Source: Kalaharituber pfeilii
Taxonomy: Eukaryota; Ascomycota; Pezizomycetes; Pezizales; Pezizaceae
Length of the DNA stretch: 64,000 nucleotides
Assembly: GCA_015179045.1 (NCBI GenBank)
Contig: WHUZ01000066.1
Coordinates: forward strand, 186,001-250,000
Direction: 5' to 3'
Shown one piece after another: positions 1 through 64,000 of this stretch (position 1 is the first letter of the stretch; every line of letters starts with the position of its first letter). The translations under genes were made by a program, and so were the position numbers. The notes below the pieces were generated by a model. The model had not been told where the DNA came from and ran no database searches. It worked only from the letters and a program-made list of their open reading frames with translations.

Positions 1-129
1 CCTTTCTCGTCAATATCGACGTCTTATTGTTGCTGGTTATAACTCTCGCTTCGTTTACATTGTCTGTATTACTGCATTGTTCTATTTATTTATTTATTTA
101 TTTTTTTTTTTGTGTGTGTGTTGTCGCTC

Positions 130-720
130 CTTACTCATGTAGTCTCAAACTGCCCAGACATTTGCAAAACAATATTTCTGACTACCAATTATTCCAGTCC
201 CCGTCTCCGCCCTCCCTGGCCGAAGAGGCAGGTAAAGTTAACAATAATCTCTCAAACAAGGGTCTTGAAGAGTAAGATTTAGCAGGTCACTCCTGCTCCC
301 TACAGCGACCGCATATGCTTACTAGAGATAACTATAAAAGCCTCGGTTCTAGTTGACAATTGATGGTAGTTTAATTACGCATTGGGCAAACGGCGTATAT
401 TAGTTCTCACAAAAGTACTTGTCAGGATTCTAGAATCCTTTTTGAATTAGACGTGAGTAAAAGTGGGTATAGATAGACATGCATTCCTCCTTAGCCACCA
501 CAAATGCGACATAAGACACGGAACACGGACATTTGAAGGGCCAGAAAATTTCCCGACGTTTGAGTGCCAGATTTCCAAAATGGTCTTGTGTAGCGCAATC
601 TTCTAGTCAACAATGCTGTAAACAAGTTAGCGTTGAATGTTAAATAGAATACTTTTACCTCATCATTATTTCTTCCAACGCTCCCTAGGCCGTGGATTAT
701 GTTGCAGATACGAGCTGAAG
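130..720. repeat. Dispersed/segmental repeat, left copy (matches 58040-59520)
   Basis: This stretch can be aligned by eye with 58040-59520. Shared blocks include TCAAACTGCCCAGA, GGGTCTTGAAGA, GCAGGTCACTCCTG, ACTTGTCAGG, TAGTCAACAATGCTGTA and GAATACTTTT. They keep the same order and orientation, with obvious substitutions and small indels. The right copy carries two retroposon insertions that are absent here, so this copy is close to an empty-site reference. I see no convincing coding capacity; the short ORFs across it are not conserved as frames. The preceding 84-118 is low-complexity TTTA/T/TG sequence. Confidence 0.75.
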
Positions 721-818
721 CGCGCATGCGATGCAAGAGCCAAGCTGACACAAGACACAAGGTGATGCTGTCGTCATGTTTAGCTGTTGCAAACTCATGC
801 TCGTGACGACGTCATATT

Positions 819-2349
819 TTTTTTTTATATCATTACTCGTATGCCGCCCGGCGGGGGTATGGCGAGGTTAGGTACATAGGGAATAAACTATATGAAATAA
901 GCTAGACAAACAAAGTAACTAACAGAACGTATGAGTCGACGCCCCCGCTTGTTCCTACTCCCTGCCTGCCGATTCTAACATGGTCGCCAGTGTGTCTGCC
1001 CCGCCTCCTCCGCTTCCGGGGGTGCTTTCACCGACGGCCTCGCCTCCTGCCCCATACTCGGCACTCTCCCCAAACGTGTTTCGTCGTTTCTGCCCCTTCC
1101 CCGCACCATCGGCACTCCAGGCTCTCCGCCTTGTTGATTCTGTGCTTCCATGCTCGGAGGCCCTTGTCTCCTAGTAGTCCCGCTCGGGTGGCTGTCAGTC
1201 CGCCTAGACGATCCAGTGGTCGATAGCTCAGGCCCAGTCAGTTCCTTTCTTCGGCTCTTCGGGCTCTCGTTTCTGCATGTATCCCGGCTTCGGTGACCAC
1301 CTCGGTCTGGTATGGTAGAAAGGCGCCGATTTTGGCGGCTCTGTCTGCTCTCTCGTTGCCTTCCATGCCATTGTGGGCTTTGATGCACATCACGGCCACG
1401 CGTAGCCCTCCCATATTGACTCTCTTCTCCCAGGCCGTACTGACCATGTGTGCTGCCCCCCCCCCCCCCCCCCGGTTGCTGGGAGTCCTTGAGATATCAT
1501 TTTTAGTCTCTGTATAGCCACTCTCGAGTCGGACAGCAGCAGGATCTCCTTTTCCCCTTCATCCATAGCTCTTGCCATGGCGATGAGTTCGGCGTCGTTC
1601 ACTGTGGCCCTAGAGCCTAGGTAATGTGAAGCCGGTTTGTTATTCAATAGTCCCACCCCTATCCTCCCTTCGATTCTGCTGCCGTCCGTGTACACCGCTT
1701 TCCAGCCTTGTTCTTCCTCCTCGATCCTTCTTTCCCACTCCTGCTTCGCTGCCTAGGCGTCCAGGGTGTTGAGCACTGCCAGCGTGAGTGGTTCCTTCCA
1801 TTCTAGCGAACCCGTCAGGTACTGGGTCTCCTCCTCGGCCTTTAGTGGTCCTTCTTTGTCGAATCTCAGCCTCCTGGCTTCAATTCGAGTCGATTTGCTC
1901 TCCATAAAGGCATGTACCATATCTATATTGGCTAGGCCTTCTACCACATCTGTCCCAGCCCCCCCTTGCCTTAGCTATGCCTCTAAGAATAAAAGGAGAG
2001 TAAGGGTACCCTTACCCGAAAGCAGACGGGTTGCCTCTGCCTAGGTTCAGCCTTTTGCGGAAGTGTGATGTGAACTTTAACTCCCAGTCCACGTGTAGGC
2101 CCGTTCCGGTCCCTTTATTCCGAAAACGATTGTTTACCTCTTCTTTGGGTCCAGTTCGAATCCTCCTTCGCGCGACTCGGCCTCTAAGTGGCCACGGTAG
2201 GCGTCAATGGCTTCTTCAGCTGTGTTAGATTCCTAGCTGTGTTAGATTCCTAGCTGTTACGACGCTGTGGAAGTCGTCCACATATGTGCATGTCTGTGTT
2301 TCCTCCGGTCTGGGCTCGGATTCCTCCACCCCTGCTTAAATATCTGCGT
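819..2349 (-). mobile_element. LINE-1a, 5'-truncated Tad-like non-LTR retrotransposon
   Basis: Read on the minus strand, the element starts inside the reverse transcriptase: a YVDDFHS box lies near 2270-2290. It continues through RNase H (YTDGSRIEGR near 1680, NDAELIA near 1600) and ends in the family-B tail at 827-875 followed by a poly(T) at 817-826. A possible 7-bp TSD, TCATATT, sits at 812-818 and 2350-2356; it is short and borders poly(T), so it is only suggestive. A C homopolymer of about 17 at 1457-1473 lies where intact copies encode a Gly/Ala-containing linker, and the RNase H frame changes there. The copy is non-functional. Confidence 0.85.
975..1695 (-). pseudogene. RNase H and C-terminal region of LINE-1a, frameshifted
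   Basis: Three overlapping minus-strand frames (1390-1695, 1238-1447, 975-1388) together cover the RNase H domain and the region after it. Visible are YTDGSRIEGR (first catalytic Asp), NDAELIAMARAM (catalytic Glu) and LSDSRVAI (second Asp), then a knock-out at the poly-C tract. After it comes KAHNGMEGNERADRAAK, with the last catalytic Asp. The zinc knuckle region near 1060-1120 survives in a third frame. It is a decayed domain of the enclosing element, not a host gene. Confidence 0.8.
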
Positions 2350-2730
2350 TCATATTATTTCCCCTTCCAGCGACATCACCACGATCTTCGGTGAAGAGAA
2401 ACCCGAACCGTAGAGTGCAAGCAAGGACGAATTCCTCATTCGCAATCGTGTTTCTAAGGTTCTGACAACGTTCATAGATTGAGGGGAGGATATCCGTCGA
2501 CGTGTACACGCTGCGGGACTTGGGGATGGTGCTCTTCTCAAAATGACGGCTGGTGTCGTCCACAACAAGGAGAAGGCGAATCGCGAAAAATGAGGCAGTG
2601 GATTATCGCGCATAGCCTTTGGACAGTTGCTCGATCGCTTGTAGAGCGTCACGCGGGCATGGGTGTTCCCCGTATTGTAGACAATAGCAACGTCTAAGGC
2701 AAAGGATTTGGAGGGCTCGGAGTCGTGCAA
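2350..2730 (-). pseudogene. Unrecognised coding-like segment upstream of LINE-1a
   Basis: Two overlapping minus-strand frames (2350-2730 and 2336-2563) read like one protein split by a frameshift near 2560. The first part runs to LPHFSRFAFSLL and the second continues VDDTSRHFEKSTIP and YTSTDILPSIYERC. I recognise no family. The composition looks protein-like rather than random, but no start, intron or homolog can be shown. It may be a fragment of a host gene interrupted by the LINE-1a insertion at its 3' side. Confidence 0.3.
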
Positions 2731-2759
2731 TTGGTGCTGGCGGGTGCGGGAGACATGTT

Positions 2760-5640
2760 TGTAGTGGCCTCTTTTATGTGAGCGGAGTTCCCTATAGTAC
2801 GTGTTAAACTTAGGTAGAAGAGATGATTGTTATTACTTAGACAGAGTAGTCAAAAGTACGGTATCTATAGACAAAGAGTATGAGGTTGCTCTCGGGCCTT
2901 ACTAGCCTCAGTCATGGCCCCCACTAATATCCGACACTCTGAGCCATCATGTCCGACCGGACATTGCTGCAGATCTGTAATATGGATTTTGGTACCAGCC
3001 CAACGGCAGTAGCGGAGCTTGCCGAGTGCGAGAACTATGTCTTCCTAGAGGAGTAGCGGTGGTGTTGTTGCACTACAACGCTCGTATCCTCTATGGAAGG
3101 GGAGCTGGAGCTAGTCCGTGAAAGGGAAGCCAATGATTCCGGCACGGTTTAGAGCGACTCTAGCGCGTATACTGGACTTATTGAAAGATTGGGGTATAAC
3201 CATAACTTTAGGATTGGATTCAACTATAGCTCAAGGCTGTCAGTTCAATCTGGGAATGGAAGGAGCAAAGTATGGGAGAGGGGGTGATTCTGAAAAGGGG
3301 GGGGGGTGAGTTTAGGTTAGCATTTCCTAAATCTGGATAGTCTTGAAGGGACTTAAAATTATTGGAGTTCCCTAAGATTTGCTACTTCGTTACGCAATTA
3401 GCGGTCTCATGAGGTCGATATAATTTCAGACGTAGATTATGGGTGGATCGTACGCCTGCGTAGAGGAGAAATCTTGAAAGTAGCGCAGAGCCCACCCTCC
3501 TAGACCTCCTGAAAGTATGGGCGCGAGAAAGCATAGATCGAATAGTTTTCCTTTTGGTGTCAGTACCATATCGCCAAATGGTAATCCTTTTCAAATATTT
3601 GACAACCACTGAATTATACTGACCTACGAGGCATGAAAGAACATTCTCCACGGAATATTGGAAAATTTGTAACGTAAATTCTTCTTTCCCTCTTTTTCCT
3701 TCGTCAAATACGCCTTAATCCCAAGGTCTAGATTTGCAATTTGATAAGTAATTTTTGCTTCCATTTGTGTATTGAGGAATAAATGATTTCCTTTCTTTTC
3801 TTGTGATTCCCAATGGCCTTGCTGTGTATCATCGGGGTAGGTTACGCTGCCACGATACCTGAATTCCATCGCAGCCATTCCTCAATTTGAAAGAGGTTGT
3901 GGGGCATCAAACGCAATATTTCGTCGATACCATTGGTATATATGAGTTTTGTAATTTGGGTATATGTGTCCTTGTTTATTTTGTCTCCCATTTCGGACAT
4001 GTTAGTTGCACCTGGCGTAATACAGCCCAAGGAGGTGATGAGCACAAAATTGGAAAAGATGAAAACTATATCCAGTTCCAGAGCATCAGCGTATCCTGTG
4101 TGGCGTTAACATTATCCACCCCGCCCGTCCCCCCCGCGGTATATATATGTTTTTGTTTTTTTTATATTCCCCCCGCGGTCCAGCAGCCCTCCCCTCCCAC
4201 ACAGGGCCAACAGGTCTGGGCGATCAGAGCCTGTGTTATCTGTTGTACCTCCGCTATGCAGAAGATTATGATAACATATCAGATTAGTTTAATCTATCAG
4301 TCATTTGCAAGGAAGGATCAGAACGAGCAAGGAGATATAGATCCTTCATCGTACCTAGTGGAGAGGAGCAAGTGCAAGTAGCTCGATACAGCCTAACTCC
4401 GCGGGCGATCCCCATACACACTACCTGTCAGCGCCTTCTTCTACACACGTGTGTAAAACCATCCCATACCCGATCTCGATTCCATGCCTACTTGCCTCAG
4501 TTGGTAACTTGCAGTATGAGTAAACTAAAGACGAAAATATATTCATCCTCATCCCCAGAAAAGGAAACCTTCCGCTCGTATGACTAGTAAAAGTGCAACA
4601 AGGAAGACTGACTCCTTTGCATTCCAAAGAAACCAAGTTAGCATCAAGGTGTTGAGAGTAATAAGCAATTCCTGTAAGACTTACCAAATACCCCTTATTC
4701 ACGCTCTTTGCGCCTCCATCCCCCCTGCCCGTTAACCTATCTCAACAGCCATTGGCTATCAATATTTCTCCACTAGGTCCAAACCTGCCACCCTTGAAGA
4801 AAGCGAGTACAAAAGTTGTGCGCTGTAGATGGATGACTCCCACTCTTCCTCCTCTGTCAGCTGCTCCCCTGGGTTCCCCTTCCAAACATTGCCCTCCGGC
4901 CGGTCCTTCTCAGCTCTCATTTCTCCTGACGCCCACGAGTTGGGTGCCGCCAGCCCTCTTTTAGTCTTTCCGCTAGTACTGTTTTCTTTCTGGCGAAGTC
5001 ACAACAACCTTCGACGCAACCGGGATTCGGATCATAGGGGGGTCGATGCCGTGATTATTAACTCTATTGCCAATCATTGTTCTCCCATTTTAGTCTGTGT
5101 TTCTGGAGTAGCGTGGTGGCGTACAATCTTCCAGACCCAGGGATTCTCCGGTGTAGAGGTCGATCCCTTCGAAGGAGAATGACGGGCATACAGCCGGCAG
5201 CGGATCCATCGTCCATCTGCTTTGGACGGTTCCCCGAACACTTGTGGAAGAAATCAGAGGTGAAGGGGAATTGGTCATGTAAACTATGTTATTCCCTAAT
5301 ATGACCGATTTAGGGGGGATAGCAGTGGTGGGCTCAGTGGTGACTGATGCTGAGGATCCGATTGCAGCACTCTCTGCGGCCCGAGATACAGCAGTGAGTG
5401 TCGGTTTTCGTGCTGGCTGAATGGACATTACTTCGGTAACTGGGTTCGTTCTACGAGAAACGTGTGGTTCCTCACCGAGGTGTGGATAAGAGGTATATTC
5501 CTTGATTCTAGCTCGCTGCCGATCTGAAGGTGCTCTTAGCGGGTCCAGCTAAACTGGGGCTTGCATCAAATAGCTTTAGCGGGTGAATATACAATATACG
5601 ACGGGTGGAGGGGTATCTGCGGGTATCAGCCAGGACCGTA
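2760..5640. other. No convincing gene; unannotated intergenic DNA
   Basis: Several short ORFs occur (for example minus 3624-3878, minus 3842-4045, minus 5090-5428), but none shows a recognisable domain or a clean exon structure. A poorly preserved repeat pair links 3180-3310 to 5635-5850. The shared order is an ACTATAGCTC or GCTATAGTTC block, then GGCTGTCAGT or GGTTGTCAGT, then a purine-rich stretch. The second copy was later interrupted by the micro-element at 5696. Confidence 0.5.
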
Positions 5641-5695
5641 GGTTTGGGCTCGGCTATAGTTCACGGTTGTCAGTCCACTCTGTTGCCCTGCCATG

Positions 5696-5749
5696 GCGAA
5701 CAGCTACAAGCGGGGTCACGTGAAATTAAAAAAAAAAAAAAAAAAAAAA
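5696..5749 (+). mobile_element. Family-A micro-retroposon (54 bp)
   Basis: It consists of CCCTGCCATGGCGAACAGCT, then ACAAGCGGGGTCACGTGAAATT and about 21 A. It is bounded by a perfect 13-bp TSD GTCCACTCTGTTG at 5683-5695 and 5750-5762. The 5' end coincides with the base of the predicted CCCTGC/GCGGGG stem. The body is the terminal ~40 nt of LINE-2. It has no coding capacity and was presumably mobilised by a LINE-2 enzyme. Confidence 0.93.
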
Positions 5750-6135
5750 GTCCACTCTGTTGCGAGCCTGCGGCAAAGGGGGAGGGGGGAAGCAGTAAAA
5801 GGAGGGCTGAAGGGGGGAGTGGGTGTTGAAAGACGGACAGATTTTCTCTCTACTTAGCTTACCCTGAATGGGATAATATCCAAGTGTCTGAAATATGGCT
5901 TCCTAGTTTGTGTAGGTGTGGCCCGATGGGATAGTGATGTGCGATCCGGATGTCCGTATAATTGTCGAAGTAGAGTTGGGGTGGATGTGTTATAAGAGGG
6001 CGATGGTGTCACGAGAAAGTCTAAAGGAGCGCCAAGCCCGCCTCACTCCTGGTCGCTATTCTCACTTCCGGTCACGGCCCTTCGGAAGATGTGTTTCCTG
6101 TCGGAACATGTGCTTTCTTTCGAGAGAATTAAATA

Positions 6136-6895
6136 CAGTCTAACCTTGCTATACCGGACGAGTGAAAATCTGGCACTTTTGTCCGGTATAGCAAGGTTCC
6201 GGTATAGAATAAAATGCTTGGCAACTGTAAAAAAGGGGTGGCAAAATTTGTATAGAAATTACTGGAGTAGGAAATAAACAAGTGCAGCAAACATTAACTC
6301 AATCAAAGTCTATTCAATATGCATCGCTCTCACCACCTAGAACAGGTCGACCCTTAAAAGCTCTGGGGAGCAAATATGCAAGCATTCACTAGGGCCAAAA
6401 CATGCTACTCTGACTGTTTCTCTAAAAGCCTATCAATTCACGCCAAAGAAGCAGCAAACTCTACAAGAATGTTCCAGTCTCTCGGCAGCAGCAGCGACAG
6501 CAGTGGTAGCAGCAATGGTGACAGCAGTGGCAGCAGCAGTGGCAGCAGCAGTGGCAGCAGCAGTGGTGGCAGCAGTGGTGGCAGCATCTGTAGCAAGTGA
6601 TAGCAGCAGCGGTGACAGCAGTGATGGCAGCAGTAACGGCAGCAGTAGTGGTAGTTAGCATTGACAGCAGTAGAGTGGTAAACAACCAGTCTAAGTGGTA
6701 AAGTGGGGTAGTCTAAGATGTATTAGTATTAGTGTGTCCGGTATAGCAAATATTATTTGTATGGGGACAGGGGGGTAGTTATCTGGAGGTTTTTGTCCGG
6801 TCCGGTATTGTTAGGGCGTCCGGTATAGCAAGGGCAATTTGTATGGGAAACGGTTGTCCGAATCAGAGGCCATCCGGTATAGCAAGGTTAGACTG
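6136..6895. mobile_element. MITE-like DNA transposon with 24-bp inverted repeats
   Basis: The left end CAGTCTAACCTTGCTATACC continuing GGAC and the right end (reverse complement) CAGTCTAACCTTGCTATACC continuing GGAT form a perfect TIR of at least 23 bp. TA dinucleotides flank both ends (6134-6135 and 6896-6897). Internal subterminal repeats of TCCGGTATAGCAA recur near 6180, 6736, 6820 and 6872. TA targets and CAG-initial termini are typical of pogo/Fot1-type Tc1-mariner elements. At 760 bp, with no transposase ORF, it is non-autonomous and would have needed a transposase supplied in trans. Confidence 0.9.
6479..6665 (+). repeat. AGC/AGT trinucleotide-rich tract inside the MITE
   Basis: Imperfect CAG/AGC/AGT/GGC triplets run for about 185 bp. 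One frame gives Ser/Gly-rich SSGSSSGSSSG, the opposite strand Cys/His/Thr-rich translations. Both are consequences of the repeat, and no gene is inferred. Its position within a MITE suggests the repeat expanded after or during amplification of the element. Confidence 0.85.
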
Positions 6896-7092
6896 TACCT
6901 TTAGCTGGCTGGGAATGTCATTAGATATATATAACTCAGCACAGCAGGGTGACCTAAAAAGTTTGCCCGCCAGGCTTCAATTGAACTCAGGCATCCTCAC
7001 CAGGTATTCTCGACTTCTGAGGCTCGCTCCTATAAGCTAGAAGCAAAAAAAAGGCTCAGTTGCAGGCGACTGCAATGGGAGCTAAAAATAAA

Positions 7093-7164
7093 TGGAGACG
7101 CGGGGAATCGAACCCCGGACCACCTCTATGCTAAAGAGGTATTATACCACTAAACCACGTCCCC
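7093..7164 (-). tRNA. tRNA-Ala(AGC)
   Basis: The minus strand folds as a 72-nt cloverleaf. The acceptor is GGGGACG with CGTCTCC (one G-U), the D arm lies in GGTTTAGTGGTATAATACC, and the anticodon stem CCTCT/AGAGG encloses loop TTAGCAT, giving anticodon AGC (alanine, GCU/GCC codons). The T arm is CCGGGGTTCGATTCCCCGC and the discriminator base is A. A box and B box are intact and there is no intron. Downstream on the minus strand a TTTATTTTTAG tract can serve as a pol III terminator. It is the only clearly canonical tRNA gene in the window. Confidence 0.96.
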
Positions 7165-7776
7165 TTTTGATATTAGGTAACTGCAAGCATCTCCTCTAAA
7201 GGGTAAACCATCAGCGACCCGCATCTACTATCCGGGGGGGTAGGCATACAACTTTAGTTAACAATTCAAGTACAAGCCTGAATGGAACAGGGTATGTTTT
7301 TGTGTTGTGTTTTTTTTACGTTTTGTATAGTTTATATCATAAAGTGCAAGTAGCAGAAAGTAATATGGTGAGAGCCCAAGCCAAAGAAGTTTCGACAAAA
7401 AAGAAAAAATTACTAAAATCAGCCACTCCAGACTACAAAGAGAGTCACGACCTTTTTCAGCGACACCAGCCGTACAGCTTTCCCTACTCTCCATTTCTAA
7501 TTGGCGGTTTCCAGTAATGCTGTTTTCCCCCCCGCTCCTCGTTGAACTTACTATAACCCGCGTATGCATGACCAACCATTTATCATTTTAGGTTGTCCGT
7601 CATGTTGAGGAGGAGGAATAATGAGCTTTTTTTCTCTGCGCTTTACTCATCTGTAAAAGATGTGAAGCAGGCACACCCGGGAGGGAGAGTCTCTAAGTAT
7701 TCCTGGATGCCGTATAAACGCGGCAGAGAGTGGGATTTCAAAGTCATAGTCCGAACCTAACGATACCTACATTCAG

Positions 7777-8203
7777 GAAATGGAGGGAAAGCAGACTAGC
7801 CCGATGTTATCTACCTAGAGGGGGAGGTAGAATCAGATAGTCAAACGCCGTCGAAGGTGCGGTTATCAGGCAAATGGCACCACTCGTGCGTGTATGACTG
7901 GGATGGAATGACAAAGGTGGACAGAAAGGGGAAGGGGAGGGGGGTGGGGGAGATGGACATGACTGCTTGATTTTCGGGGGGATATTTTGGTGTTCATGCT
8001 TGATTGTTCTCCTGGGGCATTGGGCTTTTGCTTTGTGTTTCCTCCGCATCACCGAGGTCGTGGTATTGTTGTGTGCTTTTACAGGGGATGGTTTGTAGGT
8101 AGTTGCACAGGTGCCTGTCTCCGGGCCATAAGGACTTCGGTCTAGGGACCCTGCCATGGCGAACAGCTGCAATTGGGGTTACGTGAAATAAAAAAACAAA
8201 CTG
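7777..8203 (+). mobile_element. 5'-truncated ORF1-type element with family-A tail
   Basis: The first ~190 nt encode VIYLEGEVESDSQTPSKVRL and the following SGKW...YDWD residues. This matches the C-terminal end of the ORF1 at 61727-62677, up to a stop near 7965. A 3' UTR of about 190 nt follows, ending in a short hairpin (GGACTTCGGTC) and the family-A core CCCTGCCATGGCGAACAGCT with an A-rich tail at 8188-8203. A probable imperfect TSD CTACATNCA lies at 7768-7776 and 8204-8212. It is a second, shorter copy of the ORF1-only element. Confidence 0.8.
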
Positions 8204-8783
8204 CTACATACATGGATATCTGTATGAAATGCATCAGATGCGGGGTACCCGCTATGCGGTGTCCTTTTGCTCTTGTCGATCGAGCCATTGCTAGTTAGGT
8301 GACGGGAAAAAGGAACTTTGAAGAAGAACGTTGCAATAGCTGCTGTATCCAGGATTTCCTTCTATTAATAAAGTGAATCCGGCAGGTAGGTTTGCTAGCG
8401 GCGCCGCACTCGGAAGTATTGTGATTATAGAAGCGACAGCTGGTAGCATACTATTAGGAAATATTTGTGCGCATGACGGTGAATTTTACGGCAATGCTTT
8501 CGGAGAGGTGTTAACAAATGTTGGGTTGTGGCAAAGGGTATTTTTGCTTACCAAGTTTGGGATATATCAAGAGACAAACTTTAGAGCAGTATACCACAGC
8601 CGCAAAAGGGTAAATTGGAGGTACTGTATTATTCATTATGTAGTTGAACGTATAATATGTACCGTGCAAGCACGTGTTGACTGAGCTCTGTCATACCTGT
8701 AAGTCTCCCCGTTAAAGCCTCCTCCTTTCGTCAGTAACACACAGGTCCGCTCACCACAGTACGATCATTTCCCACTGCAGCGG

Positions 8784-9287
8784 TTATAGCAACGGATATC
8801 CCTCTCGAATTCCCTCCTGCTCTCTCTTTCCATACTTTTTCTTTAGCTCTGATTTATCCGGCGGTTTAAGCCACCTATGTTCTCCATCTTTATCTCTTCC
8901 GCATCGAACAACGTCAATCAGTACGCCCTCCGGGCTCCAAACATGGATAGCCTTGACTGGCCAGCGAAGAATTGGGTGACGTAGAGGATGAACCCCCGTG
9001 TTCCAACTGGTATTTCTAAGTGTCTTTGGATCCATCCCTTGCACATCATCGAGGCCTGAATTGAACATGCCCGCTTTCATCATGCGACGGAGGTTAGGGA
9101 ATATCTGGCCCCAAGAGCACGAGGGCTCAGGTGCTTGTTCGATGTGATAAGTGAATCGTGGCGCTGTTTCAGCGGCAAAGCTGACGTGCTTCGGTGGGCG
9201 CTCTTCCCGAACGAAACAAGCCATTGGCCCAGCATGCTTGCGCTTGAGCGCGGATCGTGGCATCCCCGTAGACAAGTCAGTGGACAT
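8784..9287 (-). CDS. Hypothetical protein with KHVSFAAE motif (167 aa)
   Basis: This is an uninterrupted 167-residue frame. It has a basic N-terminal part (SALKRKHAGP), then PPKHVSFAAETAPRFTYH near residues 31-48, a middle segment with SSCSWGQIF-like aromatic residues, NTGVHPLRHPILRWPV near 92-107, and a charged C-terminus rich in Lys/Glu. I recognise no domain. Its order of features (basic stretch, V-x-FAAE-x-RY/F, NTG..HP-[IV]-L, PV) parallels the protein at 49430-50101, so the two may be paralogs. KHVSF also fits the loose PP1-docking RVxF pattern, which is weak evidence on its own. Upstream on the minus strand, TTTGCTGATAG followed by CAG about 20 nt on could be an intron end just before the ATG. 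Confidence 0.55.
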   Translation of the reverse strand: MSTDLSTGMPRSALKRKHAGPMACFVREERPPKHVSFAAETAPRFTYHIEQAPEPSCSWGQIFPNLRRMMKAGMFNSGLDDVQGMDPKTLRNTSWNTGVHPLRHPILRWPVKAIHVWSPEGVLIDVVRCGRDKDGEHRWLKPPDKSELKKKYGKREQEGIREGYPLL

Positions 9288-9339
9288 TGTAAATCTGCAC
9301 TGAGTAGACTATCAGCAAATATCCTAAGCCTGTAGCTAG

Positions 9340-10039
9340 TGTCCGCAAAGAATGGATCCTAGATAGGTCCGTTGAATTAGAGAGCCCAATGCTGCACAAG
9401 TGGATGCAATGTTGTTTGTTTGGTCGAAAGTAGTTACTTATGAGTACCGGGTGTCACTTCGTGGCGAAAGGTCGAGGGCAAAACGAAATAAACAATACAC
9501 AGCAAACTAAGCCATCTTTGCGGAGGTCTGCAACGTCGCTTTGTAATTTCGGACAAAACAAGCACACCCTTGGTCATGTGGCTACCGTTAACACTACCTT
9601 GTATCAACTCCAACATTTTCAGTCCTTGACGAGTTTTTCCGATAACTAACATATCAGGTGGCCACGCAGGGACTGCAGCGGATTGGAATCGCTGCCTCGG
9701 ATGTCGCAAACGATACTGTAGGTCAAACATAGCGCTGGCACAGGAACAGCGGAGCAAATGGGTCCGGAATCTGAGAAGATCCAAACAAACTACAATTTCC
9801 GCCCAAGCTTAAAACTCACGTCTCCTGCATTCGCTCTTTGGTATCGCAAAGGTCTCCTGATGACTGCCATAATCTGCGCCTGACATATCTATACAGCAAA
9901 TTCTATCAATTCCGCTACAATTCCCAATGGAATCCCCGGCGAGTTCGTAACCTACATCTGTGCGACTCATGGCAGTGGGATGATATCCGCGACCCAGGGC
10001 ACCGTAGCCAACTTCAAGATACCCGAACACAGCACTACC
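9340..10039. other. Spacer; one unrecognised minus-strand ORF
   Basis: A 116-residue minus-strand ORF (9434-9784) contains RQRFQSAAVPAWPPDMLVIG and looks protein-like, but I cannot place it in a family. From about 9850 the plus strand grades into the gag-like region that follows. I see no LTR or primer-binding site. Confidence 0.35.
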
Positions 10040-10545
10040 ACAGTCACTGAGACACTGTGGAAATACTACTACCAAGGGTTCCACTACGGCCTACAACAGA
10101 GACTTAATGCCATATCCGCACAAACAGTAATCCAAGGAGACTGACAGGCCGCTGATAAATCTCGAGCTCCGAAGGTAGCCGACCTCACCCCCTTCGACGG
10201 TACCAGGGAAAAATTTCAGGAATTTGTCATCCAGCTTCACCTTATCTTCAACTCTGACCCCTCCCGCTACGATACCGACACTAAGAAGCTGGCCTACGCC
10301 GCCTCCTATCTATCAAGAAATGCGCGACAGTAGTTCCAGCCCTACTTCGGTGAAGCCAGCAGACTAGTCACCTTTACTAACCACGACGCCTTCATTCAGG
10401 CCCTGAGGGCAGCCCTCGACGGTCCCAACGCCCACGCCCCCGCCGAGAGAAAGATTAAGGCCCTCAAACAGGGCAACGATAATTGTTCTACCTATCACAC
10501 CAAATTCACACCCCTAGCTACTACCATAGGCTATGGCAATCGAAC

Positions 10546-12058
10546 CAAAATCGACTTGTGGGTCTGACACTGGACTGGGAGCTAAAATACCACACACATC
10601 ACAAGAAGCGACTACATCTCGCCAAAGCAGCCTGGGGCGTTGCCTCGAGACTAATGCGGATAGTACCAGCAAAGAAGCGTCAAATCTACACCAGCATCGC
10701 ACGCAACATCGCCACCTGGGGCAGCTAGGCATGGAAAGAGTATGCACACGCTCCAGGAAACACGGACCTCAAATTGAACGAACTAGAACGATAGCAATAC
10801 ACCGCAGCACAGACGATTACTGGTGCACCCTGGGGAACGAGGCGAGACCTGGTCAAAGGACTGGCAAACCTGGAATCGGTCCACACATTTATAGACGGAG
10901 AATGTACCAGGGTAGAAGCCAAAGCTCTACGGTTCCAGGACGAGCGACTCAGGAGGGAACAGCAAGACCACAGATACTTGAGGGGAACTCTAGGCCACCG
11001 CTCCAAGCCTGCCTCCGGGCTTTGAGGGTCTAGACCCAGGGGCCCTGCCTTGGCGAACAGCTGCATGCGGGGTCACGTGATATTAAAAAAAAAAAAAAGG
11101 GGACACCGCTCCCCCTCCCGCTGGCAGTACTCCCCACCCTCCCAAGGAATACCGATAAAGAAGAATGGGAAAGGACTATCACCACCGCCGAAGACGAAGG
11201 AAATAGCTTCTACACCGATGGAAGTCGGATTAACGGCTTCACAGGAGCGGGATCCTTTCACGGCGGGGCGCAATCTTCCATTTACTTAAGCACCCAGAGC
11301 ACGGTTAACGACGCGGAACTAATTGCCATGAGCCAGGCATTAACCCACCAAGAAGGGGAAATCCTGATAGTGTCCGACTCAAAGTAGCCATAAACAAACT
11401 TCACAGAATTGCCAATGGCGAACCCACCCACGAGGGCGCAGCTCAGCTGGTACGAGAACGATGGGAAGCAAGAGCCAACCGAGGCGACCTGGACGTTGCG
11501 GTGCTGTGGGTAAAAGGACATGTGGGAGTCAAAGGCAATACCGAAAGGCGACAAGATCGGAGTTTTCCTCCAATACCAGGACGAGACAGTAACCTTAACC
11601 GAGACAGGCATGAGACAATCCACAAGGTCACGGAGAGCCGAAGAATGGAACAGACTCAACCTCGACTACAGACCATTGCAACGACTGGGCCGTAGAGTCG
11701 CCACGCTGGCCAGAATCCTTGGGGGTAAAGTACTCAGACACTGGAAGCACAAGGTTGGCACCGAAGACAGCCCGGAGTGCCGCTGGTGCGGAGAGAACTT
11801 GGAGACCACCGCACACATCCTGACGGAATGCAAAGTATGGAAATGCAAATGGCCGGGAGGAGAAACAGACCTCGCAAGACCCCCGAAAGAGGGAGACAGA
11901 GACACTTGATGGAATTGCTGGAATGGGTGGAACGCTAGGGTGCACTGGGGAGTTGTAGTTCATTTATTCCTTATTTATTTTTCCTTAATTATGTAACTGA
12001 ACAATCCTTGCCATAGCCCATAGGGCGGCATGCGAGTACTGATATTTTTTATAAAAAA
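10546..12058 (+). mobile_element. LINE-1b, 5'-truncated, nested in gag
   Basis: It begins in the distal RT/connection region (LVGLTLDWELKYHTHHKKRL, then AKAAWGVASRLMR). It runs through RNase H (YTDGSRING near 11200, NDAELIAMSQAL near 11310, then a stop after VSDSK) to the knuckle CRWCGENLETTAHILTEC near 11780-11833. It ends in family-B tail GGGCGGCATGCGAGTACTGAT with a short A tract at 12050-12061. Several frameshifts separate the domains (11520-11909 holds the longest C-terminal frame). The flanking gag coding sequence fixes both boundaries; any TSD is only a few bases (AAC). Confidence 0.88.
11005..11100 (+). mobile_element. Family-A micro-retroposon inside LINE-1b (96 bp)
   Basis: The LINE-1b sequence is interrupted between RT and RNase H by the last ~80 nt of LINE-2. 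These include the hairpin GGGTCTAGACCC, the core CCCTGCCTTGGCGAACAGCT, GCGGGGTCACGTGATATT and about 15 A. The TSD is GGCCACCGCTCC (10993-11004) and GGACACCGCTCC (11101-11112), one mismatch. It starts about 40 nt upstream of the usual family-A 5' end, so it records a longer version of the same tail. Confidence 0.9.
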
Positions 12059-12469
12059 AAACGCTTTGTATAGGGAAAAGCTTTGTATAGGGATTGACAA
12101 TAAGGATCGAGCTCTCTACTCTTTAACTGCTCCTGCTATCCCCAAGGCCTCTTCGCCAACATTCTATCCCTCACAGAACCCCGGCCGGAACGTACCCACG
12201 GACCTCTCCACAACGCAAACCCAAGTCCAAGTCAGCAGAAAATGTAGGCTACTCTCGGATGAAGAAAAGAAGCGACGAACGGACAACGGGCTGTGCATGT
12301 ATTGTGGCCAATTCAGACACTGGGCTACCCACTGCCCCCTTAGGAACAAGGCTCAAGCCATCATCAGAAACCTCAATATCGAAAAGGCACCTCTCAGGCC
12401 CCCGCCAACGCCACCCCACTCTACATCACCCCTGAACCAAAAACCTAGAGCCCTCTTTAGCACATGATG

Positions 12470-15460
12470 GCCGTCTGAAGAGTGCCAGGCTGCTACCTGC
12501 TGCCATCTACCCCGAACCTGTTTCTACCCCAGCCTCTGTTGCTGTATTGTCTCGTTCTCCTGTTTTATGCATTACCAATCGTTTTCAGGCTTTGGAGGAA
12601 GAATTCATAGCAGGAACTGGGAACAAGGAGTTAGGATTGTCAAGGAAATCTAGGAAAAGGAGTTCAAGATATCTAAGCAGCTGTTCGAGGGTTGCTTACC
12701 ACCAAGGAAAATTCTTGCCGGTTGTCTTTCAAATCCTGCAAGCTGAGGGATAGAATGTCCCATTTGTGCTTCATTTGCCATGCTGGGAACTTCCCCATTG
12801 TCGTAATGTCATTATTCACTTGCTGTTAGTTCATTTGGGTATATATTTCCTGGTTTGCATTCTACCCCCACACATCAAGTGTCCCCCCGCTTGTATTCAC
12901 CGCTCGCACGTAACGAACCGAAAAGAAAAAAAATATGCAGACAACCTATTTGAGTTGTAAGGAGAGGTCCCAATATGCGTGCGTACCTGCAGGGATCGTG
13001 ATCAGCACTAGGCGTTGATGCTTCAAGGGTCAACTGTGCCAACCTTCCCTAGTAAGTCTAAGCCGCCCGAGACCATTACCTGAATTAGAAAGGGTTGGGC
13101 CCTATCATAGTGCGTAATTGTAGCACAAAAGGGAATTCGTTTTTGGTTGCATATCTCCGCGCGTGCAGGCTCAGCCTGCATAAGGACTCCATCATTGGGT
13201 CGTCAAACACAAATCTCTGCCACGCACCCAGGTGGATTGGTAGTAGTCGGAGTTCGGTTTGCAGTTTTCCTGTATCCGGGGAGACTGAGTTGGTCCTGAT
13301 TTGTTGCCGCTTTTTTCCCGCGCAGGTGACCAACTCCTTTCCTTTATATCCCTCTTTTCTCTGATTCAATTGTACGCATCCCATCTGTACTTCTTTCCTC
13401 CGATGTGTAGGTCCTCCGATTTGGACAATCCCTCCCTGTATCCTCCGGGTACGTAAACGAAAATCCGAGCTTGGTTGGATTTTGGACTAACAATTCGATA
13501 AATAGAATCGGAGCACTTAGTGCTATGAATTCATGTAGGCACCGCGAGTTACCGATGTGTGGTTCCGAAGTGACTGCAAAATCTTGTTATTGGTAAGTTC
13601 TGGCTAGTGAACCCCAAAAGCTGCTTGAATCATATTTTCGACGTCCCTGCACGACTGTAGGGTGCAAGAACATGGAATCAGGGTCCACATTAACAACTTC
13701 GAAGGTGCTGATAGTGTGTTTGAACTGTGGGAATTATGTTGGTGAAGTTAATGCGGGTCTCCTATAAATTGCCACTATCAATTTAACGGTTTTCTCTTAT
13801 TGTTCAATAAACAAGTCAGATCTTCCCCTCATCATTGTATTCCTTTTCTATGTATAGTTCCTGCTTCCAATTTTTTTATGTTCATTGCCTTCGTCTGTCG
13901 CCTTCCATTTTCATCTTAACTTCCCTGATATGAAACTTAGCAAGAAGGGCCCACAAATAAAAACAAAATTAAGGCCTGTCTTGAAATTCAACTGCAAGCG
14001 GGACCCTTGTTTATTTTTTGTGGGTCCTTTATAAAAAGGATGGAAAAAGACCAAATTCGCTCTTCAAGTGCCCGGTATGCGAGATAGAACTGAATATAGC
14101 ACCCTCGCCGAAGGCGAGATGGGGATGCAACTACGAAATTGTTGCGTGTGTGATCAAGGCCATTGGTTAAAATCTGCGGGCCAGGAGGACTTGCTAGTCA
14201 GCAACATGCATAACTATGGGGGCTACGGACCAAGTTGCACCAAAAAAAAAAAAAAAAAAAAGACGAAGGGGTATAAGCACTGGTGGATCCTTCCATACAA
14301 CAGGAGAAAGGCAGAATATTGCCCAATCATGAGATAACGCGCCCTCAATGGCGAATACGTTCCGGAAATGCTGGCATATCAAAGCAAAATAAAAAAACTT
14401 AAAAAGACAAACAACAAAGGACGTGGTATAAGTACTGGAAACTTGAATTCCAGAATGCTAAAGTTGCAGTATATTCTATCCCATCAGGAGTATCCAGGAT
14501 TGAATTGCTTAGCAAGATCTTTACCAATTGTGCTTTGTTCCACCAAAGCTGCACGCTATCCACCCCCGCTGCCGCCATCCCCCACCCCACTTGCTTTTTC
14601 CAAATCCGCCACATCGACACGTATACACTCCGTAATTCAGCACATCTCTTCCGAGGCCCCGTTTAGAAGTCAGTAATAGGTTAGAAAACATCCAAGTTCG
14701 AACAAATACCTACCTATTCAGAAAAGGCATCCTTACCCCTCTCATTCGGCCTCCTGCTTCTGCTGACACCGTACTATATCTCAGAATCCTTGCAAGCTAT
14801 AGGAAGCGACTTCATCCAATTCGGTGCCGACAGGGGGGGGTTAATAATCCCGCGCTGACCATGATTCAATTTCAGCAACCCGCCCTGTAGAAGATCCATC
14901 GGAATACAGCCACCGAGTTTGTCTGATTGCGAGCCTTCAATATATTCCCCATCCAGTGGCAGTGACGAAAGCAGTCCCAAACATGAAGCAAAAGCCTGCC
15001 AAGCAATCGTATTGCCAAGTCGGGAAAAGATGCACTTCATGGTATGCTTCTCCAGATGCTGGACAATCATTGTTGACGCAATTCATCGAGATTCCAAACA
15101 CCCAATCCGTGCCTCGTTGTAGATACCATGGTAGCTCCGTTTGCAACTCCCCATACATCGCACAAATTGTCCGCCCCCCCCGCCCGCCTGCGACCAGCCT
15201 CTTGTAACCTGCTCGACTGCAAGGTGCTTTCCGGCTGTTGTAGCTAGTTTGCCTTCCTACAGTCGCCGTTCCTGCATCCTGATGAACAATTTCACGGCTC
15301 CAGGGACCGTCGTCTTGCAGGTGGGTAGTATGGAATCAATGGTGCTTCGTTCACAGGGTTTCCCAGTCGATGCCATATACCCCTCTCGTGACACCACACG
15401 GCCTGGCATCCTCCACATCTGTGAAAGCGCTGGATATTCCGGTCAATGTATATGTCCCGG
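12470..15460. other. No convincing gene; AT-rich intergenic DNA
   Basis: Both strands carry only short, unrelated ORFs (for example 14368-14676 plus, 14774-15070 minus) with no recognisable motif. An A20 tract at 14242-14261 follows an unrecognised sequence and may mark an old retroposed RNA, but no TSD or tail core is visible. A plus-strand frame after the gag stop (about 12470-12750) has protein-like composition without a recognisable domain. Confidence 0.45.
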
Positions 15461-15471
15461 TGCCCTTGCCC

Positions 15472-15523
15472 TTTTTTTTTTTTAATATCATTAATCGCGT
15501 GCCGCCTATGGGCTATGGCGATA
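15472..15523 (-). mobile_element. Family-B micro-retroposon (52 bp)
   Basis: On the minus strand it reads TATCGCCATAGCCCATAGGC, GGCACGCGATTAATGATATT, then the poly(A) (12 T on plus). The TSD CCCTTGCCC lies at 15463-15471 and again from 15524; the locus has a third tandem CCTTGCCC, so exact limits are uncertain by a few bases. The 5' end lies at the base of the ATCGC/GCGAT stem. Confidence 0.88.
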
Positions 15524-15529
15524 CCCTTG

Positions 15530-16690
15530 CCCTTGCCCTATCATCGATAAATTCCTCCAACGGATGTAAGCGAACAATCCCATATTCAGGGATCGCATTC
15601 AACATGCTGTCCCTAGGTCGATTCGTCGTTTTTCATTCGCTGCCTTTCTTGCATGATCGAGTGATTAGTTCCGGAATCGTGGATCTGTTATCGAAACGGG
15701 TCAGGAATGGATAAACAATAACGCTAGGAGATGCCAGTAAACACCTGGATGCGAGAACTTCAAGGGGGATCTCAGAAATGAGAGTGGATATTGTCTAGTT
15801 TGCAACATAGGGGAAGGGGTTGCTGTTGTGGTTGACTAGACCTGCCTAGATGCTGAGACCAAAAATTGGGCGTGTCGAGGATATAATTGGCAAATTTTTG
15901 TCGAATTGGCAGCCATCCAAACCTACTATTGGATAATAGGTCAGGGTAACGGACATCGCTCAAGCAACAGACGCACAATCTCGGCAGACGATGGATGTAT
16001 CGCGGAATTGGTGATATCGACGTAGCGTGATTTATAGATTCGTTAAATACATTGGATTGGAATTCTAGAGCTAAAGAATGTCAACAAAGTGCTTACCAGA
16101 ACCTAAACAAAAACAGGCCACGAAACCTCGTTGCACAGCGAATGAACATCAAACAAAAAGAGTGGAGTATACTTCAACTAATACAATGGGAAGAAAAAAA
16201 ACGAATACGTTGGCTTGATACAAGACTAAAGAGAACGCATAAACTGCAGTGTAAGGGAAAACAAAAAACTCTGTAGGTTTCACGATATAAACGAATGAAG
16301 AAGAACGAGAAGAAACGAAACCAAACAAACATAAAAAGCGAATATAAAGTATAAAGGTATGAAAATAGATGGGCCCATCTTGAAACAAGAAATTGCAAAC
16401 GCAATATATTAAGGAAGTTAAGAAAGCTAAACCGGGATCCCTATACAAAATCAGGTAAGCCCAAATACACAACTTCAAATTTCACCTGCCCTCTCCACTC
16501 CTGAAACCCTTCACCGTCACACAGGCGTGCCGAGGAACTAATTCGCAAAACGAATTCCTGTACACCAAAGATGATTAGCTTGAAGCTTGAAGTATTCTCG
16601 TCTGGGTGGATCAAACCGCCTGCACTGGCTCTCGAGCGTCACTGAGAAGCAGTTGAACCAAATTGAGTTTGGGTGATTGGGGCCGAAGGA
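15530..16690. other. No convincing gene
   Basis: Only overlapping short ORFs on both strands (for example 16052-16276 plus, lysine-rich, against 16149-16478 minus, Phe/Tyr-rich). These are typical of purine-rich low-complexity DNA rather than genes. Nothing recognisable. Confidence 0.45.
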
Positions 16691-16707
16691 TATTTCCTTC
16701 TGCGGTC

Positions 16708-16803
16708 TCCTTTTTTGTTTATTCTTTATCATCATTAGACGCATACCGCCCTGGGGGCTATGGCGACAATAACCCCGCTTGCAGCTGTTTGCCATGACAG
16801 GGC
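16708..16803 (-). mobile_element. Composite A+B micro-retroposon (96 bp)
   Basis: On the minus strand the unit begins GCCCTGTCATGGCAAACAGC, TGCAAGCGGGGTTATT (family-A core). It runs directly into GTCGCCATAGCCCCCAGGGC, GGTATGCGTCTAATGATGAT (family-B core) and an A-rich tail. One TSD encloses both parts: TCCTTCTGCGGTC at 16695-16707 and TCCTTCTGCAGTC at 16804-16816, one transition. No internal poly(A) or second TSD separates the two cores, so the pair was inserted together. Confidence 0.88.
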
Positions 16804-16819
16804 TCCTTCTGCAGTCCAC

Positions 16820-18640
16820 ACTGGAAATTCGCATTGTTTCAACAATTGTGCAAAGCAACTCTGGTGATAAGAATCCACCGAACAGGTGCCCTGTATACTC
16901 ATCGTCCCGCGTACCTTTCATAGCTGACTTCGTCCCAAGAAACATGCCTGTTCGATTCTTCCATACCCACTGATAATCCTTGTTAATGAATATAGACCGA
17001 ACAGTTTATTCCCAGGATGTTCCCCTCCTAACCAAGAGTACCTTGGTCATGTGTGTTTTTCCTGTTTTCATAGCCTTTTTGTTCATGACCAGATATTGGC
17101 AAACGTGATGTAGTAGGTGCGCCCTCATGCGCCTCTGACGATCGGTTTGCTATCCACCCAAAGAGTAATATTTCATGGCATTGGCGCTAAAGAGGAGGCG
17201 GTCTTGTTGGTGACTCGGAGATTGTCTCGTTTGTGATTGGTGTGCCCTTTTTTTTTTTTTAATTACTGAAATATTCACCTTTTCCGTGCACCAATGACAG
17301 AGGTGGTGTAGAGCTAACGAGAATATAGCTGCTCAATGTTTGGAGGGGTAATAAATCACTAAAATCAAGAACCTTGCTAGCCTCCAGAGAGAGTATATCA
17401 TCATGCCCCAAGGGTCTCCATTTTCCACCGCTCCTTCCGGCGATTTTTTTTCGGATCCAAACACATCCCTCAATAGCGAATCTAAATGCTGTTCGAGCCA
17501 AGTTTACCAAGGCGTATGATCCTCATTCCATGAATCCACATGTGGGTAGTCCCCTCCCCACACATTTCAACGTTGGAACATGATGCACGCTTCCACCCAG
17601 TATTGGAAACCTATGCTTACGACTTTCCTTCCATGAAGCCATATATGGGTAGTCCCCTCCCCACATATTGAGACAAGGAAAGAAACTATCGACTGCAATG
17701 GTGACCGCCACGGGAAGAGGTGTTGCTTGCTCGAGAGTGGTGTCGGAATTCATGAATCAGAGAATATAGATGTAGCATGCCAGTGCACGAATTCAACCCC
17801 AAATTCGGTCACTGCGCAGCACAGAAGCGGTGTTTGGTGAATAAAGGGAATGATGTCGTAGGTTAGGAAACTAGGGTCGGTGCATGGGCCGTATGGGAGG
17901 AGCAGCGTCCGCACCAGAGATGAGCGAGATACGGAGAGGGATATTCGGAAGCGAAGGGAGGTATGAGGATGGTGTATGTCGGGAGTGAGCTGAAGAGAAG
18001 TCAGAAGGGGGTATAAGGTTCTTGCGCATGTGACGGTAGTGGAGATCTGCTGTTCCATCGGAGGATACGGCGTCGTAAGTTCGGAAGATGATGTTTCCTT
18101 GCTGAGTTACATTTGTTTTGTGGTCTCTCTAAACTGGGATAGTGGATAGCAACCTTAAACATAGTCAGCACACATAACTATTTCCCATTTGAGATAAAAA
18201 AGAGATTAAGGTCGATCAAGGTATGAATGGTTCTTTGAGGAGGACATGCGGAGTCTGATGTAGGAAAAGGGTTGGTAGTGTTTAGAAAGCTGAATGGGTG
18301 ATCTTGTTGTGTTCGAGTTTATTGGAGCCTCGAGAGGGGATGTGGAATCTTTCGGAACGTTGGTAGCGTGAGAGTGAATGTGACTAGGAGTTTTTTTTCT
18401 TGTTTTCTTTATACCATTACTTGGTGACTAGCACTTGGATATAGTGCCTGAGGAAAAAATTGAGACAATTTCCCTCCTGCGGCAATATCGCGCATAGGTG
18501 TGTATATCGAAATCAAACCAAGAATCAGTTTCATAGGAATATCAGGGCTTCTTGTCACAGTTTTTGAATGTCAAACATTCGATATTCCAAACTGTTGTAA
18601 TTGGCCTTTGAATGCCGGATATGCACGGAATGTTGTTACC
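16820..18640. other. No convincing gene; small direct repeats
   Basis: Two related ~50-bp units occur at 17518-17570 and 17628-17670, sharing TTCCATGAA, GTGGGTAGTCCCCTCCCCAC or ATGGGTAGTCCCCTCCCCAC, then CACAT. Minus-strand ORFs at 17259-17510 and 17750-18058 are unrecognised. The rest is AT-rich with no visible structure. Confidence 0.45.
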
Positions 18641-18683
18641 GTGCTATGATGTTCGTCGCACCCCTCCAGCGAGATGATTCAAA

Positions 18684-20288
18684 TTATATTGAATCTTCAT
18701 ACGAGTGGTCAAACAACGGCTCCACACTATCCCCCTCTTGAGTATCTTCCTCTCTTTCCCTGCGTATATACGCCTTCCGCTTCTGTCCCCTGTTCTGTCT
18801 CCAGAAGCTTTCCGCCCCATGCACATCTAGCAACTCGATCGTGTATCCATCAATCGTAATTGAGACCTTCGGGACCCGATGCGCAATTTCCTCGTAAAGC
18901 GCCCTCTTCATGCCCGTGTTGACGACGGTGTTCCACTTTGTGGTGTTCTCGAGCTCGATCTCGGCAGCGAGAGCAGCACGGCGCGCAGACACGGGGCCTC
19001 GGTGGTTGAGCTCGAGGTCGACAGCGATGGCAGCGCGGCGCGCGGACACGATTGCTTCCATGGCCTTTTCGGCATTGATGATTTCTTTGGCAGGGAAGGT
19101 TTTGTTGAAGTCGGTGTGGAGGTGGGTAGTAGGGATGCGGTGCACGTGGACCAAAGGGGAGAAGCTGAGGGCCCTATCGCGAGTGTTGCGGGTAGAAGAG
19201 GTAGTTTTGGGGTTGCTATGTGAGGGACACTTGAGGATGCCCTTGGGAGGAATCTTCCTTGCCTCGTTGACTGTCTGGCGTGGAACAGAGGCCCCGGTGT
19301 ATGCCACATACTTTGAGTCGATTGGAATGGCATCATGCTGTCCTATTTTCGGTTCTCCTCGGGCCGCGGCCGGGAAGTTTTCGGTCGCTCTGAGCGCATT
19401 GAAAGAACAACCGAAGGTGCGAACATGCTTTGCGCTTTGTTGAGTCGTATTCTGGAGCTGAGACCTATCAGCAGCGTCAGAACTCTGGCGATTCCAACCT
19501 CCAGCAGATAGCGGAGACAACTCTGGAATGCCATCGTCCGTAAGTCCTGGAGTCGAAGAAGGAGCATAAAGATTATCCCCAATTCGCCGCAGAGGAGTCT
19601 GTGGCGGGTTGGCATTTCGATTAGCGGATTGGATGAGTTGTCCAGGGACTGGGGCAGCTGATTCATTGAGTTCGGAGGAGGTGGTTGAGAGGTGGCTGTT
19701 ACCAGATTCCACTGCCACCGAAGGAACAGTCGGGATCTCAGCGTCGGCGAATCGAGCGCGTTTAGAGGGTGGGGAATCAGTGGGCTGCTCAGGAAGTGAA
19801 CGTTTTGTAGGTCTGAGTGCTGTAGAAACTGGCTGTGGGTGTTGTACGTTTGAGGAGACTTTGGTAGGCAAGGAGGGTTCCCGCGTGAGAGAGGACGCCG
19901 TAGGATGTTGGGCTCCGTTTTGCGGGAGAGTGAAGGTGCTAGGAAAGGTGTCGCGGTCGTTGCTTCCGTCGGGGGCAGCAGCGCCAGTGGCTGGAGAGTG
20001 CTCATGAGATGCCTTGATCTGGGCAGCAGGAACATCGGCCTTAATCTCCCTGACATCTCCACCCTTAGGCATCACAGGGAATACTGGAACATCTTTGGAT
20101 TCCTCGCTCAGGGGCATGCACTCGAGTTCAGCGGGAGGTTCGTGTGGAAACAAGCTTTGAGGGAGTGTGACGGTAGACAAGACAGTGCTTGACGCTCTGA
20201 AGCGTTTGATAGGCGGGGCAGACGGCCCTGCGATGTCGTAGATGTAGCGCTTGCGCTTGCCAGTCCAGACAGGAACTGTAAAAGGCAT
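18684..20288 (-). CDS. Ser/Thr/Pro-rich hypothetical nuclear-type protein (534 aa)
   Basis: This is the longest open frame in the window. The frame is open upstream to 20354, but I choose the ATG at 20288 (MPFTVPVWTGKRKRYIYD) because the in-frame upstream ATG lies inside a likely 5'-UTR intron. The protein starts with basic KRKRY and IKRFR patches and has a long low-complexity, Ser/Thr/Pro-rich middle. It then has KGILKCPSHS near residues 349-358 and RALSFSPLVHVHRIP near 372-386. A tandem 19-residue repeat of VSARRAAIAVDLELN type follows at about 414-432 and 433-451, then a hydrophobic/charged module (VSITIDGYTIELLDVHG) and an acidic tail. No enzymatic domain is recognisable. The KGILK...LSF arrangement resembles short PP1- or chromatin-binding linear motifs, by inference only. 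The region upstream is pyrimidine-rich on the coding strand, as fungal promoters often are. Confidence 0.78.
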   Translation of the reverse strand: MPFTVPVWTGKRKRYIYDIAGPSAPPIKRFRASSTVLSTVTLPQSLFPHEPPAELECMPLSEESKDVPVFPVMPKGGDVREIKADVPAAQIKASHEHSPATGAAAPDGSNDRDTFPSTFTLPQNGAQHPTASSLTREPSLPTKVSSNVQHPQPVSTALRPTKRSLPEQPTDSPPSKRARFADAEIPTVPSVAVESGNSHLSTTSSELNESAAPVPGQLIQSANRNANPPQTPLRRIGDNLYAPSSTPGLTDDGIPELSPLSAGGWNRQSSDAADRSQLQNTTQQSAKHVRTFGCSFNALRATENFPAAARGEPKIGQHDAIPIDSKYVAYTGASVPRQTVNEARKIPPKGILKCPSHSNPKTTSSTRNTRDRALSFSPLVHVHRIPTTHLHTDFNKTFPAKEIINAEKAMEAIVSARRAAIAVDLELNHRGPVSARRAALAAEIELENTTKWNTVVNTGMKRALYEEIAHRVPKVSITIDGYTIELLDVHGAESFWRQNRGQKRKAYIRREREEDTQEGDSVEPLFDHSYEDSI

Positions 20289-20327
20289 TGTGAAGAGTAG
20301 GATGAAGAGTGCGGTAGGACAAACGAT

Positions 20328-20395
20328 CTGCGAAATCGAGGCCAGTCTCAGCATTGCCCTAGGGGGCGGTGACTACAAGGGGGACTTCGACATAC
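20328..20395 (-). other. Probable 68-nt intron in the 5' UTR
   Basis: On the minus strand AAAAG is followed by GTATGTCGAAG (fungal-type 5' splice site). After 68 nt the sequence TTTCGCAG ends before ATCGTTTGTCC. CAATGCTGAGA about 35 nt before the 3' site contains a plausible branch point (GCTGAG). Splicing here would remove the upstream in-frame ATG at 20354 and make the ATG at 20288 the first one. Confidence 0.65.
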
Positions 20396-20699
20396 CTTTT
20401 GATGGAGAAGAGTGGAATTCAGGGTGCGCAGAGATGAATCTGTGGAAACAAACTTGATGGCAGTGAAAGGATCGATCAGAGCAGGAGTCAAATTCGTCTT
20501 TCACGAAGTAGATTGTTGTTGGATGGCCGACAGATGAAGAAGAGATGGAGAAGGAGCAGTGGAAGGTGGGGATGGGAAGGAAGTTACATGGCCATACCTC
20601 AGTCACGAGACCACCCAAAACCCATCTAGCCCTAGCGCGTGCCCTACCGCTCCCATCACGCACAAAATGCCACTTTACGCGTGAACACGTGCCAGCATT

Positions 20700-21990
20700 C
20701 CAAGTTTTGGGCTTGTCTATGGCGGGTCAAACTTGGAAGGGCGGCTGGGCAGCTTGAATCCACCGGCATAGGGCTTGGCAGACTAACGCATTGGAAGGGG
20801 AGGCGCCTTGCTGTCACTCGGGCGGAGCCTGCGAAGGATTTGCGGCTGCAATGGAGGGAAAATTGTGTTCGTTCGCACGCCCCGTCTTAGCGTTAGCCTT
20901 TGGAATGAAGCTTTTGATACTCAGAACTTACTCGCCTTTAAGGGCTGGGCAGCAGGAACAAGCAAGGCCTGGCATTTGTATCTGAGTTGACCGAACGGGG
21001 GCTGCGCTTAAGAACCCCGCTTAAGAGCACACTTGTTAATCCCGTGGCCGTACACGTGCAGTGCGGTGGGCGCAATGGGCGGTAAGTGGGGCATGGCAGC
21101 TAGAAGGATAGATTATTCGATATATACGTGTGGGGATGTAGCCTAGGAGGCTGCATTCACTCGGCTATGCAGAGCTGCGGTGGGTATTTACTTGACATTT
21201 ACCAGAGCTTCAATCGGTGTTTGTTCATCAAAGGATGCTTTGAACTCTCAATCAATTATCATCGCACTCAGCCTCGGTTCATTGTGCTCTCACGAGTCCG
21301 CTTTGATCAGGAGGTCGTGGCTGCCATTGCGTGAATTCGGGATGTACATGTACTCGTGCCTACGTGTACCGCCGTTGAACCCATTCCGGTAGAAAGTCGG
21401 GAGGGGGTTAAAATTCTTGTGATTGCAGCTAATCTAAGAAGGAAGAATATGACGGCATTCGACTTCATCCACGGACGAAAAGGGTGTATACACACATAGG
21501 CTAATCACGGTAAACACCGTCTAAAATAAAAAAAAAAGACCGCCAAATTCTGCCAGCAACTCCGGTTGTGAGTTCAGGCACGCAAACCGAATCTGAAGGA
21601 AGTTGAAACTTTCAGCTTGTAGCCTTATATTATTCCTAAACAATGCTCATCTTTTTCCTCCGCGAATGCATAGTTTGGATGCATGAAACAAATGAATACC
21701 ATACATGTTTATCATTCCAGATGTTTCATCTTTCATCTTTTCCATAATGACGATTCCAACAGCGCAACGGGTTCCACTGAATCTAGCACCATAAAAGAAA
21801 GTCCCGATCATGGAAAGCCGAGAAAGCTTAGATGTCGAGTAAAATATTGTTTTCAGTTTGCTATAGCGCATGTAGTCTAACCTTGAATACCCTCGGTGTA
21901 TAGACGTCAATAATTTAATTTTGTGTCTCACAGTTTGACGCTGTTTACAAGATAAAAGACACAATTTTTTTCTCACTTCACCCCATCTTC
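20700..21990. other. No convincing gene upstream of the 534-aa ORF
   Basis: The ORFs here (20791-20985, 21128-21334, minus 21647-22018) overlap each other and lack recognisable domains. The first few hundred bases past 20400 on the minus strand are probably the promoter and 5' UTR of the 534-aa gene. Confidence 0.45.
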
Positions 21991-21993
21991 CAT

Positions 21994-22055
21994 GCCTTGC
22001 TATGGCGAACAGCTGCAAGCGGGGTAACGTGACAAAAAAAAAAAAAAAAAAAAAA
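21994..22055 (+). mobile_element. Family-A micro-retroposon, no clear TSD
   Basis: GCCTTGCTATGGCGAACAGC, TGCAAGCGGGGTAACGTGAC and 22 A. The stem CCTTGC/GCGGGG keeps pairing through two G-U pairs. Flanks (CATCTTCCAT on the left, CCCTCCCGAC on the right) show no duplication I can trust. It could be a shared tail of a larger decayed element, or an insertion followed by a small rearrangement. Confidence 0.75.
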
Positions 22056-22429
22056 CCCTCCCGACAACGTCTGCAACGTTGCCTCTGACCTCACGTCCCG
22101 CTTTTCGATTCCTTGTGCCCTCTACCTCTTGCATACTTTCTCGCTCATTGTCGCTTCCTGTTACCGTTGCCGGATCTCTATGCACCCCTTCTGATCCTAT
22201 CGAATTTTGTTCTATACCGTGTCCTGCAGTTTGGGACGACGCGGATGCATTGTTGTCTCTGAAGGGTCTATCCTGCCGCCTCCCAGTTTCCTCTACATCT
22301 ACCAACAGGCCCTCCCCTCGTTTCCGCCAGTGCCTGCAGCGACCTTCCACAGAGGCACACAGCTGAATCAGATTGCCATGAGTGGAGAAGAAGGTGGCCG
22401 GGGTTTGAGACGATAACAAGGCCCCCAGC

Positions 22430-22620
22430 GGGCAAGGACAACGGGGAAGACCCACTGGCGAATCTGTGGAGGTGGGTCGAGAGATCGCGGCGGGACGTCG
22501 TTTTTTTTCGCCTTTGTTTTTCTTGAAGTATTGTAGCTTGGTTCTCGTTATCTTCTTTCCACTTAGTCTAGGTATAGCCCATAGTGCGGTAGGCGAGCGA
22601 TAATATCAAAACAAAAATTG
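22430..22620 (+). mobile_element. LINE-1 3'-end fragment
   Basis: The end of the fragment encodes a C-terminal-like LANLWRWVERSRRD stretch resembling the LEWVER end of LINE-1b. It finishes with a divergent family-B tail, TATAGCCCATAGTGCGGTAG GCGAGCGATAATATC, and an A-rich end near 22615. Sequence between 22056 and 22430 is unassigned; its minus strand carries a 151-residue low-complexity frame. Limits on the left are uncertain. Confidence 0.55.
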
Positions 22621-22925
22621 AATGATAAACGAAACAGTTGAATTTCAATTCATTAGGACATGTAGAGAATTGGTTGAATAGACCTCGCATCAGGACCCTA
22701 CTGTTCTCGATAGGGACATAGAATGCACATATTCATGTGGCAACCATGGCGGTAATACATCTAGTCATGCCTCCGTCTTTTTTTTTTTTTTTTTTTTTAA
22801 TATCACTACTCGCTTGCCACCCCTGCTGGCTATGGCGAGGTTATTTACAAAATGAAATAATGGAAATGAAAGTAAATAGACGTGCAAAAGAAGACCCTGA
22901 CCCCCGAAAACCCCTTGAAATATAT

Positions 22926-23744
22926 CTAGGGGCTTGCCCAGGTGAGCATGCTCACCAGTTCGTCCTCCCCTGTCTCTCCCCTATGTTCCTTTGTCTTTTC
23001 CTTTCCCCTCGGCCATCTTCGTTTCCAGACTCTGCATCTATCCCATATGTGGTCCCTCGTCTCTTCTGCTTCACCGCACCAGCGGCACTCCAGTGAGTCC
23101 GTTTTTTGGATCTTGAATTTCCAGGAGTTCAGGGCTTTTCCGCCCAGTAACCCCGCCAGGGTTCCTGTCAGCGTGCCTAGCCGTTTTAGTGGCCTGTAGC
23201 TCATGCTGAGTCGGTTACACTCTTCGGCTCTTCGGGCTTTGTATTCCATTCGGATGCTGGCCTCTGTCACAGCCTCCATCTGGTACTGGAGGAAGGCTCC
23301 GGTCTTTGCCGCTCGGTCGGCGCTTTCATTGCCCTTGATGCTGATATGTGCCTTTGTCCACATGATTGCGACGTCTATTCCTCCCCATTCCATTCTTGCT
23401 TCCCACGCATTCTTCACACTCTGTGCTGGGCCTCCCAGTGTTGGTCGACTTTCAGCTATGTGTGTGATGCTCTGGATTGCGGCCTGGGAGTCTGTGAGGA
23501 TTAGTAGCTCATCCTCTCCGGTTTTCAGTGCCTTCGCCGCCGCTATCAGATCTGCGTCGTTCACGGTTGCTCGTTTCCCCAGGTAGAAGTACTCGTGTCT
23601 GGAATCTGATCTCCATGTTCCTAATCCCGTTCGGCCCTCAATCCGGCTACCGTCTGTATAGACTGGCGTCAAGCCTACTTCTATCTCCTCGTCGATGTGC
23701 TTTTCCCATTTCGGACGATCTGCGTCCTTGCTGGGTGACTGCAT
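22926..23744 (-). CDS. LINE-1c RNase H + zinc-knuckle C-terminal frame (272 aa)
   Basis: This open C-terminal part of ORF2 shows RNase H motifs: YTDGSR (Asp31), NDADLIAAAKAL (residue 65, Asp where the family has Glu), LTDSQAAI (Asp85) and GNESADRAAK (Asp143). The zinc knuckle is CRWCGEAEETRDHIWDRC (Cys220, Cys223, His232, Cys237). In the element RNase H would degrade RNA of the RNA-DNA hybrid during target-primed reverse transcription. The first Met is not a real start; the frame continues from RT, interrupted by a stop near 23790. The Glu-to-Asp change may itself reduce activity. Confidence 0.85.
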   Translation of the reverse strand: MQSPSKDADRPKWEKHIDEEIEVGLTPVYTDGSRIEGRTGLGTWRSDSRHEYFYLGKRATVNDADLIAAAKALKTGEDELLILTDSQAAIQSITHIAESRPTLGGPAQSVKNAWEARMEWGGIDVAIMWTKAHISIKGNESADRAAKTGAFLQYQMEAVTEASIRMEYKARRAEECNRLSMSYRPLKRLGTLTGTLAGLLGGKALNSWKFKIQKTDSLECRWCGEAEETRDHIWDRCRVWKRRWPRGKEKTKEHRGETGEDELVSMLTWASP

Positions 23745-23960
23745 TATGGCCAGCAGTAGAGGGTTTCTCCATTCCGTTGATCCTCATAGGTAACTCATCT
23801 CCTCTTCTTCCTCTCGCACTCTCTCCTCCGGGAACCGGAGGGATCTTGCCTCTACTCACTGTGTCTCCCCCCATGTGAACGTGTGTACCAATTCTATGTT
23901 TGCCAGCCCTTCGACGATGTCCCGCCTCATTCCCCATGGTGACTTGGTGATATCCCATGT

Positions 23961-24026
23961 ATTAAACCCTCGCCATAGCCCATAGGGCGGCATGCGAGTA
24001 ATGAAATTAAAAAAAAAAAAAAAAAA
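23961..24026 (+). mobile_element. Family-B micro-retroposon in LINE-1c (66 bp)
   Basis: ATTAAACCCTCGCCATAGCC, CATAGGGCGGCATGCGAGTA, ATGAAATT and 18 A. A perfect 12-bp TSD GATATCCCATGT lies at 23949-23960 and 24027-24038. Orientation is opposite to the host LINE-1c. It starts 9 nt upstream of the CTCGC/GCGAG stem. Confidence 0.95.
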
Positions 24027-24119
24027 GATATCCCATGTAATGCAATATTGCCACCTCTCCAGCGTTTCTAGGAAGTGCTCGTAGGGCCATTTGGCGTAGT
24101 CCATCCATGTCCAGCATCC

Positions 24120-24488
24120 CTACGTGGCAATTGGTCTTCCTATCCTCGTATAGAGCTGTCTCCATTTTTCTGGGTCTAGTCTCCCTACCCTTCTAACCGT
24201 CGCCCATGCGGCCTTTCCTAGATTGAGCCTCTTGTCAAAGTGCCGTGTGAACTTCAGTTCCCAGTCTACCCATAGTCCGGTTAGCTTGTAGTCCTTTTCC
24301 TTGACCCCGATGATCAGTGTCTCTCGCTTTTGTGGGTCTATCTCGAACCCTTCTCGGTGTGCGTTTGCTGTGAGACTCTTTCTGTGTTTGTCGATCGCCT
24401 TTCTGAGTCCCGTGATTCCCTTCGCTGATATGACGCTATAGAAGTCGTCTACGTAGGTTTTTGGTAATGTTTGACTTCTGGATCTCAT
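24120..24488 (-). pseudogene. LINE-1c reverse transcriptase palm fragment (YVDD)
   Basis: The frame carries KTYVDDFYSVISAKG (catalytic YVDD, block C) and LTANAHREGFEIDPQKRETL. It then has the conserved LTGLWVDWELKFTRHFDKRL, and AAWATVRRVGRLDPEKWRQLY, before a stop. The upstream RT blocks (LQGSLLSSVFGAL near 24530) are in another frame, and earlier blocks lie beyond the micro-element at 24722. RT polymerises cDNA from the nicked target; this copy cannot. Confidence 0.85.
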
Positions 24489-24721
24489 CTAGTACTGGTT
24501 TGACTCCTATCAATAAAGCACCGAAGACAGCAGTGAGCCCTGCAGGGTGCAATCTGTCATCTTGGCTGTGCCTCTCCTCTTCCCATCCCAACTAATTCCG
24601 AACTCAGTGGGTTGAAGGAAACCGTTTACGAATGCTGCTAGGTTCGGGTCCCGTGACATAATCTATGCAACGACTCTTTTTCTTCTCCCGAAGTTGAACG
24701 GCGAATGCCATCACCTACTAG

Positions 24722-24780
24722 ATCGCCATAGCCTACAATGCGGCATGCGATCAATGATATATTAAAAAAAAAAAAAAAAA
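24722..24780 (+). mobile_element. Family-B micro-retroposon in LINE-1c (59 bp)
   Basis: ATCGCCATAGCCTACAATGC, GGCATGCGATCAATGATATA and an A tract. The TSD is TCACCTACTAG (24711-24721) and TCACTTACTAG (24781-24791), a single C/T difference. It starts exactly at the ATCGC/GCGAT stem and opposes the host LINE in orientation. The inner helix is weaker here (GCCT...GCGGC). Confidence 0.93.
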
Positions 24781-25000
24781 TCACTTACTAGGGCTGTCCA
24801 TTCCCCCTTGTCTAGCCTGTCATGGAGCTCCTTGAGTATCTGTCTCCATAGGTCTTCAGTCTTCGGTGCCTCTGTTCGGTCATCCTCCCAGCTGGTTCTG
24901 GTTGGAAGGGTGGTTTTTGGTTTGGAGTATGTTGGCCACCACTTTTTGTCCCAGTTTTGTGAGTGTATTTAGTAGGGTTATTGGGCACCAGCTGTCCGGT

Positions 25001-27628
25001 TCTGTCCTATGTATGGTGCATCGGGGCCGAGGTTCCTCTTTATTCTGTCTCTCATGGCTTTTTTGTGTTCGAAAATGCTTCGGGATGCCGAGTCTTCACT
25101 AATCTCATGCCCGCTCTGGGCACCGAATACTCTTGCCTGCCAGAACCTGTTTTTGAGTGGCGGAGTTTCAGGCTTTCTTGACTCCTTCCTATCTGTATTA
25201 CCCGTACTGGTCTGGGCCGCTGTGTTGTTCTTTGGCTTGCTGGGTGTGTCCGGCTTGGGCACCTCCTGCACTGGTATGTTTCCCACGGCCTTTGCAATAT
25301 GATATGGGTGTTAGTACGTCTTTCTCTTCCGCATCGTGGATTTGCCTCTGAGATTCATCTTTCTTTCCCGTGTTCCGGGGTTCGGGCTTCACTGTATCCA
25401 TTCTCGGTTCCGGTGCCAGTTTCTTGGCTCGTTGATATTGTGGTCCTCTGCCCCCCTTCCCCTGTAGCTTCCCCTCCCTGGCCTTTCTCTGACGCTCTGT
25501 GTCAGTTTTATATCTGCTGTCGGTGCATCCTGCATTGGCGTGTCCTTCTCTCGTTCCGTTTCTCTTAGCCAGTCCACCTCTGGTTTGTATCCGCTGTTGC
25601 CCATTCCTCCGTAGTGGACGTCCATCGCATTGCCCCCTTCTTCATTGGTCGGCTCGGGTGTATGTGTTGGTGTGTCCTTTGTTGTATGGGACAGGACCTG
25701 AGTGATCATTAAGTCAGCGGTGGGGGCTGTGTTTGTCATTGCCGGGACCGGTATCATGTGTGAGGTCGTATATTGGTACTGCCGGGATCGTCTCCTGTCT
25801 TTGTGTTGTGTTGGTCGCTTTTCTTGCCTGTGCCCACTGCGGATGGATGTTAGCTGCCTATTAGGGAGGGGTCCATAAGCTCCGAATCCATTTTGTAGGC
25901 GGGCGGGGTGGTTTCTGAAGTTCTTGTTTTCCTTATCGTTGTCTTGTTCGTCTGGTCCGGTTCCGGCGTCGCCCTCGAGGCGGGATCGTCATCCTTCTAC
26001 CCTGCCTTGCATTATGTTAGTCCTCCCATTGAGGAGCTGAATGTGCTCGGCGATGAAGTCCATGTTATACGTACTTGATGCAAGGACCGTTTGCATTCTT
26101 TCTCCCAGCTTTGCTGTTTTCCTTTCTACGGCCGCTTTTGTCTCTTGGATTTTCTCTTCTAATACTCTGGTCTGTTGTTGTATTACTCTCACCATAGCGT
26201 TGATTATGGCTCTCTTGGCCTTTTCTAGGTAAACATGTATTGTCACCTTCATCTCGTTCAAGTCCTCGTTGTGGTCCTCCCTTTGTTCGGTCTGGGCTCT
26301 CCATGCCCAGTAATTCGTTGCCAAGATTCGGGCCCATTCTCTGGTTTCATAGTCTACTTCCTTCTCCCAGCCTTTTAGGCCGAATCTCTGCAATAGGCCC
26401 CTGAGGGCTTCTACCGCCGCCTATGTACTGCGCTGTTTCCTTCTTCATTCTTTCCAATGTCATCTTCTCTTCCCAGGCTCTTACCTGTCTCACAGCTGCC
26501 AGAGCCGTTTCTATCATGTATAGCTTCTCGTGTTCGCTGTCGCCGGTGTCTGGAGTGGATGGACAGTCTGGGTTGGCTGGTCGAGTCTCGGGGATCCTCC
26601 CTGGCAGGGGTGGGGATTAACCCTCACTGTCTCTGAAGTCCGGGTCCCCTGGTGCATTGTCGAATCGAGTCAGCATCGAAATGGTCTTTTGGCTGTTCAC
26701 TACTTCTGGTGCCGGAAATACGCGTCTCACCGGCTCTGTGGAGGTGTCGCTGCCTGCGTCGTCATTGTCCTCGTTGTTGTTGTTGCTCCTTTTGAATGTG
26801 TCTGGAAATGTGGGTCTAATCGCCCGGAATGCAGTGATCTCCTGTGTGAGTATACCACTTGTCTCCTCGTTATCGTCCTGGTATGTGTCTGGCATTGTTC
26901 TCTCCTGGCTGTCATCTACTAGATACGTGTTCGGGATTCTGACTACTATTGTCCCGCCTATTTGGTGTTCCGGGGGCCGTTCGTCTAAAGCGACCGCTCT
27001 TTCCACGAACTTGATGATCTCGAGTGTGGACACCTTCCCCGTCTCTATATCCTCCAGGGTGATGTCCCTTCTCGTCTTGATTTCGAACTGTCCTCCTAGA
27101 GCCTCTCCCTTTGCTACTGCTCATGCTATGGCATTTTCTAGTTTTTCTCCCTCCACCTGTTTCCCGTTTTTGTTGCTGTGCTCGATCATGTCGTGGAATC
27201 TGTGGAGTGACCACTGGTTTTCTCCGTATAGCATGGTCATATTTTCATGGGTCTTCCAGTCTTTAACGACGTGGAATTCGATGCCATTCACTGCTCTAGT
27301 GGTCCTGGTCCCCGTCCTTGTCATACTTCTTGTCTGATCTGCCTCCGGTTCGGTTCCTTCCCCTTGTTCCTGCCTCTTCTGCCGGCATGGCTTCTGTAGC
27401 TAGGGCGATTAGGTTCGGTGCTGTCGTTTTAATTCCGGTGTGCCACGGGGTGGCTCTGAGTGGAGTGGCGCTGAGGCGGTGTTTGAGTCGAATCTGGTGT
27501 GTGGGTAGTGGTGGCGTTACGTCGGTCCGCGATGGTAATGCTGTCCGGGTTCGGCCCGGTGTCTGGGGTGTGTGATGTTGCCAATCCGTAGTCGCTAGTG
27601 GCTGCGTGGCGGCGGCGGTGTCTGCCAT
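25001..27628 (-). pseudogene. LINE-1c ORF1 region, coiled-coil and low-complexity
   Basis: From the start at 27628 (MADTAAATQPLATTDWQHHT) the region reads through several frames. A basic Gly/Arg stretch is followed by EFHVVKDWKTHENMTMLYGE, and by an acidic block with NNNNEDNDDAGSDTS. A coiled-coil-like segment follows (EKAKRAIINAMVRVIQQQTR, VLEEKIQETKAAVERK; frame 25989-26393), then Pro/Thr-rich and Gly/Arg-rich frames (25389-25757). Stops and frameshifts separate them. I assign it as ORF1 from its position 5' to RT and its coiled-coil/basic composition, not from a recognised domain. It does not resemble the ORF1 at 61727-62677. Confidence 0.6.
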
Positions 27629-27689
27629 TGTGTCCGGGTGCTGATGTGGTGTGCAGTGGGTGACGATTCAGGTTGTAGTGACGTCATTA

Positions 27690-27865
27690 GAGAGAATGGG
27701 TCACCACGGGGCGACAATGGCGGGACTATTGGGCGGAAAAGGACTGCGAGCCTGGCGTCACAGAATAGGCAAAAGCGACGGTCCGGACTGCCGGTGGTGC
27801 GGGGAACGAGAGGAAACGACGAGTTACCTACTAGACGAATGCCGGGTCTGGATAGCCGTGCAACC
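27690..27865 (+). mobile_element. LINE-1 zinc-knuckle fragment abutting LINE-2a
   Basis: The plus strand encodes GLLGGKGLRAWRHRIGKSDG and PDCRWCGEREETTSYLLDEC, then RVW, the C-terminal knuckle region of LINE-1 (here Leu replaces the usual His after SY). It joins LINE-2a endonuclease sequence at about 27866 and lacks a LINE-1 tail. It therefore probably represents a LINE-1 copy invaded by or recombined with LINE-2a. Confidence 0.7.
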
Positions 27866-28596
27866 CAAGTGGAGAAAGGAGGAGATAGAGGGTTTACAAA
27901 CGGGGATTACGAAGGAGTGGGATAGGAAGAAGGGGTTTGTAATGGGGGATTGGAATGCACACCATGCGGAGCGGGGCATGGAGGGGGTTCAGGACAATGG
28001 AAGGGGGACAGCGCTGAAAGAGTTCTTCGAAGGAGATGGGTGGGAGTTAGTGAGCGAAAGAGGGGCAGCAACGTGGAGAAGAGAAAGGGGAGGGAGGATA
28101 CAAGAGTCGACCATAGACCTGTGCTGGGGAAAGGGGATGGGGGAGGGGGAGAGGAGACATTCCTCGGCTCGGACCACGCAGCCATCGGGGTGCGCTGGGA
28201 AAAGGAGGGGGAGGTGAGGGAGAGTCGGAGGAAACGAGTGAATTTCGAGGAGGTGGAGGATTTAGTGGAAGAAATGGAGGAGTGGGATGGGGAGAAGAAG
28301 GAGAAATGGATGCAGAACCTACCAGGCGAAACTCTGTACGAGAAACTCATAGGTTTCAAGCAAAGGCATAGCCGGGAAGCGAGGATTTGCAGGAGGAATA
28401 AGAAGTGGTGGTCCAAGAAACTAACGGACTTGCGGAAGAAGGCGACGGCGGAAGGGAGAGGGGGGACGGGACAGGGAGCGAAAGGGATGGATCCGGAAAG
28501 GTACAGGAGATGGAAAGAGGCGAACAGGACCCTCAAGGCGAATATCAAAAAAGAGAAAGAAGAATGTTGCAGGGCCTTGACAGAAGAGATGGGGGA

Positions 28597-28661
28597 TTTT
28601 TTTTTTTTTTTTTTTTTTTTTTATTTCATTAATCGCATGCCGCCTCGAAGGCTATGGCGAT
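28597..28661 (-). mobile_element. Family-B micro-retroposon in LINE-2a (65 bp)
   Basis: On the minus strand: ATCGCCATAGCCTTCGAGGC, GGCATGCGATTAATGAAATA and about 26 A. A perfect 13-bp TSD AAGAGATGGGGGA lies at 28584-28596 and 28662-28674. The inner helix is GCCT/AGGC instead of GCCC/GGGC, a compensatory change. The insertion brings a stop codon into the LINE-2a RT frame. Confidence 0.95.
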
Positions 28662-28666
28662 AAGAG

Positions 28667-29299
28667 ATGGGGGAGAAAGACCCGTGGGTGGTAGCTAGGG
28701 TAGCCTGGCAGTTGAAGGGGACGATGGGGAAGATGAAGGGCGAAGGGGGAGAGGAGCTGGAGACGGACCGAGAAAAGTGTGAAGCACTCATCGAGAGAAA
28801 CTTCCAGTGGAGGGAAGAGGGGGAGAGGGAAGAGGGGGAGAGGGAAGAGGGGGAGAGGGAAGAGGGGGACATGGAGGAGAGGGGTCCGGGATATAAGACA
28901 GAAGAACTAGTGATAGAGTTGAAGGAAGCGTTGAAGGGGACAAGCAACATATCAGCGCCGGGAGCGGATGGGATTTCGTACAAGCTCATAAAGCTCGTTA
29001 TAAAAACCCCACTGGGGGCCCAGCTCATGTGGCAACTGGCTGGGGAAATGGCGAAAGGGAGGACCTCGGAAGAGTGGCAATTAAGCAAGGTGGTAATGAC
29101 CCCCAAGCCTGGAAAAGACAAGACGCAGGTAAGGGGATGGAGACCGATTAATCTGATTAACTGCGTGGCTAAACTGGGGGAGAAGGTGGTGGCAAGCGAA
29201 CTCCAGGAAGCGGAGCATCTGTTTGACAGGCATCAGTTCGGAGGCCGAAGGGGACGAAACGCGGCGGAAGCAATGATGAGGGCGGTCACCAAGACATAA
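28667..29299 (+). pseudogene. LINE-2a reverse transcriptase N-terminal frame
   Basis: A 210-residue frame resumes immediately after the micro-element TSD. It holds a tandem 15-bp repeat (28808-28870, EEGER units), then the RT fingers region ISAPGADGISYKLIKLVIKT, WQLSKVVMTPKPGKD, RGWRPINLINCVAKLGEKVV and HQFGGRRGRNAAEAM. It ends at a TAA at 29297-29299, after which the palm blocks follow in other frames. The enclosing copy is dead. Confidence 0.85.
28808..28870 (+). repeat. 15-bp tandem repeat within LINE-2a
   Basis: About four copies of GAAGAGGGGGAGAGG encode EEGER repeats. LINE-2 sequence on either side is continuous, so it is a local slippage expansion. Confidence 0.85.
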
Positions 29300-31555
29300 A
29301 GGTGCTTGGCCAGAAAGGGGGGGCGATATGGAGCCTGGACGATGTCAAGGGAGGCTTTAACAACGTAAGAAGGGAGGAGGTACTGAGGAGGATCCAAAAG
29401 GATGGGAAGGTGAGGAGGTGGGGAGGATGGCTGAAGGACTTCTTTCGGGGAAGAGAGTTCACGGTGGAATGGGATGGGAAGGTGAGGGGAAGGGGGAGGG
29501 CCAACGTCGGTATGCCACAGGGGTCGTCTCTGTCACCAGTCATTTTTCTAATATAGTTGGCACTGATGCTAGAGGAACTGGAAAAGACCCTGAAAACCCA
29601 GCTACCAGAACTGGAGTGTGAAGTCCCACCTTATGTAGACGACATCAATGTAACAGAATAGGACTGGGAGGGGATAAAGGACCAGGAGAGATTGAGAGTT
29701 CGGGTAGGAAACATAGTGAAGAAGGTGGCGGAGGAAATGGGGGTTCCGCTAGAGGCAACGAAGCACGAAGGCAGTCTTCGGGTGGGGCAAGAGGAGGAGA
29801 AAGGAGGTAGAGAGGGGGAAATGGCTCAGAGTAATCTTCGACGCGACACTGGAATTCAATTTCTACTGGAAGGCGAGGATCGAAAAGGCCAGGAAGCTCA
29901 CTGGAGCGATGATGGGACTAGGCGCGGGACAATGGGGAATGAGCCCGAGGAGCTGGCGACAGTTATATACGGGGATGATAAGGGCAGTGATGATATGGGG
30001 GGGAGATAGGATAGAGGGGACAGAAAGAGTGGAAGAAAGAGATGGAGAAAATTCAGTACTAGGTACTGAAGAAGCACACAGGCGCAGTCCACGGGGCAGC
30101 GAAGCAGAAGGTGAACTGGATCGCCGGAGTGGAGTGCGGAGACAACCCTGGACGCCGCACAGGCGAGGTTTGTGGCGAGGAGCATAGGGGACCATAGTGG
30201 TTGCGGAGATATGTGGTCTGCAGATTTTAGAGGAGAAGAGGAAGAGGAGGAGAGAGGTAGAGATTGGAGGGACTGGGAGGCAAGCTGGACGACTCAAAAA
30301 GGGGACGGGTTCGGGTCGTTGGCAGGAGGATGCAGAGCCAAGTGAGTTTCATCATGCCAGAGGAGGTGGAGGAAATATTAAGGGGTGAAGAAGCTGAGGT
30401 AGAGGAACTGCAGAGGGAGGGGCAGAAAGGAGGAGGCTGAGAGGAGTGGGAGGCCTCCATCTTTTGGGTAACGCAAGGGAGAGGAGCAGTATATACAGAC
30501 GGAAGCATGAATGAGAAGGGGAGAGTGGGCGGGGGATATTGGAGATGGGACGGCGGAGGAGAGGAAGAAATGGGAACAGGTGCGACAGTGTGGGACGGAG
30601 AGATCAAGGGAATGAGGAAGGGGGTGGAAGAAGCAATCCTGGCTCCGGCAAACTTAGTAATCCTAACAGACTCATAGGCAGCAATCGCGGCGGTAAAGAA
30701 GGCGGGGAGAACGGGAAAGGCGCGGACTAGAGATCTAAAGACAGTGGTGAACTTGATGGCGGAGAGAAAAGGGAGGGGGGGGGTACATCAACCTCATGTG
30801 GGTCAAGGCACACATTAGCATTGCCAGAAACGAGGCGGCGGACGTCGAGGCGAAGAAAGCAGCAGCGAAGATTGGGAAGCCGGTAGTAATGGAAGGCGGG
30901 CTGCGGCAGAAGTGGAAGAAACTGCACACGGCGGAGAGGAGAGAAGCCGGGTATGGAGGGGGTTCAGTGATGAGGTGGAGCAGGGGAGCAGCTACCACCT
31001 TCACCAGGCTGAAAACGGGGAAGGAGGTAGGGAAGGAGTGGGAAATAAAAATAGGGAAAGCAGAGGGGAGAAGTGTATGCGGGTGTGGGGAGAAGCATAA
31101 ATACGTTCTAATAATGGTTGATGAATGCTCCAGGTGCACGAAAGTAGCGCTGATGGAGTTGTCCTTTTCTTTTTTAACTTGGTGGGGAGGGATTATTTAC
31201 TCTTCAGTATTCCTAATAATTATTCTCCCTCTCTATTTTGTTCTCTCTTTACATCAATGGCGATGAGAAGATGAGGGGGTGCTGGCTTTTTTGCCGCGTT
31301 TGTTGTCCACCCGAGGTAGCTTCTACCATTTGAAGTTGTTACTGTATTTACAATCAATTCAATTGCGCTTGCTGTGATTCCGTCGGATATTAGTTCCCCC
31401 CCCTTATCGCCCTAAGACCTGCTTCCATATCCAAACTTTGCACGAGATGGGCACCATTCAATCTAATATTCGTTTCAACGCTCATATACAACGTTGGTCA
31501 GGCGTGGCCGTAGTCCCAAATCGGCAAGTAAAGGTATGCAATAGCGGACACTCTG

Positions 31556-32130
31556 CAGGTGACCCTGGCTATAATGAAACTCTTAATACTGAAAACCTGG
31601 CCATAGTGAAGAACTTTTCATGGCTAATTAATTCACCTACATGTAAAGTTTACTTGCTACAGCGAAATACCCGGGGGGGTGGCCTCAGTACTGCCTTATG
31701 TAATCGGCTTAGCAGAGTACTAATTTGATTCATATCTGAATACAAAATAACTTTTAGTGCTTCAATATCATAAGCATTGAAGATAATGCCGTTAGCTTGC
31801 CATCAGGATTGGGAATAATATGCATAAGTCTTCGGAAGTCATCTCTCTTGGGCATTGTCCCACTTCCTGACGAGCGTGACATATCTTCTATTTCTCTAGA
31901 GCTGGGCATCCAAAACGGTGTCGAGAAGACATGATATTGGCAGTTTGGTAAGGAACTGAATTCACACTTGAGATCTGAATATCATACACTGAAAATTTCC
32001 GCATTTGGCAATTTTTTTTCCCTCCTGCCTACCTTGGGGGCCAGCACGTGACCCCTCGCTATATTGAAAACTGGCTATAGCGAAGAAAACTGGTCAGATT
32101 CTTGGCCTTCATTATAGCCAGGGTGACCTG
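31556..32130. mobile_element. Second MITE-like DNA element (575 bp)
   Basis: The left end CAGGTGACCCTGGCTATAAT GAA and the right end (reverse complement) CAGGTCACCCTGGCTATAAT GAA form 23-bp inverted repeats with one mismatch. TA follows the right end (32131-32132), while the left flank is TG, probably a decayed TA. Related internal motifs (GGCCATAGTGAAGAA near 31600, GGCTATAGCGAAGAA near 32070) lie close to both ends. There is no transposase ORF. Like the element at 6136 it starts with CAG and targets TA (pogo/Fot1 style), but the terminal sequences differ. Confidence 0.8.
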
Positions 32131-32134
32131 TACT

Positions 32135-33050
32135 AGACTGTCTGGAGACATCATGCTTCCCTAGCTCTGTCATGACGTAAAGGTTTATGACCTGACGAGG
32201 AGGGCGGCAGGCTCAATGGGGAGAGGTTGCCCTGTTACTGCCCGGTGGTGAAATTCTGAGGAGTTTTCAGAGCTCGCCTTTGTTGCCAACACATCAACCG
32301 CACATTAAGAGCCAATTGGAGGGCTAAAATACCCACTACCCAACCAATAGGGAGGCCAAAAGGGAAGAAGATAACCCCCCTGGTGGTATCTCCACCACTG
32401 GCCCCAGTGACGGAAGAGCTGGAAGGGACAGATGCGATGGTGGGGGAAATAAGGAAGAATTGCAATATGGTCCTGAGTACATTACAGTACAGGAATGAAT
32501 CATGGGAGCCACTCCGACCGCAGGAAGCAAGTCGGCAGTTGTTTTCAGGGAACGCAAGTGGAAACCAGCTGGGGTGCTTCACCCAGAGGAGGACTTTCCG
32601 ACAATCAAGCAACCTGTACTGCTGGCATTAACGAGCTCGATTACAGAACCATCCATACAGCCCTAGCTAAGTCGGTGTATACATGGAGAAGGTCTTGGGT
32701 AGTCGTGCTCTGGTAATAGAGAGCAGGTGGAAGGTGGCATAGTTCACGTTTGTACGAATGGGATAGACCCCCTTAGCGTTGAGCTATTTGTTTGTTTTCA
32801 ATTTTTGCAGACAGCACAAGCGGGAACTGTTGGTGCTAACGTGACTTTAGTCTTGTTTGGCTTTTGATTATTTTCCCACCTACTCTACTACCGACAATCG
32901 TGCGGCATCTGGATTGTCATTTTCTATTTCCTTTGCGCGAGCTTCGGTCTTGTCATAGCCCTCCAGGCTGTGTACGACTATTGATATTTAAATAAAACAA
33001 AAATGCCCCGCGGAACCAAGTCACATGCAGGAATCAGTCGCAACCTTCCA
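32135..33050. other. No convincing gene
   Basis: Overlapping ORFs at 32235-32716 on both strands contain no recognisable motif. The remainder is AT-rich. Confidence 0.45.
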
Positions 33051-33053
33051 GAG

Positions 33054-33084
<31 letters not shown>

Positions 33085-33450
33085 CATTACACGCTTGCCG
33101 CCCTGAGGGCTATGGCGTTGTTAAGTACATATGAGAAAATGAAAAATAAACAATAAAGAATTAACTTGAAATAACAGAGAGTGGTTGTAGAAGTGTAGTG
33201 AAGCCTCTTCGTCGTTCGCCTATTCTGTCGACTTCACCCACATCAGCAGCGTCACCAGCGTGTCCGTCGTCTCCTTGTCTTCCCCTTTTTTGGGTGCGAA
33301 CAGGCCTGTCCGCCCCGCCGGCCACTTCCTTTTCCATATTCTGCAGTGCCCCTAGATGTGTGCCGTCGTTTCCTCTGCTTCTCGGCACCATCTGCACTCC
33401 GGACTGTCTGCCTTTCCTGTCCTGTACCTCCATGATTCAGATTTGAGGTA
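33054..33450 (-). mobile_element. LINE-1d, short 3' fragment
   Basis: The minus strand starts at SWRYRTGKADSPECRWC (knuckle near 33390-33420) and continues through the C-terminus. It ends in AACGCCATAGCCCTCAGGGC, GGCAAGCGTGTAATG and a poly(T) of about 24 at 33054-33077. The tail carries ACGC/GCGT instead of TCGC/GCGA, a swapped base pair. No TSD is evident. Confidence 0.85.
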
Positions 33451-34050
33451 TACGGTGTCCAAGGAGATTGCTACGGGCTGGGAATCTCGCAAAACTTTGG
33501 TATTAGAAACGTCTAGCATGCTCTTCTGCTCTGAAGAGTCTCAGCGCGGTGGACACATGGCAGGATTTGCACAGCTTGAGCCTCGTCTTGGGAAATCCCC
33601 CAAAACGGGAATGATGCGTACCACAATAGGACCACTACTACCCGAGTGCCTAAGTAAAGGCTCAAATACATCCTTCCTCCGGAACCTGTGCAATCACACC
33701 AAAGTATTTTGAAACCAACTCTTTTAGTCGTCAGTCTCCAGCACTACTTTCCTACAATAAATGCGCGCAAATGACGAAATATCTGTGTGGACCAACTCGA
33801 GGTTATACCGAGACAGTCGCTGGGCATATTGTGTGTGGGAGTTCTGTTATCAGGCAGTACTATGTGTGTTCTGTGAAAAGGAGTACAGAGGAATAGGCTC
33901 AGAGATGTGTGTATTCGATTCTAATGATCAATCAAGAACGGGGCTCCCAGAGCCCATATATATACAAAAACTCTATAACACGAAGTTGCATACAAAACCA
34001 GTGAACAGAACAGCTAAGTATTTGGACTGCCTAATATGGAATACTCAGTC

Positions 34051-34162
34051 CGGAGTGCTTAGGCCATCGCGGATGTTCGGAGTGCTTAGGCCATTGCGGA
34101 TGTTCGGAGTGCTTAGGCCATTGCGGATGTTCGGAGTGCTTAGGCCATCGCGGATGTTCGGA
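34051..34162 (+). repeat. 27-bp minisatellite, four copies
   Basis: The unit CGGAGTGCTTAGGCCATYGC followed by GGATGTT is repeated four times in tandem with only C/T differences. The plus-strand frame gives GVLRPSRMF repeats within a 158-residue ORF (33761-34237) that is not otherwise recognisable, so I do not call a gene. Confidence 0.9.
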
Positions 34163-35204
34163 TGTTTTACACACTCGGACTGTTTCGCTCGGACTGTTTC
34201 GCGTGTGTTCGACCCTTGGTTTCTAACATGTTCGTAATGGCTATGCACCTATCGCGCTTAGCATTACGACACACACGATTGTGAAATTTTAACCCAGGTG
34301 GTGGACGTCCCTATTTGAGTTACTTATTCGAGACTGGTTTCACTACTGTTGCTGCACATATATGCCACACGGAAAGAAATGCCAATGTCCATCAGTGTGT
34401 TGTTTGGAATTGATTGAATCTCACAGTGTGACATTCAATGTTCCCTAGAAAATTATGAGAACAGTGTCATTGGATCCTGTTTACTGCTCTGTTACTAGTG
34501 CGTGTGGGAGATCAATTTGAGTTTAGTATAGGTTCACATTGAATTTGGGAGAATTCGATCAGGGAAACGGGGGAGAGAGAAGAGGGAAGGGGAGAGGGGA
34601 AGGGGGAAGGGGAGAAGGAGAGAGCGTGCTACAGGGAGCTTGCCACAGCACCATACCTTAATGCACTGGCCCATGCTTAAGTTCACAAAAAAACGGTGGT
34701 GTGAGTGGCAACTTATGTGTTGATATTATCGTTGCAGAAACTTTAAGACCCCACAAGCAATTGAGAATCCAACAAGATGTGCGGATATACAGATTGCGTT
34801 TTGCAATCAAATGTCTCGATACACACCACCTTTTGGGCAAGGATGTTGCACCAAGGCACAAATGCGAACAGGGTGGATTCCCACCTGCTATATATTCCTC
34901 CCCTCTTCCTCGCCAACTTCCTTCCCTTTCCATTTCTCATCAACACACTCCTCCTCCGGCTCAAATACTACCCTCCCACAGTCCGGCCGGCCATGCAGCC
35001 GGCTGCGGCCAGTATGATTACCATCAACGCTTCTGGAGCCCCTGCTCTCCTCATGCTCTCCCGCCCTGGTGGCCCTTCGAAAGACCTCTTTCCACTTCCT
35101 CTTTCCTCTCTTCTATCCAAAAAGAAGGGGAAATGAAAAATATATAATATATATATATACCCCCGACTCTCACCCCAGTCCCAGGCAAAGGGAACCAAGC
35201 TCTC

Positions 35205-35368
35205 GGGTACTATCTGCGAGGAGGACAGATATGTAACCCAATGATGAGCCCACTTCGCAAAACTGCTCCCTGCCTTCCTTCCCTCCGGGTACTATCTGCA
35301 AGGAGGACAGATATGTAAACCAATGATGAGCCCACTTCGCAAAACTCCTCCCTGCCTTCCTTCCCTCC
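35205..35368 (+). repeat. 82-bp tandem duplication
   Basis: The block starting GGGTACTATCTGCGAGGAGG and ending CCTGCCTTCCTTCCCTCC occurs twice back to back, with only a few substitutions. Flanking DNA is pyrimidine-rich. Overlapping ORFs on both strands here include the repeat but show no domain. Confidence 0.88.
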
Positions 35369-38300
35369 TTCCGTCGCCCACAGTGCCCGCGCGCCCATGG
35401 GAGGTGATGAAGGAAGTATCCCCTTGGCCTCACTACAGCCTGAGCCCCGCGCTTACAAGCCGGAACGACACATTGTCGCCGCACTGCTCGCTGGTGGGCG
35501 TTGGGGGGTGAAGAAAGAAGATGGCGTTGGTAGTGGATTGAAATTTGGGTCGGGATAGGGGACAACACTGCGGGGTGAATGTAGACCTGTCGGATAACGC
35601 GACGGTCTCTGGGTCTCTGGGGTGCAGGGCTCCCAGCCGGGAAACATGGGACTGGCTTGGGGTGTCCTATCTCGTGCTTCCTGCTTGCCTGCCGCTGATG
35701 GTGCCGGCGCGGGCTGTTATTACAAGCGGTACCACCAGCTATATCACCTCCGGATGGTTCCCTTCCTGGTAACTGCAATTGAATGCGATTGCACGACCGC
35801 TGGCGGCAGAGCCGCACCCATCCCTTCGCCTGCGCCTTTGCCTTCGACTTCAGCTACGTAGGCAACTTTCTCCCTCGACCCAAGTTCCCTTCTCCAGTCT
35901 TCTCCCCCACCCCCGGCACACACGCAGCACGCAGAAAGTGCCAATTTTCCCTCCCACGGCATTAACTGCTCTGGGTGCTGGCTGAGCCCTGAATCCAGCA
36001 TCCGTTCTGCATCCTCCTTGCCTACTGCCTCCGTATCCGTCCAGCACACGGCCAGTGCGGACGAGAGGGGACATAGCACTGGTTTGCAAGAGGAGGACGA
36101 GGAACTGCAAGGTGGGCGGGTCCTCCCGGAGGGGCCACGATTGGGGAGGGAGTTGCACGTGCACGCGCCTCGTAGCAGCCTGCCCGCAAGCCAACCAGCA
36201 AGCCAACTACTCAGCAACGACTCGAGTTGTCTCTGGAAGTGGCATGTGGGGCTTGGAAGGAGTGGAAGAGTGGGATGAGAGACATTGTGTGGCCAGTCCG
36301 GTAGGCGAGGAGCGGGTCAATGTGCCGGGATTGCGCTACGCGGGGGTTCGGGTCCGGGACGGCATTTTATGTGCCGGGAGATTGATATTTTGAAGCTGCT
36401 CTGAATTTCTCACTTTTGAAGCACCAACATTAAAGCTGGTTTGCAGATCTAGATAGTATATAGATTAGATAGTACTTGTATAGAGATAAATACAATCATT
36501 GAACAAATCATCATTCAGACGAGAATAGAGGATTTTTTGTTGTTTCCAAGTGCAAGAAGGGAATGAATATCTTTCATTCCAAGTGTTCTCTTCTACTCAA
36601 TTCTTGTTCAGGCTTCGTTAGCTACATATTTGTTCACCTTTTACTTCCACATTGTGGTGCGCCAGTGCTTCTTCCATTCAGATTCGTACGAACGTATATA
36701 CTTATGACGGTATATTTCTTTATCAAGTATTGAATCAACCCATTCCAAGTCGATGAGTTTGAAAGCATCACTTCTACAAATACATTTTTCTCCCCCGTAC
36801 TTTGTGGTCTCTCCTTCCATGGTACTAGGATTCACCGTTTTTGCTTATGAATAACCTTCCACCCCATTGCACAAACCTTTCCATGCGAACAATAACTTCT
36901 TCTGCATAGGTTCAGTAAGCCTGGGTCGATAGTTCGTGGGACCGTGTTTTGTTGCACCGTTTGTGGAATAAGATCAATAAAGCAAGAGGAAAAACAAAAC
37001 AACAAGCTTTATACAGACCCGAACATGTAATTATTTTTATTTTTATTTTATTTTATTTTATTTTATTCCCCGTTCAGTCTGCAACCAAAACAAAAACTGT
37101 ACGTTGAATAAGGAATAATAGCACCCTTGGGTTTGTTTTATATTACTTGTATTGTGGTTCTGGTACAGCACTCGACTTCGTTGCCATTATTCACCAAAAC
37201 ACGATCAATGTTAGGAATACATGATAAGGAAGTGCGGTACCAAACTACGTGGTAGTATGTTGCTTTTTCTTACCTTGTTAACGTTGTTTCAATCAAATTC
37301 TTCATTGCCGTTGCAAAGCACGTATTCAGCATAGAGGAATAGTCTCGTTGAACACACATGATTCGTTATCATGGATTTTTACTCACTTGTGTATGTCTAC
37401 TGTGTTGTACCGGATGCTACTGCACCTCTCAGCCGCTTTTTCGTTCTTGAGTGTGCATTTAGCACAACATCGTAAACTTGCTACCCCCTTTTTTTTTTTC
37501 TCAGTCACACAAGTGTGGCATCATCATCATCGTGAACCCGCCAACTAGAGCTTATCTCTGAGGGGGTTTTGCTAAGTATGTCTATTAGGTCGAACCCGAA
37601 TAGAAGCTGTTACCGGAGTCTGTTTTTCCTCCGCGTGTTAGCGAATCTGTCATACGGCCGTAGCTGCTGCTGGTCAATTCACGGGTATCAGCGGCAGCTG
37701 CGCGTGCGTGTGTTGGGGGAAAAAAAACACATTTCCAATCGAGGGGAGAAAGGTGAGCCATTGTGTGGTGGCACTACTGTTTGCCCAGAAAATGGTGATG
37801 TGTCTGGCCAAGAAGCGTACGTGCTCCCCCCACCTGTAAATATCTAACTTTCTCGTCAAAAGGTCATGGAGCCTAAGCCTCCTCCCCCCCTCTGCAGTGC
37901 GGAAGCCGGTGTTGTAGCTGTACTGCCTATGCTCTGACGACAGAGTCTATTCCACGCCACGCGTATGCCGTTTACGAGCTCAGAAAAAAATGGGAGGGAA
38001 ATATTTCCCACACAACCTCTACCGGGACTGACTTTCGACGTGGAAGAACACCATATCGTAGCTATTCTAAAGTGCATGGTTGGACTGATAAGTTAAAGAG
38101 GTGTGAGATGAGGAGCTCCTCGAAGGGTTGGTTTTGTCACGCATTCCGTCGATTAAGGGGGCTAGCAATACCCGCTCTGTCATGGCATGCTCTAGTGATT
38201 GACGCTAATACACTATCACGAACCTACATGCTAATGTAACCACCTCCGGTCGTATTTTGGGTAGTGGTTTGGAGATTCCTGGAGAGTTTTACTTGAACTT

Positions 38301-41186
38301 TGCTTGAGCTTGTGCAGCAGCTCGGTTTGACCACCACCACTACCACCACTAGAATCGACCACCATCACTTCCTCATGCAATGTGCCATTTCCATCGAGGC
38401 TAGCCCCCAGAGAAAATTGTATTCATGTATTCACACCTATCGTCGTTATCCGGATAGCAACTGTAACAGCAGCGAGCACGCCATCCATGCCATCCTTGTC
38501 ATACGCAGAAGCAGTATATAAGGACCACTCCCCTCCAAACACTCTGCTCTTTCTTCCTCCCATCACCATCATCGGCACTTGACCCTGGAGGTCAAGGACC
38601 CAAACCTACCTCCAGAAATGGCATCCTCAAGCCATTTCCTCATTATAACCCGCGCATTGACTGGCAGCTTTCCATAAACTGCCATTATATAATACAAACA
38701 TCCTCTCCGGCGGACATCAAAGAACCAGCAGCTCCAGTGGGCTCAACGAGCCTCTGGTAGGAGCTAAGGTCCTCCTGCGGGCAGTGCTCACCTGCATCCG
38801 CATTCGCTGCTCGACTCTTCGCCGGCCATCGTTACCCGGTCCCGGTCCCGCCCTGGCTCGCATAAGAGAAGCGCCGTGCGAGCCACAGGTCAATGGAACC
38901 AAAGGAGCCTCCTTCCCGCGCTCCAACTCAAGTCAGAGAGCAGCGGTCGGGGGCAGGTATATACAGTACATCGGATGACCTCATCTTGACCCGCAATGCG
39001 CAAAAATGGCCTTAGCGGGCGCGCCGGCGGTGTCGAGATAGAGGCGTCCTGTGAACTGATATTCTCGGTGACGGCGGAGGTGCACAGGAGGCCGGCCTCT
39101 TCGAGGTTGTTCCCGGGGGTAAAAAGCGAGTAGGAGCGGCCCTCAGCTGGTCTGGCTTGCCTCGACACCATTCGGAAGGGAGATGGCCTTTCTCGAATGG
39201 TATGGAGTATTCCTTGAGCTCCAGAAGGTAAATTCACCTCCGAAACTTCGTAACAGATTTCGTTCTCAGAACCCGAGCTGACAGTTCTTTTGATAGCGAG
39301 CCTCGACCGCAAACCCGACCGCACCCGCAAAGAACGAAAAGCGGTGTGCACCGTCCGATGCTCTGAGGGCCTTCTGTCTGGCCACTCAGTTTTTCCGGCT
39401 CCTCCCACGCCGCCATCCAAGTTGCTCCTCTGCCGGTTCGACTAACGCAGCCCTTTGCCCCAGTGCGACGCTGTGAAAGTTCGCAAAGGGGGCAGCAAGC
39501 TGACGGATTGGCACTCCACGCGACAGAGCGGGAGAATGCGGCGGTCACGTCAATGCGGGCGTGCACCGGGGATTGCGATGGTGTCGGTCTTGGTGTTGCT
39601 TTGTTCTTTTTCGGGTTTGCGGCTTTTCTTCTGGAGCTGTTTTGTCTTCTTGTGTCTGGCCGGAAGGTGTCCACGGCATAGCATGCGTAATGTTTTTCGA
39701 AACCGCGCATACTACTGGCTCGCTGGGGGCAGCTCCACGGTTGCCGCTGCCTCCTCCGTTTGGCTGCACACCTCTGAGGCAGTATCTGCCTTGTGAACAG
39801 CTGCAGTCCTCTCAACAAAAGTGAGGGACCGCCAACGCCACACACTAGACAATGCCATCGGGAATATATATATGTGTTGGGACGGAATCATCCTCTGGGA
39901 CTGTTTGGAGCAAGGATGCGTGGAGTCACCCCTGGCTCCCCTAGTCTCATACCAAGCCCTAGCTCCCCCATTCGCCCAATTCAACGACCTCCCCACCTCA
40001 TCCCATCCCATTCCGGAGCAGCTGCGAAGGAGGATACAACAGGCAGATTAGGGTGGAACACCTTCACCGCGCCCGTACTCCAACCTTCCGTCCCACGAAG
40101 CGCGGGACAACGTTTGCAGATTTTGGGTTCGGGGCGGGCCCGCTTCTCACGAGAGGTCGGGCGAAGATGAATTTGGACTGGGGATTCTTGGTTCCGCCAA
40201 CACCATCTGCCTGTTGGGACAACCCTCCATTCCTATTTGGGATGGACTGTGGGTTCTTGCTCTCCTTTTTGTTTTTGTTTTTTGGGGGGGGGTTTGGTTT
40301 GGTTTGGTTTGGTTTTTGGTTTCCTCTTGTGGCTTTCTTCTTCGTTTCGACGACTGGGTTTTTCGATCGTCGGTGTTTTGTTTTCGCTTTGTTTCTTTGT
40401 TGGTTGTTTGTTTATATATATAGAGATATTGGTACCTGGGGGTCCGACCACGGGGAGGATCTGATGCACGGTGGTTCTCCCCAACGCGGATTATTCTTCC
40501 CCCTTGTTCCGGCAGGCCGACCTGGCACAGCACTCTGTGATGTTGTACCTGGAAGCTCGGTTTTGGCCGGCGAGGAAAAGGTACCAGTGGAGACCAGGAT
40601 AGCAGGATGGGATGATGCTCGAGAGCGGGAATTTCCATTTCTAGGCAATGCAGCCCGTGGCTGCGCAACTACTTTGGCCTGGGGAATAGCCCCGCTGTTT
40701 AACCTGTTTGTCTTTCCAGTTCGTGAGAATAAAAGGAAACTTTGACAAAGAAATTGTATGCGCTAGGAGCAAACTAGGCTCTTGGCGCAAGTGGCCCGTG
40801 AATCCTGTACTTGTGACTTTCTAGATGCTGCCCAGAATCTTCCTCCTCCTCGTCCTCTTCCCTTCACAACCACATCTATGGCATACCGCCTCCTGCGCTC
40901 CACCCCACCATACCATTCAACTTGAAATGATCCATGCTTTCCAGCGGGATTTGATTGATGATAATAAGCAGGAGATCTAAGTACAGGACCTGCCGCCTTA
41001 GATATCACTCGACGCGGCCCGACAACCTTCCTGAGGTGTCAGGATTAGTCCATTGACCTGGGAGAGGTGGTGTGGTAGGCGGCGGCGCCTAACTGCTATA
41101 ACCGCGCTGGCGCTGGGCTCAAGGAGGTCGCAGGTCACGTGAGTTGTACAGTAAGCGAATACTGGGAATGAGGGTAAGGTCGGACG
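35369..41186. other. Long region without a convincing gene
   Basis: The part from 38.7 to 40.75 kb is GC-rich and full of overlapping long ORFs on both strands (39234-39845 minus, 40053-40745 plus, 40147-40668 minus). None has a recognisable domain, and the plus frame at 40053 owes its hydrophobic Phe/Trp/Gly stretch to GGTTT and TTTTG repeats near 40270-40330. An ATTTT microsatellite lies at 37030-37068. A host gene with introns could hide here, but I cannot support exons. Confidence 0.4.
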
Positions 41187-41192
41187 GAAGTG

Positions 41193-41197
<5 letters not shown>

Positions 41198-41239
<42 letters not shown>

Positions 41240-41283
41240 CCTAATCACGTAACCCCGCTTGCAGCTGTTCGCCATGGCAGGGC
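41198..41283 (-). mobile_element. Family-A micro-retroposon with long poly(A) (86 bp)
   Basis: On the minus strand: GCCCTGCCATGGCGAACAGC, TGCAAGCGGGGTTACGTGAT, TAGG and about 42 A, the longest homopolymer in the window. The TSD is GAAGTGTGATT (41187-41197) and GAAGCGTGATT (41284-41294), one transition. The long unbroken tail suggests a young insertion. Confidence 0.92.
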
Positions 41284-41405
41284 GAAGCGTGATTAGAAAT
41301 GGGTATTTGGTCAGCCAGCGTCTGGTTACGAGACTAGGTCCCCCGCTCCTAGGGCCCAAGTGTACCGTTTCATGCCTTCGCACTCCGTGATTAGTATGGC
41401 GCCTT

Positions 41406-41466
41406 GCCCTGCCATGGCGAACAGCTACAAGCGGGGTCATGTGATATAAAAAAAAAAAAAAAAAAA
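41406..41466 (+). mobile_element. Family-A micro-retroposon (61 bp)
   Basis: GCCCTGCCATGGCGAACAGC, TACAAGCGGGGTCATGTGAT, AT and about 19 A. A perfect 12-bp TSD GTATGGCGCCTT lies at 41394-41405 and 41467-41478. It starts one base before the CCCTGC stem. Confidence 0.96.
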
Positions 41467-42156
41467 GTATGGCGCCTTCCGGAACGTCCATCTGCTTCGC
41501 CGTAAACTGCCAAAGTGCCTAAAGGACTTTGCGGGATGAGATTTTCGCTGCTTCCAACTTTGCCAGAATCTCTTCCCATACGTAGGGGGCCGGAGGGGCG
41601 GGGCGGTCCCTGTGGCTTTCCGTGTCACGGTCTTCTCCGGCACCATATTGGTAGTCTGCTATCTATATGCGCTGCTGCATGTTGGTCTTGATATGGAAAT
41701 AATTATTGGGATGGAGTAAGACTGGAAATAAACACCGAGCTCTGGTAGTGTTACATTGCGAACAACCTAGCGCGCGGCCTAGCCGACCTACTGGGCGCGC
41801 TGGGAAGTTCCAGACCCTCCTAGCGTCGCAACGTGAAAAAAATAATAATACGTAAATCACGTGCGCGCCGTAGCGGCTGGGCACGAGACTACTAATTGAC
41901 GTCCATACGTTCGGTGCCTCTTTTTTTTTTTTTTTTTTTTTTTTAATCACATGACCCCGCATGCAGCTGTTCGCCAAGGCAGGGCCCCTGGGTCTATGAT
42001 AGACCCTCAAAGCCCGGAGGCAGGCTTATCTACCTAACTCTTCCACCGCCACCTCTACAAACGAAAACTTTTCTCCCCTCCCCGCCCCACCTCCCCGGGG
42101 CAATAAACATATCCTCCGCCGCCACCTTCAAACAAACGAGACTTCACCCCCTCCCC

Positions 42157-42910
42157 TTACATCTTCAGCGACCCAAAAAATCCTCCCAACACATCCACCA
42201 TCTCCACGTTCTCCTGCTGTTTCAGCCATTTCTTCTCATCTATGTCTTCCCATCTTCCCCATCCTTCTGGATACTCTATCTCCTCGCACCTGAATGCCAG
42301 GTGGTCCGCCGTCTGTCTCTGGCCGCACTCGCACCTGCTCCCTTCCTCCGCCTTCCCTATCTTAATGTCCCACTCTTCTCCCATCCCCTTCCCCGTCCTC
42401 ACCCTGGTGAAGGCAGTGGCTGCCCCCCTGCTCCACCTCATCACCGACCCCCCCCGTACCCCACTTCTCTCCTCTCCGCTGCGCGCAGTTTTTTCCACTT
42501 CTGGCGCAAACCTCCCTCTGTCACCACTGCCTTCCCTATCCTGTCCGCCGCCTTTTTTGCTTCGGCGTCCGCCGCCTCATTGCCGGCGATGCCAATGTGC
42601 GCCTTCACCCACATCAGCTTGACGTCCCCCCCCCTCCTCCTTCTTTTCGCAATCTCATCCACCACCCTCTTTAGGTCCCCGGTTCGTGCCTTCCCTGTCC
42701 TTACCGCCTTCCTCACCGCCGCAATCGCTGCCTGTGAGTCCGTTAGAATGACCAGGTTAGCCGGTGCCAGTACCGCTCTCTCCATCCCCTTTCTCATGCC
42801 CTTCACTTCTCCATCCCATACCGTCACCCCGTCCCCATTTCTTCTCCCCCTCCCCATCCCATTTCCAATACCCTCCCCCACCCTCCCTTTCTCGTTCATG
42901 CTACCATCTG
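42157..42910 (-). pseudogene. LINE-2b RNase H and zinc-knuckle frames
   Basis: Two overlapping frames (42441-42899 and 42157-42498) give RNase H: CTDGSMNEKGRVGEG (just upstream of the first Met), LTDSQAAIAAVRKAV, and LMWVKAHIGIAGNEAADAEA with the final Asp. A frameshift near 42470 follows, then SVMRWSRGAATAFTRVRTGK and the knuckle CECGQRQTADHLAFRC (C-x-C-x7-H-x4-C) and the stop. This one-residue spacing of the first Cys pair separates LINE-2 from LINE-1 (CxxC). Confidence 0.87.
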
Positions 42911-43854
42911 TGCATACCGCCCCTCCCCCTTGTGTCGCCCAAAAGATTGAGGACTCTCACTCTTCCACGCCCCCCCCCTCTACGCCCTTCTCTCACCACT
43001 TCCTCCACCTCTACTTTTGAGCACCTCCCTCCCCATGACACCTCGTCAACCCCTTCCGGCATGACAAAGCTCACCATACTCTGTGTTCCTGCTACTGACT
43101 CAAAACCGTCCTTCTTTTGCGCCGCCCATCCTACACTCCAATCTCTCCAGTCCCTACCCTGCTCCTCCACGTCCCCTTCTCCTCTGAAGTCCTCAGTCCA
43201 AATGTCACCGCAGCCTTCTGGATCTCCCATACTTCTCGCCACCAGCCTCGCCTGTGCGGCATCCAAAGCTGTCTCCGCACTCTCCACTCCGGCAATCCAT
43301 TTGACCTTCTGCGCTGCTGCTCCGTGGACTGCGCCCGTCGCCTTCCTCAGTACCTGGTACTGAATCTTCTCCATTTCTCTTCTCCACTCCTTCTGTCCAC
43401 GCCATCCGATCTCCGACCCCCACATCATCACTGCCCTTATCATCCCCGTAGACAACTGCCTCCCACTTCGCGGGCTCATACCCCACTGTCCTGCGCCCAC
43501 CCCCATCATCGCGCCAGTGAGCTTCCTCGCCTTCTCTATCCTCGCCTTCCAATGGAAATCGAAATCTAGAGTTGAGTCGAAGATGACCCCCAGCCATTTC
43601 ACCTTCTCTACCTCTCTCCTCCTCCTATTCCCCTTTCCAAACACGATGTCCTCGTGTTTTGTTTGCTCCAGAGGCACCCCCCACTTGTCTGCTACCTGCC
43701 GCGTGATCCTACCCAGCTTCACTCTCAGTCTTTCTTGGTCCCTCGTCCCCTCCCAGCCCCATGCCGTTACATTGATATCGTCCACGTATGACGGGACTTC
43801 GCACTCCACCTCCGGGCATTCCTTCCTCAACGTCTCCTCCAAGTCCTCCACCAT
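42901..43854 (-). pseudogene. LINE-2b reverse transcriptase C-terminal frame (317 aa)
   Basis: Begins just before SYVDDINVTAWG (YVDD catalytic box). It continues LEQTKHEDIVFGKGNRRRRE, VKWLGVIFDSTLDFDFHWKA, MMGVGAGQWGMSPRSGRQLS and VLRKATGAVHGAAAQKVKWI, the palm-thumb region of non-LTR RT. The frame drifts out of the RNase H frame near 42960, where a TGA also replaces a Trp codon relative to LINE-2a. The first Met is not a biological start. Confidence 0.87.
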
Positions 43855-43885
43855 CGGTGCCAGCCATATGAACGTTCGGCGCCTC

Positions 43886-44188
43886 TAGGGCTTGTGGACT
43901 GATGCTACTGGGCTGAAATCACAAACATGCTAAGGGTTTGCTGAGGGAACAGGTATAGTATACCTACGAAAATATCGGGATTGAGTATATTTTTGACGAA
44001 AGAATGGTTAGCATCAGATCCCATAGCTCATGCTGAATGATGAGTATATCTGCACCCTCTCCCTGCCATAGCGAATAGCAACAAGCGGGGGCTACGTAAT
44101 AAACACAAAAAATAAAATATCCATAAGTTTTCAATTGTAACCCTGGAAGCTTAACCGATGGTGGGCTTAATGTAAGTCGATATCGATC
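43886..44188. other. Spacer with a degenerate family-A tail
   Basis: Around 44053-44112 the plus strand carries CCCTGCCATAGCGAATAGCA, ACAAGCGGGGGCTACGTAAT and an A-rich end, a worn family-A core with no convincing TSD. Nothing else is recognisable. Confidence 0.6.
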
Positions 44189-44198
44189 ATATGAGCCT

Positions 44199-44259
44199 AT
44201 CGCCATAGCCCTCAGGGCGGCACGCGATTAACGATATTAAAAAAAACAGAAAAAAGTTG
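44199..44259 (+). mobile_element. Family-B micro-retroposon (61 bp)
   Basis: ATCGCCATAGCCCTCAGGGC, GGCACGCGATTAACGATATT and an interrupted A tract. The TSD ATATGAGCCT lies at 44189-44198 and 44260-44269. It starts exactly at the ATCGC/GCGAT stem; the inner helix is GCCC/GGGC with loop TCA. Confidence 0.9.
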
Positions 44260-44274
44260 ATATGAGCCTTTTCT

Positions 44275-45170
44275 TTGAAAGTCTGACACAAAAATTGTTA
44301 GTCCCACGTGTCGCGCCAATTGAATCAAGACAAGGAACTACCTGTGATATTTCACCTGGACAGCACTCGTAGCTAACCGGTATAAGATACTGGTAATTAA
44401 AGATAAGAAAATTGAAAACTGTGAACAATACGATTAGCACACAATGCGTGTTAAGTGTGCAGGGAGAATGGACTTAGGTTACTGTATCCAGGGGGGCTTT
44501 CTTTCCCGTAACCCCGCGTGAAGCTGTTTGCCCATGGCAGGGCACCTAGGGGATTTAAGGAGACGTTGTTTTCTCGACCAGGTCGCAGATTTCCTTCCGT
44601 TTTGGAGAATTTCAGCCGCTTGCGAGCACCTTTGCGTCTGTCTTTGAGAGAGGAGAAAGGGACCGGAGGGGAGAAAGAAGGGGAGGCATCCCAGGCTACG
44701 CAAACCTTTCAGCCTGAGCCTATTGTAGTGTCTCCTAAGGCGCCTTCCTGCGAAGTTACCCCACAGCTGGCTATAATTAAGATGAGATGCTTGGTAGGAA
44801 CATCTTTCCTGGGCGGACCTCGCATGTCTCCACATGCGCGAACGCTCCATGAGCACGCACCAGAGGCTGTATTACAGCAGCTAGTCTCCGCCGGATCGCA
44901 GAAACTACCCGGGAGGCTGCAGTAGCAAAAATCCAATGAGTGTTGTACTCCGGGTATGGTTTAAGTGAGGTAGTAAGACAGCTTCAATTTGAAGCTACGA
45001 GGTGCTTGGAGAAGAGGTGCTACGTTTCTGAACCCGAATGATGATGGCCCTGAATGACGCTTTAGAGAACGGGATCTGGTTGCTATCAGCATTATTCCAT
45101 ATGTTTGATACTATTTCACCATTACCTATCGCGGGATCAAGCGCGTCAAATGTTTAGCCTGCCTCCCTAC
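44275..45170. other. No convincing gene; one tail-less family-A core
   Basis: At 44509-44548 the minus strand reads CCCTGCCATGGGCAAACAGC, TTCACGCGGGGTTACGGG, a family-A core without poly(A). ORFs at 44518-44925 (plus) and 44479-44856 (minus) are mutually overlapping and unrecognised. Confidence 0.5.
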
Positions 45171-45184
45171 GCCTAGCAAGACTA

Positions 45185-45242
45185 TTTTTTTTTTTATATA
45201 TATCATTAATCGCGTGTCGCCCTTAGGGCTATGGCGATAATG
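45185..45242 (-). mobile_element. Family-B micro-retroposon (58 bp)
   Basis: On the minus strand: TTATCGCCATAGCCCTAAGG, GCGACACGCGATTAATGATA, TATAT and an A tract. A short TSD AGACTA lies at 45179-45184 and 45243-45248. The 5' end lies two to three bases from the ATCGC stem. Confidence 0.85.
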
Positions 45243-45249
45243 AGACTAG

Positions 45250-47148
45250 GCGTAACCTCGGACGGAGCTCGAGTATTAGAGGCTAAGGTGGTGTGTGTTG
45301 ATGAGGCTCAGGACGGGGAGGAATACGAGAGAAAGGCCGAGAAGGTGATGAGTTAGTGGCGTTTGGTGAAGAAGAACCACAAAAAACACAAGGAGACGGA
45401 GGTTGGAATTGTCTAGAACTGACAAGACAGCCCCAGACAGTTGGCTGGCCCTCAAAGTCCGTACCGCGAACAAGGACAAATCTGAGTGCCTGCTTTCGTG
45501 CAATATCAATCGTATTTTGGTCGCCGAGACCCCCGTGCGAGTGCCAGGCCTTCCCTTTCAACTGTTTGTGCTTCGTCTCTCCGGCGGACCATTCTCGGTG
45601 TCACAGGAGGACGAGAAGCGGGACTGTCATTTACAGGCGAGGCACCTGTTCGCGGAAGAGAGTGCAAGGGCACCGCTTGATGCCAGAACCAGTAGTGCTA
45701 GTGTGCAGCGCAGGACTGGTAGGGGTCATATGATTCTGTAGAAAGACCTGCACCGTATTCCCGTATAGGAAAACCGTCAATATACCCCTTGCTCGTTAGT
45801 AGTTGGGACTTGGAATAACCATTTTTCGGATTGCGAAAGAAAATAAGAAACCTGTGCCAGTTGTTGTCGCTAGCGAGGCTGCTGTAGAACTAACTCCGTC
45901 TAGTTCGCCCCTCAAGGTACTGCACGTGATACGTGCGTTATTGTATAAAACAGGAATATTCGACTGTAGTTGTTGCCTAAAGCCCAATGATCAAAGGCTG
46001 CATAGGCTATAGCTATCTCTATTCTCGATAATAAGGACCATCAGCATACATCTTGGGCAGTTCTGACAAAATCTTCGTTATTAAATTAACAAGCATGAGG
46101 CTGTCCTCGGGTCTTCACCTACCTCCAGTATCGCCCCCACTAATTTCCTACCGTGTAAGCCACATCAATGATGTAACAGCCGGACGTTAAATCAGACCTT
46201 TCAACAGGATCGTGTGGTCCCATTCTAATGCGGGTCACAAACGAATAGATGAGAAAGGTGTTGTTCAAATGGCTTGAGAAGAGAAGCGCATACTCATGGT
46301 ATTCATTGATAATGTAGGTAGACACGACGTGCAGCCCTCGCAATTATGGATATATGGTGTTGTTATATTATGGTTAAGTATGATGCTGCTGGGGGTGGTA
46401 TAGCATCCTACCCAGGGGGTGGTAGGCCAGCGACAATGTCGGTAGCAACGAAGGAGAAGAAGGAAACAAAGGATGGAGTCAAGTGTGGCACCCATACAAA
46501 AGTGTTTGCTGCCTAGTCTCGTGCCCAGCCACTAGTATTTGCTGCCCTGCGATGGCGAACCGCTGCTAACGATGTGAAAAAAAAAAGCTGTGTAGGCTTA
46601 CTAAGCAGGTGTCGTTTGTATCAGTATCAGAAAAACAAGCAGGCTCAAACCACAAGAGCCATCGGAATGTTTTCCGTACAGCAATTGTGTGAACGATCGA
46701 ACCTGCGTTGGCTTTCCGCAAGACCAACATTGAAGCGCTTCAATGCCATATTGAATTTAACTGCCTGTTTCTGAACACAATTTAAAAGGTGTGCTCAGAA
46801 ATCTCTTGTTACGCTGCTACATATCCGAAGGTTTGCTTGATTTCAGATATATAGACCAATACCTGATTCAAGGCGTGCAGTGAAACGATTATTGATTTTG
46901 CGATTACATTTTATCCTTACACGACATAACATACCTTGGAGCGGTGAACAGTGATAGAATAGTTGTAGAGCTTGTTCCCTTAAGTGCGACACTGAAGTAT
47001 TTACGGGTTCGTACCTAAACCTGGGAGGTTTGGTATTATGCACTAGGTCAACCTTTAAATACTTCCCTCAAAAATGGCTATAGAAACAGGGACAAAGTGC
47101 ACTTCCAGCAAAGATAGAGCATGAAGATCACTGGCAGAAATACAGTCG
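45250..47148. other. No convincing gene; one degenerate family-A core
   Basis: A worn core CCCTGCGATGGCGAACCGCT followed by GCTAACGATGTGA and 10 A lies at 46545-46588. ORFs at 45356-45741 overlap in three frames and are not recognised. The rest is AT-rich. Confidence 0.5.
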
Positions 47149-47161
47149 TAGGTATATAGTA

Positions 47162-47937
47162 CTTTTTTTTTTTTTTTTATAATCACATGACCCCGTATGC
47201 AGCTATTCGCCATGGCAGTGGGTCTAAACTCTCAAAGCCCGGAGGCAGGCTTATCTAACTACCCTTCCATCGCCTCCTCTACAAACGAAATCTCACCCCC
47301 TCTCCGCCACGGCGGATCGGTGGTCGTGCACATGTAGAACCGCGGGCCCTATGTATTTAAGTTTAGTTAGTTTTTTTCTTTTAAATAAACCCTCGCCATA
47401 GCCCGTAGGGCGGCATGCGAGTAATGAAATTCCAAAAAAAAAAAAAAAAAATCTCCGCCACGGCTCCCCGTGGCACTGAAAATAGCTACATCAAGCCTCC
47501 GCCGCCACCTTCGAACAAACGAAAAAACGCCCCTCCCCTTCTCATGTTCTCAGCGCCTTAAAAAACTCCTCCAGTACGTCGACTTCCTCCCCGTTCTCCT
47601 GCCGTTCTACCCACCTCCTTCTGTCTATATCCAGCCACTCCTCCCAGCCTTCTGGATATCTCACCTCTTCACACCTGAATGCCAGGTGGTCCGCTGTTTG
47701 TTTCAGCCCGCACCTACACAAGCTCCCCTCCGCCGCTTTCCCTATTTTCACCTCCCACTCCTTACTCATCCCCTTCCCCGTTCTCAGTCTTGTGAAGGTG
47801 GTAGCTGCTCCCCTGCTCCACCCCATCACCGCACCCCCTCCGAAGCCTAGCTCCCTTCTTTCCGCTGCGCGCAGTCTCCTCCACTTCTGCCGCAGCCCCC
47901 CTTCGGTCACCACCGACCTTCCTATCTTGTCCGCCGC
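47162..47937 (-). mobile_element. LINE-2c, short copy with TSD, itself invaded
   Basis: The minus strand enters RNase H just before GRSVVTEGGLRQKWRRL. It continues AVMGWSRGAATTFTRLRTGK, the knuckle CRCGLKQTADHLAFRC and the stop near 47540, then a 3' UTR and family-A tail (core near 47183-47225) with poly(T) at 47163-47179. A perfect 12-bp TSD AGGTATATAGTA lies at 47150-47161 and 47938-47949. The 3' UTR is interrupted by a LINE-1 tail insertion at 47314-47451. The 123-residue frame at 47542-47913 is still open. Confidence 0.95.
47314..47451 (+). mobile_element. LINE-1 3'-UTR retroposon inside LINE-2c (138 bp)
   Basis: The insert carries about 85 nt of LINE-1 3' UTR and CCCTCGCCATAGCCCGTAGG, GCGGCATGCGAGTAATGAAA, then an A tract. 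A perfect 13-bp TSD TCTCCGCCACGGC lies at 47301-47313 and 47452-47464. It is intermediate in length between LINE copies and micro-elements, a B-type insertion that does not begin at the hairpin. Confidence 0.95.
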
Positions 47938-48629
47938 AGGTATATAGTAAAATGAGGAAGTAGGGGCATGTAAACAAAGAATAATCTCGGAAGTAGTGTG
48001 GAACTTTGGTGGTCGTCACGCATGTACTGTCGGAACATTACATCCGTTGCCACCTGTTGCTATTATTATTGTTCTCTGTTATTGTGTCGTTCCACTCATG
48101 CATTTAACCTCGCTATTGGATTATGTATGAATACGCCACAACGCCAGCTTTTATGTGGCTTACGCCATGGCGTTCTCTTTGCATGCCACGCATCCCGTGC
48201 CTTTCTCACCTTTCCTGATATGATATCTTCTCTGATAATTTCCTATTCAGTCATGGTTCACAAGTCACGTTATGCTATGCTTTCTCATGTATATAAACCC
48301 GCTGTTCTTGCGACTCTACGTTCAATAGACTTAACGGTATCTCTATACTTCTATAGCCCTCACCGTGACAAAGCAGCCCTCGCAGACCCTCCCGCTCGTA
48401 TATGTACTGCATAAGAATCAAAACCATTGTGATAACCACATTCATGTTTACATAATTGTACTTGTTGTAATAGCTGGATACCGTATGAAGCGGTAGAAAT
48501 TTAAACCCGACAAGCACTTGCATCTGAAGGTCGTCACTTCCGGTCCAGGTATGGTATGCAGACTTATAGGCACCGCCCACGCCATAAGCATACACTGATC
48601 CCACCGCGAAAGTTGCGTGGGCACCGTCT

Positions 48630-49258
48630 TTGCTGTTTAAGTAGAAGATCTACCATCGTTTCCAACCTCTACACATCCAACGAGAGGGGCGCAAGAGCAC
48701 AAACACCCCCACACCCGACACCTCTGATACCCCAACCAAGACTCCCGCTGCCACCACTAGCACAAGATATGTCATCATCGTACACGGGATAGCCCTCAGG
48801 AAGAATCTGGGAACATCCGAAAATGGTTGGAGGCTGCAAATAAAGATCTGGGAAGGACAGTGGGTATTCGGTGGTTGAGAAAAAAGGACATTCTCAACAA
48901 GGAGGGAAAACTCACCAGTTCGGTCGTGGTATACTTCGGAGGAGCAAGTCGAGCTGGAAAGAGTGAGACTAGGAGGAAATGGCTGAAGTCTTGCAATTAT
49001 GAATGGGACCGGGGACGAAGATAGACTGACACTGTTTCCCTATGCCCGTAACACAGAGTTTTTCATGGGTAGTACTATGACATGGATTGAGATTTGGGTC
49101 TGGTTCTCTTATCTTTCTCGCTCTCCTACCACACTAGCAGGGACGTGGGTCACTATCGACGTTATCCTTTCTACTTTATACTTTATTCGCTATGTGCCTA
49201 AATCGCCATAGTCCATAAGGCGGCATGCGATCAATGAACCAAAAAAAAAAAAAAAAAG
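48630..49258 (+). mobile_element. ORF1-type element with family-B tail
   Basis: The plus strand carries a decayed ORF1 with YVIIVHGIALRKNLG near 48770-48810, then WLRKKDI and VRLGGN-like segments in shifting frames. These match the C-terminal half of the ORF1 at 61727-62677 and the copy at 58171-59040. The 3' end is AATCGCCATAGTCCATAAGG, CGGCATGCGATCAATGAACC and 17 A, ending at 49257. The left boundary is approximate and no TSD was identified. Confidence 0.75.
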
Positions 49259-49429
49259 CTCTGCACACCTATGCAGGAATTTCGTTTGAAAATTCTATAT
49301 AATTGGCAATATAAGCTCTTTCAATCCATGCATAACGGCCCAGTTTTTCAACTCCAGTTCCCTTCAAGGGCGTAGCGGCTGGTCTGATTCATGTTGAGCT
49401 GAACTGTGTTCATCGACGTGTGCATCAAT

Positions 49430-50101
49430 CTATTCCACCTCCCCTGCCTCCATGAACTCTTCTCCCTCATAAACTTCGCCCTGTAAACACTGCTCACAAC
49501 CGCACTCCTCCACGGGTGCCAACGCACTCCCAACTTTCAATATCCTTATCCGGCACAACCGACGCCTAAACACTTCCCAGTACTGTCGCACATTCCAAAC
49601 ATGCATATGCCATACTACCTGCCCGTCCGCACCCAACCGCCACTGAACCGGCAGCTGGTGCTGCAACACTGGATGTTCCCAACGACAGGTTCCGGTGTTG
49701 CACAGTGTGTTTATCTTCGTTTCGAGTTGTATCCATTCTGCATTCAGGTCTTCCTGTTCTTCTTCAGCTTTCTCAGCTGTTTCAGTACCCAACGGTGTGT
49801 TTTGAGTGTCCTGGATAGGCTCGAGAAGTAAGTCTCTCCAGCATATGTAGCGGATATTGACCTCTGCAGCGAAATGTACGGTGTTTCTTGGTTTCTGGCG
49901 CTTCGAAATCTGTATGACGACATCATTGACGGCGTTTCTTTTACGCTTGAGAGAATTGGAGTCTTCCACGAATTCGAATGTCACGGAGTCGTGGGATGAG
50001 TCATGTGAGGTCTTTAGGCGTTTGTCGGAGGACATGGGTTGCTGGGTGAGCATTGAGGTCGCCTTCGTTGAAACCTGGGTTCTTCCAAGTGCAATCGACA
50101 T
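49430..50101 (-). CDS. Hypothetical protein with TVHFAAE motif (223 aa)
   Basis: This is an open 223-residue frame. The N-terminus is Ser/Thr-rich with a second Met at about residue 23 (MSSDKRLKTSHDSS). A basic segment SLKRKRNAVNDVVIQISKRQ is followed by PRNTVHFAAEVNIRYICW near residues 75-92. An acidic stretch AEKAEEEQEDLNAEW, then NTGTCRWEHPVLQHQLPVQW and a Cys-containing C-terminus (ECGCEQC) follow. I recognise no domain. The basic block, V-x-FAAE and NTG....HPVL..PV order parallels the 8784-9287 protein. A truncated micro-element sits 60 bp upstream of its start. Introns cannot be excluded. Confidence 0.6.
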   Translation of the reverse strand: MSIALGRTQVSTKATSMLTQQPMSSDKRLKTSHDSSHDSVTFEFVEDSNSLKRKRNAVNDVVIQISKRQKPRNTVHFAAEVNIRYICWRDLLLEPIQDTQNTPLGTETAEKAEEEQEDLNAEWIQLETKINTLCNTGTCRWEHPVLQHQLPVQWRLGADGQVVWHMHVWNVRQYWEVFRRRLCRIRILKVGSALAPVEECGCEQCLQGEVYEGEEFMEAGEVE

Positions 50102-50160
50102 TTCTGGTGGTGTTAGCTTGTGGATGATGGCAATAAGAACACTTTTTTTTCCCTTCGTAT

Positions 50161-50200
50161 ATAGGGCGGCATGCGAGTACTGATATATATAAAAAAAAAA
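50161..50200 (+). mobile_element. Truncated family-B micro-retroposon (40 bp)
   Basis: Only ATAGGGCGGCATGCGAGTAC, TGATATATAT and 10 A are present: the 3' arm of the hairpin without its 5' arm. The TSD is TTCCCTTCGTAT (left, to 50160) against TTTCCTTCGTAT (50201-50212), with one difference. It lies just upstream of the 49430-50101 gene on that gene's minus strand, so it may sit in its 5' UTR or promoter. Confidence 0.9.
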
Positions 50201-50214
50201 TTTCCTTCGTATTC

Positions 50215-51110
50215 AGCCCTGCTAAATATGACCAGGCCGAATTAACATGCATGTGTATTAGATGCTGTTGATGGTAGAAAGTCATGAACAAAAACCACAC
50301 TTACGGAAGGAAGAATAGTAGATATTGGCAGTAATGGGAACTGTCGGGAGAGAGGAAGTGTTACGATAGAGGTTCTGACGAAAACGCGACGTTTGGATAT
50401 CTAAAACAGTGGCGCCGGATGCGCTATGGAAACGGTTAATATTTTGGAAGAGTGAACAGCGAAAGGAGTTCTTAAGTGGAGAAGAGGGCCTGTAAGACAA
50501 GGTTGGTATCGCAAGTACGAAGTCCCGATGGGGGTTTTGCATGCAGGCTATGAAAAAGTACTACTAGCTTGATTTGTTTATGCCAGCAGCCGTCATGGGA
50601 TAACTAGGTTTTGGTGGAACCTCGATTGCGTTTATTTAATTTTCTTTTTTTTTCTTTGGGGGGGCGGAGGGAAGACAGTCTGATTGGGAGAAATGTGGTG
50701 CTGCGCGATTAATCGTCGCAATATCGTCGTGACCAAGATTCAAGTCGTGTAACGGACAAGGGGCTCGCTAATATTGGTCCAAATAGATTATCGTTCTGCG
50801 CTAGACGCTCGCCTTAACATTCTGATTATCACCAGTCGCCTGCAGTTATACTAGCCTCCCACATACTGTTGGCAAATGAAATCACCTTGCAGAAAACCTG
50901 GTGGAGACTAGGAGCTTGGTATGAGACTAGATGGAGAAGAAGATTGCGATACAATGCGACGACGCCATTGGGATAATGAAAGTACCAGTAATAGCTTCCA
51001 TTATGCTTGTATGTCCTTTTAAGTGTTTGTGACACCGCTACAGCTTGCTTATGCTGACATGACTGCGCATTGTAGAGCAGTAGTTATGTATTCTACATTC
51101 ATCTGTACCA
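50215..51110. other. No convincing gene
   Basis: ORFs at 50282-50542 and 50829-51035 (minus) show no domain. The stretch contains a T-rich and G-rich tract near 50640-50670 and nothing else I can name. Confidence 0.45.
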
Positions 51111-51117
51111 ACAATAA

Positions 51118-51229
51118 GGCTCAGTGGTCTAATGGGGAGGACACCCACTAGATAAGGCTACATCCTGCGAGGTAAAAGCAGGGTTGAGGTATGAGGTGGG
51201 GAATCTGGGTTCAAGTCCCAGCCGAGCCA
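51118..51229 (+). other. tRNA-like repeat unit 1, insert in the anticodon arm
   Basis: GGCTCAG pairs with CCGAGCC except for one A-C mismatch. A D-arm-like GGTCTAATGGGGAGGAC (A box), an anticodon stem CCCAC/GTGGG, and a T arm CTGGGTTCAAGTCCCAG (B box) follow, with A as discriminator. Between TAGATA and the 3' half of the anticodon stem lie about 40 extra bases. The nucleotide expected to be U33 is not T, so I do not assign an anticodon. CTTTTTCTTTTT directly after the unit is a pol III terminator. Confidence 0.65.
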
Positions 51230-51475
51230 ACTTTTTCTTTTTGCCGCTGATCCCAATTCCTGCAACCATGTATTCGTGAGCGTGGACCGTGGCGTCTCTG
51301 CGTTTTAATTGTGATTTATCTGAGGTTCTCCTCCGACGCCAACAACATACACCAGCCCTCTGTGTGCCACCAACGTATATAAATGATACTTAGCATTGCA
51401 ATAACCTTCGCACACCCACCTCCCCAGTTATAAATTGTTTAAATTTCTGCCTGTCCATGCGTCTCATGCTTCCAC

Positions 51476-51546
51476 TCTTCCCTGCCATAGGTTTGTAGCT
51501 TGCATGTGGGGTTATGTGAAGCCAAAAAAAAAAAAAAAAAAGAAGA
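51476..51546 (+). mobile_element. Degenerate family-A micro-retroposon
   Basis: CCCTGCCATAGGTTTGTAGC, TTGCATGTGGGGTTATGTGA and about 18 A. A short duplicate TTCCAC at 51470-51475 and 51547-51552 is a weak TSD. The core has lost several bases relative to the consensus. Confidence 0.65.
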
Positions 51547-51599
51547 TTCCACCTCAATCTCCCAGCCGGATAGCAACAGCGTATTCTTTAGTCAGAATT

Positions 51600-52480
51600 C
51601 CTGCAACAGCTCGGCTTCTCGTGGGACAATATTGGCCTCAGACTAATTACCTATTATGATTACGTGCTATTCCATAATAAAGGAAGGGCAAGGTTCCATT
51701 CGTAAGTATTTTGCAAAGGGCCCTTAGTATAGAGTCATTAAATTTGGATTGCTTGAAGCAATGCATGAATTGTGACTTTTGTACGCCCTATAAAAGTAAC
51801 AGAAAACATGAGACATAGCTACGGCAGGTGTTTTTGAATGTCCACCAAATGTCTTAACAATTGCATTCAAATTTTGGTAGTAGGAAATTATAGTTCACTT
51901 GGGTCTCAAGGAGTAATGGTCCGTGTTAAAGTCAAACTTGTATATTTACCTCCGCACTTCTCTAGGTTTGGTAGGTACGGCTGATGGTTACTGCAATAAT
52001 GAACTTTCCATTCTGAAACCCCAACCACGTCATTGTTCTCTGCAAGGTCCTTCTTACCAACTCCAGCTTCTACTCTCCACCCGTCCGATCCAACAACTGA
52101 GTCAGTTTTCCAACTAGTCAGTGTCGGTCATTCAGTGCTCTTATTCATTTCGAACCATCTGCAAAACCCTGGACCGATTGGTATGGTTACTTTGTTGACT
52201 CTCTGTATTAGCATCTCCTCATTCAAATTAAATATCTTCACCGCGAATTCCACGCCGTACATCACCGCATTGCATCGTTTTGGGTACCCCCATAGTAGAT
52301 ACCTCCGATCCCAATCCGGAGTCCTCATGCTTTACCCTTACCATATGCCTGAGCAGTTAACGAAAAGCGTTTTTCTAAGCATGCGCAGGTTTGGGACCGA
52401 GATGGGCATATCATCGAGGTGAAGTCTCCCCATTGGGCACCAGAGACATACTCCTAGCAAGCTCTGAGCCAGTAATTGAT
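51600..52480. repeat. Part of a larger duplicated block (matches 56040-56340)
   Basis: Pieces near 51590-51650 (TTCCTGCAACAGCTCGGCTT, GGCCTCAGACTA) and 52290-52450 (TACCCTTACCATATGCCTGA, CATGCGCAGGTTTGGGACCG, GAGATGGGCATATC) match 56140-56330. That copy reads TTCTTGCAACAGCTCGATTT, GCCCTTACCACATACCTGCG and CATGCACAGGCATGGGACCG. Both blocks adjoin a tRNA-like unit. No gene is apparent. Confidence 0.6.
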
Positions 52481-52582
52481 ACTTGCCTCCGAGCATCGAG
52501 GGCTTAGGCGCAGGGCCCTGCCATGGTGAACTGCTGTATGCGGGATTATGTGATTATATATGAAAAAAAAAAAAAAAAAAAA
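52480..52582 (+). mobile_element. Family-A micro-retroposon, extended 5' part
   Basis: CATCGAGGGCTTAGGCGCAG, GGCCCTGCCATGGTGAACTG, CTGTATGCGGGATTATGTGA, TTATATATG and 20 A. The sequence before the core resembles the LINE-2 3' UTR segment present at 11005-11040, so the unit starts upstream of the hairpin. TSD is unclear. Confidence 0.75.
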
Positions 52583-52584
52583 GA

Positions 52585-53060
52585 GGCTGTAGTTACCATC
52601 GCACACCTCGAATTCTGTCCTAACTATGTTCCCCAGTGACTTTTCATATATTTGCTAACCTGTACGCTCTCCCTACTTCGTTAGCAGATATCTCATTGCA
52701 CCAACCCTACTGGCCCAACCTAGCCCTTCTAGCCATACAGCAACCTCACCGAAGGCTTATGTCACCTCAATCCAACGAGCGCTGTATTTAGCAGCAGTGG
52801 AACGGAGGCCGTATTTTAACGCCGTTATGAGCGTGTGGCGCGCTGCACCTAATTCCACTACTCTGCGTACTGCATCCTCTGATGGGAGGTCGCTGAATGA
52901 ATGAGGAAGTGAAGGGAGTATCAGGTAGTTGAATGGAGAAGATTACTGAGCATGAGCGAGAGTTGTTTGATTGTATAGCAAGTGCAGAAACCAATATTGG
53001 AAAGATATCACTGCAGAAAGGTTGAAGGTAATGGAAAATGAGTATGAACAGGTGAGTAAA
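52585..53060. other. No convincing gene
   Basis: Short ORFs only, no recognisable motif. Confidence 0.45.
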
Positions 53061-53071
53061 CAGTGAATAGG

Positions 53072-53427
53072 GATTGTTTATTTTTATTTTTTTTTAATAC
53101 CTTTACTCGCGTGCCGACCCTGGGGCTATGGCGAGGGTTTAAATACATATGAGATTAATGGACAGGAGATAATCAGGAAGTTAAGGAAAGTGAAAAAACG
53201 AAATAATATGTCTCGCCTTTCCCCGTCTCGGAACGTAGTCACCGCTTCTCCCCGTCTTAGTCTCAGTCCGTCTCTTCCAGAAGTTCCATCGGTCCGAGGA
53301 TCGGGTCGGTGTCCCGCCTTGGTGGGTCCGCGATGTCTCGTCTGCCCCCGGCCAGTTCCTGTGCTTCCAAATTCGGCCCTCGTCCATGAGGTGTGCTGTG
53401 GTTTCTTCCCGTTCTCCGCACCAGCGG
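53072..53427 (-). mobile_element. LINE-1e, short 3' copy with TSD (356 bp)
   Basis: Starts in the knuckle (RWCGERKETTAHLMDEG near 53380-53430), continues through a basic C-terminus, and ends with CCTCGCCATAGCCCCAGGGT, CGGCACGCGAGTAAAGGTAT and a T-rich tract on plus at 53073-53095. The TSD AGTGAATAGG lies at 53062-53071 and 53428-53437. The tail connects family B to LINE-1 coding sequence within a TSD-defined insertion. Confidence 0.93.
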
Positions 53428-53682
53428 AGTGAATAGGAAGAATGAATCGGGAGAATGAAAGATGAAGATGAAGAAGGTAGAAGGAATTTCTTATACCGGT
53501 TGGTGCAGCATCACCGTTTCTAAGCATCTCCCACGCCCCTGGACTTGCCCTCACTGTGTGTATGTAACCCAGCACTGCCTATATCACCATACGACCCTCG
53601 TGACCTCGACGTCTGAGCCCAGCGTCAGCACAGTAGTAGTAGCTTATTTTTTTTTTCTTTTTTTTTAATATCATTAATCGCG

Positions 53683-54732
53683 TTTTTTTTTTTTTTTTTT
53701 TTTTTTTAATTTCGTTACTCGCGTGCCGCCTGGTAGGCTACGGCGAGGTGTTAGGTACATAAAGGACAAATAGTAACTGATAAATCATAAAGAGAAGTAG
53801 AGTGTGTGAAACAAAGAAACTAGCTCGCTGCCCAGTCCAACACCTCAACCAGTTTCATCCCCTCCTTCTCCCCTCTTTCTTCTTCCCCTTCTCCCCCCCT
53901 TTGGCATCTTCATCCTCGCCTCGCCTCCCGGTAATCTCTTCTTCCACGCCTCACAGTCTTTTGTTATGTGTCTGTAATTCTCGAGGGCTTTTCCACACCA
54001 CATGCACTCCGGTGACTCTTCTTTTCCTATCTGGTATCTCCATTGTCTCAGTCCTTTGTCCCCCATTATGCCTGCGAGTGTGGACACCCTCCTTCTGGTC
54101 CCCAGGTATTCCAGTGGTCTGTACGTCAGTTGTAGTCTCTTTCTCTCCTCCCCTCTCCTGTTCTTTGCCTCTTGTCGGATGCCGGCCTCCGTCACCGTCT
54201 CGTCCTGGTATTGTAACGCCGTGGCTACTTTGGCCGCCCTGTCCGCCTCGGTGTTACCCACTATCCCTTCATGTGCTTTAACCCACAGGAGCGCCAGGTC
54301 CCAGTCCCCTCTCGACGTCCTCTCCTCCCACCTTCTCCTCACCAGCTCCGCTGCACCCTCCGGCGTAGGGTCCCCCCTGGCTATCCCCTTCATTCTCGTC
54401 ACCGTGGTCCTGGAGTCTGTGATAATTAGCAGCTCCCCCTCTCTTCGAATTGCCTCCCCAGCCGTCATCAGCTCAGCATCATTGACCGTGCATCTTTCTC
54501 CCAGGTATATTGATGTGTCTTCCCCGGTCTGATGCACTCCAGTGCCTGTCTTGTCCCCCATTCTACTTCCATCCGTGTAAATCCTTGTCCACCCTTCATC
54601 TTCCTCCTTAGCTATTAGCCTCTCCCACTCCTCCCTGCCTAAATCAGATGGATGTATCGGGTGTACATGGAGAGGAAGGGGGTCTTTATGCTCCAGCGAC
54701 CCCCTCAGGTATCTGGTATCTGGCTGTGGTCT
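53683..54732 (-). mobile_element. LINE-1f, 5'-truncated, nested in a micro-element
   Basis: On the minus strand the copy begins before RNase H (EEWERLIAKEEDEGWTRI, then YTDGSRMGDKTG near 54560-54590). It runs through the knuckle to the tail CCTCGCCGTAGCCTACCAGG, CGGCACGCGAGTAACGAAAT and about 25 T on plus at 53683-53707. The inner tail helix is GCCT/AGGC, as in the micro-element at 28597. No TSD is evident for the inner insertion, which may have involved a small deletion of target sequence. Confidence 0.88.
53845..54561 (-). CDS. LINE-1f RNase H and zinc-knuckle frame (238 aa)
   Basis: This open frame continues upstream into YTDGSR without a biological start. Motifs are NDAELMTAGEAI (catalytic Glu retained), ITDSRTTV (Asp), WVKAHEGIVGNTEADRAAK (Asp) and knuckle CMWCGKALENYRHITKDC (C-x2-C-x8-H-x4-C). 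It is among the least damaged LINE-1 RNase H frames here, and a useful reference for the Glu-to-Asp change in LINE-1c. Confidence 0.85.
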   Translation of the reverse strand: MGDKTGTGVHQTGEDTSIYLGERCTVNDAELMTAGEAIRREGELLIITDSRTTVTRMKGIARGDPTPEGAAELVRRRWEERTSRGDWDLALLWVKAHEGIVGNTEADRAAKVATALQYQDETVTEAGIRQEAKNRRGEERKRLQLTYRPLEYLGTRRRVSTLAGIMGDKGLRQWRYQIGKEESPECMWCGKALENYRHITKDCEAWKKRLPGGEARMKMPKGGRRGRRKRGEGGDETG

Positions 54733-54769
54733 TCTGCCCTGTGGGCTATGGCGATTGTAGTAGCTTAGG

Positions 54770-55465
54770 CGCGCTGCCTACCACACCGTGTTCTTCTTTT
54801 GTCGTGTTACTTGAACCAGTAACTTGCATGAAACTCCTACTCGCATTAGGTAAAGATTGGTAAAGTCTGTACACTTCTTGCAGGACTGGCGAAGTCGCAT
54901 TAAACACAGGTAAGTCTGATCCTACCTAGGCGCGTTTACACTTGAACGGGATATTCGAAATTCGCTTAAAAAATTGAATAACATCCATATGTCAACACCG
55001 AGAGCAGCTGGAACCTGGAAAGCACCAATTCCTTCCTTCCAAGGCTGCATCTGGAAGTTCAGAGTGGGTATTTCGATAGACGTGGTTTCCCGTATGGTGG
55101 GCGACCCTATGACGAGATAAGACTTAGTGTTTCGAACATAATTTTAATTTTCAGCTGTTAGACAAATGCAAAGAGTAGAAGCATCAGAAGATTTAACCTT
55201 GCTTGCAAGAACTCTGATCAGGAGTCTATTGCAGAGAAGCGCGTTCTGTGTAGCTGAGATGGCATGTACAACCTTAGATACAGTGACAGTGGATCAACCT
55301 ATATGCGATTGGGAGAGGGCTCAGGAGGCAAGTGCTAGTAGAGGAAGCGGAACGGAGCCGCTGCGCCGGCGCCAAAGCACTGTCTGGTACGAGAGGTCGC
55401 AGCACGAAGGGCGTGATTATGACCGATCTGTAGTTAAGCCTGCTGTACTCATGTATGCCAACAAT
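54770..55465. other. No convincing gene; start of a duplicated block
   Basis: A 105-residue ORF at 55166-55483 overlaps the tRNA-like unit. From about 55370 (GGCGCCAAAGCACTGTCTGG, TACGAGAGGTCGCAGCACGA, AGGGCGTGATTATG) the sequence matches 56330-56385, upstream of the next tRNA-like unit. The repeat therefore extends at least 100 bp 5' of the tRNA-like part. Confidence 0.55.
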
Positions 55466-55468
55466 CAG

Positions 55469-55580
55469 GGTTCGGTGGTCTAATGGTATGACACCTACTA
55501 GATAAGGCTACATCCTGTGAAGTGAAAAGCAGGGCTGAGGCATGAGGTGGGGGATCTGGGTTCAAATCCCAGTCGAGCCA
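55469..55580 (+). other. tRNA-like repeat unit 2
   Basis: GGTTCGG pairs with TCGAGCC over seven positions using two wobbles. The A box is TGGTCTAATGGTATGAC, the anticodon stem CCTAC/GTGGG (one wobble), the T arm CTGGGTTCAAATCCCAG. About 40 extra bases (AGGCTACATCCTGTGAAGTG onward) lie in the anticodon arm. ATGCCAACAATC just upstream and CATTTTCTTTTTGC just downstream are shared with the other units. The D arm and acceptor resemble eukaryotic tRNA-Pro from memory, but the anticodon loop does not. Confidence 0.65.
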
Positions 55581-55961
55581 ACATTTTCTTTTTGCGGCTG
55601 ACGCCAGATGCTACAAGTATGTATCCGTTCACATGGACCTTTCTCTTTACTCAGAGTTTTCAATCTAGCTTTGATTGTGACAAAAAACCTCCCTTCGTAC
55701 GCCACCATGCATGCACCAGCCAACTGTCGGCCCATAGCTCATAGACATTGTCCTTAGCAATGTTATTTTCCAATAAGCAACCTGCTCCAGTTGCAACTTC
55801 GCCAGGATCCTGGTTCTGAGGATTCCCCGTTCATTAGTGACCTACCATCGACATAGATAATTCTTCAGACTGAGACACCAGCCTTCTCTTGACCTGGTCG
55901 CTCTACTGGCAATGATTTTGTTTGGGACTACTTACCAACTACGCACGATGCTGCAGGAATG

Positions 55962-56016
55962 CCCCGCCATGGCGAACAGCGGCAAGCGGGGTTATGTGAC
56001 AAAACAAAACAAAAAA
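55962..56016 (+). mobile_element. Family-A micro-retroposon (55 bp)
   Basis: CCCCGCCATGGCGAACAGCG, GCAAGCGGGGTTATGTGACA and an AAAAC-type tail. A perfect 15-bp TSD GATGCTGCAGGAATG lies at 55947-55961 and 56017-56031. The stem is CCCCGC/GCGGGG, fully Watson-Crick where most copies have a U-G. Confidence 0.97.
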
Positions 56017-56430
56017 GATGCTGCAGGAATGGTAGAATTGTGGCAGCTGCCTTCAGCCAAGGCCCTACTAGAGTCGGAAGCAGACTTATGAGGCTTGAGC
56101 TCCAGAACCACAGTCTCTAGCTGTAGTGTCTGGTTCCCTCAGCATTCTTGCAACAGCTCGATTTCCTATGTTAGTGGGCTCAGACCAAGTACCTGTTGTG
56201 ATGATCGCATTCCGGAGATGTCTTGCTTTGCCCTTACCACATACCTGCGCAAATACCTGGAAAACATTTTCTACACATGCACAGGCATGGGACCGATATG
56301 AAGATATCGCCCAAGTGAAAGCTGACCCAGCACCAAAGCACTGTATGGGACGAGAGGTCGTAGCACAAAGGGCGTGATTAAGGTCGATTTGTGATTAAGG
56401 CTCAAACACTCTCAGGTATGCCAACAATCA

Positions 56431-56541
56431 GGTTCGGTGGTCTAATGGTATGACACCTACTAGATAAGGCTACATCCTGCGAAGTGAAAGCAGGGCTGAG
56501 GCATGAGGTGGGGCATCTGGCTTCAAATCCCAGTCGAGCCA
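56431..56541 (+). other. tRNA-like repeat unit 3
   Basis: Nearly identical to unit 2 (GGTTCGGTGGTCTAATGGTA, the same insert, T arm GGGCATCTGGCTTCAAATCC). One T-arm change makes GGC-TTC. Upstream homology extends more than 100 bp. A T9 run follows at about 56550. Confidence 0.65.
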
Positions 56542-56796
56542 ATGATTTGTTTTTTTTTTGCTGACGCCACTTCCCCACATACTACAACCTTTTATTCGTC
56601 CACTTGTACTGTTGCGGTTCAGAAAAGTCAAGCTAAGAAAACCTCACTTCAAAGCGACGACGTAAAAAACCTTGATTATATTTAGAAACTAAAAGCAAAC
56701 GTGTATTCTAATTCAGCCATGAACGGCTCTCACCTGGGAGCCTTCTTTTGGGGGGGGGGAGGGGGGGAGTTACATAGCCCTCGCCTGAAGCTCGAG

Positions 56797-56861
56797 GCCC
56801 TCCCGTGGCGAACAGCTACAAGCGGGGTAACGTGACAAAGAAAAAAAAACAAAAAAAACTT
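56797..56861 (+). mobile_element. Family-A micro-retroposon (65 bp)
   Basis: GCCCTCCCGTGGCGAACAGC, TACAAGCGGGGTAACGTGAC and an A-rich interrupted tail. The TSD is GAAGCTCGAG (56787-56796) and GGAGCTCGAG (56862-56871), one transition. The 5' end coincides with the usual hairpin start. Confidence 0.9.
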
Positions 56862-56946
56862 GGAGCTCGAGCACCAGCTGATGTAAATTTCTAAGGAATG
56901 ACTTGCCCTAAGGCTGAACTCAATGAACAGCGTCTGTAGATATGAG

Positions 56947-57003
56947 TTTTTTTTTTTTTTTTATGATACCATTAATCGCGTGCCGCCCTATGGGCTATGG
57001 CGA
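56947..57003 (-). mobile_element. Family-B micro-retroposon (57 bp)
   Basis: On the minus strand: TCGCCATAGCCCATAGGGCG, GCACGCGATTAATGGTATCA and about 16 A. A perfect 12-bp TSD TGTAGATATGAG lies at 56935-56946 and 57004-57015. It starts at the hairpin base. Confidence 0.96.
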
Positions 57004-57019
57004 TGTAGATATGAGAGAT

Positions 57020-58035
57020 GGTTCCTGAGGATGGATATTTACTACTTCTATCAGAGTTCGTTATGGAATATCAGAATGACTTGCTATATATATTGCTGGG
57101 TGGTGGGTAAAAGCATCTCAATACGAAAGAGTCTGATGTATAATGTCTTCCTATATCCGGACCTACCTTGGGCAAATCGTATTTCTAATGCCGAGGAATG
57201 TTCCGTTATGTTTGATGTGTCTAGACTTCTTTCAGAACACTTCCTAGTCGATATTCATTTCTTGGTTGAGTTTTAATATTATTATTATACTTATTATTAT
57301 TATATTTTGCGTTGTGGTATGTGATTTCGTTCATTACTCGTATGCAGGCCTGCTACGTAATGACAAGTGCATTATTATGATTTATACGGCACGATAGCAT
57401 CAGGCTTTACGTTCCACCTCGTGCCCCAACTATCGTTGCAATCGTGGACCCTTTGATATTCTTACGCGGATGGTATAGAACGGGAAATACGAATGGAACA
57501 TGAAGCTACTAGTGACTAACTTTCTATAGTATGTTAAATTGAAGCTTTATTAAAGCCCAATCCGAAGTTCACATTGCTTGCCTATACAAAGCATTCGCTC
57601 GTAAACTCGTCAACTTACTAATATTGAAACAGTATTGAACCTGCGTTCTCCTGCACTTGTACATGATCAATTAACCCACGCGTAGGTTTATACAGACGTC
57701 GACAATATTTGCCATAGACTTGAGAGATTATGTGAACAGACAAACGAAAGCTTGCCCAACACAGAAAATGAGTGAAAAATAAGGTGAAAAATTGTGAAGA
57801 GGTACAGAGATAGGGGCGAAATAGATATGCATGAAGACAAGTAAGAACGGTACCCATTGGTATAGTATAGAGAAGTTCATGTAGATAGTTTGATTAGTAT
57901 AGTCAGCCACTTACAGTACATCCCTCGGCAGCATTAAGAATGTGTGATACTCCCTCATACTCCGACAGCGTCAACAGACTCACTGTTCGGCAACAAGTAA
58001 TGTAGACAGAGCTCATGATCGGAAACCTACTAATT
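57020..58035. other. No convincing gene
   Basis: AT-rich DNA with short ORFs on both strands (57618-57857 minus) and no recognisable motif. Confidence 0.45.
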
Positions 58036-58170
58036 CAAACCCCCTACAGTTTCAAACTGCCCAGATATTCGCACACCAATATCTCTGACTACCCAAATGC
58101 TTCCACCCTCCCGTCTCTGTCGTTTCTCACAACAAGCAAAAATTAAGCGGACGATTTAGTCTCTCAAACA

Positions 58171-59040
58171 CGGAGCAGGCCCCCTGAACTACGCTAACGC
58201 CTACCCCGGGGCCCTCATCTAAGAAGCACAAAGGCAAGACGGCATCAGCCCAAGACCCGTACGCCCTCAAGCGCCGGCTGAACGACAAGGAGGCGGAGAA
58301 GATCGCGACGTCCGGCACCTCGACCCCCCCTGCAGCCTCCCACCTCCCCCAGCCGCACACAGCGCAGGGCATGACACCAAAGTGCCGAGCGCTAACAATA
58401 CCCCGGCGCCACCACCCCCCCACCCGACACACCCAGCGCCATCACCCCCCCATCGAACACACCCAGCCCCCCGGCGCCCGGAGCAAAGGAAACGGAGCCG
58501 CACCCCCTGGGACCCCCCTCCAACAACCAATGCCACCACGAAGTTCGGCATCGTGGTACACGGTATAGCCCTGAGAAAGAACTTGGGGAATGTATGCAAA
58601 TGGTTGGAAACCTTCAACAGGGGGTTGTGACAGACTGCCGGGATCCGGTGGCTGAGAAAGAAGTAGACTCTCATTAAGGAGGGAAAGCTCATAAGCTCGG
58701 TCGTGCTCTACCTGACGGAACGCACCGAGACCACACCGGGAAGAGTGAGATTGGGAGGAAAATGGCTGAAGTCTTGCGATGATGAATGGGACAGAGTATG
58801 GAAGGCTTGGTTTCTTTTCGGCCTCACTTTTCTTTTCCTCCTCTTTCCGCCTGTAACGTTGATAGCCACGGACAAACACGGACAAGACATTTCGGTTTGG
58901 GGTTTTTGACTTCTTTGTTTTCACCCACGTCACTAGCGGGAGTGTGGTCACTCACCCTTTTATTTTTATCTCTTACGTACCTAAATCGCCATAGCCCATA
59001 GGGAGGCATCTGATTGTGATATTAAAAAAAGACAAAAAAA
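58171..59040 (+). mobile_element. ORF1-type element with family-B tail (870 bp)
   Basis: The insertion interrupts the dispersed repeat between CTCTCAAACA and AGGGGTCTTGAAGA. It holds a Pro-rich stretch and a decayed gag-like segment (KFGIVVHGIALRKNLGNVCK near 58540-58600, WLRKK, SSVVLYLTERTETTPGRVRL, GGKWLKSCDDEWDRVWK near 58755-58800). It ends CGCCATAGCCCATAGGGAGG, CATCTGATTGTGATATT and an A-rich tract. Its coding part matches the ORF1 at 61727-62677, but its tail is family B instead of family A. The TSD is at most AAACA. Confidence 0.83.
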
Positions 59041-59152
59041 AACAGGGGTCTTGAAGACTACGATCAAGCAGGTCACTCCTGACGCCCACAGCGACTGCGT
59101 ATTTTAGCAATGTAGGTTTGGCTTTAAGCGCACTACATTAGGATCATGGTAG

Positions 59153-59214
59153 CCCTGCCATGGCGAACAGCTACAAGCGGGGTCATGTGATATAAAAAAA
59201 AAAAAAAAAAAAAA
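59153..59214 (+). mobile_element. Family-A micro-retroposon (62 bp)
   Basis: CCCTGCCATGGCGAACAGCT, ACAAGCGGGGTCATGTGATA, TA and about 21 A. A perfect 12-bp TSD GGATCATGGTAG lies at 59141-59152 and 59215-59226. Nearly identical in sequence to the one at 41406, so both are probably young. Confidence 0.97.
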
Positions 59215-59524
59215 GGATCATGGTAGGGAGGGCTGTCTGACAAAAGGACTTGTCAGGGCTCTAGAATACTTTTTGAATTAGATGAGAGCAAAAGTTACAT
59301 GTATGCATTACCCTCCCCAACTACCGCAAATGCGGTACAAGACACTTAACTCACATGTTTGAAGGCTGCAAAATTTCTCAACTTGTAAATTCCATTTTCG
59401 AAAATAATAGCGAAATAGTCTAGTCAACAATGCTGTAGTCAAGTTGGTTTTGAATGTGAAATGGAATACTTTTGCTTCATCACTATTCTCCCAAAGCGCC
59501 CTGGAGCGTAGATTATACTCACCG

Positions 59525-61530
59525 ACTCGGAAAAGGCACTACCCACCCCAATCCAGCACGCCCCACTATCTTACTTTCTAAACAACATTCTCCAGCTAAG
59601 AGATTTACTCTGTGTGCGCCGTACATTTTCCAAGTTATCCCAATCCAGCCCAATTTCTGCACTGTACATCCCCGCAGCGCATCGTTCGCCACACGCTTGA
59701 ATTTCAGCATTTCAGCCCGTCGCACCTACGTGTGCCCTCTGGCATACCATTGCATATTCCGGTGAGTCCTCTAATCTATACCAGACTAGGTATATTGCCT
59801 AGGCAATCGAACTGGATATTTCGTACCAAGGCACGCCTCTTCTGACATCCGTGTGTAGATTAAACCCTGCCCCAGTGTTTCATCTGCTCCCCAATATCCT
59901 CACGTTTGAGGTAACATGACCACATGATAACTGCTGCCCTATAAATTCCACTTAGAATCAAATATTCTCCTGTTGAAAAACAAATATCGAGTAGCGAGCG
60001 GAGCGATCTCTGGTATGATGCCAGTGTGTGGGGAAGTCAGGGAAGTCCAGTCCTCTCATTATATTTGGTAGACCGAACACTTAGCTATCGCTAGCCACTA
60101 TTCTTTTAACCTGTTCTCTGCAACCTTGTGGTATCCATTTTTCCATATATCTAGGCTCTAGGAATCCCCGTCACGTATGAGAGAAAACATGATTCAATTC
60201 AGCCTTGTCCTGTCCCCTAATATTCCCTTATATTTTACCCATCTCCTAACACACGTACGCCATTCAGGCGCATAGAATCCTTGACGCGCTCATACGCATC
60301 CTGCGGAGAGCCTAGTCTATGAGACACTCTGTAGTACCAGCGGATCCCTCGACCTCATTCCAAGGACATATCCAGAAGCCACAGAATTTGAGCCCTGAGA
60401 TCGTTGATATATTTCCAACTGTTCGCCGTAATTACTGTTCCGCCAGCTGCTTGCATCATAAGTATCCAGATTTATTATCTTGAGGTCAGTAAACTTACCT
60501 GCCGGTAGGAGTTCTGCAGCAAGATCGCATAAATCGATTATATGCTACCGCAGAGTTATATTAAACGGGATTTTTGAAATTGACTTGAATGCTATTCCCC
60601 CCGCGGGCATATGCCCTTACTTAGGGCGGTTGGAGCAAGTGTTGGAGCTCATTTGTTGTTATCATCCAATAGAGGTTTAGATCCTGGTCCTTCCATGCAT
60701 TTGAATAGGTTCTCAACTTTGAAGGTAGAGAGACGATAGAAGAATTTTAGAACCACCTGATAATTTCTGTTGGTGGACTATTGCATGAGCATATTGCCTC
60801 TAAGTGTTTCGACATCAGGATATACCGGAAGCTGTTTTTTTTGGTTTTTCGGTCTTTCGGTCTTTCGGTCTTTTGAGCGACGGTGGTCATGATGTAGCAT
60901 TTCTGAGGGGTTGACATATTGCAGTTTAAGTTGCCATTTTGACTGCTCTCGTTTAGGCTATCACTTCTTGTGCATTAGTTTTCCAATGAATCAGCCAGAA
61001 CTTTATTATTTCCTGTTTAGTTTCATACGTGTTGAAAGCACGGATGCGGCAAAAGGTGAGTTTATGAATTCCCAATAGCTATCGAGAGGCGATCCAATTT
61101 CCATTATACTCACCCCCACTGGCACATGGGCAATCAGCAAATGGCAGGGTAACAAATTCTGAACATAGTGTATGCTCCAGGACTCTACTCTGCTGGATGG
61201 GATATCCAACTCGGTGGAAGAGGCAGTTCCCTCAGTACCAAAGGTGCGAAGGGAGACCATCACATTTCTCCATCGCCAGAGGCCCATAGTCAAATTTGGT
61301 ACTTCGATGGCCTTGGTTTTCCATTGAGGATTTGCTATAAACAGCCATATGACTGGTATGAAGGCGTTTCTTTTGAGTCTCTCATTTGTTAGGAGCTGTT
61401 ACCCACAACCGGTGGAAGAGCAGATTCATCCTTAGGCGCGAAAACGCCTACGAAGTGCCTAAGTGCAGGAATGTTCCTGTTTGCAGATCAAACGGATGTA
61501 GCGCGGGGTTCATTCGTATGTGAGTGAAGG
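59525..61530. other. No convincing gene
   Basis: Short ORFs (59472-59765, 60480-60680, 61168-61392) have no recognisable domain. A small tandem TCTTTCGGTCTTTCGG lies near 60845-60875. No RNA gene or transposon end was found. Confidence 0.45.
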
Positions 61531-61547
61531 AAGGTGCTGGAGGCAGG

Positions 61548-62916
61548 TTTTTTTTTTTTTTTTTTTTTATTTTCACATAACCCCGCTTGCAGCTGTTCGC
61601 CATGGCAGGGTCCCTGGACCGAGGTCCTTATGGCCCGGAGACAGGCACCTAAAAACAAACAACAACTCACTATATACACCGACATTCAAAAGGGAATAGA
61701 GGAAATAAAACCCATGAGACAACCCGCTATGCCGTCAAGTCCATTTCCTCCACCTCCCTCCCCTTCCCCTTTCTGTCCACCTTTGAATTTCTATCCCAGT
61801 CATACAGGCACGAATCGTACCACTTGCCTGACAACCTTACCTTCGCTGGTGTTTGGCTATCCGATTCCACCTCCCCCTCCAGGTAGATGACAACCGAGCT
61901 AGCCTTCTTTCCCTCCCTCCTCTCTTTCTTCACCAACCATCTTGCCGCAACAATCTTTCCCATCCATGGGTTCGCATTCTCCATCCAATCTCTTACTTTC
62001 CCGAGTTTCTTTGTCACCGCAATTCCATGTACTACGATCGCACGACCGGATTGCGGGAGTGTCCTTTCCTTTGGGATTGGCTTCGGAGATGGTGCTGGAG
62101 ATGGTTTCTTGGACATTTTCTGCTTGGGGGGACTGGTACTCTGTCCCCCTTTCACTTTTTTGGACTGGAAAGCAGTGGACTTTGTTCGGCTTTTGGGTGG
62201 TGCCACTGGAGGTCGGTCAGAATTGTCCCCTTCCGGGGGTGTGCTTGGCGGGATGTTCTGGGAGACAACTGCTGCATATGACAGCTTTGGTGGTTTCTCC
62301 GGGTCAGTTTGTGATTCCCCTTCCTTTGAGGGTTTCCTCAGGTGCATATTGTGTATTTCTGTGCATGATTCCGTCTTCACCGCTAGTGCAAGAGCAGCAA
62401 TGACGCGATGCACACTCCTGATTTCACACAGGAACCTGTCTGTTGGTTCAAAGTTTGGTCTTGTCTTCTGGTCTTTTATGCAAGCATGTATGTGTTCGAT
62501 GACATCCCCCACGGCATCAAGCATATCGGACATATTGACTCCGCCGAGCCGATCTCCGATAGACTTGTACAGTGGGGCCTCGAGACGGGTACTCTTGGCC
62601 AGAGTTGTTTTGGCACCTACGGGCATGTTTTTTGGTGCTGGGCTGCCCAATGCCATGAATCTATTGGTCGGATCCATGGTGGGAATGCCAAGAAGTCAGG
62701 GATGGTGGTGTGCTGGCAACGGAGGAAGGAGCTGAAAATTTCCTCAAAACTTAACCCCCAAGGGGGAAACTTGAGGAGTTGGGTTTTTTGGAATAAAAAT
62801 TAGATCTAAAGACTCAGCGCACTGAGAGCTTTCGATCTATGTATGTTTCGCTGGGGGGGACGCTGTGGTTGCGGAGTGGCTTCCGAGCGCTCGTCCTGTC
62901 GAAGTGGTTGCCGCTG
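61548..62916 (-). mobile_element. Complete ORF1-only non-autonomous LINE-like element (1369 bp)
   Basis: A perfect 12-bp TSD GCTGGAGGCAGG (61536-61547 and 62917-62928) encloses, on the minus strand: a 5' UTR of about 240 bp, one 316-codon intact ORF and a ~180-bp 3' UTR. The 3' UTR contains a GGACC/GGTCC hairpin, the family-A core GGGACCCTGCCATGGCGAAC, AGCTGCAAGCGGGGTTATGT, and poly(T) at 61548-61569 on plus. No RT, endonuclease or RNase H is present, and none can have been lost after insertion because the TSDs are intact. By analogy with mammalian HAL1 it is an element that keeps ORF1 and borrows the RT machinery, presumably from LINE-2, whose tail it shares. Confidence 0.93.
61727..62677 (-). 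CDS. Gag-like ORF1 protein of the non-autonomous element (316 aa)
   Basis: The intact frame starts MDPTNRFMALGSPAPKNMPV. Residues 1-110 look helical (SDMLDAVGDVIEHIHACIKD; VIAALALAV). KLSYAAVVSQ follows at 131-140, then a Pro/Ser/Lys-rich linker at 142-210. The conserved core is IVVHGIAVTKKLG (214-226), AARWLVKKERR (244-254), SSVVIYLEGEVES (260-272) and AKVRLSGKWYDSCLYDWDR (278-296). This resembles the RRM-like gag domain of Tad-type ORF1 proteins (recognised from pattern, not search), but no CCHC knuckle follows. It presumably binds its RNA. Intact coding in a dead-element landscape suggests recent activity or selection. Confidence 0.85.
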   Translation of the reverse strand: MDPTNRFMALGSPAPKNMPVGAKTTLAKSTRLEAPLYKSIGDRLGGVNMSDMLDAVGDVIEHIHACIKDQKTRPNFEPTDRFLCEIRSVHRVIAALALAVKTESCTEIHNMHLRKPSKEGESQTDPEKPPKLSYAAVVSQNIPPSTPPEGDNSDRPPVAPPKSRTKSTAFQSKKVKGGQSTSPPKQKMSKKPSPAPSPKPIPKERTLPQSGRAIVVHGIAVTKKLGKVRDWMENANPWMGKIVAARWLVKKERREGKKASSVVIYLEGEVESDSQTPAKVRLSGKWYDSCLYDWDRNSKVDRKGKGREVEEMDLTA

Positions 62917-63217
62917 GCTGGAGGCAGGTGAGGAGAACAGCAGTCCTGGGTCTGCACCTAAGCAACTGTATGTCGGAGTCATCACGAGGGGGCTTGAGGC
63001 TTTCGATGGAGATATGTGCGTTCTGCCCCTTGCGGATTCTCATGCGGCAATGAGGGTGGAGAATGGGGACAGAAACGGCTCTAAAGGTTAGAATGATGGA
63101 TTTAACAGCGGTCGTGGAACCGATAACGGAGGCTGCGTGTTATGCGGGGTTCGAGCCTTGATTTTGGACAGGTAAGGCAATAATTAAGTCCTCTATCTTC
63201 GTGTATGCCAACAATCG

Positions 63218-63328
63218 GGCTCAGTTGTCTAATGGCATGACATCTGCTAGATAAGGCTACATCCTGTGAAGTGAAAGCAGGGCTGAGGTATGAGGTGGGT
63301 GATCTGGGTTCGAGTCCCAGCTGAGCCA
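63218..63328 (+). other. tRNA-like repeat unit 4 (best acceptor stem)
   Basis: GGCTCAG pairs perfectly with CTGAGCC. The D arm is TTGTCTAATGGCATGAC, the anticodon stem TCTGC/GTGGG (wobble-rich), the T arm CTGGGTTCGAGTCCCAG with a good B box. The same ~40-nt insert is present and T8 follows at 63330. Upstream homology to the other units is limited to about ATGCCAACAATCGG. Relative to units 2 and 3, acceptor changes are matched on both sides (position 7-66 C-G type against G-U type), consistent with a structured RNA. Confidence 0.65.
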
Positions 63329-63448
63329 ATATTTTTTTTCCTCTCTCCTCTATATAACTTCACAGGTCTACCGCCCCAAGGGCGATGATGAGCGAAGAAA
63401 ACAGAGATTACAGAGACAACGACGAAGGCATCTCATGTCATCCATGAC

Positions 63449-63452
<4 letters not shown>

Positions 63453-63481
<29 letters not shown>

Positions 63482-63500
63482 CATTAATCGCATGCCACTA
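63453..63500 (-). mobile_element. Truncated family-B micro-retroposon (48 bp)
   Basis: On the minus strand: TAGTGGCATGCGATTAATGA then about 28 A. A short TSD ACCCTC lies at 63447-63452 and 63501-63506. Only the 3' arm of the outer hairpin remains, making this one of the two shortest units in the window. The rest of the DNA to 64000 shows no gene. Confidence 0.82.
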
Positions 63501-64000
63501 ACCCTCATTTGCAATGTACCTGAAACAAATGAAAAAAGATGAAGTCACAACAAATGATCAGCTCCAGTAACTGGTTAGGTTTTCAACATAGTGAAGAAAT
63601 GATCGAGAACGTCGACAGGATACTGTATATTAATAATAGTACACACTCAAAGTTGGTAACGCCAGATACTATATGCCAGTAACAGCAGGGGACATTTAAA
63701 GTATTCAAAGTCGGACTTGTTACAGTACTACGATACCAGAATATATGTATTGCAATAGCGGCCAAATTTCAGTAGCAGACCTGAAAGTGGGTGGCATTTT
63801 TGGTTATCTAAACTGTGCACCCACCACCTCCATTTTTTCCACCAATACGTTGCAGAGCCTGACGAAGAGCCCCCTAGTACTGTGCCGTACTAACTCAAGT
63901 CAGAGCCATCAATACCCTGTCTGTGTGAGCAGCTGCTGCACGGTCTTTTCATGATCCCACTACGCGACTACCTGCAATCCCATCTAGCAATTTCTGTTTG

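Follow-up and report, generated by a model that had tools for sequence, protein, structure and literature searches.

The window (the whole stretch of 64,000 nucleotides of Kalaharituber pfeilii DNA analysed here) contains a dozen very short sequences, each consisting of a hairpin and a poly(A) tail between target-site duplications, and the question it raises is what sets the 5' end of insertions so small and, consequently, what RNA they were copied from. A sequence-only reading had listed six such units of a family A and six of a family B, all taken to begin at the 5' base of the same LINE 3'-terminal hairpin, and had suggested a discrete hairpin plus poly(A) RNA as their template. All 12 units were found at the sites it had noted, whose coordinates are loose, and the lead A unit is real, only its start lying at 5685, so that the 5696 first given falls 11 nt inside it. 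Duplications with a score of 8-15 flank 10 of the 12, the B unit at 45185-45238 having about 6 bp only and being unsupported when taken alone. Regarding the starts, 10 of the 12 are at -25 when bases shared with the duplication are counted, position -25 being the hairpin's first paired base as numbered from the first base of the 3' arm, and the B unit at 15472-15523 begins about 4 nt upstream of it. These units are given below together with one longer-class A unit and one B insertion of a secondary class.

5672-5763, forward strand: family-A micro unit; hairpin and A tail at 5685-5748, 15-bp duplications at 5672-5686 and 5749-5763
10996-11112, forward strand: longer-class family-A unit; start at -62, the 5' base of the upstream hairpin AAGCC...GGCTT, with a 9-bp duplication
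15461-15539, reverse strand: family-B micro unit; 12-bp duplication, start about 4 nt upstream of the hairpin
24710-24791, forward strand: family-B micro unit; 12-bp duplication with one mismatch
28584-28674, reverse strand: family-B micro unit; 13-bp duplication; a broken LINE copy has its endonuclease piece on one side of the unit and its reverse-transcriptase piece on the other
41187-41294, reverse strand: family-A micro unit; diverged 11-bp duplication with one mismatch, score 8
41393-41478, forward strand: family-A micro unit; 13-bp duplication
44189-44269, forward strand: family-B micro unit; 10-bp duplication
45185-45238, reverse strand: family-B micro unit; duplication of about 6 bp only
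50152-50212, forward strand: family-B insertion of the secondary class; start at -12 in the hairpin loop, 9-bp duplication
55947-56031, forward strand: family-A micro unit; 15-bp duplication
56789-56871, forward strand: family-A micro unit; 8-bp duplication, score 8
56935-57015, reverse strand: family-B micro unit; 12-bp duplication
59140-59226, forward strand: family-A micro unit; 13-bp duplication

The size of such insertions was assessed by a scan in which the hairpin sequences were unused. Over 264 kb, i.e. the 64-kb window and the first 200 kb of contig 2, poly(A) runs of at least 8 were considered on both strands, a duplication was required on both sides with a score of at least 11 and an upstream reach of 420 nt, runs 45 nt or less behind a previous run as well as runs at locus ends were dropped, and downstream flanks were swapped among tails as a control. 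Strong duplications were present on 56 of the 216 poly(A) tails, against 1 in the swap control, and a whole or partial A or B tail ends 55 of these 56 insertions. The length before the poly(A) tail was below 10 nt in 1 of them, 10-29 nt in 6, 30-49 nt in 34, 50-89 nt in 3 and 90-420 nt in 12, the 34 insertions of the 30-49 nt bin comparing with about 3 that a uniform spread of ends from 10 to 420 nt would place there (binomial, 7e-31); the extreme smallness claimed for the units is thereby borne out. The micro unit measures about 39 nt ahead of its tail, and the duplications, with a median length of 12-13 bp, are variable in sequence. A tailless retropseudogene was considered and ruled out, as the micro copies carry a poly(A) tail with a median of 23 nt in A and 19 nt in B.

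At the lower extreme, no clear insertion in the scan is shorter than one made of 16 nt of the B tail and some 14 A's within a 13-bp duplication (contig 2, 30001-40000, L034, reverse strand, near reverse coordinate 2327; also present in L021). Besides, at 53644-53747 on the reverse strand and in L040 (reverse strand, near reverse coordinate 2997), pieces from the 3' part of the hairpins, with A-tails of their own, stand directly behind the A-tail of another unit, as if inserted there.

Both hairpins also terminate LINE copies, in line with the LINE origin ascribed to the units, and the single LINE hairpin of the earlier reading has to give way to two, A and B, similar in layout and each found in several LINE lineages. 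RNase H scores above cut-off in three LINE copies of the window that end in A or B, and a fourth, broken copy completes the set.

22778-23744, reverse strand: LINE copy; RNase H at 22926-23744, then the family-B hairpin and A tail at 22778-22838
27651-31266, forward strand: fourth, broken LINE copy; endonuclease at 27.5 bits (cut-off 27.4), an RVT_1 piece below cut-off and a weak RNase H piece, no A or B end being seen on this copy
41921-43854, reverse strand: LINE copy; region at 42901-43854, RNase H at 42441-42899, family-A hairpin and A tail at 41921-41985
53683-54561, reverse strand: LINE copy; RNase H at 53845-54561, then the family-B hairpin and A tail at 53683-53747

The region at 42901-43854 gave no Pfam match of its own and had 36 relatives in a protein search, reverse-transcriptase domains occurring in these relatives. 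Elsewhere in the window, an open frame at 33761-34237, in which the short repeat VLRPLRMFG occurs in tandem close to the end, is unconnected with the retroposons.

Several LINE lineages yield such copies. In the sampled DNA, long A copies display several types of 3'-UTR and long B copies varied upstream sequences. In a neighbour comparison that left out 24 A and 52 B unclassified copies, and in which the micro class was set by duplication score and the long class partly by upstream similarity, the nearest neighbour of a B micro copy was a long copy in 9 cases, a tie in 9 and another micro copy in 11, so that B is not one lineage; for the 39 A micro copies, it was a long copy in 3 cases, a tie in 29 and another micro copy in 7.

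The position of the 5' ends was determined in a wider sample comprising all the DNA read, about 363 kb and partly overlapping, with a duplication score of at least 9 within 420 nt and swap controls alongside. Among the A copies, some of which had been chosen by the A core, 47 of 97 reached this score against 5 in the swap control; among the B copies, 60 of 105 did against 7. The 47 A ends comprise 39 from -30 to -22, none from -31 to -61, 4 at -62 or -63, 2 beyond -63 and 2 inside the hairpin. The 60 B ends comprise 29 from -30 to -22, 3 from -31 to -61, 18 beyond -63 and 10 scored as inside the hairpin, among which 5 are at -14 to -9 near the loop and 2 (L023 and L046) are actually starts at the base with internal deletions. 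In the unbiased 264 kb alone, the ends at -30 to -22 amount to 13 of 16 for A and 25 of 52 for B. In other words, A is nearly all-or-none at the hairpin base and B has a pronounced peak together with a sparse scatter of other ends, which extends out to -409. Within the B peak, 27 of the 29 ends deviate from -25 by 3 nt or less, and LINE sequence was matched by eye in 8 of the 11 B copies starting at -28 to -26. The start at the base of the arm is kept even in some copies with deletions internal to the hairpin, namely L042 and L048 for A as well as L023 and L046 for B. The second A size class measures about 75-85 nt and begins precisely with the 5' base of the AAGCC...GGCTT hairpin (10996-11112 in the window; L010, L016, L027, L033 and L063). 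The clustering at the hairpin base that had been noted in the window is consequently sharp in A and less so in B, where 31 of 60 ends are outside -30 to -22.

For A, the ends could be followed over the whole assembly (78.03 Mb, 360 contigs), where the exact A core occurs 1,301 times and the reversed pattern not at all; the B ends were counted in the sampled DNA. The assembly also gave 38 Zn2Cys6 matches, against none in 14 control genomes, which points to a fungus. The genome-wide counts are of exact matches, which miss diverged copies, as well as copies truncated inside the hairpin that escape the core patterns, and are only roughly comparable with one another as the patterns differ in length. 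With this in mind, subtype CTACAA counts 567 copies of the hairpin core, 520 with G at -25 and an intact arm, 70 with the LINE's AGGGR immediately upstream (the next 4 nt), 73 reaching the AAGCC...GGCTT hairpin at -62 by a looser pattern, and 22 extending four nt past that hairpin, the 73 copies at -62 exceeding the 70 at -29 because the patterns differ in length and looseness. There is thus a step at -25, where about 87% of the copies end, followed by 37 nt without loss and by another step at -62, and the evenly spread 5' ends named beforehand as refuting are not what the genome holds for this subtype. Subtype CTGCAA carries AGGGR in 257 of 651 copies genome-wide, from which it appears that LINE lineages differ in the frequency of micro copies. 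On contigs 1 and 2, the A copies among the matches listed crowd into the first 0.5-0.7 Mb and thin out beyond it.

The start of subtype CTACAA is sharp to one base genome-wide. GG, that is G at -26 too, occurs in 124 CTACAA copies, about 68 of which make up the longer AGGGG class; subtracting these 68 from the 520 leaves about 452 short copies, a count resting on the sequence pattern and not on duplications, and only 56 of them (12%) have the LINE's G at -26, so that the A end displays no read-through. Extra bases between the duplication and -25 were present in 14 of 41 sampled A copies, matching the LINE in 2, mismatching it in 11 and being too diverged to judge in 1. Run-off by such enzymes typically adds untemplated bases at the end of the template.

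As regards structure, the LINE tail of family A folds into three predicted hairpins in a row. The outer stem of the terminal one is predicted at 7 bp for the unit alone; within the LINE it gains a predicted pair at -26, reaching 8 bp, which would place the observed end 1 nt inside the stem. Both A steps thus coincide with the 5' base of a predicted hairpin or fall 1 nt inside it, away from the 3' sides; for the middle, weaker predicted hairpin, between -25 and -62, none of the 47 ends is at -31 to -61. The B hairpin is predicted with a 5-bp outer and a 4-bp inner stem and is seconded by covariation, with 55 double-change cells against 20 in shuffles, none of 500 shuffles reaching 55 and slid registers giving 16-34. 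Over 102 B copies, C-G closes the outer stem in 52 and A-T in 26, and an inner pair is C-G in 65 and T-A in 15. For A, the observed pairing was reached by 47 of 500 shuffles and the double changes by 22 of 500, slid registers giving 5-17 against 4 for the true one, and the A hairpin is put forward as a structure predicted from folding. Of note, a B-type LINE tail in L011 (near 2367) has a hairpin seemingly with a large inserted inner stem.

The reading that accommodates best these data, and on which our confidence is evenly balanced, is that the insertions were copied in full from short pieces of LINE RNA whose 5' end had been produced, by trimming or cleavage, at the 5' base of the hairpin. 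The body of the LINE RNA would be removed by a 5'-to-3' exonuclease or by cleavage, the identity of the nuclease being a guess, and degradation would halt at the base of the hairpin, either because its stem is stable or because the LINE protein occupies it. What is left, hairpin and poly(A), would be the minimum needed by the LINE reverse transcriptase, and this remnant would be copied to its end from a nicked target by target-primed reverse transcription, with one to four untemplated bases sometimes added at the end of the copy. The second A class, from the hairpin at -62, would result from the same process stopped earlier, and the loop-starting B copies from RNA broken in the loop. A polymerase coming from the 3' end first meets the 3' side of each stem; the ends lie at the 5' sides of the stems, at two A hairpins and, for a few B copies, near the loop, and because of this they fit RNA ends better than polymerase stops. 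Against such fragments are the B ends, 31 of 60 being outside -30 to -22, the middle A hairpin devoid of ends (0 of 47 at -31 to -61), which a simple model of halting at every hairpin would not predict, and the LINE-matching bases of 8 of the 11 B copies at -28 to -26, as a small overshoot would give. As to the discrete template RNA of the sequence-only reading, it is the best fit to the sharp A ends, the mismatched extra bases and the second step at a hairpin, the RNA itself being what we infer from them. The micro unit also resembles a minimal template in the light of two other systems, since the zebrafish LINE protein is described as binding its own 3' stem-loop (PMC4176376) and the human L1 protein as working on a stem-loop whose A tract is 15 nt long (PMC10830416).

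The serious rival to copying of a complete fragment is drop-off just after the hairpin, i.e. abortive target-primed reverse transcription in which the enzyme would copy the anchoring hairpin of a long LINE RNA and release once it is unwound, host repair closing the gap and no short RNA being involved. It explains well the small B overshoot just mentioned, drop-off is given as the likely cause of 5' truncation in PMC2104539, and the human L1 stem-loop is said, in PMC10830416, to anchor the template. It is nevertheless considered possible rather than probable: A lacks templated overshoot, with G at -26 in 56 of about 452 short copies and extra bases that mismatch the LINE in 11 of the 13 judgeable cases, its second step is at the 5' base of another hairpin with no loss in between, and the loop-starting B copies, few as they are, are hard to account for in this way. 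A polymerase pause at the upstream hairpin is possible for A, the -25 end being only 4-5 nt from the weaker upstream hairpin, and unlikely for B, where the 25 nt upstream are predicted to be unpaired in the one LINE tail folded. Ordinary random 5' truncation, with short copies abundant as reverse transcription rarely gets far, agrees with the thin scatter of B ends to -409 and with the excess of short copies that is normal for LINEs; yet the absence of A ends at -31 to -61, a genome-wide count that forms a step and not a slope, and 29 of 60 B ends within 9 nt make it very improbable.

A sharp A end could equally be obtained from a dedicated transcript with a fixed start, A micro copies having 7 micro and 3 long nearest neighbours out of 39, with 29 ties. 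The corresponding explanation is a true micro-SINE, one or a few small loci transcribing a short RNA that starts at the hairpin base and forms a lineage of its own. CTACAA is mostly short (about 452 of 520), its commonest haplotype, of 31 nt, represents 15 of 46 sampled short A copies, and an exact 38-mer is common to 368 copies genome-wide, which all speak in its favour, longer copies being among those 368. It remains rather unlikely, as the CTACAA core is also carried by the 22 longer copies whose LINE sequence extends beyond both hairpins, so that a LINE-type source exists, as the same -25 start is found in other A haplotypes, as B micro copies have no lineage of their own, and as a search by consensus patterns located no pol III A or B box in any of 39 A or 29 B micro units. 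As the sole explanation, a single micro-SINE source was rejected, B micro copies being as near to LINE copies as to each other and the CTACAA core occurring in longer copies that contain LINE sequence. Finally, the reverse transcriptase could halt at a sequence motif, as proposed for GCC*A/U in Magnaporthe MGL, a fungal LINE with template-switching hot spots according to PMC2104539. GCCAT is present in both hairpins, but the motif predicts A ends at -17 and they are observed at -25, and it was rejected on position, its probability being close to nil.

Compared with known systems, the units have in common with stringent-type LINEs, such as ZfL2-1, ZfL2-2 and UnaL2, the 3' stem-loop, and recognition of the present hairpins by a LINE protein is putative, by analogy with what PMC4176376 reports. 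The difference is that here the stem-loop and A-tail occur on their own, in hundreds of insertions whose 5' end is sharp. To our knowledge, no class of hairpin-only insertions has been described for stringent-type LINEs. SINEs with LINE-derived tails, such as Mg-SINE with MGL, are likewise non-autonomous and share the 3' end of the partner LINE, the A-tail and the duplications. SINEs measure a few hundred nt, whereas the micro units, with about 39 nt before the tail, have neither the head derived from a small-RNA gene nor the pol III boxes. No tRNA, 7SL or 5S head was found in the units, and the Rfam scan of the window gave two tRNA matches, neither of them in a unit. By head and by promoter, the micro units are not SINEs, the unit being entirely LINE tail. 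With 5'-truncated LINE copies, they share an intact 3' end, the A-tail, the duplications and presumably the machinery. Truncation ends of LINE copies are usually scattered, whereas here a single structural point accounts for most of them, to the very base in A and with partial clustering in B.

The nearest precedent found for non-random boundaries is that of MGL and the MINE chimeras of Magnaporthe (WEIRD joined to MGL), which, according to PMC2104539, are fungal LINE copies with non-random 5' boundaries tied to predicted hairpins. MINEs are template switches that keep 230-5461 nt of LINE (PMC2104539), whereas the present units have no second RNA attached to them and start at the hairpin's 5' base, not at GCC*A/U. 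No shorter or hairpin-only class of retroposon was present among the literature matches listed, whose coverage is partial and includes few subscription papers.

When a LINE copy is 5'-truncated, it is usually unclear whether the enzyme let go or the RNA was already broken, and the ends described here are sharp and frequent enough to make a decision between enzyme release and RNA breakage possible. Elements this short fall under the usual length cut-offs of repeat annotation, and comparable insertions in other places may have escaped notice for this reason. Were the template a free fragment, about 40 nt plus a tail would be the least RNA that a LINE mobilises in nature, and the decay products of LINE RNA would be a source of insertions. 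A free RNA of about 60 nt, hairpin and poly(A), cut from LINE messages and itself mobile, would rank below all other self-contained retroposons in size, and the 3' hairpins of LINEs would then serve as processing sites by which decaying RNA gives rise to hundreds of insertions; this view is tentative, and we hold it to be slightly less likely than not. Should the insertions indeed be copies of such fragments, the hairpin itself would be the mobile thing.
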